From: Cladocopium goreaui
Taxonomy: Eukaryota; Sar; Dinophyceae; Suessiales; Symbiodiniaceae
Assembly: GCA_947184155.2 (NCBI GenBank)
Contig: CAMXCT020000835.1
Span: 62,001-126,000 of the forward strand
Length of the DNA: 64,000 nucleotides
Direction: 5' to 3'
The notes under the pieces are model-generated. The model was not told where the DNA came from. It was given only the letters and a program-made list of their open reading frames with translations, and did not search any database. Shown one piece after another: positions 1 through 64,000 of this stretch (its first letter is position 1; the number at the start of each line of letters is the position of its first letter). The position numbers and the translations under genes are program-made.

Positions 1-396
1 AAATTCCATCATGCTGCCGTAAAAATTGTCAGAATGGACTCTGATCACCAAAAGGATCACATGAATCGGTGTGTGAGGAGTCTGTGATCCCGCACTCATC
101 ACATCTCATGACATGAAATTGCTTGGCGCATGGAGGTCTGTTCTCCACTTCTTGCAACATGATGAACAAAACTAGGGGTGAACTATAGTTTCACCCACCA
201 TTCTGGCTTTTCAACACGAAGTCGTCCCACAATTTGAACCCCTCTACCAGGGTCTGGATCCTTGCTCAAGTCAGATTGCTGTGCTTAATTCCACATCTTG
301 GCATATTTTGGCTGGTGAAATCCCAATGATTGATGGTAGGAACCACCATTTTTTGGGTCAAATCCCGTTTTAGCAGGTGAAATCTCCTGGCTCCAC

Positions 397-456
397 CGCC
401 CCGGCCGGAATGAGGAGGAAGAAGTAGATCGTGGCCACTGCAAAGCCATAACCGTC
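397..456 (-). CDS. Channel exon: start of S6
   Basis: Encodes DGYGFAVATIYFFLLIPAGA, the QD.xG...IYF stretch that begins S6 after the filter. Acceptor CCAG before GAC, donor GT. The next exon, expected to carry a FF..NL motif, is not visible in bases 1-396. Confidence 0.87.
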
Positions 457-574
457 CTGGAGACATGATCTGTAAATATGTGTCTCTACATCTACAGTAA
501 TTCATGTAAGATGTCATAGTAATATGATATTATATATATATACAATTATACATAATTATATGTGCACACAAATA

Positions 575-605
<31 letters not shown>

Positions 606-3600
606 ACACAGTCACCATGTGTAGGTGTATATATATATATATTATTAATACACACACACACAATATCTGTGTAATTCCGTGTGTGTGTGTGTGCATCGAA
701 TCTGTCCTGGATGCGATACATGACCTCAGCCAACTGACATGGTTTTTTAGGCAGTCACTGGGGTACCAAGGGGGTATAGATACCCTGGGGTAAACAACGG
801 TAAACATATAGGAAGATCTGGAAAAGCCATGGGGAAAGCGTTTTTTTTACCGGAAAATGATCTATATATGATCTACATTCGTGGTGGATATGTTACTATA
901 CAGATGGGTATATGTTGGGAGATCAAATATTATCTAACAAAGACGGTGGTCTAAAGCCAACGGTCATGGATCATGATATTCCCCATAAATATGGATATAT
1001 TAACACCTTTTCATTGCGAGAATAACATCGAATAACCATCCCTTTGATGAAAAATGGATGTTCGTCTCCAAAATTGTTTTGAACCATCCCCCCTCATCTA
1101 CACACGGTGCAAATGTGTTTTGTTTGATTATCAAATGTTTAGGGCCTTAAAATCCATTAATATACCGCATACCCGCTGGTAATCAAACCGGACAAGGGGA
1201 ATTTCTCCTAAGAAATGGAGGTGTTTGGTAAAAAATTGGATTTTACCATCAATTATGAGGTTTGACAATCAAACATATGGTGATCTAATTCATGAATGAT
1301 GGCTGGTTGATGATTATAGTCATGTAACAAAGATGTTCACCATCAATTTTGATGGATATAATTCATAAATGATGGTTGATCAGCCCCAAGTTATGAGGTT
1401 TTACCATCAGTTATGAGGTTTAAACATCAAACATATGGTGGTCTAGTTGACAAATGATGGTTGAACACTTAAAAGAAATAAGGTTGAGCCGTAACCATCA
1501 ATTATTCGGTCTAACATCTCTAAACATCTCTAAGCATCACCATGCGAGTTGACTTTAAAAAAGGCTATTCGCCCTGCCGCCATCATCCAAGTTGCATCGG
1601 TCCAGCCCTCCAGCGTCATGCATTGGAAGATGGTTATGAGGGCAGTGCCTTAGAGGCCCCCAGTGGTGGAGCTGCGGGTTTAGATTTACCCCATGAATAC
1701 TAAAGATATATAGACATATCTAATTAGCATAAACCGTAGTTAACCTAGTTCTAGACCAACTTAGCTAAGTATGGAAAAAAAAAAAACACCTTGCAGTGAG
1801 ATGGTCAACCTTAATATAAATACTAAAGATATGGGCGTGTGTGAAAATGCGGTAGACCTCTAAATGGCTATTTTCATAGAGCAAATGGTTCTAATCCAAT
1901 CGATTTAGGGGGAACACGATGTTCAATCAACGCCATATATATATACCACAAACCTTAGGTAATTGTGTTAGTTATGTTAATCATAGTAGTGTCAATTAGA
2001 TATATCTACCATAAAACATCTATAAACCATAGTTGACCTAGTTATAAACCATATAGATAGCTAGGTTAACTATATAGATAATCCAGTTATGTGCAAAAAC
2101 CAACTTAACTTGGTATGGAATACCCCTTGCAGTGGGATGGTCAACATGAAATCACAAATCGTCAAAGGGAGAACGAGACGGCTACCAATTATATATCGCA
2201 ATCTCTTTATCATGGAGTTAATTGTTGGGACTTAACCATCACACAAAGGGATTTAACCAATGGATCGTGGAATAGAACCAATCAACAATTTTATGGGGAT
2301 GTGATATTATGTAATAGGATATGAAAGCAACCGTATGTTTCAGTGCCTATTTTCATACAAACCCACAGAGTATTTGTTTGGCAGAGCAGACTCAGAAAAA
2401 AACGTCGAAGCTTGGACCAGAGGCGGCCAGGAAACATAGTGGTTGTAACATGTGGAAAAATCAGTCTTTGGTTTTCTCCGCCTGGTTTTTGGCGTGTTCT
2501 TCTTGGCCAGGAATGATAGGGCCGTTAGGGCTTACCCGGGCACCGCCGAATCGATAAACACTTCTTGCGAAGTTGACCCCACCGACCCTGGTTTAAGTGA
2601 ACATGCTGCAGGACAATTCCATTCAAACTCCATTAAACGATCAATTTCATGCTGAACAATCCATAATCCCAAAAACTATGGCAGACTCCTGGTTTGATCT
2701 ATATCTAATCATCATAAACCATAGTTAACCATAGTTAACCTAGTTCTAAAATTCTAAACCATAGTTGATCAATAGATAATAGGGGAAGAAAAAAAAAACA
2801 CGGAGTCTTCTCCCGAGCGCCCAGGCCAAGGTGGTCGAAACTGATCCACTCGCTCTCGGGAAAGACCTGGCGGGGGATCGGAGATCCACTGAAGCGGCAA
2901 CAAATGGAGGCCTTAAAGCATCAAACATGGAGAGTTTTCCATGATTTAGCCATGAAAAGTCCTCAAATTTGATGATCAATAGAAAAAAAAACTGGGGATT
3001 TGACATGATTTACCGACTTAAGATGATAATTTCAATGATTTTATATGTGTTGATCATCAAATATCATGATCAATAGATTGGTTTGAGATACAGTAATTCG
3101 ACAGAAAAACCTTGCTTTTAGTACCAAATATGGAGGTTTCTGGTACAGTACATGTTCCCATGACCCAAATTCTGGGATATGGGGAGAGTTCTTATGATGC
3201 CTAGCCACAGAAATTTGAATGGGCAAATATGACCAAGAAAATGTCAGAACATGATTGGTGGTGAATGGTTCGTCACTGACGTGTGGGATATGTACGTCCG
3301 TCTATTATATATATACATAGTGATGTAGAATTATATCATAGTAATTCACTAACCTGAAATCACGCTGTATTGGTATAATTCCCCTTACTAACCATTGCTC
3401 CAGTGAGGTCGCTATAATTCAACCATATTGTATATAATATTATTATTATATAATAATATGTATGATCTATCATACTTCATACATATCAACCCCTTAGCTC
3501 TAGCTGGTATGGCTCAAAAATGGGAGGAATCACCAATGATGCTCGTCACTTGCGATCCTCATCCCATTTCTATAGGGAGCAAAAATAAATACGTCTTTGA

Positions 3601-6600
3601 AACCAGCAACCAGAATCATCATTGGTTATATGAACCCATAAAAAGTCCCACCATAAATTTAAATCTAAATGGGATGAACATGCTGAACATCGTATTTGAA
3701 ACATTTGAAACCACCATGAATCAGCAACTACCAGTAGCTCCAAAACCATGAAGGATGCCCAACCAGCCTTTCGAGGTTCCGAGCCGCTGCACCAGGGAAA
3801 GCCACGCCTGATCCACTACGCGGAGACCACCATCAAAGAGTGCAACGTGTGGTCACTGAGGGTGCGACTGTCCACCATCAAAGACTGGACCTTGGCTTCA
3901 CAGCGTGTAAGTCAAGCCCTGAGACGTATGTTCGATAGACATAAATTTGGAAATTGGCATCTGAACAAGAAAATCAGGGTCGCTGGTTGGGGGGGTAAAT
4001 GGGCCCAAACATTCCAAGATATTCCAAACATGTTCAGTTTTAGCATGTTTTAGCTGATTTCCAGATCAAGAAATTTTAAGTTGCCGACCCAATCCAAGTC
4101 TATCCGATGGTAACTGCTGGAGGCTTCAGGGACTTCCGCCAACAGGAAAGCAAGGAGCTAGTTTGAAAGCCGGATCCCAAAACTACCATGCTTTCTCGTG
4201 ATCGATATTCCCTTGGTTTTTGTATGGTCTCGTTATTTCTTGTCAATCCTGATGTGGGAGTGGCTCAAAATGATCAACCCTAAAAATGGATGGTTTCCAT
4301 AATCCTTATAAGAACGCCAAAACAACGAATCCATTATGGATCCATTGCTACCCCAAGTTTGACCCATTCCCACAAGGATTCACAAGGTGGTGCCCCAAAC
4401 CGACGAACATAACTAACAATGGATGATGATAATCCGGAGTAGATTGGAGTAGATTGGTTCATATCATCACCCATAACCAACAACCATTGTACAATTTCCT
4501 CATATTGGCATGATATTGACATATATTGACCAACAACACATTCCCCCATATCATCCCCAATATCCGGGTATTGGGTAATCCTCATCAAGCAACGCTGTTT
4601 CGGTGGCACGATCCTAAAATCGCTCCGAGCAACGAAACTCTTCGTTGGTGTCCTGCGGATGGCCTCCACAATGCCCTTTCTGCCCAAGAGGACTGTCCTA
4701 CGGACACGAACGGCATCCCAAAGGATGCGTTGCGCGGAAAGTGCACAGTAGGTCCTGATCTGGAAAGATGGCTACAGTACTTATACTCCTAGATTGTCAT
4801 TGTTTTGAGATATGTTTTTTGTTGGATTTGGAAGAGTCCAATTAGTCCTCCATCAACATGTCCAAACAGATTGAAAGAGGTACCCAACAAGCCATGGAAC
4901 TAGCAGCCGCCTTAACACCGTGCGAACCTTAAATTATATCCAGATACAACTTCACTTCACCCTTCTTCATCAAGAATTCCCCCTCATCTCTTGCCCCAAG
5001 CAAGCTGCAAATCACGTACAATTCGTTCCGTCAACCAGCACACTGTACAATATTGTACAATATACCTTCTGGATCCTTCTGGATCCTTCTCGTAACTTAA
5101 CATTTCTAGATGAGTTATCTATTAGAAGTTGTGATTCAGTTGTGATTCTCCATAGCTAAGTCAAATTAAGGCAGGGTAAGTCCACATAGCAAACCAAAAA
5201 AAAATTGCCGTCGAAGGCCACCCTGGAAAAGTGACTCCATCTGCTCTTGTTACCCCGAGTTTATTCTCAATTTGTATGGCAAACCGATGAAAAAGTTTCA
5301 AAAACCATATGGGATTTGTGGCTTCCCCAAATATTCACACGAAGCAGTTGGGTTTAAGACCCATGTTTCATCATTTTGTCATAGTCCCATTTTCAGCTGG
5401 TTCATCCCGCTGTATCCAGGTGAATATCCCATGAATACCACCATTTTTTCTGGTGAAACCCCCATGTTTCTGGGTGAAATCGCTGCGGATCCGCGCCTCA
5501 CAGAGATAGCGTCCGCCACAAAGTCTCTCCTCCCCGGTGTAGGGCCAAGACCAACACCTGACTCAGAAAGGGTAGTGATTTATGGTGTAGGGCCATGATG
5601 CTGTGTGGATTCACTGGTGATTTATGTGGATTTAATGGTAGTTTACAGGAATTTAATGATCATAAGATGGATTTAATGGTGATTTATTAAGTTATTAAGC
5701 TATATTAAGTTATATATATATATATATAATGGATTATAATGGTATATGTGGACTTGATGTGGACTTGGGATGGTTCGCTGGGTTTTTTTATGCTGTGGTC
5801 CCCTGGATCGTTCGCAACTGCGACTGTTGTGATTTTCACCCCACTGGGAGATGATGGGATCTACCTTGATGTACATCCCAGGCTCCAGGAATCGTCAGGC
5901 AATGGAGAAAAAAACCTGGTTCGTCGGAAATGTTGTACCAGTTGTAGCCCTAAAATCCATGGTTGATCATCATTTTCCCCATGAAAAATGCCACTTTTGC
6001 TTCATTCACGATTTGCAGACTAGTCCAAATGTTGACAAAGTTGATGTTAATAACTTTCCCATGAAAAGTCATCAAGAAACCTCCATATCTTTCAGGGATT
6101 TCCCATGGATTTCCCACGGATTTCCCATGGATTTCCCATGGATTTCCAAGGCACTCCGTTCCGTTGGAACCCAACAACAGCGGTTGAGCGATGCTGCGAC
6201 AACCTGGGTACCGGGGTACCCCCAATAGCTGGATGGTTTATTTCAGGGAAAATCCTACTAACATAGATGATTTGGGGGTAGCCCTATGTCAGGAAACCCC
6301 CATATATATTTATGTATTAGACATAATCTCATACTACCATATATTTATGTATTAGAATGTATTAGATGTATCTAAATCTATATATCATATTTTATACTAG
6401 ACATGACATACTCGTCTTCACGTATATTAAATGTAATAATTACTACTTCCAGAGGTTTTTTGGATGGTTCTATTTGTTCGCTGTGATTCAATATCTGTCA
6501 TATCCTTTTTTCCAGGATACTGATGGACACTGGACATTCCATTCTCGTGATAATTTCAAGAAAAATAGAGGCAATCGGCAGTTGCTAGCTTAGTAGCCAA

Positions 6601-9600
6601 TGTCATGTTGTCTGTCACTTCGAAAAAAGGGGCTTGTTTGAAATTAGGGTACCCAAAATTTGATGGTTCGTCATCATTTTCCCCATAAAAAATGGCTATA
6701 CTCCTCCCCTTTCCACAGGACTTTTTTTACAGTCTCCGGCCGAGGAGCTACGATAGAAGACGCCGCCAAACAGCGAGATGCCTGCGGTTATTGGTTAAAT
6801 CCCCATGATGACATCGACCGTCTAACTTCCAGATGACATCGATGATCAGATTATTGTTGAAATGATGAGAGCCTGGATTAAATGCCCATTGTCATGTGGA
6901 GAAAAAATCTCATTTTACAGGGTTGCTCCCATCACCTAAGGTAATAGTGGATAATTTTGGTACCCTCCCCCCCTTGTGGCTATCATTTACCTCTGATAAA
7001 GTGAAGCAACCCTGTGTTTTTGTGGTTATCCACATTTTGGTTGCTTATTTATATCTCATCATATCCCATTATAGCCTCATTGTTCATGGTTAAATCATGT
7101 TGCAGTCCCCAGTTGTGTGGTACTACCAGCCCACTCATCCACTCCTCCGTAGCCACCCCCCCATCCCTGGTCGAGGTCGCCTAGGATTCCGAAGCTCACG
7201 AAAAGGAAGGCGGCCATCAGCGTGACGTTTCCTGAAGGGGTGGGATTAGGGAAGATCTTGGGAATTCATGCGGATATTGATGATTCTTGCGCATCTCTAA
7301 ATTGACATTAATCAATGTGGATCAATTACATCTTCAAATTGACAATCTATTCTTGGTATAATTTGGGATGTCAATTGGGATAACAGCAAGACAAAATTGG
7401 GAATTCGACCCAGAAAAAAGGTGGTATAGTGTGACATACTTGGGGGTTTTGCTTGTGACAAAGCCGGTACCCTGCTGTTCACATCTAAAGCAATAAATGT
7501 AGCTGAAATTCACAGATGTTCATCCCAAAAAAAAAAGTACCCTCTGGTAAACTAACAGCTTGCTATTGAAAATGGCCATAGAAATTTGAAATAGTTGATT
7601 TACCCATCAAAACTTGCGATGTTCCATAGTTTTTTGTAGGTTTGCCAGAGGGTAAACAAGACAGTTTTGACTCATCCGAAAATGGGAATGTTGGGAATGG
7701 CTGGTTTGGAAGTGGCTGAACTCAGCATGAAGTGGGTCATACGAATTCTGTCATAATCATAGTGAACCGGAGTGAAACAGTAGTTCTAATATGTTCCAGC
7801 CCCAATTACAATGTGTATATATATATGGTTATATATCAATATATTACAATAAGATATGAGTTCAACTGACAAAGATCCATTCTTGCAATCTGATGGGATT
7901 GATGCTTCGGAACAAAGTGAAAAAACTTTCCTCGTGGACTTGATGTCACCTATAGCTCGTACAAAGATGTACAAAGTACATGGGTTTGTCTGAAAATAGG
8001 GTATATTCCCAATGAAATAGCCATTTAATAGGGATAATGATCATTAACCATTGGGTTTAGGGGTACACAACATTTTCAGACACACCCACATTTCGGGGGA
8101 TGCAGACGCCAACCTCCAGTTTGCGTGTGGAGACAATGGATGCTGCGAATCACTGAGACGCGCACCGAGACGCGGCACGGAACTCAAGACCGTGTTCACT
8201 AGAACCTGCGGGGCCCGGTTTGATTTTGGCAAGGCGATTGATAGGTGATGGGTGGTTATGACCTATCAAATCCATTCAAATCCTATCTGAACACACTTTC
8301 ATTTGCGAATGCTGTAAGGGAAAACATGCAATTGCTTGCAAAACGATTTAACAATTCCTTGCAATATTGCTTGCCTGGCTAAGGGCTAAATGTGATTTTA
8401 AGGCCTTGATTTCGATGCAGCTGTAAGAATCTCAAATTAGGAAACGGCCTGATTCACTTCAATATGTGCTGTCTGCAACTCGCATGGGTTGAACTAGATA
8501 AAGATTCTCAACGATCCTCATGGAAGCGTCAGCCAGATTAGGCCTATACTTAGAATATACTTGGAGCTGGGTGTTGATGCAACCAAATCTATGATGCGAC
8601 CAAATATACGTAGATCATATGTGTCATCGCCTCGCAGTCCCAAAGAAACGACTCCGCTTGATCAGGCCTTCATCTGTGGCACGGCATTCAGGGAGCGCAA
8701 GGGTCGCAGGATACGAAACCTGGGTGCCGTTCATCCAATTCCCCCATTTTCAGACACACCATGGCTGTTGAAAATGGCCATAGAAATAATGGATTTACCC
8801 ATGAAAAATGGTGATTTTCCATAGTTATGTTAGTTTACCAGAGGGTAAACAAGACAGCAAGCCATCTCTAACATTCTTACAGTGAGGTGGGTGATGTAAA
8901 CCCATCCAATTGGAGGTGCAGGCTTTTTGGGTCATCATGGATTGCTGATCCTAGTAGTTACTCACCAACTTAGTGGACATGGAATGTTATGCCATTACAA
9001 TTGTATATACATATTATATATATGTATATATATATATTCATGATCAAAGTCTGCTTTTGTGAGCTGGACGAGGTCTTTATGTTTTACATTGGTTTACGGT
9101 ACCTGTGCTGTGTGTCAAACAAAAATTGTCTCCCCCCCCGCCCCAAAAAGAACTGTGGTTCTAGAAAAACATGTTTCAATTGAAATTGCCACAACTTGGG
9201 GCGTGGACACTCGCAAATATCCCATGGAACCAGTTGTTGGTGAAATCAGCATTTTTGAAACTTAAATCCATGTCTTAAAAGTTGAATTCCTACTTGTTCA
9301 TGGCTGGTTCCCCATTTCTTGGGGGTCAAAATCCATCGGGGTTTCGAAGTTTCCATTGGGGATGCTGGGGCCCGAGACATGCGCAGGAATCCAACGCCTT
9401 CTGTACTCGTCATGGCCTAGAGATGTTGGAGGTCAAAGCAGCAGCTGTGTACATCATACGTTTACACTATGCACTATGTATACATGTAGCTATATTATAC
9501 ATACACAATTTAATACCTATATATATAATTACATGTATATTAATTTATACCATCGTTGCATAGTTATATAGTATATACAATCATACAATCATACATGTTT

Positions 9601-12298
9601 GTATGATTTGTATGTATACACTGTATGCTGTTGATTTCACTACTGAGTATCACATAGTATCACTACTGCAAGACATGCGATGCAACCTAGTAACGTAGTA
9701 TGACTTCATTATGCACGATTGCTCTTACTAATAATATCTAATAATCTTATATATATACTAAAACCAATGGCGGACTTACCAGCTGCAAACAGGAGCAGGC
9801 TGCAGCATCAAGAACTTGGGATCGGGCGTTCGTCATTTGAAGAATACCAGTGACAACCACGATGAAGTCCAACCAATTCCATGCCTCACAGCATGTCGGA
9901 GACTAGAGAGCCTGGTCAAAGGTACGAGTAGTTATTCACGTTTGTCTGTGCTGAGGGGAATGCACGTGGATTCTTCATCATGATCAGCCGCATGCAACCT
10001 CTTGCGCTCCTAAAGGATCCTGTATACTGTACTCGGTGGTTCACTTGAAGCCGCCAACCACTATCCCAGGTGCTCGGAAGGAATTCCTGCCGCAAGAAAA
10101 GGCAGCAACCGGGCAGCCCAACATCTCGAAGATAGGAGGTTTCATCCAAGACAAAGCCAAAGGCAATGACCTCCATCATGGCGACTGGGGTGTTTTTGGG
10201 GGGGTCAAAACCCAGGGATTTTAGCACCAAAATAGCGTGGATGGATTGGATTCATCCCAAAATGGGCAAACATATAACATGATGCCAAGTGAACGTAAAT
10301 GGATCTTCGTCTCCCCAAGACTGGCCCAACAATTTCCAATAAGATCCAAGATAACTACATTACCCCATCCTCACATCGCTGGAGAAATTCTGTATTCGAA
10401 CATCTGGTACCATCTGGATACAGTTTCTGTGCGAGAAAACCGCGAGCCTGCTGTTCAAACCATTGGTTTGCTTTGAGTCCAGTTGGGAATCAATACGACT
10501 CAAAGTGAGTAGCTGAATCAACATCAATACATGACATCCACTTCCGGTGGTATTGAACAAAATAAGCCCAAAGTCGATGACCCCGTAAGGAGCACCAAAG
10601 TCCAACAGAAGTATCAGTCCAGTCGCACCTTCAGGACAAACTCCAGAGTAAAGAAACCTCAGCGAAGTCTCCGCGATGGCTAAGAGGTCATCAGCCCAGA
10701 ATTTCGTTGGCCAAAGAGCGCTGATACCGGTGGTGTTTGACAACTTTGCTAAGCTTCATGCAATAGGAATGACCAAAAAAATACATAAAAACAGATTGAA
10801 ACCTCCAATATCCGGAAATTTTGCAGATGGGCATCTCCCAACTTTGAATCTTGAATAGCGGCCCCTTGGCCAGGTGTTTCTCTGAGAAGCAAGAACAGCT
10901 TGGGCCAAGTGTCGACTGAATTTGAAAGCCTGGTGCCTGGAATCCAAACGAAACATATCTCCAGAGTGGCGCGTAGACTAAACTGCTAGATGTTTTTGGC
11001 GTTTTTTGCTTTCTTCTTTGAACGTTATTCACCGTTATTCCACAATGTTCTTGGCCATCTGTTTCCATCTGTCAATGTATTCCTTCTGATATTCCATGTG
11101 AGTCAAAAATTTCCCTATCCCATCCCATTCTGCTTGGTTCATCGGATTAGGTATCCCTTCGATGGGAATGACAGCCGATAAAACAGGCAGTTTCCAATCT
11201 ATATATAAATCAACAGGGGATAGCAAGGGGTGTATATATATATATATATATGCATAATATATGCATAATACCTTTCGTGGCTCACAGATGTTCGGCGAAA
11301 TCTCATGAGATCCCCATGATCTCCCGCTAAAAACCACCATTTTTCCTTGGTTTTCCTCAGTGAAATCGCCATTTTGCTTGGTTGAATCCTGTCCCTTGGA
11401 GTTGGTGGTTTTTCGTCCAAAAAACATGTGAGGATCGGATCAAAGACGTTGTCCGAGATCCAATTGAAGCCTGGCGTTTCTGGGAAAAACGGAGCTTTTT
11501 ATGGGACGTTTTTCGGGAAAATGATGGGAAAAAATGGCTGATTTATGGAGTTTCTGGATGGAATTTCTTGTAAAAATGGAAATGAATCTTCAAAAATCCA
11601 CCAGAGATATATTCATATTTCGATTGAGGATGTTCCTATTAAAATCAGGGACAGCAGCAGTTCAGATCCGGATGTAACCATCAAAACGTGTGATTTTGCC
11701 AGTGACTCATGGACATGCGTTGATCCAATTAATGGGGGGGGATCTCGGAAATGATGTTTCACATCACTGGACTATTGGATGGACAAAGATTGTCACTGAA
11801 CAGCAATAATAACCCATCCCTAATGGTGGTTTATTGATGTTTATTGGGTAATGGGACGAACAAATAGATGATACGTCTCAGAGTCCAAGATATTGAAGGC
11901 CTGTCCACATTCAGTTCTGCTGGAGCTGCACAAAAAGAATACTTGACTTATTAGGAGAGTCTTGTTAAAATCTAGAGACCCTCACCTACCTGACAGGTGG
12001 GGGAGAAAAAAAAAGCACTTCACCATTTCCTGATCAATTTGACAGACCCGGTTCAACCATGTTCAACCCCTTTTGCTGCCAAGTACCTAAATAAAAAAAA
12101 AAGTACCTAAGTTTACCCAGCAGTTTGCACTACTTGTAAAAAAAATAATGATGTCGCTGCGAAGCATATTCGGATCAAACTGACCAAACGGAAGGCCTGA
12201 GTCAGATTCACTGCGGTAGTCATAGGACGCCAAACATAGAGAATTGAAGATGATGAGGGACAGGATAAACCTGAATCGCACCGCTTCCCTTGACGAAG
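397..12298 (-). CDS. Voltage-gated cation channel gene, one complete S1-S6 domain split over about 14 exons (3' part beyond window)
   Basis: Membrane channel, probably of the four-domain calcium/sodium type. Reading right to left, exons encode S1 (FILSLIIFNSLCLASYDY), S2 (FFTLEFVLK then VIAFGF), S3 (WNWLDFIVVVTGIL), S4 (FRILRPLRSLNAVP, arginine every third residue), the S4-S5 linker (VLVNTVLSSVPRL), S5 (LMAAFLFVSFGIL then ISLFGGVFY), the pore helix and filter (ITIFQCMTLEGWTD) and the start of S6 (ATIYFFLLIPAGA). Order, spacing and motifs match the family, and nearly all junctions keep phase. The TLEGW glutamate corresponds to the calcium-channel selectivity position. The S4-S5 region most resembles domain I of T-type channels and the pore loop domain I of L-type channels, but which domain this is cannot be fixed here. 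Introns use GT, GC and possibly GA donors, and almost every acceptor is AG followed by G. The rest of S6 and any later domains lie left of base 1; the N-terminal exons are not firmly identified. Confidence 0.87.
457..1580. other. Channel intron with AT microsatellites and duplicated segment
   Basis: No coding signal seen. Bases 530-650 hold TA and GA/TA simple repeats and about 650-700 a CA/GT run. Around 1240-1480 a segment containing AATCAAACATATGGTG occurs twice about 160 bases apart. Confidence 0.5.
1581..1648 (-). CDS. Channel exon: pore helix and selectivity filter
   Basis: Encodes TALITIFQCMTLEGWTDATWMM, read here as two parts: TALITIFQC and MTLEGWTDATWMM. TLEGW is the calcium-channel type filter with glutamate at the ring position. 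Acceptor AAG before GC, donor GC. The closest family pattern is FQCITMEGWTD of L-type domain I. Confidence 0.95.
1690..2800. repeat. Dispersed element family with TAACCTAGTT and CACCTTG motifs
   Basis: Related blocks at about 1725-1815, 2020-2145 and 2705-2775 share ATAAACCATAGTTAACC, CCAACTTAGCT-like motifs and a CCTTGCAGTGGGATGGTCAA end. The same family recurs near 18,440-18,860, 44,390-44,900 and 56,870-57,080, some copies ending ACCACCTTGTAT. Confidence 0.5.
2821..2866 (-). CDS. Channel exon: lead-in to pore helix
   Basis: Encodes VFPESEWISFDHLGL plus one base. The FDHLG segment is the usual FDN..-type lead into the pore helix. GC donor; the leftover G plus GC of the next exon gives glycine before TALITIFQ. 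Confidence 0.77.
5502..5557 (-). CDS. Channel exon candidate: extracellular turret between S5 and pore
   Basis: Bounded by CAG and a GTGAGG donor. In the phase set by the previous exon it reads C then VGLGPTPGRRDFVADAIS, and it ends in phase 0, as the next accepted exon requires. There is no family motif, so the call rests on phase and splice sites. Confidence 0.45.
6731..6781 (-). CDS. Channel exon: end of S5 and outer loop
   Basis: Encodes ISLFGGVFYRSSSAGD. The LFGG motif is the usual outer end of S5, followed by the start of the extracellular turret. Acceptor CAG before GC, donor GT. Confidence 0.92.
7181..7231 (-). CDS. Channel exon: first part of S5
   Basis: Encodes NVTLMAAFLFVSFGIL, a hydrophobic S5 helix. 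It has a GC donor, and its last base G joins GC of the next exon to form glycine, giving FGILG then ISLFGG. Acceptor CAG before GA. Confidence 0.95.
7538..7656. mobile_element. Short inverted-repeat element, family B (CCCTCTGGTAA ends)
   Basis: Starts TACCCTCTGGTAAAC and ends in the complement GCCAGAGGGTAAAC, with AT-rich non-coding DNA between. A 3' half copy lies at about 8766-8857. Non-autonomous MITE-like structure in a channel intron. Confidence 0.6.
7981..8088. mobile_element. Short inverted-repeat element, family D (TTTGTCTGAAAAT ends)
   Basis: Begins TGGGTTTGTCTGAAAAT and ends ATTTTCAGACACACCCA, a near-perfect terminal inverted repeat around an inner inverted region. Another full copy is at 58,535-58,669, and partial ends occur near 8745, 35,715 and 36,940. 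Confidence 0.65.
8166..8205 (-). CDS. Channel exon: S4-S5 linker
   Basis: Encodes VLVNTVLSSVPRL plus the first base of a glycine codon completed by the next exon. The sequence is the amphipathic S4-S5 coupling helix. Acceptor CAG, donor GT. Confidence 0.95.
8668..8719 (-). CDS. Channel exon: S4 voltage sensor
   Basis: Encodes FRILRPLRSLNAVPQMK, with arginines at every third position and the RPLR motif common to calcium and sodium channel sensors. Acceptor CAG before G, donor GC, ending in phase 0 exactly where the next exon starts with VLV. Confidence 0.95.
9372..9397 (-). CDS. Channel micro-exon candidate: start of S4
   Basis: One frame reads VGFLRMSR, which supplies the first two S4 arginines in the expected three-residue spacing before FRILRPLR. 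The acceptor is AAG before GC. The 3' junction is unresolved: one extra residue is needed before FRIL, and no canonical donor gives the right phase. Confidence 0.5.
9828..9884 (-). CDS. Channel exon: S3 helix
   Basis: 57 bases in phase 0 encoding AWNWLDFIVVVTGILQMTN, the S3 helix with its conserved aspartate (WLDF). Acceptor GAG before GCA. The donor drawn is GC; a GA donor four bases further on would also fit and would give a better phase to the following S4 piece. Confidence 0.9.
10123..10170 (-). CDS. Channel exon: end of S2 and S2-S3 loop
   Basis: 48 bases in phase 0 encoding VIAFGFVLDETSYLRD. The acceptor is GAG before GTC and the donor is GT. The product continues FFTLEFVLK from the previous exon and leads into AWNWLDF of the next, as in the ion-channel family (IAFGF...YLRD.WN). 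Confidence 0.92.
10629..10657 (-). CDS. Channel micro-exon: S2 centre, FFTLEFVLK
   Basis: A 29-base exon between GAG and a GT donor. It encodes FFTLEFVLK, the signature core of S2 with its conserved glutamate and lysine. A TGA lies in frame just upstream of the acceptor, so the exon cannot extend further 5' in this frame. Confidence 0.85.
11426..11470 (-). CDS. Channel exon: start of S2
   Basis: 45 bases encoding FNWISDNVFDPILT, acceptor CAG before GC, donor GT. It ends in one base, T, which joins GT of the next exon into a cysteine codon, giving DPILTC followed by FFTLEF. This matches the usual S2 pattern of a four-domain channel. Confidence 0.85.
12158..12298 (-). CDS. Channel exon: S1 helix and S1-S2 loop
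   Basis: Open in one frame with SSREAVRFRF leading into the S1 helix FILSLIIFNSLCLASYDY, then a polar extracellular loop ending FGQFDPNMLR. The acceptor is TTCTTCAG and the donor is GC. One leftover base (A) pairs with GC at the start of the next exon to give serine, so phase is kept. The 5' edge could instead be an internal AG a few codons in. Confidence 0.8.
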
Positions 12299-12864
12299 CT
12301 GAAGAAATACGTGGTTCAATACAACTGTGAAAACTCTGCTAAGTAGAGAAGCCTCCCACGTGAGTGATCACACAAGACTGTATGGCTCCTTATTGAACAA
12401 ACCACGAAATAACCTAATTTAGAATAGCTGAAGAGCCAGCTGCAAACAAGCGATTCTCTCATATACTTCATGTGGACCTACCGCAAGCAAAATGCTAGGA
12501 TCTTTTGCAAACTATAGTATCTGCAAGCCAATGGCCAGCGTGACATACTGGCGGTTTGGATCTGATTGTAGTGATGTATTCCGAACCACTTCCAATCACT
12601 GACTTGCTTCCATCGAACCTTCAGCCAGAAAATACAGGGTGATGTCTGATCACAGATTTAGGCCAAAGGAGTAATCATCATTCATGAAAACCATTATCGT
12701 TAGAAGTTGTGAATCTGTGATAATTAATTTTCAAGGTCAGAGTGCCACCATTTCAAAACATTTCAGGTGATGCTTGAGCACAACAAATAAAATATACTGT
12801 GCCGCTTTGCAGTTGAACAGTTGAAGCACACTGCACACCACGAGAGTTGCTGGCAAATCTCATC

Positions 12865-12954
12865 CTGTAAGCATCGCAAGTGCCTCGCAGAGCCGCAGAG
12901 AAGTCTCTGAGGCAAAGGCTTGTCGAAGAGGAACCAGTTCACCAACTCAATGAC
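12865..12954 (-). CDS. Exon candidate upstream of channel S1
   Basis: 90 bases in one frame between CAG and a GA donor: VIELVNWFLFDKPLPQR, then LLCGSARHLRCLQ. It sits about 570 bases upstream of the S1 exon on the same strand, so it may be the channel's cytoplasmic segment before S1. No family motif supports this. Confidence 0.5.
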
Positions 12955-13265
12955 CTGCCGAAAGCTACCACCGGACGTGTTTTTTTCACAGATGGGTTAC
13001 GTGGTTGATAAACGTTGATTGGTTGACTGTAAATGTGAATATGTAACCATCAGAGAACCAAGTTGCACATGGGATATCCTCAGAGGATTTGAAAAATCAG
13101 GACTCTGGTGGATTGTCCCATAGCCATGAAAAATGCCGTCTGGAACTGATTTGATACATCTCTCCGTCTATGAAAAGAGCTCCGCAGGCAAAATTTGCAA
13201 ATCATACACTGGTATGGAAGACAGGGACAATATGGGTGAGCACAGGATCCTACATGAGAACTAAC

Positions 13266-13312
13266 CCATGGCTATGGCGGCCCAGAGTGGCAGCACATCG
13301 AAGAAGAACGCC
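13266..13312 (-). CDS. Exon candidate, hydrophobic
   Basis: Reads AFFFDVLPLWAAIAM between TAG and a GT donor. It resembles a membrane helix with a charged start. No family assigned. Confidence 0.4.
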
Positions 13313-13870
13313 CTACAGTCTGGAGTCTAGAGGTCAAGTTGTAAAGCAGAGCCAAGAATTCCCCACATTTTGCACACAAGAAGTGCTGACAAATCGATGG
13401 AAAAGAGATTTGACTTCTCCAACAAATCTTCGAAAATAAGATCCGAAAACTATCCCAACTGCAATACGATCCCTATCCAAGCTGGCTCCCACAGGGGAGC
13501 CGGGCATGTCGCCGGAAGCAGCTGTTCAGTGAGAAAATGAACAACGAGCGTCTGCAAACCTGGCGAGCTGAGTGATGAGCTGCAAAGTGGGCGAGCTGAG
13601 GCAGTCGGTCAGAATCAAATGCTGAATCTGACACTTAATCCCAATACCATGTATGAATTGTATATATATATACATTAATATATTATAATACATATATATA
13701 TATAGAGAGAGAGAGACATAGTATTATAGAGTTCTATATATGTAGTCTTCTTTACTATGTATATTTGATTCTATAAACACATATAGTATAATATGTATAA
13801 TATGATTATATATGTATATGGAAACACTGGCATCCCAACTGCTTCGCGGGATCGGCCAGAATTTTATGGC

Positions 13871-13918
13871 CTTTTGCTCCTTTCCACGGAGGCAAATGAT
13901 GGCCAGTTCCTCAGAAAT
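13871..13918 (-). CDS. Exon candidate, soluble
   Basis: 48 bases in phase 0 reading ISEELAIICLRGKEQK, acceptor CAG and GC donor. Protein-like composition; family unknown. Confidence 0.45.
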
Positions 13919-14689
13919 CTGGGTGAATTTGCTGTGAAGCAACCACACCAGAATCGCTTGGAACTATGAAATACTATGAACCAAAAATGCCCCCAAAAGA
14001 AATATGGATATGGTAAAACAGGTGTTGATCGATCCATCCCCAGAACATGTGTGTGAAACTCAAGTCAAGCTCTTACAATTACAAAGCGAAAGCCACGTTT
14101 CTTCTGACAGACATGGAGCTCCAAGTGATTCGAAGGCCTGAAATCATCCTGGGTAGAGATAGTGGTAGTTCAGGTTCAGACCTAACCACGACGTATCCTG
14201 CCAAAATACCTGGAGGCCAAATCCAAAACATTGCAGTGCCGGAAACTGGGAAACCACTGCTTGAGGAAATGCATTCTGCATGGCACTGCACGTTAAACCC
14301 TTGGCCAAAATGATGCGAGAAACCCTCAATCCCCTGCCTGAAAATTGGGGGCAGACCTTGATTTGGTGGTTTCCTAAGTCATGGGGTATCTCTAAATCAT
14401 CCAAATTTTAGTCGAAGTAAACCATCCATTGACAGGGAGTAACCCCATGACTATGGAAACTAACCCCATTTCTCTGGACAAACCCATAGCTGATCCAAGC
14501 GTCTCTTTTCTGCGGATCGCCCTGGGAAATGATCTGAAGTCGACCTGCGCATGTGCGAATCACATGAACACATCTTTGTCATGCACACAATGGGACACGA
14601 CCTTTTCAAAAGGGTTAGTTCATGTTAGTTATACCCTATGATTTTCCAAGATTTCGCCATTTCAAAACATGTTAAGCATGAAAATTCAG

Positions 14690-14895
14690 CCTGTTTTTTG
14701 GATTTCTCCGGTGGTTTTTGGTGTTTGGAGCTCCCCGTTTCGCCACAGCCCGTTGAAACGGCCAGGCCTGGACACCAGTTCCAATCGGCCTCCCGAGAGC
14801 CACAGGACAAATTCGATGGTAGCCTGGAGGGTGGCTTCGGGCTGGTGTCAGACCTCGGCCGAAGGGACAGGACAGTATCGGCCCAGAAACTCATC
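14690..14895. other. GC-rich block, possibly exonic, strand and frame unclear
   Basis: A clearly GC-richer patch than its surroundings. On the minus strand one frame reads ATIEFVLWLSGG and GRLELVSRPGRF; the plus strand is also open. I cannot choose between them. Confidence 0.3.
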
Positions 14896-15329
14896 ATCTA
14901 GGCTGAAAATTGTTAGTGACACTTAGTGTTAATAGATGTGAATAATTAGACAATAGATAGACTTAATGGATGTGAATAGATGTTAATAGATGTTAAGTGG
15001 ATAATAGATGTAAAATGGTGAATCAGCAATTCAATGATCATCAAATATGGGTGTTTTTTTTAAGTGGGAGATCAACAAAACCATCGGTTTCAATACGAAA
15101 GTGGATTAATTTTGGATGATTTGGATGATTTGGAGGTACCCCAATTTTAGGAACCTCAATATCATCAATAATAGTGAAATGATAGTTAATAATACTTAAT
15201 AGCATAGAGAATAACAAGGTGGTGCCCCCGAGGTATCTGAGGTGGTTTACAACTATAACTAGGGTTTATGGATGTGTATGGTAGATATACGTGGTTGTTG
15301 ATCAAAATTCCTTTATCCCGGAACGGCCA

Positions 15330-15895
15330 TTCTTCGCGAATAAAAATTTTACTTTCGCGAAACTTTCGCGAACTCCATGTTTATCTTTCGCGGGGCCCAT
15401 GTTGGCCAACAACCCCTCTTATGAAGATTCGTTCACCGCCTGCCAAATTACGCCAGAGAATCACGGATCACTTCTTGGTAGCCTTTTAAACATGCAGCTA
15501 GCATCACGGAATCCCTTCTCAGGACAGATTTTTTTTTGCAAAGTTTACTGGCCCACCCCCTTCAACATGCACTTTGACTTTCGCCCGCTCTTTCGCATAA
15601 CTTTCGCGGAACTTTCGCGAAAATATCCCTATTCACAGACCCCGGCCATCAGCAGGTGCACTGAAGGAAAAGCGAAGACCAGGGGCCTTGGTGTTTGGCT
15701 CTCGCAAAGCCTCACTTTTGGAAACTTGGCTACTGCTACTCGCATTCTCTGGTGCCCTTCTCCTGCCGGACCCCGGGCGGCAGTGGGTGGCAGCCCTTTA
15801 CATATAATGATTATAATACCCAACTTTCGCGAAACTTTCGCGAAATAAAATTTTACTTTCGCGAACTCGAAAAAAAACTTTCGCGAGGGTCTCCA
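15330..15895. repeat. Cluster of CGCGAAAGTT palindromic repeats
   Basis: Units of the type ACTTTCGCGAAACTTTCGCG recur at about 15,330-15,400, 15,575-15,625 and 15,820-15,885, with scattered single CTTTCGCG motifs. The outer clusters share a segment with ATAAAATTTTACTTTCGCG. This looks like one repeat-bounded unit of roughly 0.56 kb. A 185-codon open frame on the plus strand here is not considered a gene. Confidence 0.7.
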
Positions 15896-16984
15896 ACATA
15901 ACATGCACGGCTTTCGCAATTAAAACTCCTTACAAGGACCTTTAGATTAACCATCATGTATACTTCGTGGTGGTTGTAAATCAACTTATGGCTGGGGCAG
16001 GCACCTTGTAATAATTGTTCATGAAGGCTAATAACAGCGCCACAATATGAAACAATGGTTAAGAATTGATAATGCTTCAATATGTTGCCATGTTTGTCAT
16101 GTCTTTGACATGTGAGGGGAAAGGGAAATATGGGAAACATGTCAGATGCGCAAGACAGAAAGCTTCCCTGGGTAGTATGTATCTTGTATATGTATATATA
16201 TATACTATGCATGTCCCCTCGTGTTTTAGGCAAAATGAAACTGCATTGTTGACATGCCTAACCAAGGCTTGCCCCGGATATGATGGATACCAAAACCAAA
16301 AGTGGCGAGATGGTGGCGACACTAGTCATGTACCTAGACCTTCAAAGTACCAATGAGAATGGGCATATAGAAGAGCCAACATGTTCGAGCAACTTCCATC
16401 TTTATTTCATACATGAGGGTCTAGGTATATAATTCGTAACAGACGCAACATTCAATCAGGGCACATGCAGCGTATGTACTTGAATAATCTTAAACACATA
16501 GTGAGTCTGCAGAGTCCTGGCAAGTGCGAAAGTCGCCCCAATCAAATCATATCAACTACCGAACACAGCAAGGGATATGCAACCGCATTTCTCCCCATGA
16601 ATGGTGGTTTTAGTGTCATCGATGTAAAAAATGACAGAGGGCACCATCCCCTTCTTGTTGGTTCAATTCCCACTTCTGTTGGCTAAATCACTTTAATTCT
16701 TCTTGGTATATCCACATGCATAATTTGAATGATCATGGGAAGAATGAGGTGTTCAACATTTCTCAATCATCAAATCTAAGGGTGTTCCATAATTTCACAT
16801 GAAATTTAGTTGTTTCATGTTGTTTCCATGTATAATTTCCCATCAATTTAGGTGTTGTTCATGGGTTTTTCCCACAATTTTCAAAGGTTCAAATGTCAAA
16901 ACCGTTGTTGAACATTTCCCACAACAGTTTTTTCTCCACGAAAAAAAAAAATATTCATCGCCAAGAACAAACGCCATGAGACAC

Positions 16985-17018
16985 ATCTTTGGGCGGTGCG
17001 GTGACGTCCTCCGGGAAC
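16985..17018 (-). CDS. Small exon candidate
   Basis: Reads FPEDVTAPPKD between GAG and a GT donor. Short and unassigned. Confidence 0.33.
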
Positions 17019-17664
17019 CTCAGCAATGGATGTACCATCTTTGTCCATAAAGATTCATTGGAAAAAGATGGTGTATGGAATGATTGTTGACCCATCAGTC
17101 TAATCTATGCATGTGGGAGTATTGTCCATTCCATCAATCTTTGGTCTTAATTTGTCTACCCTCCATAGATTGATGGAGTATGATGGAATGGCTGGAATCT
17201 CACCATGAAGATCAATATCCAGTTTACCATTTATTGAATGGTGGTTGAATATATCTGGAAAATCTCCATTTTGGTTTTTGGACATTTATCTCTATGGATT
17301 TAATACCGATGTGACCGCTTATACTGATTAGCGTTGTCGTGGCTTTGGATCCTCCAATTCCAAGAAGCCCACATGGATCCTGTGAATTTTAGTATCCCAC
17401 GTGCAATCCCAATTTTCAGTGGTGAACCACTAGCTAACATCATGATGAGAAAATCGACACAAATCCATAACTGTCCCCCCAAAAATGTGATGGTTTTCTG
17501 CAATTTTTCCATCAGTTCTAGGGATCACCATCCGGCATTGCCATGCAAGTCATGGATGGCTCATGTGACCTCCGTAGGATGTAGCGGGTGGGTAAACGGA
17601 GAAACTGGGATATTTATTAGTATATTTGTGGGTGTATATATATATATATATTGATATTGATATG

Positions 17665-17779
17665 AGGGTTCCTAAGTCATGGGGGTACCCCCAAATCATC
17701 CAAGTCATTAGACTCTGACTCTGACTGCGTATTAAAACCAAGGGTGACTTGGGCATCCCCCATGACTTAGGAACCCCCC
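17665..17779. mobile_element. Short inverted-repeat element, family C (GGTTCCTAAGTCATGGGG ends)
   Basis: Begins GGGTTCCTAAGTCATGGGGG and ends CCCCCATGACTTAGGAACCC, a perfect terminal inverted repeat. Related ends are found near 14,365, 19,663-19,762 and 22,674. Confidence 0.75.
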
Positions 17780-17865
17780 AAAAAAGGGTCTAATTATTTG
17801 ACGGCTGCTCAGAAACGGAGGCCCTAGCTCATCAATCCAGCGCTGTCAGCATCAGTGTTTAAAAC

Positions 17866-17966
17866 CAATCGAAATCGCCATGATGAAACAGGCGAAGACC
17901 CCATCCATTTCGTAAACAAACCAGGCCATAGTTTGGTAGGTCAGGTCGTAGCCGTGGTAGGGCACC
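17866..17966 (-). CDS. Exon of an unidentified membrane protein
   Basis: 101 bases between CCAG and a GT donor. It reads VPYHGYDLTYQTMAWF then VYEMDGVFACFIMAISI, a polar lead and a likely membrane helix. Frame and splice sites agree. The family is not recognised; it could belong to the channel gene upstream or to another gene. Confidence 0.65.
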
Positions 17967-18447
17967 CTGGCTGCCATAAACAACTACCATTTGGAGCTGG
18001 TTTCCAATCCCAGCTATAACCTATTGATTGAGCAGTGTTCAAAACCCTCTGTAATTCAACCATACAAGGTTGGCTAAAACGGATTCACAGAATGGATGAT
18101 GATAATTCCCAATATATTGGTATAACCCCCAAACTAATCATCAACCAACTGTAGTTTTGAAGACTGCTCTATCGGGCCTAGCACAGTAACTCAGTTTATA
18201 CAGAAAATATCAAATTAAAATCTATAATATCAACATATCCAAAGTATATATAGCAACATAAAAGATATTATACCCATAAATTTCACAATCATACGAGCAA
18301 TACGTACCACAATGGATATATACATATATATATACCACAATATCGAGAGAGAGGGAGAAAAAAACGCCCAATTTCTTCGGCAAGAAACGGATCAGGTGGA
18401 CATTGGACCTGGCACATGGGAGGTGATCAGGTGATCCCTAGGTTTCC

Positions 18448-18800
18448 TAATTTATACAAGGTTCATGATGGTTTATGGTAGATATATCTATAGTTACTAC
18501 AAGGTTAACATAGGTTAACCATGGACTATGGTAGATATATCTATAGTTAATACAAGGTGAACATAGGTTAACTATGGTTTATGGTAGATATATCTATAGT
18601 TACTACAAGATTAACATAGGTTAACCATGGACTATGGTAAATATATCTATAGTCAATACAAGGTGAGCATAGGTTAACTATGGTTTATGGTAGGTATATC
18701 TATAGTTCATGCAAGCTTAACATATGTTAACTATGGTTTATGGTAGATATATCTATAGTTAATACAAGGTTAGCTATGGTTGATGGTAGATATATGTATA
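18448..18800. repeat. 53-bp tandem array
   Basis: The motif TAGATATATCTATAGTT recurs at about 18,481, 18,534, 18,587, 18,640, 18,693 and 18,746, exactly 53 bases apart. Each unit also holds the palindromic GGTTAAC...GTTAACC and an ACCATGG or ACTATGG core. It lies within an element that ends at about 18,870 with CACCACCTTGTAT. Confidence 0.85.
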
Positions 18801-19299
18801 TTATATATATATACTACAGTCATGGGGGTTATAAACCACTATAAACCAACTTATAACTGGGGGGCACCACCTTGTATAGTACAAGTAGCCCCCCCAAAGA
18901 TAGAAAAGTAATATGTATATTATATATATATATATGATTATATATGATTTGCCCTTCCATTTCAGGAAAATCTTAGTTGTTTAATCCTTTCTGGGGGCTC
19001 CTTTTTCCACCCTTTCAGTAAGATGTTTATCCTTTACAGGAACTCCCTTGGATTTTTGGAATGCTTTGAAGATCAATCCTAGGAATTTAACTGGATTTTT
19101 TCCCTCCAACCAATTTGGGATTCTGGGGCGTGAATCGTTTGCCCAAAAAAGTTCCGTGTGATCCAAGCCAAGATTGAACACAGACTGGCGAAAGGTTTTT
19201 AAAAATGAGGCTATCGGGGGGACGTGAAACGTTTTTGAAGCTTTGAAGCTCAACAAAGTTCATTCAGAATTCCCAGCAAAGTATATACACATGTTCTTG

Positions 19300-19480
19300 C
19301 CACGTCTGTCTCAACAACGACGACCACCACCACAACCACAACAACAACAACAACAACCACAACAACTCCGGTTCGCACATTCCGCAGCACCTTAGCGTGA
19401 TCGTGGTGTCGGTCAGAGTGCTGGTGATGGTGGCGGTGGTGGTGGTGATGCCGGTCGTCGCGGCCGTGCTGGTGAGTTTG
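19300..19480. repeat. Trinucleotide-rich low-complexity block
   Basis: ACA/ACC triplets at 19,320-19,370 and GTG/GTC triplets at 19,395-19,475 create long threonine, valine or histidine frames on both strands. No splice or family support for coding. Confidence 0.6.
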
Positions 19481-19662
19481 CGCGTACAAATGCCTGGCGC
19501 CACCCCTGCAGATTGGGTCCTGGGTCAGACACGGGCACCCATGGGCACCCTTGGTTTGGGATGTTCACCCTAGAGTAAACCCCTAAAACTAGAAAAGTAG
19601 TTCGCTGCTATACAAGATCTTAATTGATTTTATCTTCTATCGCGTGACGGACGTTTATATGG

Positions 19663-19762
19663 AGGTTTCCTAAATTTACGGGTGCCCCCAGTCCATCCAA
19701 GTCATTAGACCATTTTAGTATTATATTGAAACCTATGATTTTATAGGAAACTTCCATACTCC
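19663..19762. mobile_element. Short inverted-repeat element, family C
   Basis: Begins GGAGGTTTCCTAAA and ends with the complementary ATAGGAAACTTCC. The inner CATCCAAGTCATTAGAC matches the element at 17,665. Confidence 0.5.
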
Positions 19763-20120
19763 CATTTGAGGGGATATTTGGTGCGAACATGTGCACCCCC
19801 CACCCAGCACCTGTTGAGGTTACCATCTTGGTCAGGCATTGCTGCTGCCTAACAACGGGCTGGCAAAACAAACAAGGTCTGCACAATGGTGGAAAAAAAC
19901 AAGAAAATCAACGAAATCAATGAATCTCAAAATCTCATAAACTGTCTGCGTCTGGGTCTGGCCTTTGCCTCAAAGTTTGCACCCTGATTCTCGGGTGGGC
20001 CCACAAAATGTTACATTTAGATCTCCAGCGCCCGCTGCAAAAGGCCAAATAAACATGGATACATTTCTGCTGGTAACCTGGTGCGACGCTCCCAAACACA
20101 CTGCATGGACTACAACTTAC

Positions 20121-20163
20121 CTTCACAGCTGCAACTTGCAAACACGGAGAAACCAATCACGAA
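20121..20163 (-). CDS. Exon candidate, hydrophobic
   Basis: 43 bases between ACAG and a consensus GTAAGT donor, reading FVIGFSVFASCSCE. Unassigned. Confidence 0.5.
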
Positions 20164-20468
20164 CTGTGTTTTCATGTGTTTTTGTTCAGTTGCGGAGTTG
20201 CGGGATATCAATGACTTACAGCAACCATTTTGATCATTTTGGCGAGACCGGGCAAGCAAATCTTCCCAGTAATTACCCTCAGTGATCCTCAATGATCATG
20301 CTGACCAAACATGTGTAAAATAACGCAAACGGGTGTTACCCTCCACCACCGTAGACACTGAGAAAATATTAGCCGACATTATAGTGGAAATGAAGTTTCC
20401 AACCCCCAATTCATGGCAGGGTCTATGTTAAGCCATATGAAGAGTCATCCCTGCGCACCTGGTGTTAC

Positions 20469-20547
20469 CCTGCAGGTCACGCGCAAAGCTGGCATAGCTT
20501 CCTAAGAGACGGTACATCACATTGCGACGCATCGCGTGACCGCAAAA
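20469..20547 (-). CDS. Exon candidate
   Basis: 79 bases between AAG and a GTAACA donor, reading FCGHAMRRNVMYRLLG then SYASFARDLQ. Good protein-like composition; family unknown. Confidence 0.55.
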
Positions 20548-20727
20548 CTTATGATTTGACACAGTCTACTATGTCAATTATGACCATTTCATGCCATTTC
20601 CAACCAAACATGCCATGGGAATCCAGCAGCATCATCCACATGCAAGTCAGGGGTTTGCCCCAAACAAGTGGCACCCCCATTTTCTGAACAACTCGTGGGT
20701 CGACATATCATTGAGTTTTTTAAAGAC

Positions 20728-20832
20728 TTGGCAAAGCCGCGGTTCCGCTGCGCCCCAGTAGCGGGCCCAGCGAAGGGCACGGAGGCCCCAATGTGCTGCC
20801 CGAACCGGCCGCCCGTTGAAGATCAATGGCCG
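20728..20832 (-). CDS. Exon candidate rich in Trp and Arg
   Basis: 105 bases in phase 0 between ACAG and a GT donor. It reads RPLIFNGRPVRAAHWGLRA then LRWARYWGAAEPRLCQ. The frame stays open for about 98 codons around it. Family unknown. Confidence 0.55.
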
Positions 20833-23320
20833 CTGTGAACCAAACAGTACACCGGTCTTCACAGCTGGGTTCTGTGTGAGGTGTGGTTTTAACATGTTCT
20901 GATGGGCACCGGCGTAACACCCCCAGTCCACAAAAGCATCCAAAATCTAGAAACAGTTTGTCCAGCCCCAGCCACCAGTTGACGTATCCATTGTCCTTTG
21001 TTCATTTTCGAACGTTTCAAACAAACAACTCCAACAAGGCGCCACCACCAGTCGAGCGTGCGATGTTTTCTCTGCAGTTGAAACTTGATGGGTAGAAGCA
21101 ATTGCCATCTTTGGGCCGGGGTAGCCAAGTCACATTCGGGTGAAAAAAGATGGTGAAACGTTCAAGGCAAAACTTCAAGTACGTTAAAATCGTTAAAAAT
21201 CACTGGGCCATAATTTGGCAAACGGTCAAACTGAAACCCAAATGCAAATGCAGGTCGTGTTTCTTGGTGGCATGGTGCGTTTCACTGCCCCCACCATTCT
21301 CAGAGTTGCGCAATCTGTTTTGCAGTATATGACTTGCCCCGCAGCTAGGTAGAAGGATATGGGTTGAGACAAGCCTAGAAGCTGCAACAGCGAGCACGAT
21401 CTAGAGCACGATTTTTGGCACGAAGGAGAGCACCAAAAAGCACGATCTAGGTAAAGCTTTCAAGAAGCATGAACTTTGTTCCTCCTGAAGTATTACACAT
21501 AAAGTACATGGCTATGGGCCTTAGCCCACAAAAATTGGACCCCCAATGCTAGAAACAACCAACCATCGATGGGTCCACGGTTCAGGCTCTGCCACGGAAA
21601 GGATTTGTACAGTGCGGATCAGTACTTGGATGTGTTGGACCCAGGACTCGTGGCTCATAACCCATGTATCACTGGCTTGACATGTTCTTTTTTTCCATGG
21701 TTGTTCCTAGTTACCCAGCTACTTGGGATGTACATCCTGAAAGTACCGGAAATTCCTGACCCAAAAGGGACTTCCTGAAGTGCCGATACAACAACTCACT
21801 GCTGCCAGCGGCTCGCCACACCTGCCATGGGAGACAGTCAAGTGGCAAGGGATGAATTGGGGATGGTCATCCTTATTAGTTATTAAATCACAGTTGTTTG
21901 ACACTTAAGTCATGTTAAGTCCCATTAAAGCACCATTTTTGATTGTTAAATCACCATTCAATCCCATGTTTAGTGGTGGTATGACCATCCCCTACAAGTA
22001 ATACGGGCAATTTGCCCAAGTTTTGAACATCACACACTTTGGGGATGGGCTTTGAAAAACTAGGAAAAGAGTAGCGCTTTGTTTTTGCACGAACCAACCA
22101 CAGTGAACAAGGACATCTTTGCATGTAACTTGGGCTTGTTCCTGAAGCATCTACCAGGCTGTTGCAGCCTATGCAAGCAATCTTTCAGAATGCACCTGGG
22201 TTTGGGTTCCGTAAAAAAAGCCTTCCCGGATTCCCCAATGGTGAAAAAAAATCCTGGTGGTCCACTCCCTCTGATCCCTCCGAAAAGGCAACACAGTTCT
22301 CTACGTCACTGGGGATCTACCATGGAGTTCACCCAAGAAGGACTGGTCACTGGAACCAACTGACACCCTCTGGAAGCCCTGCTGCACACAGCTTTTATTT
22401 CAACTGAACTGGAGACATTGGCAGTTGCAGAGTTCACCTGGAAACGTTGTCACTGCAGAGGAAACGTCCTAAAGGACCCAGTGATGCAATCCTGCAGCCG
22501 AACCTGAAAACAGCAAAGCTTGGAACGGTGGCAATAAACCAGTGGATTCAGGATATACAAATGATATCAAATGATGATATACCGCATATTGGCAAACCAT
22601 AGTATGGCCATTTAAATGTCAAGGCCAATGAGTCACACCGTCCAATCATGATCTGCAGAAGATCAGGCATGGAGCTTTCCTAAGTCATTGGGGCACTCCC
22701 AGTTGTCATCCATGTTTTGGGGATGTTCCATGAATCCAGTTTGAGTACCACCATTTTAGGAAACCCATTTACAGCCACAAGGGAGTGCCTGAGGATGCGC
22801 ATGGTTCAGAGATGGAACCAGCCTGTCAGATGTAACATGGAACATTGCCATGTTTTGCCTTCAGATTGATAAAAGAAGTTACCAGACCTCGAGAAGTTTC
22901 ATTAAAAAGATGGGCCCCAACATCAACCACTGAAAGTTTTGTTTAAGGCATCCCAGGATTGAGTTTTATTCTCCGTTGAAACGAAGAGAAAACCAGACCT
23001 GGAAGACTCCGGGAAATTTGGAAGTGAACTTTGGGAAGAAACGGTGTGGTGATGAGGGATGTTCTCAGAAGGAAGGCCTTCTGCGTTTGGAAAATGTGGG
23101 AAATATCTAAGAGCTGGCGCCCCCTGAAATAGATGGTCACGCCAACGGAAAAGAAATGACACAAACCGCATCAACCATCATCAACCATCATCAACCCCTA
23201 TAACAAGTGATCAGGACCTTTATGCTACCACTCGGCATCTGAAACGTTTCGGAAACGCTCTTCATTTCCGCTCAAAGAACTGGATGGATGCGCAGGGGCA
23301 GCTGTCAAGAGCACAGCTGC

Positions 23321-23459
23321 CCACCGTCTCGGCACCCTCACCATCGCCCCACTTGGCAGTGTACTCCCGGTTTTCCGTCACAATGCGATGGACCAAGGCG
23401 ATGAAGACACCAATCACCGCCAAAATGCCCAAGAGGATGGAGAGAATCAAACTCTTCAC
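23321..23459 (-). CDS. Exon with one transmembrane helix
   Basis: 139 bases between CCAG and a GC donor. It reads VKSLILSILLGILAVIGVF, IALVHRIVTENREYTAK, then an acidic WGDGEGAETV. This is a strong membrane helix followed by a charged tail. Family not recognised. Confidence 0.75.
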
Positions 23460-23576
23460 CTGGAACAACTGTTATTGACCCATGTCTTTTGGGATGGTGA
23501 AGCATGAAATCTTGCGGTGCCGATCACAGACGACTTGAGGTTTTGTGTAAACCATCCCTGTTGATTTTTTGTGCCG

Positions 23577-24000
23577 AATGTATATAATATAATATAATAT
23601 AATATAAATACAGTATAATATAAATATAATATAATATAATATAATAAAAATATAATATAATACAAATATAATATATAATATTAATATAATATTAATATAA
23701 TATAATACAAATATAATATAATAAATATAATATAATATAAATATAAATATAATGTAATATAAATATAAATATAATATAATATAAATATAAATATAATATA
23801 GTATAATAGAATATAAATATAATATAATATAAATATAATATAATATAAATATAATATAATATAATACAAATATGATTTAATATAAATAAAATATAATATA
23901 AATAAAATAATATAATACAAATAGAATATAATATAATATGAATATAAATATAATATAAATAAATAAAATATAATATAATACAAATATAATACAATATATA
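23577..24000. repeat. TATAATATAAATA microsatellite, about 420 bp
   Basis: Almost pure TATAA, TATAAA and TATAC-type repeats. The long minus-strand frames rich in Y, I and L across it are artefacts. Confidence 0.95.
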
Positions 24001-24072
24001 TCCGAATATAGCATCCAAATCCATCCCTCTGGTGCGCCCTCGCACCATGCGCCCAGGTACTCCATCTCCTAC

Positions 24073-24120
24073 TCCGAAAGGGAGCAGCGCAAGTATCTCC
24101 AGCGTCAGCGAGTTGAAGTT
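24073..24120 (-). CDS. Exon candidate
   Basis: 48 bases in phase 0 between GCAG and a GTAGGA donor, reading NFNSLTLEILALLPFG. It lies about 0.6 kb upstream of the transmembrane exon at 23,321 and may belong to the same gene. Confidence 0.5.
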
Positions 24121-24310
24121 CTGCAGAAAGCTTAGACCTGGAGTCAAAGTAAGATAAGGATGGAGATAATGCTGGGGATAGATAGTGAGATACTAGTGGG
24201 ATAATAGTGGGATAATAGTCATTTCATGGGGATAATAGTGGAGGTAAGGATGGATAATGGGACAATAGTGGAGATAAGAGTGGGATAGAACGGAATATTA
24301 TATTTTTTAC

Positions 24311-24373
24311 CAACCCAACCAACGCTTTTTTCTGCGCGAAAACGGAGCGCTTTGCGTTTTGGGATTCGACCAG
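24311..24373 (-). CDS. Exon candidate
   Basis: 63 bases in phase 0 between GCAG and a GTAAAA donor, reading LVESQNAKRSVFAQKK then ALVGL. Unassigned. Confidence 0.5.
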
Positions 24374-25049
24374 CTGCAAACTTTGGCATCTTTGGGATCC
24401 AAGAATCCAATCGATTGTCATCTAGGTTTGATGAATTCTGATCTACACACTGCAGCTGTCTTCAAAACATTGCGTCAAATCAATGTCTGCCCCACACCCA
24501 AATATATAGATATCACTACAGCTTCGTCTTTGAAAAATTCTGACCCCAAGAAATCCATGGTTCCTCATTTTCCCAGCTCTTGAAAGGGCCATGAACTGTG
24601 GTAACTATCCAAGAAAGACCCCATGCTGAAGGCAGCTAAGGGGCTGAACGCGTCACTGAAGATCATATTAGACACCTGCCAGTGCAGTGACTAGGTGTGC
24701 TTCCCTTCAACCTGGCCTGTGACCCTCAGAAGGACTTTGCTGGGAGATATCCAAAGTTTAAGTCATGTCAATCCAGATTTCGCTCTGATTTTGCTGTTGT
24801 ACACATGGTGTATCCTTTGGCAACGATGTATTCAGTCGGCCAAGGCTCTGCGTGTCTGAACCAGAGTTCGTGTTGCCGTATAGCTTTGCCCATACCTCCG
24901 CTGTTAGCATGTGAAAATCCGCAACTCAAAAGGCGCAGTTGCAGTTGTTCATGGCGGTCCGTTCCAATCTTATTGTTGAAGTATACTTGGTTCTCCGTTT
25001 TTTTTCTGTGGGTAAAAGTGGATATAAGTTCCAATTCAGCAACATTCCC

Positions 25050-25149
25050 TTACTGGTGCTTAGTAAGGAATGGATGGGAATGGGGGAATGGGATTATTAT
25101 TCATAGTTATTGTGGATCATTCCCTCATTCCCTACTAAGCACCAGTAAG
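25050..25149. mobile_element. Short inverted-repeat element, family A (TTACTGGTGCTTAGTA ends)
   Basis: Begins TTACTGGTGCTTAGTAAGG and ends CCTACTAAGCACCAGTAA, with GGAATGGGATTATTATTCATAG inside. A second copy with the same interior is at 45,416-45,522. Confidence 0.85.
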
Positions 25150-25578
25150 TTCCTTTCAAAAGACTCCAAAATTGGCCCATCGGACCATCGTCAGCCATTT
25201 GCAAACCAGCTACCAAAGAAGCTGAAGACGATCCGCAAAAGGTATGCGAGATCAAACGGACACCAAATCAGCAGCAGTCCTCAGATGTCCCATGGAATCA
25301 ACTGGAAGCCCAAAAAATCTTCAAATCAAGCAGCCAATCAGCCACTGTTCATGGAAAAACTGTCCAAATCCTCTGGTTCGCAGCCTGCATCAGTCCTTCC
25401 CTCTCGATCCTGTACCAAGTCCATCCTGTACCAAGTGGTAATTGTATGTCTATGTATATATATATAATAATAATAATACTAATACTAATAATAATAATAA
25501 TATAGATATCCCGACTATACCCCCTAGTCAGACTAAGATTGTCATCCAAAACGAGCGATGCCGTGATGTTTCGGCGAC

Positions 25579-25669
25579 CCCAGGCAGCGCTGGTAGCGGC
25601 CCAGGCTCGGAAGCCGCAGAACCATGGCACGGAGCGATGGACCCAATAGGTCAAGTCATCCTTCGCCAC
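25579..25669 (-). CDS. Exon candidate
   Basis: 91 bases between CAG and a GT donor, reading VAKDDLTYWVHRSVPW then FCGFRAWAATSAAW. The other two frames contain stops. Family unknown. Confidence 0.58.
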
Positions 25670-26502
25670 CTGAGACCGCACGAATTGATGCAAGCCATGG
25701 CCATTTTTTGAGCCCCGAGAGGTCGGTCAAAATCGACCTATGGCAGATGTTGATCACTTAACCGTGGTGGTATAGTTTTCGTGAGTTTTGGGGCTGGGCC
25801 CATACATCAGCTATCATAAGCTTACGCAATATGGTTGGCGATTGTGCTTTTGGGTTGTGCATGGGTTGTACTGTATGAAGTTGTATCTGTACCTAGTTAT
25901 CGGATTTGAATAGCTTTTAATGGCTGGCAATCACCATCAATCACCCATCACTCTTTAGGCCCAACAACCAGCTTCTAAAGCCGGGCAGCCGTAGCGTAGT
26001 AGTTGGAGAAGCGCATCCTCAATGAACCATGGAGCCCGGTCAATGAGTCAAGCAGGACTGGCAAAGTTGCAGGGGTTAGTCTTTGAGTGATATACATGTT
26101 ATGTAACATTAATATGTATATGATGACTGATATAATCAATATGTATATATATATATACATATGTAAATTATTATATGCTAATTGATTGTATTCTATGTAG
26201 TGTGTATAACATATTTAGTAATACGTATTTATTATATAGATTGTGCCAAATTCAAAAACAAGAAGCCGCTAGAACTATTTCCCACCATCCTGGCTCAAAG
26301 TCACAAAGCATTTGGAGGCTAAGGATGATGTCTTTTCAAATGACAGTGACCACTTTGACGAGGACAGCATCGAGACTTGCAGCCAATGATCAAACATTCC
26401 CTGCATCATCGTTAATCCTGGCTGAAGTAAAATCATTACAGCATTTTTTGAGTTTGCATCTAGACTGACCTCTAGGACATATGCGGCCGGGCAAAGCTTA
26501 GA

Positions 26503-26597
26503 GGGATCTAGTCGCTTGCGCCGCAGGGCTCTGACATGTTCTATGAATGCTGGAAAACCCCAGTCGGCCAGCATTGTCCCCCATGAAATCTCTTGCG
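26503..26597 (-). CDS. Exon candidate
   Basis: One frame reads EISWGTMLADWGFPAF then IEHVRALRRKRLDPS. An overlapping frame just upstream (EDFYDAMKYNANRR) also looks coding, so two exons may abut here and the edges are uncertain. Confidence 0.48.
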
Positions 26598-26619
26598 CCT
26601 CCGATTCGCATTGTACTTC

Positions 26620-28500
26620 ATCGCATCATAGAAGTCCTCACACCAATGCATCATTCAGAACCCTGGCATGCCTCCGATATCTGTAAATTGTGATCTGTTG
26701 GAAGTATCAAAGCACCAGGCAGTCATCATTCAGTTTGCTGGCGAATCGAATCTGGAAACAGTTGGAACTTGGAAGAGTTCACCAGCTGTCAAAGCAAGTC
26801 CAATATAGGGGCTGAGGATGTTTCTGTCTCTTCTCGCTAAAACTATGGAGCAATTTGCCTGACCCCTCCGATTCTGTCCTAAAGACTGACTTGAAACTTT
26901 TGGGGCGGATAGTCACCATTCTGGGACCTTTTGAAGGATCACCATACCTGATCCTATTCCAAGGAGGTTGAATATCAATGAACAAATATTTGCCAACCCT
27001 CTATCTGCCCCTATCAAAAACACCAGCATTCCTCTGTGTGTGTTTTCCTTTTTTATGGGTTTCGAACATGTTTTGCTTACCCCAATTGATTTTTACATAC
27101 TATATAAAACGAATGATGTTCCATTATCATTACGGAATGGATATTGATGGCTCAGGAACCTCTTACCTAAGCCCGTCACAATGACCCCATCATTTTCCTT
27201 TCTTTTCATAAGATGCTACCAAAGTTTGCTCATCCCATTGTCAAGAACTGAAAGAAATAGTAATTCCGTAGTCCTTCAAACCTACCCGTGATTCTACTCC
27301 ATTATGCTCTTGATGCCTGAACTAAGCCTGGTGATCCAAAATGATGCGTATCCCTCACCCCAGCCACTGTTGGTCATTGTTGGCTTGTGAATGTCAGTTC
27401 GCTCATCCATGTCCCAGAACTGATTCAAAGGAAAATCCATAGGAAAACCCAACCAATGCAGGGTCAAAGTTAAAAACCCTGGATTTTTCCTGTAGATGTT
27501 CCCTTCACTCAATCCATTGGTTGGACTACTATTTGTTCTAAACCGTTATAAAATTGCCTCTGAATATCACCCTTGAAAAAGAGCCCTGCAAATATAGGGG
27601 TACTGAAAGATCATTCCATTTATCCCACTGCCAGATTTTCCCGCAAAACCGGCCATTGAAGGGATGGAATCGGATAGAAATGTTGTCCATATTCGTTGCC
27701 CTCTGGTCTTCAATCATGGTTTGCTGCAAATTTCCCCATTTACAGAGCCAGCCACGTGTGAGGACACTGCAGGGCGACCCCATTCTACCATCATTTGTGT
27801 TGGTGAAATCCTCGTTTTTGATGGTGAAGTGGAAAGTAACCATTATTCAATATCATATTACCATATATTAGCATCATATATTCGTGATATGTTCAAAATG
27901 TTGAAAACCATGGTCAACCTCATGTTTGATGCTTATCCTCCGAGCATGAATCGTGAGAACCCCCCACTGAGTTCGATGATTGCCACGTTTGATGACCAGA
28001 GGGGTAATCCATTGATATCCCCATTACAACTTATAGCTATGACGGATTTTAGATCCCAATTATCCACAATCATCCTATTATTGATGGTTGTATATCATTA
28101 TTATTATCCCATGAGAATATCCCACGAAATCCTTATTTGTTGATGATAATCCTTTCTATTCATGACCGGAGGTTGGGATAATTAATGAGATAACTAAAGA
28201 GACAACTACGGGGAATATTGTTGGGTTCAATTACCAAAAGGTATCCCCATTATATCACATTAATTCACCATTGAATCTCAATGTGAGTGGTTTGTCCCAT
28301 TAAATCACCGTTTTTGTTGTTAAAATCACCATTTTCATGGGTTGATCCTATGACTGATGGTTATATCATATCACTATCACTGTTACAATCCCATGAAATA
28401 TCCCATGATTTCCCTATTTGTTGATGGTTAAACCATGTAAAGCCCATGATTAACCCATGATAGTTGAAACCATATTGGGTTTAGTTACCATTAATTAATC
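26620..28500. other. No gene seen
   Basis: Intron-like or intergenic AT-leaning DNA. From about 27,540 to 28,500 the short motif TTAAATCACCATT and variants recur many times, as elsewhere in the window, without a clear period. Confidence 0.45.
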
Positions 28501-28559
28501 ACCATGAATGGACATTAATTGATCACCACCATCACTAAACCATCCATCATCAACACATC

Positions 28560-28647
28560 CATCTCCAGCTCCTGGTCAGCCCGAAGTCGCGGCTCCGTCA
28601 TCGGTGGTGCCAAGGATTGCCCACCGAAGAAGGCGCAGACGTCGAAG
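28560..28647 (-). CDS. Exon candidate
   Basis: 88 bases between CCAG and a GA donor, reading FDVCAFFGGQSLAPPM then TEPRLRADQELEM. It is a GC-rich patch in AT-rich flanks. Family unknown. Confidence 0.5.
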
Positions 28648-29039
28648 CTGGCGGAAAACGAGGATTTCACGCAGCAACCAATGGGCGTGCTGGAAATGGG
28701 GTATACCGTATACCCCAATAGTGATTAACTATTGGGTTTAAGGGTACCCATGAATATTCAGAGGCCCACATGTTGACCTGCCAAAACTATTGTGGATGGA
28801 AGACCTGCACCAGTTGGTAACCATGAAGGCAACTATGAAACACTGTAAAAAATGGGTATCCCATGAAAACCACATTGATGGCGATATTAGAAGTTTTTAA
28901 GACGCTAACATTTGGTGATTCTTGCACTGATCGAAGGAAAAGAAATGATTTTCTTCCAGTAATCCCCACCCTGACACATTATTCTGACATAGTTTCTAAC
29001 ATACCATATAGAAGTATATATTGGATATATATTCTGACT

Positions 29040-29445
29040 GTCTATCTGACATTCTTTCTGGAATATACTCTGACATTCTTTCTAACATTCTAGCTGGCAT
29101 TTATTCTGACATTCTCTCTGAAATGGGCACTGCCCACTGAGATCTGGAGCTCGCCGTTGAGGCCCGGCAGTGCCCACTGAGCTCTGGAGCAGTGCCCACT
29201 GAGATCTGGCGCTCGCGGTTGAGGTCCGGTGCCTGCGGTTGACTGAGATCTGGGGCTCTCGGTTGAGGTCCGGCGGTGCCCACTGAGATGTGGAGCTCGC
29301 GGTTGAGGTCCGGCAGTGCCCACTGAGATCTGGAGTTCGCTGTTGGGAGGAGGAGGAAGGAGGAGGAAGGAGGAGGAAGGAGGAAGGAGGAGGAAGTAAC
29401 TCTGATAAAATCTAGAGACCCTCACCTGGCAGGTGGAGAAAAACC
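29040..29445. repeat. Composite minisatellite element, copy 1
   Basis: CTGACATTCTTTCT repeats, then about six units near 40 bp with the core GTTGAGGTCCGGCAGTGCCC, then an AGGAGGAAGG polypurine run, then AAAATCTAGAGACCCTCACC and TGGCAGGTGG. The same order of parts occurs at 47,430-47,760; the last part alone occurs at about 11,968-12,004. Confidence 0.85.
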
Positions 29446-30153
29446 TCTGGCAGCACGGAAGGGCCTCCGCAAATACGCCTCCGCAGTGTGAATGTCTTCG
29501 GATGGTGGAATTTTACCTGAGAAATGCTCAATTGGACCAACAACTAGTGTTAATGAAACTTAGTTCCAATTCATGAACAACAACTATAGTATAGTTCAAA
29601 AAAACTAGGCACTACCCAACTAAATGAGAATAGCTATAGGCCATAATTGGTTGACTTAGTTCATCTGACCTCTATTTGGGTGCAGCACCTTGGCAAAGAA
29701 AACCTCAGATACAAAATCTTGCAACTCAAAACGCGATGACGGACAAGCGCTCTGTGTTTGTGTGTGTGTGTGCTGGAGGGTCTGAAGCTTCTTGTGCAAC
29801 TTCCAGATTGTTGTTGGACCTAAGGAATAATTGTATATAATTATGGGTGTCCCAACGCATCTGTTCGAGAGTCTGTTGCCATTCTGTACATTTACTGTAT
29901 GCCTTAAAGATCCTCAAAGCAACAAACTTGCTTTTGCGTTTCAAAAAAGCAGGAAACCTCCCAGGACCTAATACCTTGTCCAAGCCAACAAGTCAAAGAA
30001 GCGAGACGAAAAGCCTCAACTACTGTATATATATATATGATTATATATATCTGTATATAGTTTCAATCTCATCTGGCAACCGTAAACCCCGTTACACTGG
30101 GAAATCGTGGTGGATTTGGGCAGATTAGATCACCAAAGGCTCTCCCTTTTCTC

Positions 30154-30229
30154 TTCCCAGCGGCTATCGATGAAATGAGCGATGCCCATGAACCATCCAT
30201 ACAAGGTGGCCACCACTGGTACCAGAAAC
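30154..30229 (-). CDS. Transmembrane exon joined in phase to the exon at 30,654
   Basis: Reads FLVPVVATLYGWFMGIAHF then IDSRWE, between GAG and a GA donor. Its first base completes a glycine codon begun by GG at the end of the 30,654-30,742 exon. Together they give two closely spaced membrane segments. Loose resemblance to the late helices of anoctamin-type proteins was noticed but is not firm. Confidence 0.75.
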
Positions 30230-30653
30230 CTCGGCCAAGTTCGATGTTCTACTCGCTGTCCCAGTCAATCTGTCAAAAGTCACGTTGGCATCATTAGTTT
30301 CTGTGAAAACTTCACAGAAATTCAGGGGTTGAACATCTTTAACACATTTGAAAACCATTTAAGACAGCATTCTTCCCCAAAACAAGAACGGCTATACAAG
30401 AGGGGCCTGCGAACAGTGTTCAATCGCCCTTTGGGGATTGATATCCCCATTGTTTGGCAAAGTCACTCTGAAAAATCACCATCGCTGCTGGTTAAATCTC
30501 CATGTTGGTCAAATCCCCATCAATTGGCCATAGAAAAGTCAGGTCCAACTCCTATCGGCTTTTCTGAAGTCATGGGGAATTGCCAGTCACCATAGGTTTC
30601 AGTACGAACTCATGGTCATCCATGGCTTGGATGAGGGGGTACCCCGACTTCAC

Positions 30654-30742
30654 CCAAGGAACAGCGATAGCACGGTGACCATGACATAGGCAGGCCCTGC
30701 CGACGTCAACACCAGAAGAGTGTCGTCCGAACGGGTCACCAC
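30654..30742 (-). CDS. Transmembrane exon of an unidentified membrane protein
   Basis: 89 bases between GAG and a GT donor. It reads VVTRSDDTLLVLTSAGPAY then VMVTVLSLFL plus GG. In-phase continuation into the exon at 30,154 supports both calls. Family not established. Confidence 0.75.
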
Positions 30743-31719
30743 CTCAACAGTAGCTTTCATCACAAGAAAATTGGTGATTTCTTACCAACAAGGGATGGAT
30801 GGGTGATTTCTGATAGCAAAGTTGACTTAGAAGTTGGTAAAAACTGGGCTGTCTGGGGGGATAGCAGGCTGTATTTTTGATGGTGCTGCCAAGGGGCACC
30901 ACGTACCCAGCCATCAAGGAAGAACTTGTAAAATGAATCCTGGTGATGTGAGCTGTTGAATGATTATCTTTTGGAATATTCATGGGATTTAATGCTATTC
31001 AATGGGATCTAATGGGTATGTCCGGTATTTATATAATATTATATAATGGGCTATACTCTGGTATTTCAACAATTTGCTATGGAGAATTGCCGTTCAGTTC
31101 GATGGTTTTGCTATCAAGATTGTTTATAGCTATCTACTTAAATGGTATCAGAAAGAATGAAGGTGGATGAACATATCTTCCAGCGATAAATTGCGGTCTC
31201 CTGCTTTGACGGCTGAAGAGGGTTCCCATGTTAGCAATAATTTAAGATGGCTATGGTAAATCTGTAGTTCCTACAATATCCTATGGATCTATCTTGAACT
31301 GGTAAGTGGAAAACTAGTATAGTCATAGTAGTACAATCTTATCAGGGGCTTGAATGTCATGAATTTGTCAAAGAGATTCCGAGAAGTGTGGAGACTTTCT
31401 GATCCCCCTTGCTTTCAGGATCAAAACGGAAACCTTGGCTGATGTTTGCAGGGAGAATTCGAGAGATATCCAGGTGGAAAATGTCGAACCATGAGTGGGT
31501 CCTACGCATCTATCTTCTCACAGACCTGAAAATCGTGTACCCCTAGACCCCTAGACTCTTGGATCATCATTGTCCGTTTTGTTCCGCATTAAAATTGCTA
31601 CAACTTGCGGTATCCAACATTATCCAAACCATCTTTAAAATTCGAACTCACCATGTTTGATAGTTGAATTATCTATTAGGTCCATTGTTCCAAAGCAAAC
31701 AGTTAAATTCCCAGAGGGC

Positions 31720-31761
31720 GTTGATTGTCTCCTCCATATTGCAGTATCTCGCAAGATCTGC
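31720..31761 (-). CDS. Exon candidate
   Basis: 42 bases in phase 0 between ACAG and a GC donor, reading ADLARYCNMEETIN. It follows in phase from the exon at 31,908. Confidence 0.5.
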
Positions 31762-31907
31762 CTGTCGACGCAGGAATTTGCCGCGCCACGCCAATGACGG
31801 TTGTGGTTGGAATGTCAATTTGGTAGGGATGTATGCAGTATTGAGGATATAGTTGGAATTTGGTTAGAATGTTATGCGAGATTGTTTGAGGATGTTTGAG
31901 GGAAAGC

Positions 31908-31976
31908 TGAGCCATCCATGAAGATGTTGCTTCGAATGAGTCCATCGCGAACCGTAGCGGTGAAGGCGGTATTCTT
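31908..31976 (-). CDS. Exon candidate
   Basis: 69 bases in phase 0 between CCAG and a GC donor, reading KNTAFTATVRDGLIRSNIF then MDGS. It joins in phase with its neighbours at 32,153 and 31,720. Confidence 0.58.
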
Positions 31977-32152
31977 CTGGTTGGTGGTTGAGCCTCAAAA
32001 AAAATGAAAGCTCAACTGGGATCACCATCTAATTTGGTGTGATTGTCGCGAATGCATTCCTTGAAACCACCAAGCAATTTCTTCTCTGGCAGTTTTCCAA
32101 GCACTCTTCAGTATCAAGGCCCAGTCAAGCCAGCCTTATAGTAGTAGAAGAC

Positions 32153-32320
32153 CTTGGCATCCACCCTCGTCGCCAAAGTCTTTGCCTTGCTGATGACGGG
32201 GCACATGTCCATGGAGAACAGGTAGTCACGGCCGACCTTGACGGATGAGAGCAAATAGAGGATTGTGCCTACCTGGGCAGCAACACGAAGGCGACCGGAC
32301 TGTCCCAGTTGAACACCAGC
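32153..32320 (-). CDS. Helical repeat-like exon
   Basis: 168 bases in phase 0 between CCAG and a GT donor. It reads AGVQLGQSGRLRVAAQ, VGTILYLLSSVKVGRDYLF, then SMDMCPVISKAKTLATRV. The helix-rich pattern recalls armadillo/HEAT-type repeats, which is only an impression. The same frame stays open up to 32,578, and on to 32,761 except for one TAG. Confidence 0.58.
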
Positions 32321-33120
32321 CTGGACCATTGGGGACGGCACCAACAACCATCTGTTCTGGTGATGCCTAAACTCCCCGTCTGATGGCATGTTCACCAACC
32401 CCTGCACAATGCCAAAAGCGGTATCAAGGAACATGCACCATTTCAAGAGGACTTTTCTATGGTGAATTGAATTGCGATGTTCCAATGTCAGGTTGGTGTA
32501 CCAAAGGATAACATCCAAAGCAAGCTGGGTTTGGAGTCCTATATTGCTAGTCAAACATGGAGCAACCGCGTCTCGCAACTAATGCCAAAGAGTTTCTGAC
32601 AATGTGCTGAGTTGTTCGAAAATTGGCATGTTGATCCTCAAACATCCAACCAACATTCCAACAACTCCACCAGGGAGCAACCACGACCAGGTACAACTAA
32701 GAAGTTGCTCAACAGAAGCGCAGCAAGTCGCTGTTCTTTCCTGGCCATGGGTTTGGCTCACGGTTTTTCGTCATCATGAGTCATCCATCCCAACATTGGT
32801 TTCATCACCCAGAAGAAAACTTGTGTTAAGGGATCAATTACAGGAAACCACGGTCTTCTTATCATCTGTCGCCAAATTGGTTGGGGGTTCCTGTAGATTG
32901 TCCCTTCAACCAATTCTCAGATTGATTCCTTCAAGGGATTGATCTAAGGTAAAATCTTCACCCGAAAGCAGGGTTTTAACCCACCCAAAATTATAGCTGG
33001 ATATATTCATGGATATTTATATACATATATATATATATGAAAATAGACTGGCAACTGTTCCATCATTTGAAGTCACCCTTATTTTGCTCACTGGCACCTT
33101 ACCTCCCAAGACTATCTTAC

Positions 33121-33271
33121 GAAGCTGAACCAGGCATCTGTTTCTTGATGGGTTCCAGCGAGTGATGTTCGGAGTAGAGCCCCGGGTGGTGATATCTGGC
33201 TGCGCAGCCAGGGCAGAAGCGACAGTGGCACTCTACGCACCAAAAGCAGGCGGCTCCGGGGCATTTGGAAC
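33121..33271 (-). CDS. B-box type zinc-finger exon
   Basis: 151 bases between CAG and a consensus GTAAGA donor. It contains CPGAACFWCVECHCRFCPGC followed by AARYHHPGLYSEHHSLEPI. The cysteine and histidine spacing (FWC..C...FC..C....H.......H) fits a B-box zinc finger, a zinc-binding, protein-interaction module. The other domains of the protein are unknown; the helical exon at 32,153 may be part of the same gene. Confidence 0.78.
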
Positions 33272-33624
33272 CTGATGGAACAGCGGCTGAGACCTGGAGG
33301 AATTGGAGGCTTTTGAGGAGCAAAAGGAAGGAGCCTGCGACCATGATTCACTGAACATGGAAATCACCTCGAAAGGTACCGCGGCAAAGAGTTTCAAAGG
33401 ATTCTGAAGTTGTTCCTACGTTGCTGTATATACACATAATACCTATACATGTACCCCAAAGAAACGAAGAACTCAATCAGAAGTACAACAGCTTCTTATG
33501 ATGCTATATTATGATGTATATAATACATATATATATATATAATTATATTGATATTATATATATATTGCAATACACAAACATTGAACATCTGATTCAAACA
33601 CTACTGGCGCAGAAATGGAAGTAC

Positions 33625-33738
33625 CTGAGGCATCTTTTCGATCCCATTGTCCCATGGTCCCATGGCCATCCACTTTGCACGCCCGGCGGCAATAACCAGT
33701 GACGGACCAAGCGGGACAGGTTGGAAGAGGATAAAAAC
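33625..33738 (-). CDS. Exon upstream of the B-box exon
   Basis: 114 bases in phase 0 between CAG and a GT donor. It reads VFILFQPVPLGPSLVIAA then GRAKWMAMGPWDNGIEKMPQ. No family recognised. It lies 0.35 kb upstream of the B-box exon. Confidence 0.62.
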
Positions 33739-34172
33739 CTGAGCGAGATGACTACAACCCCTGGGTTGGAAATGAAGGATCCATCCAAATGGGGAATTTT
33801 CCTACTAATCAGAACAGTTCACATAGGATCTAAGGCTTAAACTTGGGGATTTCGGGGGGGACTATATTTACAAAAGCAACCATGTTGATACCCATCACAT
33901 GGGTTTTTTTCTACGAAATGGGCCATGGGGTGAAATCGACGGCTGGTCTCAACGGCAGTTCTTGGGAACCACTCATATGATCATATTCAATAGCCAGATT
34001 GGTATTCCATGGAATATTCCATTGGTGTTGTGGACTACCCCTTTTTATCATTGTACTGTAGTACAGTATATTCATTGCTTTGTTTTGGTTTAATCCCAGT
34101 TTCGCTGGGTCTTAAATCACCCATTTCTGGCCCTTTGTTGCAACGCTTGGCGAAATCCAAGGAACCATGAAC

Positions 34173-34237
34173 CGTCAAGGCAGTTCGGAAGTCCTTGACA
34201 TATCCCGCGACAGGATCTAGCACCGCAAATCGCGAAC
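34173..34237 (-). CDS. Exon candidate
   Basis: 65 bases between CCAG and a GT donor, reading SRFAVLDPVAGYVKDFRTA then LT. Protein-like; unassigned. Confidence 0.58.
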
Positions 34238-34845
34238 CTGGCACTCACAACCAGTGGATGATAGTAATGTGGAGGTGCCATGAGGTGCCCATAAATGGGG
34301 ATACCCTTATAGATGCATTGTTTATTTCATGGAAAATCCTATTCAAATGGATGATTTGGGGGTACCCCCATTTCAGATATTTCAGGAAACCTCCATATTG
34401 CGCTGTTTTCTGCTGGCAAAGTTGCCAAAGTGCAATGGGTCAATGACGTTTCTAAGAGTTTGTGGTGTATTTTTTGGCTTGGTGTTTTACTTTTTTTTCT
34501 GAGATCAAACACTATTGTTGAATAGTAGCATGTTGGGTTAACTTTTGAGGCATGGGGTATGCCAGCAATGTACACTTAAACGCTGTATAAGACTACAGTA
34601 CATATATCATTATGCAGCGAACGATGCCGAAGCATAGATTAGGAAACAAACATCTGTTTTCGGGCGTCAAACTCAACTCACTCAAATGAAAACACTTCCC
34701 TTTCAATTTCCTCCATCGCCAGCCCCGACCTAAAGTTCACCCACGGAACCCGCAGAGGTTGCAGTTGTGGTCCATTTTTGTGTATCGGTCATGTTTCCGA
34801 TGCCTTGGCATGGGGATCTATGATCTGAATTGCTATGCCCGAAGC

Positions 34846-34903
34846 CCAGGTACTGCAGCGATCTTTGGAAAACAGGGCATGATCCAGCGGACGGAACACG
34901 TAC
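34846..34903 (-). CDS. Exon candidate
   Basis: 58 bases between GAG and a GC donor, reading YVFRPLDHALFSKDRCSTW. Unassigned. Confidence 0.58.
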
Positions 34904-35370
34904 CTCTGCGCGCGTCAGCTGAAAAGTCATGTACATTTATAGTAAACCCCCAAAACAAGATGCCGAAAAGTGTTTCAAGGATGGTGTAGATATGTATAGA
35001 TGATGTTTTCCCCGATCATTTCCAGGTTTCCAACGTTTCGATCTTTTTGGTGATTGCTATACAGTACTTGTGGTCCATCTGAGGCATGAAACTATGACCA
35101 AGGAGTCGGAGGTGCTAAGCTGCTAAGGTATCCAAGATGGTCAATGGGGAAAAGGAGCTCGCCAAATGATATCTCTCCATGTTCATCCTTTAGTCCTGCA
35201 AACAACAGCACAAAACACAAAAACAAGGCCTCCGCCACAGCCAAGTTCAATGATGTCTTTTCAACGGGAAGAAATGTTGGTTCGGGCACAAGTCTGGACC
35301 ATCTACATCATTGGATTTGTTGAAGGGCAAGATTCGAGGAAAACATAGGAAAACCCAAAATATTAGGAGG

Positions 35371-35462
35371 TTTCCTGAAAGGGGGGTACTCCCACCCCCA
35401 TATCATCCATTTTCAATAGGATTTTCCATGAAATAAACCACCCAGCTATTGGGGTACCCCCC
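35371..35462. mobile_element. Short inverted-repeat element, family C
   Basis: AGGAGGTTTCCTGAAAGGGG at one end and ATTGGGGTACCCCCC at the other, sharing GATTTTCCATGAAATAAACC with the copies at 34,270-34,399, 36,089-36,182 and 6222-6302. Confidence 0.6.
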
Positions 35463-35736
35463 ATTTATCTGCCAAGCCGCTGGAGGAAGAGCTTGATGAT
35501 GCCGTTGATCAGAATCTTCATGGCTCCAAAAAAAGGTTGCGAGTTGTTGCTCCAATAATTTGGTCACGAAAAAATAATTAACACTATATTAAGTTGTATA
35601 CATAATATATATGTATACATATATAATCATATATATATATATATTGTGTATAGTTATATGAAAAGAATGTGTTAACATCTTTGGAACGCTAATTTTGCTG
35701 GACCTCACAATATGTTCAGACACACCCTGACGATAC

Positions 35737-35812
35737 CTCGCGCCCGCCCGACAATTTTTCTTCGAAGTCTTCTACGAAAGCTGGGGCGAGGACAAGGTCG
35801 GTAAAGGCAGCC
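35737..35812 (-). CDS. Exon candidate
   Basis: 76 bases between AAG and a GT donor, reading AAFTDLVLAPAFVEDFEEK then LSGGRE. Clear protein-like composition; family unknown. Confidence 0.62.
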
Positions 35813-36088
35813 CTTCACTGGAAATTTCTGGCCAAAAGTCACCTATAGATGTTTTTTCTTGCAGGATGTATCAGGGATGTCATAGATGGTGGCTTCTCCC
35901 AAAAAAAATGTATTCCAACTATACTATCCATAGGTAGATGATTACTGATCAAAACTGGCGATGTTCCATACGCGGTGGAGCCCCCTAGTTCTCTGTTTGG
36001 TTTACAAACACCATGAACTATGAGAATTCCACGTTTGGTTCTGCCCCAGTGATGTTTGTTGGTTTATAAACTTTATTAACTATTGATA

Positions 36089-36182
36089 TATGGAGGTTTC
36101 CTAAAATGGGGGTACCCCTAAATCATCCATTTTATTTTCGGATTTTCCATGAAATACACCAACAATTTTGGGAAACCTCCAT
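36089..36182. mobile_element. Short inverted-repeat element, family C
   Basis: TATGGAGGTTTCCTAAAA at the left and TTTTGGGAAACCTCCATA at the right form a near-perfect terminal inverted repeat of about 18 bases around a 60-base interior. Confidence 0.85.
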
Positions 36183-36224
36183 ATATCTACAATAAACCAT
36201 AGAATTCATGTAGGCCAATAGCCT

Positions 36225-36293
36225 CCAGAGCCTCCAGCTCCGCACCCCGTCAGAAAGGAGGCCTTCTTCGACACTGCAGCGCCGTAACGACTC
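36225..36293 (-). CDS. Exon candidate, frame uncertain
   Basis: A GC-rich patch after CAAG. One frame reads ESLRRCSVEEGLLSDG, another RYGAAVSKKASFLTGCGAG. Either could be right. Confidence 0.4.
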
Positions 36294-36583
36294 CTTGACT
36301 CCTTCGGTACCATGGCCAAAAATTGTACCGAAATGTGCTGAAATCATCTAAAAGCATGACTTTCGAATCGTAATTGAAGCTAAATACATTACTAACATAT
36401 GATACGTAAAATCATGACTTTGAAAGTGTGGTATGGGATAGAATGGGTAAATATATGCTGAAACATTGCAAAAAAACACTTTTTGGAAGGGCAATAATAT
36501 TGCCAAAATGTTCACAATCATATCGATTCAAATACCCGGAGAATTCTCAGAAACCAGATCGATCTGTAGACATTTGGTCTTAC

Positions 36584-36615
36584 ATCGATGCAGACAAAGG
36601 ATGGCTCTTCTACCC
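36584..36615 (-). CDS. Small exon candidate
   Basis: Reads VEEPSFVCID between GCAG and a consensus GTAAGA donor. Confidence 0.42.
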
Positions 36616-37110
36616 CTGCAGGACTCTGGGACGCATGCCAAGGACAAGGACCGAACATGTGAGATTGGTATACTATCCAATAATTGAGGGATATATTGGA
36701 GGATCCAACTAAAGGATTGTTTTTTGACTGGATAGTCATTGTTAACTTTCACCCAGAATTTTGCTAAGCCCCCAGTTTACTGGTAGGGCAAGGGATGCCC
36801 CATGTTGGTAGTAAATTATTACTATTTGAGATGTAACCCCCAAAATTTATCAACAGAGTTTATTCATCCAAGGGTGATATTATGTTTGGGCCCCACAGCC
36901 AGTTGCTAAGCATCCTGAGGGCCTTTTTTACCGATGGGTTTGTCTGAAAACTGGGTACCCAAAGACAATCATTTGCCCCATGTTCAGCTTTGAATCTGTT
37001 GGATCTCTTGGTGTCGAACCCACGGTGCAGCGGCCGAAAATCCCTCTTCGCATCACTCATCTGCACCCGCCAGTCCTCAAGCCATCTCTGCATCAGAACC
37101 CGCTGCTTTT

Positions 37111-37168
37111 CCTGGGAAATCTTCGCCTCTCAGCATCTCAACTCGTGGCACCTCCATCTCCCTCCAGT
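37111..37168 (-). CDS. Exon candidate
   Basis: Reads HWREMEVPRVEMLRGEDFPG in a GC-rich patch. A second open frame just downstream reads RVLMQRWLEDWR, so edges are uncertain. Confidence 0.42.
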
Positions 37169-37219
37169 GTGGCAATGGCTGACCCCACGATGCGAAAACC
37201 CGGTGTCCGCGTCAGCTAC

Positions 37220-37299
37220 CTTTCAGCTTCGTCGTTGCCGGACAGCGGCGGTTCTGCCAGAAAGTGGTGACCGCCCATGCGAAGAAGAGAATGCAGATC
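37220..37299 (-). CDS. Transmembrane exon
   Basis: 80 bases between CCAG and a GTAGCT donor, reading ICILFFAWAVTTFWQNRRC then PATTKLK. Its first G completes a glutamate codon begun by GA at the end of the 37,639 exon, so the two join in phase. Confidence 0.77.
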
Positions 37300-37638
37300 C
37301 TGGGGTGGTAGCCAGGCAGGACTGTCTTGTGGGCAGGGAGCATCACTGCGCCAAAGGGTTACTGGGATGATCGGCAACTGGTTAGGATATAGGGCCTATG
37401 TCCACTTGTCACCTTGTAGCAGCAGTTGTTATCTGCTGCGAAACCTTGAGATTTCTCCCCTTTTCCAGCAGACCAAAATCGCCCCCCATGGCAATGCGCA
37501 GGATCTTCACTGTGATCACTTTTAAGCTTGTAGGTACATAAAACACTTTTGCTCAAGCATTTACAAAACAATGTTTATCTATGAACGTCTAAAGTATCAA
37601 TGTCCACCGTTTATTGAATAAATTCTAATAGAAGAAGC

Positions 37639-37755
37639 TCATCCCTCTCCAACTCTTCCCGGTCAAGAGTCCAGCAAACCACCCATAGCACAAACACCAG
37701 GATGGCCCAACCTGCAGCGGAAGCCGCCACATCGCTGTAGACACGGGGGACGAAG
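37639..37755 (-). CDS. Transmembrane exon
   Basis: 117 bases between ACAG and a GC donor. It reads FVPRVYSDVAASAAGWAI, LVFVLWVVCWTL, then the acidic DREELERD. With the exon at 37,220 it gives a helix, a charged loop and a second helix. Family not established; anoctamin-like membrane proteins are one weak possibility. Confidence 0.8.
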
Positions 37756-38489
37756 CTGTGCAAGCTAGATGGATGTTCAGTAATTCAATTGTCTCGATTG
37801 TATGAGGTTCTCGCAACCAAAATGGATGTAGCTACTAGATACTACTTAGTACCTCAGTAACATCTAGTAATCTACAAAAACATCGAGGATTGAACTGATT
37901 AAACATGATTAAAAATGATTAAACATGATTAAACCAAATATAAATGGTTGAGCAATCCCATTCCCCATATAACATACACCCCCCGTGACTGGCCTACTTC
38001 ATCTGCCATCTGACCATGACCAGGCCAGGCTGCGAAGGTTTACCTCCGGAAATCAAAGGTGGCTAAGCTTGAAAAATCTCCCATGTAGTCCATTTATATA
38101 TATATATATAGAGATATATATATACACACATGATTTTCCCAGCTATCAACCTCCATTTAGTTGGTGGATTTTCAGGGTCACCTTTGACTACCAGAGGGTA
38201 CCTCTACCTCTTGGATTTGTGCCAAAAGGGGCCATTTAACATAGTAAGAATCCCAGTAGGTACCCCCAAATCATGCACCAATGGGAAAATTAGCAAATCC
38301 CAGTTGAGTCTCCCACGATCAAGAGATACTGGTTCTATTTTTTGAGGGGGGTACAGGTTCAATATGTTCAATGATTACAAAAGAGAGAGTACTGTCAAGA
38401 ACAACAACCTAAACCATGACTGTAAACATCTTTGGGCTGAGAGGTCAGTTCTCCAGTGCAAGGATTCCCTGTTTCACCAGGTCATAGCT

Positions 38490-38868
38490 TCAGCCACCGT
38501 CCCATGATCCAAGCCTTGTGCGAGATGTCAAGATCTGTTGATTCACCGCTCCATTTGGTCGGGTGCTGTGGCCACCAGCCCTGTAAAAATCTGAATGTAA
38601 TTTGGTAAGTCATCATCCGCATTTGTTGACATGGAACGATAAAAACATATTTGAAGCCACCAACTAGTGGTTCAACTGCTGATACCCGAATGATCGTCAG
38701 ATGTGGGTCATGCAAATCGCTCATTTCTAGATTCACGGTTGGTATACGCTTGGTAGTCTGTGTTCCAAGATCCAACGTAAGCTTCACACTGCTTCCAACG
38801 GCTGCGATGCGAAGCAAAACCGCTCTGAAATTCCAGGAACAGCTCTCCAGGACGTGGCCCAAATTCAC
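38490..38868 (-). CDS. Long open stretch, probable exon or exons
   Basis: Open for 128 codons, with segments such as SSVKLTLDLGTQTTKRIP, TVNLEMSDLHDPHLTIIR and GFKYVFIVPCQQMRMM that alternate like beta strands. A second frame over the first third is also open, so exon limits are uncertain. Confidence 0.42.
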
Positions 38869-39973
38869 ACGGGGGGTCCCTGGTCAACCTTTGGTTGTTC
38901 CTGCTTCATTATATATATATAATACTTTCTATTGAATACAATATCACATATATGCAGCATATATTATATGCATATAATAGCGCACATGATTGTAAAAGCA
39001 GCACGATGCTTTTGTCGCTTGAGAAACCCACAAGTGTGAAAATCCTGCACAAGTACCCGCAGGTGTGCTTCAATCAGGGCCGGGCCATTCGCTGCACTTC
39101 TTCAAACGAGCTTGGATGATCGAATTTCCTCCATGCCTCCAAGATTTAGCATGGAACCCTCAAACTGTCGATTTCCTTCCTGAGTCATTTTCCAACCCCG
39201 CTTCCATGTTCATTTTGAGAGCTGTACCTACTGTTCAGATCTTTCAGACGATTCAAGCAGGGTTCCTGGCCCTGGGTCCCCTGGGTCTAGATCCTCTGGG
39301 TCGCGCTCCCGTTCTCAGAGAACGGGAAAGCAACCACCACCAGGAAGAATCATCCTGCAGGATGGAGCGATGCTGATGCAAGATCTGGCGAGTCACTGGG
39401 GTCCATGGATCAGTATATGGATGTAACATGGAGATAATCCAGTGACTAGCAGCCAATCATATCATCCCCACCCTGAAAGCGGACGAACTTCAGGAGGATG
39501 CAGCCAAACCCTAACCATTCTTTGTCGGCCAGTGAGAGGTCGCTATAATTTGCGAATCATTCGAAACAGCAAGGCCCCCCAATGACGTATAAATTGGGTT
39601 GTAAATCCATCCAACATCATCCAACTGTAGATACAACCACCGTAAATCCAATCGTTAGCCTAGTTACAAATCAACAGAAACATTGGGAAAGTACCAAAAT
39701 GCTCCATTTTAGACACGGTCCCAAGCCCAAAATCTTGGTCCAGGGACTTTTTGGGGGCATAGCAACCCCAGACAAAATACCGAAAAGTTACGGAAACCTG
39801 AAAAAGATGAGGAAAACAGCATCGAACTACCGTCTTGGAAACAATTTTCGGCATCTTTTTGGTGATTGGAATAGAGTTTCCAGGAGAGGAATTCCAGTGA
39901 GATATAGTATACCCTATACATCCGTATTCCCTGTATAGTTTTGCCTATGCAAAAGAACTCTCTTCATCTCTAC

Positions 39974-40035
39974 CAGCTCCGGAAATGGCCAACTCCGCCT
40001 CCGAATCACTCAGCAGGTGCAGAGAGGTGACCCAA
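39974..40035 (-). CDS. Exon candidate
   Basis: 62 bases between CAG and a GT donor, reading WVTSLHLLSDSEAELAISGA. Unassigned. Confidence 0.5.
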
Positions 40036-40822
40036 CTGGTGTGTACTTCACCTTGAGGCACCCCGGATTTAGACCAGGGTCCAAACATTGGGATTTAAGA
40101 TGATGTTCATGAAAACATGTTGATGTAACAAATCAAAAAAGGCCATTTAAGCAACAAATAGGGATGTAATTTCATATAATCTATACAATTAATCTAATTG
40201 GGAACGAGGAATTAATGTAGTTATCAAAAAAAAACGCGGATTTGACCACACAAACCTGGAACTTCAACAAGAATGGGTGTGGTGTGATTGACAAGCAAAA
40301 GCGAGGGTTGAAACAACAAATAGAGAGATTTCACCAAAACATTGGTATACACCGAAATCGCCACGTAAGATTAATTGGGGACGATAACGGTGAACCATGG
40401 GATAATTTGAGGTACCGTATTTTCAGAGAAAACCAGATGGTAATCCCTGAATAAGGCTAAACATTATATATATATACATAATAACCCATCAACATACCAG
40501 TCCTCAAGATTTAATGCCAACCCCGGATTCATAAACCCTGACCATTAGTTATTTGCGGGGGTCCCCCAAAATGATGATAAATATATAATTAATTCTAATA
40601 AATTGGTTCCCTCTTGTTATTAGTAGACTGATTTCTAGAAAGAGCAAAATGCTGGGTGAAGACTCACAATGGCTATCCCATGAAAAAAATACAAACAAGA
40701 TATCCTCAAATAGATCCTCCAACACCCCCGGTCATCAAACAATGGGAATGGAAAATCCACCATTTACTTCGATGGTTTTCCCATTAAAAAAAAAAAACAA
40801 GTACATCCCAAGGTTTCCTCAC

Positions 40823-40925
40823 CTCTACAATCCAGATCAATCCAGCCACAAGTGCCCATGAACAATTGCAGGCTGCAGGAGTCCTTCTCCACTTGTCGAC
40901 CCATTCCGTTGGTCAACGCCAGGAC
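40823..40925 (-). CDS. Exon candidate
   Basis: 103 bases between CAG and a consensus GTGAGG donor, reading VLALTNGMGRQVEKDSC then SLQLFMGTCGWIDLDCR. Family unknown. Confidence 0.6.
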
Positions 40926-41289
40926 CTGATGTCGATTGGAAAGGCCACTCAATCGACTTGACACTGAAGTGGTTCCCTTGCGTTACAAGTGCTTCATCTT
41001 CAAAAGTGTCATTACATGCATCGCAAATGACATCTACTGCACGATGTAATCCCTCTCAATCCCTCTCATCACTTCAACAGGTATCGGGGCTTTCCCGAAA
41101 CATCCCCATGTCATTGGGGCATGCCAAGATTCAAGTTTGGGCGTTTCCAACATCCAATCATGTCTGCTTTGACGGGTAAACTCATTTAATTAAACTCATT
41201 TATTTTCCAAAAAAAAAACGGACATTTAGAAAAAAAAAAACCTTCCAACCTCAAAGACTGGTGGTTTCCACTACCCCCTTTCTTTGTTG

Positions 41290-41370
41290 TCCTCTAGTCT
41301 CCTGGCTTCGTCCATGGCCACCTTTGGATCAGAGTTGCTGCTTCCCAGCGTTGCCGACAAGCCGAGAGGG
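41290..41370 (-). CDS. Exon candidate downstream of the PPR exons
   Basis: Reads LGLSATLGSSNSDPKVAMD then EARRLEDNKERG after GCAG. It could be the C-terminal region of the PPR gene or a different gene. Confidence 0.45.
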
Positions 41371-42059
41371 CTGCATTCAGGGTGATGGTGGTGGGGATGA
41401 TGCTACAGCGCTCCTCAGCTGATACTCCCACTGGATCACTGGATGGGTTTGAGCGTTTTTAGAAAAACCGGAAACATCAGGAAACCATTGGCAAATTGGT
41501 TGTTTCCCAAAATCCTGCGGTAGAAAGTCCAGTGAATGGTGTGAAACATCTACGATTCCCTGGATCAACTGTAGAACTTTAGAAACAGAAATCTCCAGCA
41601 TTGATACAGTACCAGCAACACTGTCGGGCATGTAAGCCATCAGGCAGTTTACTGTTTATATACCCATCATATGCCAGTACAAACTCAATCCCATTGTAAA
41701 TCCCATTTTGGATTCTAAAAATCATCCTACATCCTTCACCAGCTTGTACCAGTATACTGAATATCTACCAATCGTATCCCTTTTGTATCCTTGATTGCTG
41801 CTTGATATCATCATGTCAGAAAATCCTGCATTTGGTTTTGTCTGAGAATAGGCCGCCCCAAAATTAAAGATGCTTAAAACCTCAATTTTCCCCAAAAAAA
41901 ACTATCTGTTGGGGATAAATCCCCCATGTGTAAGGACAAACCCCAAATATCCATGTGTTTATTGTATCAAATCCCAATTCCTGGAAAATCCTCATAAATT
42001 TTCTGGTTAGATCACCTTAAATCCTCCATGTTTCATCAATTGTTCTTGGTTTCACTGAC

Positions 42060-42180
42060 CCACCTGTCTGCCAGTCCGGGTTTCCAGCTGCCGTACATGG
42101 CCAAGCGCCATATACCATCCCGAAGGCACTGCATCGGCGTCGTTCAGTGCGCTGATCGCGGCATCGAAGCTCAGGATGTC
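42060..42180 (-). CDS. PPR exon
   Basis: 121 bases between GCAG and a GTCAGT donor. [18 protein letters not shown] then [18 protein letters not shown] and GRQV. It matches the dinoflagellate PPR pattern (S..AAISA......W..AL). Confidence 0.8.
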
Positions 42181-45100
42181 CTGCCACCACCGAAATCATC
42201 ATGACTTCTATCAACTATCCCTTGATGGGTGCTATGTTACCATCCCAAATGGCCGATTCATTTTTTTGATTGAAGATTCAGATGTTGTTTTTCGTTTCAG
42301 TAAATATCTAGTTGTTTAGGTGGTGTGCTTGACTTTTTGGAAATGGTGGTTCTTCTTTCAATCTCGACAATCATCCAATTTACGGAAGTTCTTGAATCTA
42401 CAGCAGGAACGTTTTCACTGAATGGATGGCTCTGAAAGAGACGATTCTTTCAAGAACAAGGTGACTATGAGCTGTCAACTGTGGCCAGTCACACCTACGG
42501 CGGAAGAGACCAGGGGTGTGAATGAATTACAGTACATGCAGTATATGGCCTTTATCAACAGATCAGCTGGCCAAAGCGGCTAACCGTTACGGCTAACCGA
42601 TCCCAAATTGTCTCAATGTGGAAAGCTTTTCAGGATTGGTCTCAAAACTGAAACCTCTACGGTGTAGCAACTCGTGTTTGAACTGAGTTGTTGATTGTGG
42701 TTCTCGGTCACCACAGCTGTGGGACGGACAATCATCCACTGCATCCCAATCAAGTCCTAGCTTAGTTTTGCCCAGTTGTGGGCAATGACAATTCCATGTT
42801 CACTAGTTGCATTCCCACTTAGACTTACGGGTACTTATGAAACCCCAAGTTAATTTTTCGCACTTCTCTGTTATCTGAAATCAGATTTTTTCTTATATGT
42901 ATTTTGCACACATTGTTACAGGGAGTTGACAACCCCCGAATCACAAAACCTAATCACTTGGGATCATCCCAGTACGTTGAACCAACCAGAATGATGTCAT
43001 TGAACAGTTAACTTACAACTTATAATGGCAAACAATAATAGTAATAGTAATAGTAACAGTAATAACAGTTAATTTACATCATTGAAAACATCCATAAATA
43101 GTAATCAATCATAGTCACAGATTATCAATTGTGACAATAAAAACAACGATCATACGCTCTGGTAATCAAAAATAGAAATGGAACATCCTCCATTTAGTTT
43201 GATGATGATCTGAAACCACTTAAATGCCAATGTATCATTAGTTTTTGGGTTTTCCCTGCCAACCATGCTTGATAACACTGGAGGGTAAAAATGTTAATTG
43301 GGAAAATGAATATTACTCATTACAAGGTAAGCATGGTAAGCATGATCGTATCATAATCATTGGTAGACTGGCAACACTAATCACCACTAATCAAGAGTAC
43401 CATAATCAGTAGCTAATTAATCGCCGTGGTTAAGTAAACACCAGTTACTAGTTAATCAATTGGTTCAGTTCACCAACGGTACTAATGATTATCACCATCA
43501 TTCACGATTCATCACCATTAATCGCCATTAATCGCCATTAATATCCATGAACTACTACTAATCACCAGCGATTTATTGAGGGTTACTATTAATCACCTGT
43601 AATTTACCAAGGTTTACCATCAATCATCACGATTAGTTAGTTCACCACGATGAACTAAGGGTTACTAATCATTAGTGTAAAGGGTAATCATTAATCATTT
43701 GCCATGATGACTAAGGGTTACCAATTACCATTCATTAATCACCACAATATCCAATGATAGTCCATTGAATCACCATTTTTGTTGCTTCAATGTGTTAAAT
43801 CACCATGGTCGATGTTAGATATCTACCACTATAGTGAGATATCTACCATATATGACCATGACCATATATATACCATTATATATATATCACTATAGTTAGA
43901 TATCTATGGTGATGATACCATTATATATATATATATATCATTATATATATATATCATTATATATATATATCATTATATATATCATTATATATATATCATT
44001 ATATATATATCATTATATATATATCATTGTATACATATATATATATATATATATCATTGTACATATATATATATCATTGTACATATATATATATATCATT
44101 GTATATATATATATATCATTGTATATATATATATCAAATTATATATCATTATAGTTTACCATACATAACTATTATATGGTGACCATTGTGGTTCACCAGG
44201 ACACCCGAGCCGACCGCCGAAACGCCAAGCCACTGCGGACACCCCTCGCAGGGCCATGCCACGAAGCACTGCCGTGGCCATCGGCCAAACGCCGCTCTTC
44301 TCACAGGCGCTGATGGAGGCGTTGTAGGTCACCCGGTTGGGCTTCCTAGGTGGGAAGCCCCCATAGTTGTGGTAGATATGTAGAAATATGTAACCAAATA
44401 TGGTAGATATCTAACTATAATTCAATTTAACTATAGTGAATAGATGTTGGTTTATAAACCCATGGACCCCATGGTTAGATAATAATTATACGTGTAATAG
44501 TTAAATAGTTATAAATTAATAAGTAGTTATAAACCAAACCAGCCCTAGACATAGTAATGATATATATATACATACATAGTTGTCTATGATAGATATAACT
44601 ATGGTAGATAAGTGTTTGGATTTAGTAAATAATGTTTATGGTGTATGTATATATATATATATCTCTCTCTCTTGTTACTATATCTACAATAGTTATCAGC
44701 CAAACTAGCCATTGTTGATATACAGTTTGCGGTAGGTATATGCATAGATGTACATATATATATATATATATCATATATCACATCACTATAGTTATGTTTG
44801 TTTAAATATAAATCCATATAACAAATCAGTCAAAACTCTACCATAGAGCCAACTTAGCTTAGCCAAATACACCAACTTAGCTATAGGTTGTAGGCGCCAC
44901 CTTGGAGGGAAGAAAACATGCCGGAGGGGGTGCGTAGCTTCCACTGTGGACGGAGATGTGCCAAGGGTGAAGTTACATGGGATTAATATGGACGAATGGA
45001 TATGAATGGAGTAGAATCATCCTGCAATAATGGGAATGTAGGATATGTAGGTCCCTCGTGATAGAGAAGAAGAAACATGAAAAAAACATATTTTTTGATG

Positions 45101-48100
45101 GTGGCTGTGAAATCAGCCAGTCTGGCTGGTGGTATACCTATCCCTCTGAAAAATGATGGGGTTCGTCAGTTGGGATGATGACATTCCATTCCCACAATCT
45201 ATGGGAAAGTCATAAAAGCCATGGTTCCAAACCACCAACCAGATACATGGCTGTGAAATCCATTGTAATGCCATTATATTTGATGGTGCCAGTTGGATTC
45301 ATGGATCTTCACTCACTATGTGGCTAGCTTCAACTTCGCGGAGAGCATCAAACTTGCCAGTGCCAAGGCGTAAAGCCACCTGGTGAAACCAGCCAGATTT
45401 TCCCAGGGAATATACTTACTGGTGCTTAGTCTTAGTAAGGAATGGATTGCTGGGGGTTGCTGGGATTATTCATAGTTAGCCAGTGGATCATTCCCGAAAA
45501 TTCCCTACTAAGCACCAGTAAGTATATGGAAATATGGGAAAAGTCCTGTAAATTTCCCCACCAATCCATTGAATTTACATCACGTCAACTTCGATTTCAC
45601 TGGAATGGATTGATGTTGGACTTCTCCGCAGTTTTCCAGTCAAGCGGTGTGCTAGTAGTAAATTACTTTGCTTCGAGTGATCCCCACCATGACATTTCAA
45701 AACAGCTTGTTGACACCACTTTTGTCTGAAGCTTTTGTCACGGGACTTTTGCCCAACTAACTATCCCAATCATTTGTTTCACCTGGCAGGTCATTGTGCA
45801 TGTCAGTCTGTCAAACAGGATATAAACATGTCAGTGGGCCATGTGAAGTAAACTCCAGAGCTCTCAACAGGTTTGCTTAAACATGACCAAACAGGCCAGT
45901 GGACCACCTGAGCCAAACAAACAAACATGCCCAAACATGTCAGCACACCGCCTGTCAAACATGTTTGTAAAAACACGACTGAAACAAGCCAGTGGACCAC
46001 CTGAACCAAAGTCAAAAGCTCGCAAGCTCGTGTGTAAACTAGACAAAACCATGCCAGTGTTACTTCACCAGATCGCTGCAGCTGCAACTCTCTATTCCTC
46101 CACCAGACCTCTTCAATCAAAACCGATTAGGTCCCACAGGTAGAGCAACGTGTCAGGCCCATGCCTGCCCCGGACCTCTTCAGTCAAAACCGATTAGGTC
46201 CCACTGGCAGAGCACTGTGTCAGGATGCTTGCAATGCATCATAGACAGGCCAGGACTGCAGCCGCTCCAGCGTCGAAGCAGCTTTGGTTTCCAACTTGTC
46301 AGTCAGTTCTCGCAAGTAGGTAGGAGGGCCTCTGCGTAAAAGCTCCTCCACTTGCTCCGTGAACCCCAGCAAGATGAGATTCTTCAGTTTGCGGGCACGC
46401 GTCAGCATGACATAGATGGCTAGCCACCAGTCGGCATCCTCTAGGCCACCACCACGACGCAAATCAGCCAGCACACCTCCGTCCAAAGTCAAGCCTTGCG
46501 CGCTGTAAGCAGTGCGCAGCATGCCATGCAAAAGAGGAAACTGCCAGCGAATCACTTCAATTTTCTCGGTTTCCTCGCCTAGCTTCAAATCAATTTTGAA
46601 CTCTGCATGCACCAATTCCACAAAGAACAATGTCTTTGCGTCAGTTGTGTGATCGGCCACATTCTGAAACTTTTCTTCCCACGTCTGCAACAGAGCATCT
46701 TCCATGGGCGAATTCTTTCCTTTAAGTAATTTCACCCAGATACCTTTGGCCATCTAGTCCGGAAAAAAATGACAGAATCCAGGTTCCCGACGGTCCAGGC
46801 GCTTCTGATCTTCATGGTGCAAATCCACTTTCACTACCACTGCCAGTTTGTCTTTAACCAATCCAAGGTGTGGAGCCAAGACATCCGCCAGTCGCACAAC
46901 CATGTTCTCGTGCACCAGTAGCATGCCTTGCAATTTGCCAGTGCGATGCGGGTTTGGAACAGTGAGCAGCTGATGTGTCAGCTGCTTGTCTATGGCTTTA
47001 TTTTTTCTGGAATGCCTTTGGTCAGCAGCTTGCAAACAAAATAACGGCACATCCAGGTCTTGCGCATCTCGATTTGCCCGTTCCACCATGCTGCGAGCAA
47101 TGTTCTCCCAATACATTCCAATGACGTGACCATGCTTGAACAAGTCCGTGGTTAGTTCTTTCTTGCAATTTTCGATTTTGACTGTCTCAAGCATCAATCC
47201 AGCATGAGATCACTTCAAGTAATTTGTAGTAACTTGCTGTAAGATGTTGCCTGTCTGAGCGTCTTTGCAAACAGCTCCAAAGGTACAGAAGTGGAAATGT
47301 CTCTGTCCGCCCCAGTGACTCTGTCATCTGTTCAAACTGATTGCTTCAAACTTTGCCACCTGCAAAGTAAGAAGTGGCATTGCCCCGGTCACTCTACCAC
47401 ACACGCGCGAGTTTGCAAGTAATATATAACATACTTGTCTGACATTCTTTCTAACTTTCTTCTGCACATTCTTTGTCCCATATCTTCCTACATGAGGTCC
47501 GGCGAGGAACACTTGGCGTGGATACTCGCGGTTGAGGTCCGGCAGGGAACACTGGGCGTGGATGGTCGTGGTTGAGGTCCGGCAGGGAATGAGGTCCGGC
47601 AGGGAACACTGGGCGTGGATGGTCGTGGTTGAGGTCCGACAGAGAACACTGTGCGTCGAGGGTCGCGGTTGAGCAGGAGGAGGAGGAGAGGAGAGGAGGA
47701 GAGGAGCAGGCAACTGACATAAAATCTAACAACCCTCACCTGGCAGGTGGGGAAAAATATTCAATAGCCATTCTTACCACTCAGGCGCTTTCCAGAGAGA
47801 CTTTGTATATCTGAACCCCCAAAAGCACTTTTTCCTGTTAGAAACTCACTGTCAATGTCAATTGACCAAAAACAAAGGGCATGTGTTCCAAGATTCCCCT
47901 GCCCAACTTGATCCCAAGTCACGGCGCGGAATCAGCGGTGGGATCTGTGACAGCAGTCTTGCGGGTGATCAGGGCAGCATTGCAACCAATCCGAGAAAAG
48001 GAGATGCCCTGTAGGGCCATCTCAAACAGCAGCGACAAACTGAGCTTCCACTGCTGTTCTCTGGTGACGGCTGAGATGTTGGACCTCAGGTGCTCAAACT

Positions 48101-51100
48101 GGCGCGACGCCTTCTGTTTGAGGTCACGGAACCAGCCTTAAAATGGATGAACATACAGTAAAACTATGTAAAACTGTGGTGATGGCAGGGATGTGGTCAT
48201 CAGAGATAACAACTGAGCTGCCCATAACAGACTTCATTGCTCCGCAGTCCCGGCGCTCGACGCAGACTTTGAAGGACTTGAAGTGCAGAAATCCACCTGG
48301 TTCCAAATTCTTTTGTGGAGATTCTTTTGCGGAGACGGTCATCCCTTGAATTGGCCAATTTCCAGTGACTTGGATGTGGTCAATTTCCACCCCGTCCAGC
48401 TGATGAGAGCAGTCCATTAGTTCATCCGCACTGATACCAAAAAACGACATTTGCGGCCAGCGCTGGCGCTGATGGCCCATGGTTCTAGCTATACACCTCC
48501 AAAATCCAGTGGTTAAGCCAAACAATCCCCTAGTAAAATTGCCATTTTTGGTGGCATTCCAGATGGGGATGTGTCAAAACCCCAAAACCCCAATTTTTCA
48601 CATCAAGAATAGCTGGGTTTTTTCATGTTCCTCCCCCAATTTTTGGGGCCAAATAGGGTATCATAGGCCGCCTGATCATTCATAGGCCGACTGATCCATC
48701 AGATGTTAGTCATCCCATGTTGGGAACTTGGCTCCCTCCAACAGTTTGAGAACGATCAGCACCAAGGTACTGAGAAGATTTTTCACAGCCACTCATCGCC
48801 AAACTCCTGGAATTTGTTTTCTCCCACAAAAAGCGGGATGTATTCGAAATTGTTGGAAGTTAGAAGCGTGTATTGCGAGCAACGATATAATTGAAAAAAA
48901 AAACATAGGACTTAGAAATCACCCGACTTATCTTTAATCTAAGAAACTGTAAACCTTAACTTTAAATTAACTTATGGCATGCTATCAGCAAATGGGGAAG
49001 ATGATGATGAACCAGTGGATTCGGGGGTGCCCAATTTGAGACAGACCTGCATGGAGGTACCCATGCTGTCCCTGGGTTTGTTCTTGTGAACGGTCAGACC
49101 ATATGAAAGTCACATGTCAAAACTAGATAGGTATGGTTTGAACATGTTTGAACAAAGACTGGCGGCCACATGACCACAGTTTAGTCATCCTTCGCATGAG
49201 AGTAAAGCATAGTAAAATGTCCCGTTGTCGAAGACAAATTATATAGTGTTGGATCAATCATACCCATACATAACCACACCAACCAAGGCTTGGAATGAGG
49301 GCCGTGCCCTGACTGTTTTTGAGAATATATCATATAGAGTAGACTTGAGAGCAGGCGGAGGCGGACGAAAGGTAGTGTAGTGGGAGAGTAGTGGTGTCAA
49401 AATGCTGCGCCCCTAAGATGATACACAAAAAACGTTTTTGCGCAGTCTAAGTTGATTTTATCCAGAGCATGACTGCATGATACGGTGTCTTGTGCAGCGT
49501 GAAATGATGCACGAAAAGGGGTTTATTTAAAACCCCTGTTTAAGACCCCTTGCAGCAACTGTTATTGAGGCTGAAGCAAACCAATTATGCTGGACTACAG
49601 GGACATCTCCCTTATAGAGAGTGTGCCTCTAATGTGGGGGCCCGTCACCGCGTCACCCGTGGGAATTGAACCCATGACCATTTTAGAGGGGGGGGGCACC
49701 CCCCCTTATAATTGATATCCAATACATAACGGCGAGAATTCCTCGTTTTGCCCGGGCTGGCCCCCCAATACCCCCTATGCTTGTGCTGAAGCACGGAGAA
49801 CTCAGGTAGCTGACGCTACCTTTCGTGATTATCGAAACACTCGCTCAAGTATTCAACTAAAATAGCTACCCAAGGAAAGTACCAAGCGCTGTTGCACCAA
49901 CCGCTAAGTACAAAGTGCAAAATATAAAGTGCTAGGTATTGCTAGGTGCTATGTGCTCAGCGTAAAGTGCATGTGCTAGATACTAAGGGCTGAGTACTCA
50001 TTCCTGAGTATGCGGAAAATACTAGCAGCTAAGTAAATGAGGGTGGCAAGCAAAACCTGAGAAATGAAACAAGTGAGGAGGAAAGAAAATGTATAACAAG
50101 TACAGTATGTGATAAGAAGATGACAAAGTAAACAGTAAAAGGCAAGTACACAAAGTCTTGAAGTAGCGTCTGTGACAACAAGTAAATACAATGTTTTTAC
50201 TTGGCTGGAAGATCATCCAAGTTAGAAACTGCCTAGTAACTATCCTTAAAACTGCTCTTTAAGATGGCTTACCCATGAATTTGGGACTTGCGATCAGTGG
50301 AGTGATACTCCAAGTAGCCTCCAGTAAATCAACATGCATTGGAAAACCTCTGGTTAATATACACAGTGGTTTTTCCGTACTGTAGGTGGCTCATCCGAGT
50401 TATATAGTACCTGGGTTATACCCCCAGTTACTAGACTAATTATATGTATAATCCTATTTAGCCTGCTTACAACTGGGATTCTAACTCACTTGCTGACGGG
50501 GATGAGCCACAAAGTACTGTAACCCTCTGGTAATCAAACGTGGCTGGCTGGAAAATCCCCGAACTAAATGGTAGTTTATAGCCAGGAAAATCATCAAACT
50601 ATTGCTGGTGAAATGTCAAGCAAGCCACGTTTGATTACCAGAGGTACGCTAACTGGCTGGATTACTTATGGCTACTTTTTTATCCTTAATGCTTAAGGGG
50701 TTTTAGTCCCAGTGCAGATGCCAATCCCACCAAATTCCCGTCAAATTCCCATCAAAATCCATTAACTTCCATCATATCATTCATAGAATGGTGATGGATT
50801 TTATCATCCACTAAATTCCAAATGCCATCACCATTCCAGGTCTCAACGAATGCTGCACCTCGAGATGGTCCCTGGAGCTATGCGCCACGGCACCAGGCGA
50901 TGAAGCAGCTGTAAAGTCGCTTGCCACCGGTCGTCCAAGGATTTCAGGAGGTTGTTACCTGAAAACTTGGTGGATTTAAGTGATTTAAGCAGCCACACTT
51001 GGCTCAAGTTTTGATTCATGATTTTACCATCCAAAGATGGATCTAACTGGTTTAAGAATCCAGGTCCGGATTTTCCTTCTGGCGAATTGTTACATAGCTA

Positions 51101-54100
51101 TAGACAAAATTACCCACTTATGCGTGAGTTGTGATGATTTACCCATTAAGAAATGTGATTTTCCATAGCTATGTTAAATAAAACAGAAGTACTTCACCAA
51201 TGAATAGATGAAACAATATCTATATAAACATGGAAGACATCCACCTTGAAGGGCATCAGTAAACCCTCTCGGTCGAATGCGCAAAATACACATTGGCAAA
51301 CATTGGCAGAGAACGAAAGCTGGTACATGACATACTTAGTCTAAAAATCATGTACTGTATCTTTCCGGGATGTTGTTCTGTTGCCATGCGCATGTCAAAT
51401 CATGTCAATACGTCAAATGGGCTTGTGTGAATATCCGGTACCCCAGAATATCATGGTGGATCGTAATCTTACATATCAAAATGGCCACAAAATTAAAGTA
51501 TCCCACGACTGTTGGGCAAATCCAATGGGCCACACACCAAACGTTATTCACCAAGCCGCACATGAAATCGCTATCCAGCAGACTTTCTCTTCTCAGCCCC
51601 GAAAACAGCTGCACCGCCGTAAGCCACGCAGAGTGCAAACCCAAAGATGCCGTGCGAGTGATGGAGTTCATCTTTACACCACCTGACAGGTACAGCTCCA
51701 ACTGGATCATACCCTCCGGTAATTAGATGCAGCAATGGATAAATCCCTAGCTTTTATAGATGATGTTCAAATTAAAATCTCCATTTTTCATGGGGATTTC
51801 CCCAGCCATATTTGCCCAGCTGTGGAACTCTGAAAGGGTACCTAGTGGCAGAAGTTCACACACCTGAAATCGGTTGATTTTTGGGGGTCCCCTTATCCCG
51901 TGCTAACTATCATTAACCATCATTAGTTTTGTGAGTGGTGATGTCAGTGGCGAGTCGTTCTTTTTTCACCCAGACCTGCGTGCAACTGATTATAGCCTTG
52001 GAGAGCCACCCTCCACCTGGCACGCGGAAAAGGAGGAACCTTCTCGCGGTTAAAAGTGGTTAAAGTGAGCGAAGAGAACATCGAATGGTGCTCAATTTTG
52101 CCCTAAAGATCTGGATTCGATTTGCAATGTATATAGAGAATTTTTCTAGCAATTACAATCATACATTGCTTCGCTTCGTGTGCGAACCCCCTTCCATTTG
52201 ATCCCCAATTGTTTATATTTATATCTGTTCTACTTTGCGAATCGCAAGTCGACCCATCTGGCGATCATTCTCCCCAATGGTTGCTGGTAATACGTATTAG
52301 GTACCCTCCGCCAATCAAACGTGGTTTGCTGGAAAATCCTTGATTTAAGAGGGAAAAAAAATGAAAACCTCCATTTTTATGTCCATAGCCACGTTTGATT
52401 ACAGGAGGGTATGTGCAATCCACCAACCAATCGAAAACATCGCAGGGCTACTGACTTTGCTCCTGGCATGAATTCCTGAGGCGCGCAAGCTTCCCCGGGA
52501 TCTGGGAGGTGGATTTCGGTGGAAAAGTCGGCTTCTAAACTGGCTTAGAACTGACAAGAGTTGAGATATCGAACGGTGATATCCCAGCTTTTGGATCATT
52601 AAATTAACAGCACCTAAGATATTGATATTTAATACAACGGTTGGATCATGACCAACATCAGGATTTGGATTCGAACTCCTCTTTCGGTCTCTCAAAAAAT
52701 ATGTTGGTTTTCTTCCATAAACAGATCACCTCTCCGGGGGTTGACCCATCTAGCCACCAAACTCTGGTGCCCCCCGCCAAACCGGAAACACTACTATGAC
52801 ACTTGAGGCACTAGGACCTGCTTCCCGTCCTCTACAAGACTAGCACTTTCCACCACTGCCCTCCCCTTCCAACCATTGGTCCAGCTTCATCAAAGCACTG
52901 AAGGACACCGCGTCAGCACGGAGGCTTCGCTTGCGGCCCTCTGTGAGGCATCGCAGGCGGTCCACGGCGCCATGCCAGGTGCCAGCGGTGAGTAAGATGT
53001 TGTGGGTGAAGGTGGTTGGAAGTATGGTCCTTGGCGACAGAAAGGATCATCGCACCCTCTGGTGAAGAGCCCTGCTTGGTAAGTGGTCTAAGTGGGTTAT
53101 CCCACATGTATGTATATATTATGTACACATGTATACGTTCCTAACGGCTTGCAAGTGGGGTGGTCCTCTAAGCTGAAGCAAATTGGCAGAAGAATCCTGA
53201 CAGAATTTCCCCAAGAACGATAGTGGCCAGAGGGTTTCCAGCGAGGTGGAAATGGTTGATTTCACCCCATTGAATATTGAATTAAAAGACATTAATAGAT
53301 GCCTATTTGATTGAGGCATTCACACCTCCATATATAATTATATAATCGTATTATATATAATATATTATATATATATTATATATTATATATATATTATATA
53401 TTATACATATGTACATATACATCATATATACATATGTAGCTGGCAGTCATAGCCTTCGGCAGAGAATCCCCACCAATCCACGGATCTCAAAGATCTAACC
53501 TATTCATCCAATCTCTGCAGCATCGTAACTGGGGAGATCCCAGGTATATCTCGGGTATACTAAAGGTACTATGATGATAACACGTAATTATTTAATATCC
53601 ACTTATAAATAATATAATGTTATTATAATGTTTATATATCCACTTATAAATGGAACTGCACTTTCAAGTTATCTGCAGATGAGTTTCCGTGTTTCAAGGG
53701 ATGAAAGTTGCGCCAAAGACCTTGGGACCGCGCCACGAGTCGCAGGCTGTGGCATTTCCATTGTGAGAATGTGTGGAGCGTTCTTTTTTTGCCGATCCAA
53801 ACCACAAAATGATTTTTCGTTGAAACCACTTACAAAAGTTTGTGATGAAAAACGAGAGAAATCCTTCTCGCCAAAAGACTGAACAAAATGAAAAAAAATG
53901 AAAAAATATGAAAAAATGGATGCCGGCCCTTAGCAAAATGTTCGCTTCACAAGTACATTTGAACTGAAAATGGTTTGTGGTTCAAGAGTGAGCTGCATGC
54001 CAATCGCTCAGAACTTTGATTGTTCAAGACCATTCTGAGCACTACACATGTATATAGAATCATATAGATGAGAATGACATGTCAACCATACACCACACAA

Positions 54101-55770
54101 CGCATCTCTCCCACTTAGTGTGAGTTGATGATACATAGTTGGTTCCAACAGTTTGAGTTTTGCCAGTGAGAAAAAGGTTTTCAACACCTCGTTGAGAATC
54201 GACCTGAAAATGCGAAACAAAAAACAACAAAATGGTCTCAGCAACGACTTCTATGTTTCTATCTTTGTTCACCATCGCTTTGTCCGGGAAACAAGTTCCA
54301 TCGACGCCCTTTGAAGGCGCTGCTTGCTGCATTGCTACAAATCGCATCCAGTTCTAGGCCTGAGGCAGGCAGGAAAGTCTGGACGTTTTGATGGGCCTCA
54401 TATTCTGTTGATTCCCCACCAGTCCATCGAAAACATCTAAAAATTTACTAAAAACCCTTACCACAGGCAGGTATGGTGGATCAATAACCCATCACTGGAT
54501 GCTTTGAAATTCTATGAATTTCTGAATGGGTTCTTTGAACCAACAAAATGCAACATATGGCAATCACCCAATATATCACATCGCATACGATACGGTTGAC
54601 ACAAATAAGAATGCGATACGTTGCGTTTTCCCAAATGGACATGAATATACCACACTATAATCCTCCCCTCCGTTCGATGACCCGGTGACGGAGCGTTGCC
54701 AATGATTTCACCAGCAAAATGGAATCTTCCCATTGCACCTTCAGGAGGATGGGGTAGACGCACCAAATTATAAGTATCATGCATATAACACATGTCAATC
54801 GTTTCATGCGTATTGAAAATCAAAATATATATATACACAATCATGTACATAAATATTATCAATAAATAAATTCCATATTCGCCAAGCGAACATGTCTGTA
54901 CATATCTAAAAAATGTCAAAAGAATGAATGATTGTTCAATATATCGAAAAGAATATGTGAATACTACAACAACAACAACAAGAAGAACAAGAACAAGAAC
55001 AAGAACAAGAACAAGTCAACATCTATTGAATATAAATACAAATACACATGTATAATAATATACTGTATATGTGTATATATATATACTTTTGTATATGCAG
55101 ATTGCATTATACTCTTGACACAGACTGCCTTGAACTTGTGGGTCTTTTTCAAAATCGAGTTTTTCTTGAGAAAATATGTGTCCTTTCTAAATTAAAGAAG
55201 AAAGCGTTTTTTTTGGAAAAAGACCCACAAATGTGTGGGTTCTTGATGCACTACGTACTAATAAGATATCTGTATATCATATAGCATACATCATATATCA
55301 TGCATCATACACTAGTATCCTATATCGTATATCTCTATGAATGGATGGGGGCTGAAATTGACACCTTCACACATCCGAATTTCTCCAAATTCGGAGACCA
55401 AGCTGCAGCGTTGGCGCATGCACTGAGTGCAGAGGTCACACCGCGAAGGCTCTTGAGGTGAAATGCCTTGAGTGAAGGCCCAGGATGCCCAACTGTTAGT
55501 GAAAACTCATCTTCCAACCCCTCATTTAAACCAGGGTCTATGTTAGTTCGGTCTAAACCAGTTATAATATATATATATTTATATATTTTTATATATATAT
55601 GTGTGTGTGTATGGAACCTCTTCACTTAGCTTCATGAATTATAAGTACCACTTACCATTCCTGGGATCCACATCCAGTGATCGCCAGGACACCCAGGTGC
55701 CGGTCGCCTGTTTCACCATCACCGCATCCAACAGCAGATGGATCATCGAGCAACCCCAGCGGCACCCGAT
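42060..55770 (-). CDS. Pentatricopeptide-repeat (PPR) protein gene, about ten exons
   Basis: PPR proteins bind RNA in organelles through tandem 35-residue helical pairs. Exons on one strand carry repeat-like segments: [18 protein letters not shown] at 44.3 kb is a textbook repeat, and [69 protein letters not shown] and [10 protein letters not shown] fit the same pattern with tryptophan and AL-rich helices. Many organelle-directed PPR genes exist in dinoflagellates. The gene lies just downstream of the pseudouridine synthase exons on the same strand, so the two may be one transcript. A helicase pseudogene and MITE-like elements lie in its introns. Start, end and several exons are not fixed. 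Confidence 0.75.
43380..43790. repeat. TAATCACC-rich low-complexity region
   Basis: Degenerate repeats of TTAATCACCA and GGTTACTAATC without a fixed period. No coding signal. Confidence 0.5.
43855..44155. repeat. TA/ATCATTA microsatellite
   Basis: Runs of TATATATATATCATTATA over about 300 bases. The plus-strand frame of Y, I and S residues here is an artefact. Confidence 0.95.
44243..44345 (-). CDS. PPR exon, best repeat in the window
   Basis: 103 bases between TAG and a GT donor. [18 protein letters not shown] then [16 protein letters not shown]. This is a complete PPR repeat with the ISACEK motif typical of dinoflagellate PPR proteins. Confidence 0.92.
45105..45243. mobile_element. Short inverted-repeat element, family E (GGTTGGTGGTTT ends)
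   Basis: Left end CTGGCTGGTGGTATACC, right end CCAAACCACCAACCAG. The interior CCCTCTGAAAAATGATGG and AGTTGGGATGATGA resembles the copy at 56,520-56,616. Confidence 0.6.
45332..45379 (-). CDS. Exon candidate within the PPR gene
   Basis: 48 bases in phase 0, CCAG to a GA donor, reading [16 protein letters not shown]. Confidence 0.5.
45416..45522. mobile_element. Short inverted-repeat element, family A
   Basis: TTACTGGTGCTTAGTCTTAG to CCCTACTAAGCACCAGTAAG, with the same interior as the copy at 25,050 (GGAATGGAT, GGGATTATTCATAGTTA, GGATCATTCCC). Confidence 0.85.
46106..46224. repeat. 67-bp direct duplication
   Basis: GACCTCTTCAATCAAAACCG with ATTAGGTCCCAC occurs at about 46,106 and again at 46,173. 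It borders the 3' end of the helicase pseudogene. Confidence 0.8.
46220..47197 (-). pseudogene. PIF1-like SF1 helicase, 5'-truncated with one in-frame stop
   Basis: A continuous, intronless minus-strand frame of about 325 codons broken only by a TAG at 46,754-46,756. The C-terminal half carries helicase motif V ([15 protein letters not shown]) and motif VI ([15 protein letters not shown]); the N-terminal half has the [13 protein letters not shown] and [15 protein letters not shown] segments found before motif V in PIF1-type and Helitron-like helicases. Walker A and B are absent, so the ATPase N-terminal half is missing. An in-frame TGA precedes the first codons. The intronless structure among intron-rich genes suggests a retrocopy or transposon-borne fragment. 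Sequencing error or stop readthrough are alternatives for the single stop. Confidence 0.85.
47430..47760. repeat. Composite minisatellite element, copy 2
   Basis: TCTGACATTCTTTCTAAC, then four to five units near 40 bp with the core GTTGAGGTCCGGCAGGGAAC, then GAGGAGGAGAGGAG, then AAAATCTAACAACCCTCACC and TGGCAGGTGG. Same order of parts as at 29,040. The open frames across it are translated repeats. Confidence 0.85.
47955..48136 (-). CDS. PPR exon
   Basis: Begins AAG then GC, with [39 protein letters not shown] and [18 protein letters not shown]. The W...L.LLFEM.L and GCNAALI pattern is PPR. The 3' edge is one of two GC donors 8 bases apart. Confidence 0.85.
48214..48296 (-). CDS. PPR exon
   Basis: 83 bases between CCAG and a GT donor, [19 protein letters not shown] then NEVCYGQL. 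Its last base A joins GC of the exon at 48,136 into serine, so the two join in phase. Confidence 0.85.
48960..50300. other. No gene seen; degenerate AAGTGCTAGGTGCT repeats
   Basis: Non-coding. At about 49,870-50,000 short GTGCTAGGTA, AAAGTGC and TAAGGGCTGAG motifs recur loosely. A tRNA T-arm-like CCGTGGGAATTGAACCCATG lies at about 49,659-49,678 (discussed separately). Confidence 0.4.
50521..50645. mobile_element. Short inverted-repeat element, family B
   Basis: CCCTCTGGTAATCAAACGTGG at the left and CCACGTTTGATTACCAGAGG at the right: a perfect terminal inverted repeat of about 20 bases. Other copies at 52,301, 58,374, 7538 and, diverged, 43,157-43,290. Confidence 0.9.
50859..50958 (-). CDS. 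PPR exon
   Basis: 100 bases between CAG and a GT donor, [18 protein letters not shown] then [14 protein letters not shown]. The RW..TLQLL......I.P.TIS pattern is PPR. Confidence 0.8.
51557..51671 (-). CDS. PPR exon
   Basis: 115 bases between AAG and a GC donor, [18 protein letters not shown] then [19 protein letters not shown]. The W..AV.LF.GL....L pattern fits PPR. Confidence 0.72.
52301..52411. mobile_element. Short inverted-repeat element, family B
   Basis: ACCCTCCGCCAATCAAACGTGG and the reverse-complement-type CCACGTTTGATTACAGGAGGGT bound about 70 bases of AT-rich interior. Confidence 0.85.
52897..53029 (-). CDS. PPR exon
   Basis: 133 bases between AAG and a GC donor, [35 protein letters not shown] and LRADAVSFS. 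The T.N.LL.AG.W..AV..L pattern followed by AD.VSFSAL is PPR. Confidence 0.82.
54960..55020. repeat. AACAAG hexanucleotide microsatellite
   Basis: AACAACAACAAC followed by AAGAACAAGAACAAG repeats. Confidence 0.9.
55399..55451 (-). CDS. PPR-like exon
   Basis: Reads [17 protein letters not shown] plus TG, CAAG to a GT donor. VTSALSACA....W recalls a PPR helix; the TG can complete tryptophan with the next exon. Confidence 0.62.
55708..55770 (-). CDS. Exon candidate, PPR-like
   Basis: 63 bases in phase 0, TTAG to a GC donor, [18 protein letters not shown] then VKQ. Helical and tryptophan-led, but could belong to the synthase C-terminus. Confidence 0.45.
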
Positions 55771-55989
55771 CTAAGGAATGCTTGAGCAAAAAAAGGGACA
55801 AGGCACCGGAGTACCAAAACGATGAGGGGTTGAAGGGGTTGGGGTTGAAACTCAGTGATTCTCTACGAGTCTACGAGTCTACCATGTCCATGGGCGTCAC
55901 AGGATTCATCCTGCGACATCTGCTTGAGATGTGAGATGCACATCTGTGATGATCGGTGTTGCTGTGTGTTTCCCAACATCTCCAGAAAT

Positions 55990-56365
55990 CTATCACAAAT
56001 CTTTGGGTGAACTATCCAAACTCCATCCATCGGACCCTTCGGCGCTTTTTCTGAAAAGCCTCAAGTGGCGTTGTTGCGACATCCCAGTCTTGAACGGCAC
56101 CGGACAACCAAATCCTCGGTGATTTGTGCTGTTGCAACACATTGCGCCTGATGCTTGTGGCATGTTCTTCATATCTTCCAAATGCTTGGGCATGGCTTCC
56201 TTGTCATTCCAACCGATTGAAGCCCAACAAACCTCAAATTTCGCAGATCCAAGGAGCTTCAAGGTTTTCTGGGACTCCCAAGTCTTGCAGCTCAAAAGTT
56301 CCAAGCAAAGCCTGAGATCTTCTGGAAGTGCCATGGTCACCAGGTTCCCTGAAAAGCTCAACTGA
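55990..56365. other. Long open frames on both strands, coding status unclear
   Basis: The minus strand is open for 122 codons and the plus strand for about 79. Leucine-rich segments such as LRLCLELLSCKTWESQ appear on the minus strand, but I find no family match or splice structure. Confidence 0.3.
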
Positions 56366-56519
56366 AATCGATGGATGAAGTTCCGACCTGGTCAAAAAAA
56401 GTGCCGGACTGGATGGATCGGATGGATATAAGGTCACAAAGAAGGATAGATGTAGATAGGGTTTATCCTTACCACATATACACATATGTGCATGTCTATA
56501 TGTATATATATATACTATA

Positions 56520-56616
56520 CTGGTTGGTGGTTTCAACCCCTCTGAAATTATTAGTAAGTTGGGATGATTATTCCCAATATATGGAAAAATAAAAAATGTT
56601 CCAAACCACCAACCAG
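56520..56616. mobile_element. Short inverted-repeat element, family E
   Basis: CTGGTTGGTGGTTTCAA at the left and CCAAACCACCAACCAG at the right bound about 65 bases including CTCTGAAATTATTAG and TTGGGATGATTATTCCC. Confidence 0.85.
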
Positions 56617-56752
56617 CTATGGTTGGCATGTTTTTCACCATCCTTTCCCATTCTCCTAGGACCTGCAATGCTGGTAATTAAGCACCATGGTTGAAACCAG
56701 GAGATTTGAGCGGAACAACCCATGATAAACCCATTGAAAATCGCCCAGCTGC

Positions 56753-56806
56753 CACAAAGCTGAAGATCACTGGCAAAAGTCTCCGCGGCGGAGTATCGGC
56801 TGTCGC
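56753..56806 (-). CDS. Pseudouridine synthase exon, C-terminal
   Basis: DSRYSAAETFASDLQLC, CCAG to a GC donor. Leading GC joins A of the previous exon into serine. Corresponds to the DGKY..AETF..D..WC region of relatives. Confidence 0.82.
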
Positions 56807-59800
56807 CTGGTTTTTTCACATCAAAATCTCTGGTAGATCTAAGGCGTTGTTGATCCATCTACCAAATAGATGGTATCATACAAGATGGTGTCCCGTAGTA
56901 AGCTAAGTTGGTATACGACTAGGTGAATTCTATGGTTTATTATCATGCATGTTTATGGTGTGTATATATATATATATATTAATATTCATATTATATATAA
57001 TTATACTTATACATAATTATACATATAGTTCATGGAGTTTATGAACCAATTTAGCTATCTTGGGGAGCACCACCTTGTATTTAGGGATGTCAGAAGGGAT
57101 GCCTACCGTGTCTGCTTCATTCGTTAAGGTCCATTCATGATTTGTATTCTTTCAATGCTTATTCAAAAAGAGTGAAGCACCAATTGGGATGTGAATGGAC
57201 TGGATATTTCCAGCTCAGCAAGTTGAAGTTAGAGAGCAAGTATTGACAAGTTTCATGCAAGAGTGCCTGAGATCGAAGAAAGAAAAAATAATGAATGCCC
57301 TTCCGATCTTACACAATCGTGATCTCAAATCCTTCTGGCATAGCAAGAATATCAACATAATCAAAAGATTCTGTGACTTCTCGTGTGTTAAGCTTCTGTC
57401 TAAGAAGCTTCACAAGCTGAATGGCTAGTCGGCTAGTCCTGGATACGTTGAAAAAACATGTTTCGTAGCTGAATAGACTATTGCCCATCAAAATTGCCGA
57501 ATGAATGTGGATGTTTCTTGAAGGCTTCGGGAATGTGGATCACCTGGTACAGTAGACCCAATAACATTTGCACCCCAAGTCATCACCATTTTGGTGCTAT
57601 GGTATGCTATGATTTACCATCCCCCAATGGTTGGCAGACGCCCTTCACAGCCCCAGTGGCTCACGGTGGCATGTTGCAGAAAGGCAAAGTGGCTGCGGAT
57701 CTGATGCCGCCGCCCCGTGTCGATGCGCACCAGCAGCAGGGTCAACGAGCACCACTGGAACTGTGCATAGGCCGTGGGCCTAGGGAAAATGATGGGAATC
57801 CCAAATCTGGGGTTTGAAACCATCTTTGACGTGCAAAATCTCAAGTGTTTGGGGGGTTCTCTGAAAATTGCTTCCAAGATCTCTGATTCTTTGAAGGTAG
57901 AGTTGACATGGTTGGAACCACAGATGGGCCTGTCATTTTCCTCTAACACTCCAATTTTTTTGGTGGTAAAACCTATTTTGCAGATCATGTTGTGCTGTGC
58001 AGGAGCGGACTCTGCCCAGTGGTGATATTGTTTTCGGCCCATAGTTAAGCCGAACCCAGCGCCCTTACCACGTCTCGCCATACAATTTTACTGTCCAAGA
58101 GTCTTGATGAAGGTCCTGGAAGGCTTTCCTTGACCACTGGCTTTTGTGGTATCCAACAGGCAGTTCAACCTGCACAAGCCGCACCGAACATTTCCATGTG
58201 GTCCATGACGATGGAAGATTCCGCGGCGGGAGAAGTTGGAATGGAAAGCTGAAAACTTATGGGGTGAAAATGTCGAAACATCATCCATAACATCCTGGGA
58301 GTTCTTTTTTCCTATATGTCTTGGGATTCCTGTAGTCCTCTAAAGCCAATCCCTAGCAACTCCACATCTCACGTAACCTCTGGTAATCAAATCCATCATT
58401 TTTGGATGATTATCCCATTTTGAATGCCAAACAAATGAGGTATTTCCAGGATTTTCCATTGCCACGTTTGATTAGTGGAGGGTAACCTCTGTTTAAAATG
58501 AGGAAGTGGAAATCCCCGAACATTTTCCAATATATGGTGTTGTCTGAAAATATGGAACATTATGGAACCCCATTCCGTCCGATGTTTAATCACCATTTTT
58601 CCCCTGGGAAATTTGAATAACCATTTGGGGAGTATAGCGTATACCCCCTGTTCAGACACACCCAACACCATGATTTGTTCCTTAAATCGCGATGTTTGAC
58701 GGTTACATTCATCAAAATCATTCAAATTCAAAAAAAATAACCATTTATAACCCAGATGTTTCCAATGATCCAGCCTATACCACCATTTTTATTGCTGAAA
58801 TCTCGTTTTTTTTCTGGATAAATCCACCATTGCGGTGACATCTCCACGAAAAACACCACCCTTCTGATCTGGACACGCCTGGCATTCACCTGACACCGTG
58901 TGGCTGGAACATAGCCATGGCACAGCACTAAGTAGTCGCCTCAGGCGAGGTGAAGAAAACATGGTTTCATGGCATTTCATGGATTTGAATCGGGATTTAA
59001 ACACAAGAAATGGAGGGTTAACTGAGTTAATCATGGTGATTTCATGGGATTCAAGCAAGAATTTAATGTTGATTTAATGGCGATTGCAAGGGATTACCGG
59101 AGATTCAATGGGGGTTCCCGTCGGTACTCAAATATGGCGTGCTCCAGTAATTCAACAGTCTGCTATAGAAGCCATGGCCGATTTAGCTCCATGATTTAGC
59201 TCTTTAAATGGTAGTGTTCCATATCTAATGCAACAAATTGCCATGGGCTACCAGAGATTGATGGGGGTTCTAAGTCCCCAACACTGGGTTTACCAGAGGG
59301 TTTGCGTGGGAGCTATATGATGGAGTTGAAAGATTATGGCTTCAAATTGTTTTGGGACCCAAAAATGATATTGTTTCAGCAGATGGAACCTCAATGATTG
59401 GAAGTGGAGCTTCCCTCTGCAGCTAAGATCACGGGAGATGCCACCAGACACCAGCTGGAGCCTGGGCGTTAGGAATAGCATCTGGTAATCCGAGCTGCCT
59501 GGACAAAATACTCACTGTAGGCTATGCCTCAAAATGTATGGGAAAACATAGGACCCCAAAATGTTGATGGTTGAGCATCATTTCACATATCATTTCATAT
59601 ATGGAATTTCCCCACAAGAATCCCATTCTTTGGGCTATACCCCAGTTTCAGACTCACCCATTTATGATGTGTGCTTCATCTAAAGGGGGAGATCTCCAGC
59701 GGGCCATGCTTGAGTACCATTGGGTATCCCTGGTTGTTTCAACCCACGAATTCACAGTGTTGCAAAAGCCTGTGCTGCTATGTTCTTAGGATATTTTCTG

Positions 59801-60268
59801 GGCCCGGGCTGGTCCTGTCTTTTCTATCTGCATGTTTTCATCATGTCTCAATCACGTCTTCCACTGCCAAGAAGCTGAAGATCATAGTAGGAGGCATAGC
59901 TCTTGGCGGACAAGATCAGTCCTTCTTTGCGAGGAGTGGCGCCATTCAATGCATGTGGGATTCGAGGATTTCTTGCTCGGAAAACCATAGTTCTGACGGG
60001 CAAATCGCCCGTCTTTTAAGGCTGTAATTTTAGGCCACCAGAAAGAGACTGGTGCTTACCACCACAAAAAAATGCCAAAAGACCAAAAAAAGATAATGTG
60101 GTAAACCATAACCCCGTAACAAACCAGCCCATGAAACCAACCCCTTTGGGGTCATGTTACAGCATCCCATTCCTAGGTTGGGGATTGTTTTGTCACTACA
60201 CCGAACACATAGGGGTCCTGAGCTGGGGATATCCAGACGATGTAGGAAGCCGTAGGCGTGATTCAGAT
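56753..60268 (-). CDS. RNA pseudouridine synthase gene (RluA/RluD-type family), seven exons seen
   Basis: Converts uridine to pseudouridine in RNA. In transcript order the exons give LNHAYGFLHRLDIPSSG with the catalytic aspartate of HRLD, LILSAKSYASYYDL, LQLVSGGIS, DYLVLCHGYVPATRC, GKPSRTFIKTL, LLLVRIDTGRRHQIRSHFAF with the conserved TGRxHQIR RNA-contact motif, and DSRYSAAETFASDLQLC. The order matches the family. Most junctions keep phase only with GA, GC or GT donors. The usual GHPTVCDGKY after the HQIR motif reads QHATVSDSRY here, a divergence near the substrate pocket. N-terminal exons beyond 60,268 and the last exons after 56,753 are not identified. PPR exons follow on the same strand. 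Confidence 0.9.
57661..57760 (-). CDS. Pseudouridine synthase exon with TGRRHQIR
   Basis: WCSLTLLLVRIDTGRRHQIR then SHFAFLQHATV. The (T)GRxHQIRxH motif defines the family. GC donor at the 3' edge; acceptor either before TTCCAG or after it. Confidence 0.92.
58096..58169 (-). CDS. Pseudouridine synthase exon candidate
   Basis: LNCLLDTTKASGQGKPSR then TFIKTL, GCAG to a GA donor. The GKP.RT...TL segment corresponds to the strand region before the HQIR motif. Confidence 0.6.
58374..58485. mobile_element. Short inverted-repeat element, family B
   Basis: AACCTCTGGTAATCAAA at the left and TTTGATTAGTGGAGGGTAA at the right bound a short AT-rich interior, in a synthase intron. Confidence 0.75.
58535..58669. 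mobile_element. Short inverted-repeat element, family D
   Basis: TGGTGTTGTCTGAAAATATGG at the left, complementary to TTCAGACACACCCAACACCA at the right apart from a short gap. Same family as 7981-8088. Confidence 0.8.
58870..58939 (-). CDS. Pseudouridine synthase exon
   Basis: DYLVLCHGYVPATRCQ then VNARRV after GAG and GC. The leading GC joins C of the previous exon into arginine (ISRDYLVLCHG). The 3' edge is a GA donor here or a GT donor at 58,890. Confidence 0.85.
59433..59461 (-). CDS. Pseudouridine synthase micro-exon
   Basis: 29 bases, LQLVSGGIS with one base at each end, CCAG to a GT donor. Both flanking junctions are in phase. Confidence 0.85.
59876..59921 (-). CDS. Pseudouridine synthase exon
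   Basis: LILSAKSYASYYDL, AAG to a GC donor. It supplies the LL..AK segment that always follows HRLD..SSG. CA at the end joins G of the micro-exon to give glutamine. Confidence 0.92.
60218..60268 (-). CDS. Pseudouridine synthase exon with catalytic HRLD
   Basis: LNHAYGFLHRLDIPSS, GCAG to a GA donor; its last G joins GA of the next exon to give glycine (SSG). The aspartate of HRLD is the family's catalytic residue. Confidence 0.93.
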
Positions 60269-60935
60269 CTGCATAGATGGGGCGGCCGGCACCACGTGCG
60301 CTCCGGTTCAGGATGAAGGAACGTAACTGGTGCCTGGTCAAGACCCCAAGCGTTCCCATCTCAATACTATAGCCGACCGGCAGTTAGAATATGATCCAAA
60401 GGAATCCATGGATATGGATTGACGTCCAGATAATAGCATCCATACCAATTTCGTCCCCGGGGAAAATGCAGTTAGAATTCCAAAAATACAACAATAGTTA
60501 GAATATAAATAAGCAACATATATATATATATGTATGTATAAATATATATATATATATATTGTACAGTATAGGATTATACACAAAATGAATGAACATTTTA
60601 GCATCGGCCGGTATGTGTCAGAAACCTCATGCATTTGAAGGTTAGTTTGTACAATATCACTAGTTTGCAATGTGGCTGGGAGAAACTGATGCAGATAGAA
60701 TATAGAAACTAACCATAAGAAACATCTATCAGTCTCAATGCTTTGCAGATAAACAACTATGAACAATTATGATAAACGACCAATATATAACAAATGTATT
60801 TTCCGAAGAAAAAAACACCTTTGGATGCAACCCATCCATCAACACGTGTGCACTTTCGGGTGTGTGCGCATGATGCAACGCACAGTACAATACGGGTAAC
60901 GCGCACACACAGAGTAACCTGATACATATGAACAA

Positions 60936-63900
60936 TAGTTTGTCCAATATCACTGGTTTGCACGAAGGTTGGACGAAAGTCATGCAGTTAGAATATGGGA
61001 ATGAATGCAGGTTCGCAGTTCGCACCATCTCACTGCCATACTTCAAGCAGGCAATTGCAACCAAACAACCTGACAGTATACAAACTGAGACAATGCAACC
61101 CATGTGGTGCAACCCAAACATCAACACGTATTTGTTCAATACCACTGGTTTGCACGAAGGTTGGAAAAAAACATGCACTTAGAATATGGGAAGTAATGCA
61201 GGTGCGCACCATCTCACAGCTTTATTTTTAAGCAGGCAGTTACAACCAAGCAACCTGCCAGTATGCAAATTGTATCAAATTGCAACTATGCAACCCATGT
61301 GGTCCAGCCCAAACATACACACTAGTTTGTCCAATGCCATTAGTTTGCAAAAGGTTGGAAGACAATCATGCAGGTGGGATGCGGGTAATAATGGAGGTTC
61401 ATACCATTTCACTGCTGTACTTCAAGCAGGCAGATACAACGAAACAACCTACCGCTATTCAAACTGTGACAATGCAACCCATGTGGTGTAACCCAAACAT
61501 CAACACGTATTTGTTCAGTACCACTGGTTTGCACGAAGGTTGGAAGAAAATTCATGCAGTTAGAATATGGGAATGAATGCAGGCGCGCACCATCTCACAG
61601 CTTTTTTTTTAAGCAGGCAGTTACAACCAAACAACCTGCCAGTATGCAAATTGTATCAAATTGCGACAATGCAACCCATGTGGTCCAACCCAAACATACA
61701 CACTAGTTTGTCCAATACCATTAGTTTGCAAAAGGTGGGAAGACAATCATGCAGGTGGAATGCGGGTAATAATGGAGGTTCATACCATTTCACTGCTATA
61801 CTTCAAGCAGGCAGATACAACGAAACAACCTACCGCTATTCAAACTGTGACAATGCAACCCATGCGGTGTAACCCAAACATCAACACGTATTTGTTTAAT
61901 AGCACTGGTTTGCACGAAGGTTGGAAGAAGTTCACGCAGTTAGAATATGGGAATGAATGCAGGTGCGCACCATCTCACAGCTTTATTTTTAAGCAGGCAG
62001 TTACAACCAAACAACCTGCCAGTATGCAAATTGTATCAAATTGCGACAATGCAACCCATGTGGTCCAACCCAAACATACACACTAGTCTGTCCAATACTA
62101 CGGGTTTGCATCAAGGTTGGAAGAAAGTCATGCAGTTAGAATATGGGAATTGATGCAGGTTCGCTCCATCTCACTGCCATACTTCAAGCAGGCAATTGCA
62201 ACCTAACAACCTGACAGTATACAAACTGAGACAATGCAACCCATGTGCCCATGTGGTGCAACCCAAACATCAGCACGTATTTGTTCAATACCACTGGTTT
62301 GCACGAAGGTTGGGAGAAAAACGTGCAATTAGAATATGGGAATGAATGCAGGTTCGCACCATCTCACAACTTTATTTCTAAGCAAGCAGTTTCAACCAAA
62401 CAACCTGCCAGTATACAAGTTGTGCGAAACTGTGCCAACGCAACCCATGTGGAGCAACCCAAATATCAACATTGCTTGTCCAATACTACGGGTTTGCATC
62501 AAGGTTGGAAGAAAGTCATGCAGTTAGAATATGGGAATTGATGCAGGTTCGCTCCATCTCACTGCTATACTTCAAGCAGGCAATTGCAACCTAACAACCT
62601 ACAAGTACCAGTATACAAACTGTGACAATGCAACCCATGTGTTGCAACCCAAACATCAGCACGTATTTGTTCAATACCACTGGTTTGCACGAAGGTTGGG
62701 AGAAAAACATGCAGTTAAAATATGGGAATGAATTCAGGTTCGCACCATCTCACAACTTTGCTTCTAAGCAGGCAATTTCAACCAAACAACCTGCCAGTAT
62801 ACAAGTTGTGCGAAACTGTGCCAACGCAACCCATGTGGAGCAACCCAGATATCAACATTGCTTATCCAATACTACGGGTTTGCATCAAGGTTGGAAGAAA
62901 GTCATGCAGTTAGAATATGGGAATTGATGCAGGTTCGCTCCATCTCACTGCTATACTTCAAGCAGGCAATTGCAACCAAACAACCTGACAGTATACAAAC
63001 TGAGACTATGCAACCCATGTGGTGCAACCCAAACATCAGCACGTATTTGTTCAATACCACTGGTTTGCACGAAGGTTGGGAGAAAAACATGCAGTTAGAA
63101 TATGGGAATGAATTCAGGTTCGCACCATCTCACAACTTTGTTTCTAAGCAGGCAATTTCAACCAAACAACCTGCCAGTATACAAGTTGTGCGAAACTGTG
63201 ACAATGCAACCCATGTGGTTAAACCCAAACATCAACATTTGCTTGTCCAATACTACGGGTTTGCATCAAGGTTGGAAGAAAGGCATGCAGTTAGAATATG
63301 GGAATTGATGCAGGTTCGCTCCATCTCACTGCTATACTTTAAGCAAGCAATTGCAACCTAACAACCTACAAGTACCAGTATACAAACTGTGACAATGCAA
63401 CCCATGTGGTGAACCCAAACATCAACATTTGCTTGTCCAATACTACTGGTTTGCATCAAGGTTGGAAGAAAGTCATGCAGTTAGAATATGGGAATTGATG
63501 CAGGTTCGCTCCATCTCACTGCCATACTTCAAGCAGGCAATTGCAACCAAACAACCTGACAGTATACAAACTGAGACAATGCAACCCATGTGCCCATGTG
63601 GTGCAACCCAAACATCAGCACGTATTTGTTCAATACCACTGGTTTGCACGAAGGTTGGGAGAAAAACGTGCAATTAGAATATGGGAATGAATGCAGGTTC
63701 GTTTCTAAGCAAGCAATTTCAACCAAACAACCTGCCAGTATACAAGTTGTGCGAAACTGTGCCAACGCAACCCATGTGGAGCAACCCAAATATCAACATT
63801 GCTTGTCCAATACTACGGGTTTGCATCAAGGTTGGAAGAAAGTCATGCAGCTAGAATATGGGAATTGATGCAGGTTCGCTCCATCTCACTGCTATACTTT

Positions 63901-64000
63901 AAGCTTGCAATGCCATACTTCAAGCAGGCAATTGCAACCAAACAACCTGACAGCATACAAACTGAGACAATGAAACCCATGTGGTGCAACCCAAACATCA
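60936..64000. repeat. Satellite array of about 190-bp units, continuing past the window
   Basis: About 16 copies of a 185-196 bp unit. The marker CATGCAGTTAGAATATGGGA or a variant appears at about 60,981, 61,172, 61,367, 61,553, 61,748, 61,933, 62,129, 62,322 and on to 63,840. Three sub-types alternate: one with ACCACTGGTTTGCACGAAGG, one with ACTACGGGTTTGCATCAAGG, one with CATTAGTTTGCAAAAGG. The many open frames across it are translated repeats. Confidence 0.97.

Follow-up and report, generated by a model that had tools for sequence, protein, structure and literature searches.

The algal lineage concerned here includes coral symbionts, and no Cav-like channel is known to have been characterised from it. 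Four-domain channels as such have been reported from dinoflagellates before (PMC5824947, 2018), and that paper places the dinoflagellate FVCC in clades XI, XVII and XXIV and on a lone branch. The splice sites of Cladocopium goreaui have also been described: the donors are GT (36.6 percent), GC (43.6 percent) and GA (19.8 percent), and 96.1 percent of the acceptors are AGG (PMC9412976, including Table 1). According to the same paper, annotators in the Cladocopium goreaui lineage adapted gene finders to such sites.

The window, i.e. the whole stretch of 64,000 nucleotides that was analysed, comprises positions 62001–126000 of contig CAMXCT020000835.1 (termed C835) within a 1.17-Gb genome. The minus strand of the window is considered, with a probability of about 0.9, to carry domain I of a functional gene from a Symbiodiniaceae-type dinoflagellate, whose product would be a Cav-like voltage-gated cation channel with four domains and probable permeability to Ca2+. 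The window would cover the first quarter of this predicted gene. The domain I model extends on the minus strand from window position 12270 to 406 and encompasses S1 to early S6 of one voltage-gated domain; 13 exons are inside the window (12270–12197 to 456–406) and a fourteenth is just beyond its edge. Spliced together, the 14 exons have a length of 715 nt and form a single open frame of 238 codons, the smallest exon being 18 bases (Table 1).

Table 1. Exons of the domain I model and position of domain II. Positions are those of the window unless preceded by C835; C71 denotes the paralogue on contig C71.
Feature	Position	Strand	Donor	Remarks
S1 exon, FILSLIIFNSLCLASYDYRSESDS	12197..12270	-	GC	picked by eye, not by program; Ion_trans match of joined model begins at profile position 7
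S2 start exon, FFTLEFVLK	10629..10657	-	GT	C71 has FFTLEAMLK; intron position after it common to both
S2 end exon, VIAFGFVLDETSYLRD	10123..10170	-	GT	intron positions on both sides common with C71
S3 exon, AWNWLDFIVVVTGILQ...LQL	9780..9884	-	GT	3' end less certain; C71 exon AWNWLDFVVVLT stops earlier
S4 first-half exon, ..GVGFLRM	9379..9416	-	GT	5' end less certain; C71 has LGFFRVFRALRPLR in a single exon, collinear, no gap
S4 second half and linker exon, FRILRPLRSLNAVPQMK	8668..8719	-	GC	next intron position common with C71
S4-S5 linker exon, VLVNTVLSSVPRL	8166..8205	-	GT	C71 has VLVNTVISSVPKL
S5 exon, GNVTLMAAFLFVSFGIL	7181..7231	-	GC	
S5 end exon, GISLFGGVFYRSSS	6741..6781	-	GC	end less certain; 5' intron position common with C71
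Exon preceding pore helix, VFPESEWISFDHL	2827..2866	-	GC	counterparts: Cav3 NFDNIG, C71 MNFDNII
Pore helix and selectivity filter exon, GTALITIFQCMTLEGWTD	1596..1648	-	GC	top single-exon channel match, 25.3 bits
Micro-exon VMYRIQ, 18 nt	707..724	-	GA	program-chosen with DI-like profile; C71 has IMYRVQ
S6 start exon, DGYGFAVATIYFFLLIP	406..456	-	GC	intron between LIP and (V/L)TSFFLLNVALAVVDEA common with C71
S6 end exon, VTSFFLLNVALAVVDEA (FF..N)	C835:61137-61063	-		~0.86 kb left of window base 1; continues S6 start exon
Domain II, S2 to pore	C835:26486-19208	-		35.5-42.8 kb left of window base 1; spliced profile alignment

An earlier note on this DNA had proposed that a dozen or so tiny minus-strand exons encode a voltage-gated channel domain, and it had named the motifs WNWLDF, FRILRPLR, LFGG, TLEGW and IYF. 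All five motifs are present in the order and on the strand given there. Its exon model is corrected at the S4 join, where a GT donor after CGCAT results in FLRM/FRILRPLR (the slash marks the junction). A join SR..FRIL was rejected, since it would only work with a CC donor or with an exon of 2 bases. At the S5 end, an alternative GT donor after 6731 is out of phase with the next exon. The residues AGD after RSSS, present in earlier models, were dropped, and the final in-phase model is without them. The S1 exon and some of the joins were selected by eye, and exons may be missing from the model in the S1-S2, S3-S4 and S5-pore loops.

The residues past EGWTD, where reading on would give ATWMMA, are instead assigned to a micro-exon, VMYRIQ, which is a further correction to the earlier exon model; C71 has IMYRVQ at the corresponding place. 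In the model it comes directly after the filter TLEGW, and its addition raises the Ion_trans score from 147.2 to 155.4 bits. VMYRIQ scores 28 against the C71 string and 16 against the Cav3 string; 0 of 2000 shuffles were as good in the former comparison and 14 of 2000 in the latter. In the ATWMMA alternative the pore exon runs on for another 18 nt (1595–1578), up to a further GC donor, and splicing passes over the micro-exon. The two forms have equal length and each is in phase with S6, and if both were made, six pore-mouth residues would be exchanged by splicing. The score of ATWMMA is –1 against both the C71 and the Cav3 string, which counts against two-form splicing and leaves it improbable.

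The model was assessed by spliced alignment to a profile derived from other channels. The score is 161.0 on the gene strand vs. 52.5 on the opposite strand, and it exceeds all of 30 dinucleotide shuffles (mean 55.9, sd 5.7, maximum 73.9). The proposal of a domain encoded by tiny exons is upheld by 14 exons in one frame. Pfam Ion_trans matches domain I with 154.7–155.4 bits and domain II with 100.9–103.7 bits (cut-off 25). Known exons did not stand out by codon or hexamer coding scores for which the genome's long frames had served as training set. It may be argued that the model is a chance chain of short open frames chosen by eye, as short stop-free frames are abundant and a weak intron penalty lets shuffles average about 56. 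However, none of the 30 shuffles is near the observed score with either domain or either penalty, and the draft sequence recovered two paralogous loci. A chance chain is in practice refuted by the shuffles, and its probability is negligible. The paralogue on contig C71 has 152 of 193 aligned residues identical, and over these 193 codons dN is 0.15 and dS about 2 (dN/dS near 0.08; pS 0.70, pN 0.14), which indicates that the protein is under selection. The same values argue against a decaying pseudogene copy, although the ratio averages both branches and recent decay is still compatible with it. All 14 exons, moreover, are open and in phase. The large introns, the loops and the domain II S6 that were not recovered are points in favor of decay, which is nonetheless rated very unlikely.

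The earlier note had also pointed to the sequence left of window base 1 for the end of S6 and for further domains, whose absence was to count against it. Both the FF..N end of S6 and a second domain are found there (Table 1), and the unseen half of the prediction is confirmed in the flanking sequence. Domains I and II are on one strand and in order, II being downstream of I at a distance of 35 kb. For the domain II S4 exon, C71 favors a GT donor after ..RLFR, yet the Ion_trans score is 100.9 with this donor vs. 103.7. S1 of domain II was not found by spliced profile alignment of C835, nor was its S6 by pattern, profile or likeness to C71; the exons of the I-II linker, the place of the AID motif in HVA Cav, were not recoverable by homology. 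C835:1–156000 yielded two domains only, with neither III nor IV among them, and thereby 2 of the 4 Ion_trans domains of an FVCC. This yield would also fit a half-length channel gene having two domains instead of four. Against it, the two domains found match Cav domains I and II in order, and the contig begins 19 kb beyond the domain II pore, compared with 35 kb between I and II, and so ends before the expected site of III and IV. In addition, channels that carry four pfam00520 domains have been described from dinoflagellates (PMC5824947). A two-domain gene is held to be unlikely, and a four-domain gene cut by the contig end is the preferred reading.

The joined exons were identified as a voltage-gated cation channel domain (Ion_trans about 155 bits), as the earlier note had expected. 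The best PDB match is Cav3 (T-type, LVA; animals), with 277.3 bits for domain I and 142.6 bits for domain II. Compared with the single domains of Cav3.2, the domain I model scores 63.6+48.9 bits with DI, 77.1 with DIII, 57.8 with DIV and 46.4 with DII; the domain II model scores 79.7 bits with DII and 30.6 or less elsewhere. In Cav3, the counterparts of the two predicted domains are I and II. Both predicted domains have acidic filters, TLEGW in domain I, as in Cav3.2, and TGENW in domain II, where Cav3.2 has TQEDW. A Ca2+-permeable Cav has an acidic filter residue in each of its P-loops (EEEE or EEDD); E is seen here in DI and DII, and these two of the four filter residues are the basis of the putative Ca2+ permeability. 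Nav channels (DEKA) have D in the domain I filter, E being found here, and the top Nav chain gives 181 bits vs. 277 bits for Cav3.2. The S4 of NALCN/Cch is arginine-poor, whereas both S4 segments seen here are arginine-rich, and NALCN reaches 49 bits at best among the matches listed; the gene does not fit this class. PKD_channel (polycystin) is not the best family either (25.9–28.3 bits, cut-off 22.4, vs. 154.7–155.4 for Ion_trans).

The S4 of both domains displays an arginine at every third residue, the sensor motifs being FLRMFRILRPLR in DI and ALRTFRLFR, followed by VPR or VLNK, in DII. The R/K-rich S4 of an FVCC is thus present in both domains seen, of four expected. The published dinoflagellate FVCCs (PMC5824947) are similar in domain order, Ion_trans fold, acidic P-loop residues and arginine-rich S4, but have four domains where the present gene shows only two. 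Single-frame one-domain channels of the same genome (e.g. loci L004 and L006) also have Ion_trans; these carry one domain in one long frame and are of a different kind. Long frames at 28 loci around Ion_trans matches (97 matches listed) contain no close relative of the gene.

The loci on C835 and C71 are ancient paralogues that have retained nearly the same channel protein. Several intron positions are common to both, but in the S4 sensor, S5 and the pore the predicted positions differ, and 5 predicted introns of the C835 gene are lacking in the predicted exons of C71. With proteins nearly alike and predicted intron positions that differ, the pair offers a clean case for the question of how introns are gained. 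The very short exons probably arose from inherited introns together with extra introns unique to the C835 copy, and the gene is likewise a clean case for the question of how such genomes splice exons of 18 and 25 nt exactly. In the proposed mechanism, splicing of the transcript would pair AG/G acceptors with donors of the GT, GC and GA types, domains III and IV being situated past the contig end. Depolarisation of the membrane would move the S4 helices, and this movement would open a pore lined with acidic side chains and admit Ca2+. As a Cav-like channel, the protein is a candidate for Ca2+ signalling in a lineage with coral symbionts.

The donors of the 14 domain I exons are GC (7), GT (6) and GA (1). 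All 14 acceptors are AG/G, a count that is not independent, as later exon choice favored AG/G; in the first spliced alignment, made without this preference, 9 of the 11 exons overlapping the final set start at AG/G. These splice sites follow the published C. goreaui rules (PMC9412976). The expectation that gene finders without GC/GA rules would miss or break the gene is not supported, given the adaptation of those programs (same source), and the novelty implied by the earlier note is not borne out, since both four-domain dinoflagellate channels (PMC5824947) and GC/GA donors with AG/G (PMC9412976) are known. The gene is a further example of a channel type and an intron type already known from dinoflagellates and is mostly expected. 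A phage match was not found for window positions 9001–9950, nor an Rfam match at gathering score across the window. The domain I introns whose sequence was examined do not represent copies of a single element; two of them contain parts that match a dispersed repeat some 100 bases long.

The window is C835:62001–126000 (plus strand). By sequence comparison its minus strand is best read as encoding the first domain (domain I) of a Cav-like channel with four domains, from a dinoflagellate. The domain I observation is real, and the protein is under selection. The channel motifs listed in the earlier note were recovered by eye on the minus strand, and the protein search proposed there, made with a first hand join of the exons, led to Cav channels in the PDB and to Ion_trans (60 bits). 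Hand joins are open to bias and therefore a spliced-alignment program was written, with GT, GC and GA donors, AG acceptors and an intron penalty; its profile consists of segments of PDB channels and four Ion_trans frames from the same genome. The region C835:60001–80000 has a spliced score of 161.0 on the minus strand and 52.5 on the plus strand, compared with a mean of 55.9 (sd 5.7, maximum 73.9, n = 30) for shuffles of the domain I region. At a stricter penalty domain I scores 83.9 vs. 22.1 for shuffles (sd 2.4, maximum 29.7, n = 30). The strand is visible from single short frames alone, before any joining: phmmer matches above 8 bits in C835:1–156000 number 16 on the minus strand, several being one exon matched by several queries, and 1 on the plus strand.

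The final model has 14 exons, 13 of them inside the window. They range from 18 to 105 nt in length (median about 50) and join to 715 nt, a single open frame (238 codons) that runs from S1 to the S6 end. The S1 exon was picked by eye, the program having left S1 out. Donors are GC (7), GT (6) and GA (1). All 14 acceptors are AG|G, a count not free of selection because exon choices after the first program run favoured AG|G; in that first run, without the preference, 9 of the 11 exons that coincide at least in part with the final model start at AG|G. The loops of the model may lack further exons; the S1–S2 loop is short compared with Cav channels, and a gap of 3.9 kb separates the S5 end from the following exon.

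The S6 end and a further domain, which the earlier note had suggested seeking left of window base 1, are both present there (see table). Domain II has a spliced score of 116.3 vs. a shuffle null of 52.1 (sd 5.5, maximum 62.8, n = 30), and of 76.5 vs. 22.2 (sd 2.3, maximum 27.1, n = 30) at the stricter penalty. A third domain was not found in C835:1–156000 on either strand (scan in 12 overlapping segments, each at most 20 kb; top plus-strand score 34.4). Between the domain II pore and the start of the contig lie 19 kb, and domains III and IV are therefore expected off C835.

Features of the channel gene on C835
Feature	Location	Strand	Sequence or splice sites	Source
Domain I, S6 end	C835:61137		VTSFFLLNVALAVVDEA...GPAVP	spliced-alignment program
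Micro-exon	window 724–707	minus	VMYRIQ; AG|G acceptor, GA donor
Domain II	C835:26486–19208	minus		spliced-alignment program
Domain II S2			DFLATCEIVFLVIFCIEM
Domain II S3			CFDGIIVTVSVVQ
Domain II S4			FTALRTFRLFR
Domain II S4–S5			VLNKLASRWPSFRVLLKAM
Domain II S5			SLVLYICTLMFMQLFNRKF
Domain II pore			ANFDTFLWSL-VSIFQIMTG-ENWNTIMY

Domain I matches Ion_trans with 154.7 bits (in-phase model; 155.4 with three extra residues, 147.2 without the micro-exon), and PKD_channel is the second family match (26–28 bits). Among the best 60 of 112 PDB matches, Cav3.2 is at the top (277.3 bits, 1.2e-81; ATWMMA-type model without the micro-exon), whereas L-type channels (242 bits), Nav (≤181) and NALCN (49) are weaker. 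By domain of Cav3.2, domain I scores 63.6 plus 48.9 bits with DI, 77.1 with DIII, 57.8 with DIV and 46.4 with DII. Domain II (Ion_trans 103.7 bits; 100.9 with an alternative S4 donor) scores 79.7 bits with DII and ≤30.6 with every other domain. On these scores the pair is interpreted as the first two domains, I and II, of a channel with four.

A search of the genome (1,165,616,438 bases, 6202 contigs) with the draft domain I gave 13 matches (14/14 candidates scored): the C835 exons, C5306:112362 (E-value = 1.5e-4), C71:289512 (E-value = 0.05) and three weaker places. Both of these other contigs carry domain I by the spliced-alignment program (C71 minus 90.9, plus 18.6; C5306 plus 84.6, minus 20.2); with the C835 sequence added to the profile the scores are 262.3 and 103.7, respectively. 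Domain II is present on C71 too, and the interval between the S2 start of domain I and the pore of domain II spans 53 kb in C835 and 17 kb in C71. Over 193 gap-free codons 152 of 193 residues are identical between C835 and C71, with pS 0.70 (dS about 2, near saturation) and pN 0.137 (dN 0.15). The low pN relative to pS thus indicates selection on the protein, averaged over both branches. The C5306 copy (L039, C5306:112077–113731) is a more distant relative, the third paralogue of domain I (FFTLECAIK..RDPWNWIDFLVV..ARVLRPLRSLTAVPGIR), in which the RD|AWN intron is absent.

C71 also bears on individual joins. Its occurrence of LGFFRVFRALRPLR within a single exon argues for joining VGFLRM|FRILRPLR in C835. 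C71 has EGWTDIMYRVQDSYDF where C835 has the 18-nt micro-exon, which the program chose under a domain I-like profile and not under the general profile. The 1139-base gap was shuffled 2000 times: no shuffle reached the micro-exon's score of 28 against IMYRVQ (best shuffle 20), and 14 reached its score against the Cav3 string IMYYVM. In domain II, both boundaries of the 25-nt pore exon (VSIFQIMTG in C835 and VTIFQIMTG in C71) coincide between the two copies.

Introns were compared from predicted exons found in both copies. Seven predicted positions are common: LK|VIA, RD|AWN, QMK|VLVN, IL(G)|ISL and LIP|VTS in domain I, and LW(S/A)L|V and MT(G)|ENW in domain II. An eighth, R|VLNK, would be common as well with a C835 exon end at the GT donor that follows ..RLFR; the two copies agree at the acceptor, and the C835 donor is ambiguous. 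Five are predicted in C835 only (M|FRI, L(G)|NVT, L(G)|TAL, WTD|VMY, RIQ|DGY) and three in C71 only (V(L)|GAF, E(G)|W, FI|A). Introners are a route of intron gain according to a review (PMC11453091). The differences between the two copies compared here may reflect gain or loss. A dispersed repeat of ~100 bases lies inside introns S4a–S4b and S45–S5 (window 8764–8857 and 7562–7664), not at intron ends, and occurs elsewhere on C835 and in L023, L039 and L042, loci of the same genome.

The paper on the C. goreaui genome (PMC9412976) gives 1.2 Gbp, 44.38% G+C, GT/GC/GA donors at 36.6/43.6/19.8%, AGG acceptors at 96.1%, and mean exon and intron lengths of 120.4 and 838.8 bp. The splice sites of the present model and the G+C of the window are consistent with a dinoflagellate of this family, the Symbiodiniaceae. 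The paper also states that the annotators modified their programs for GC and GA donors; the worry in the earlier note, that a gene finder lacking such rules would probably miss or break this gene, is not supported. GC/GA–AG boundaries make up 25%–74% of Symbiodiniaceae introns according to the review (PMC11453091). Pozdnyakov et al. (2018; PMC5824947) analysed 277 eukaryote four-domain channels, with dinoflagellate clades XI, XVII and XXIV and a lone branch; the dominant filter is E/E/E/E, and S4 is arginine/lysine-rich in most. Given these published channels and introns, a channel of four domains that is split into small exons and uses GC/GA donors is expected here. New are the present copy with its predicted exon map, the micro-exon, and the paralogue's differences in predicted introns.

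Coding G+C exceeds intronic G+C according to PMC11114475. The G+C of the window is 38%–50% in 2-kb steps. Long AT-rich arrays of simple repeats lie at window 23582–24000 and 43864–44153. A tandem array at 60931–63904 (381-base unit, about 7.8 copies, 88% matches) gives rise, on the plus strand, to open frames that are long but repetitive. Two adjacent minus-strand open frames at 46220–47209 (177 and 151 aa), with no Pfam match at E 0.01, presumably resemble the end of a PIF1-like helicase. Elsewhere in the genome, L004 and L006 are one-domain, single-frame Ion_trans channels, L006 having EF-hand-like repeats downstream of S6, in likeness to EukCatA.
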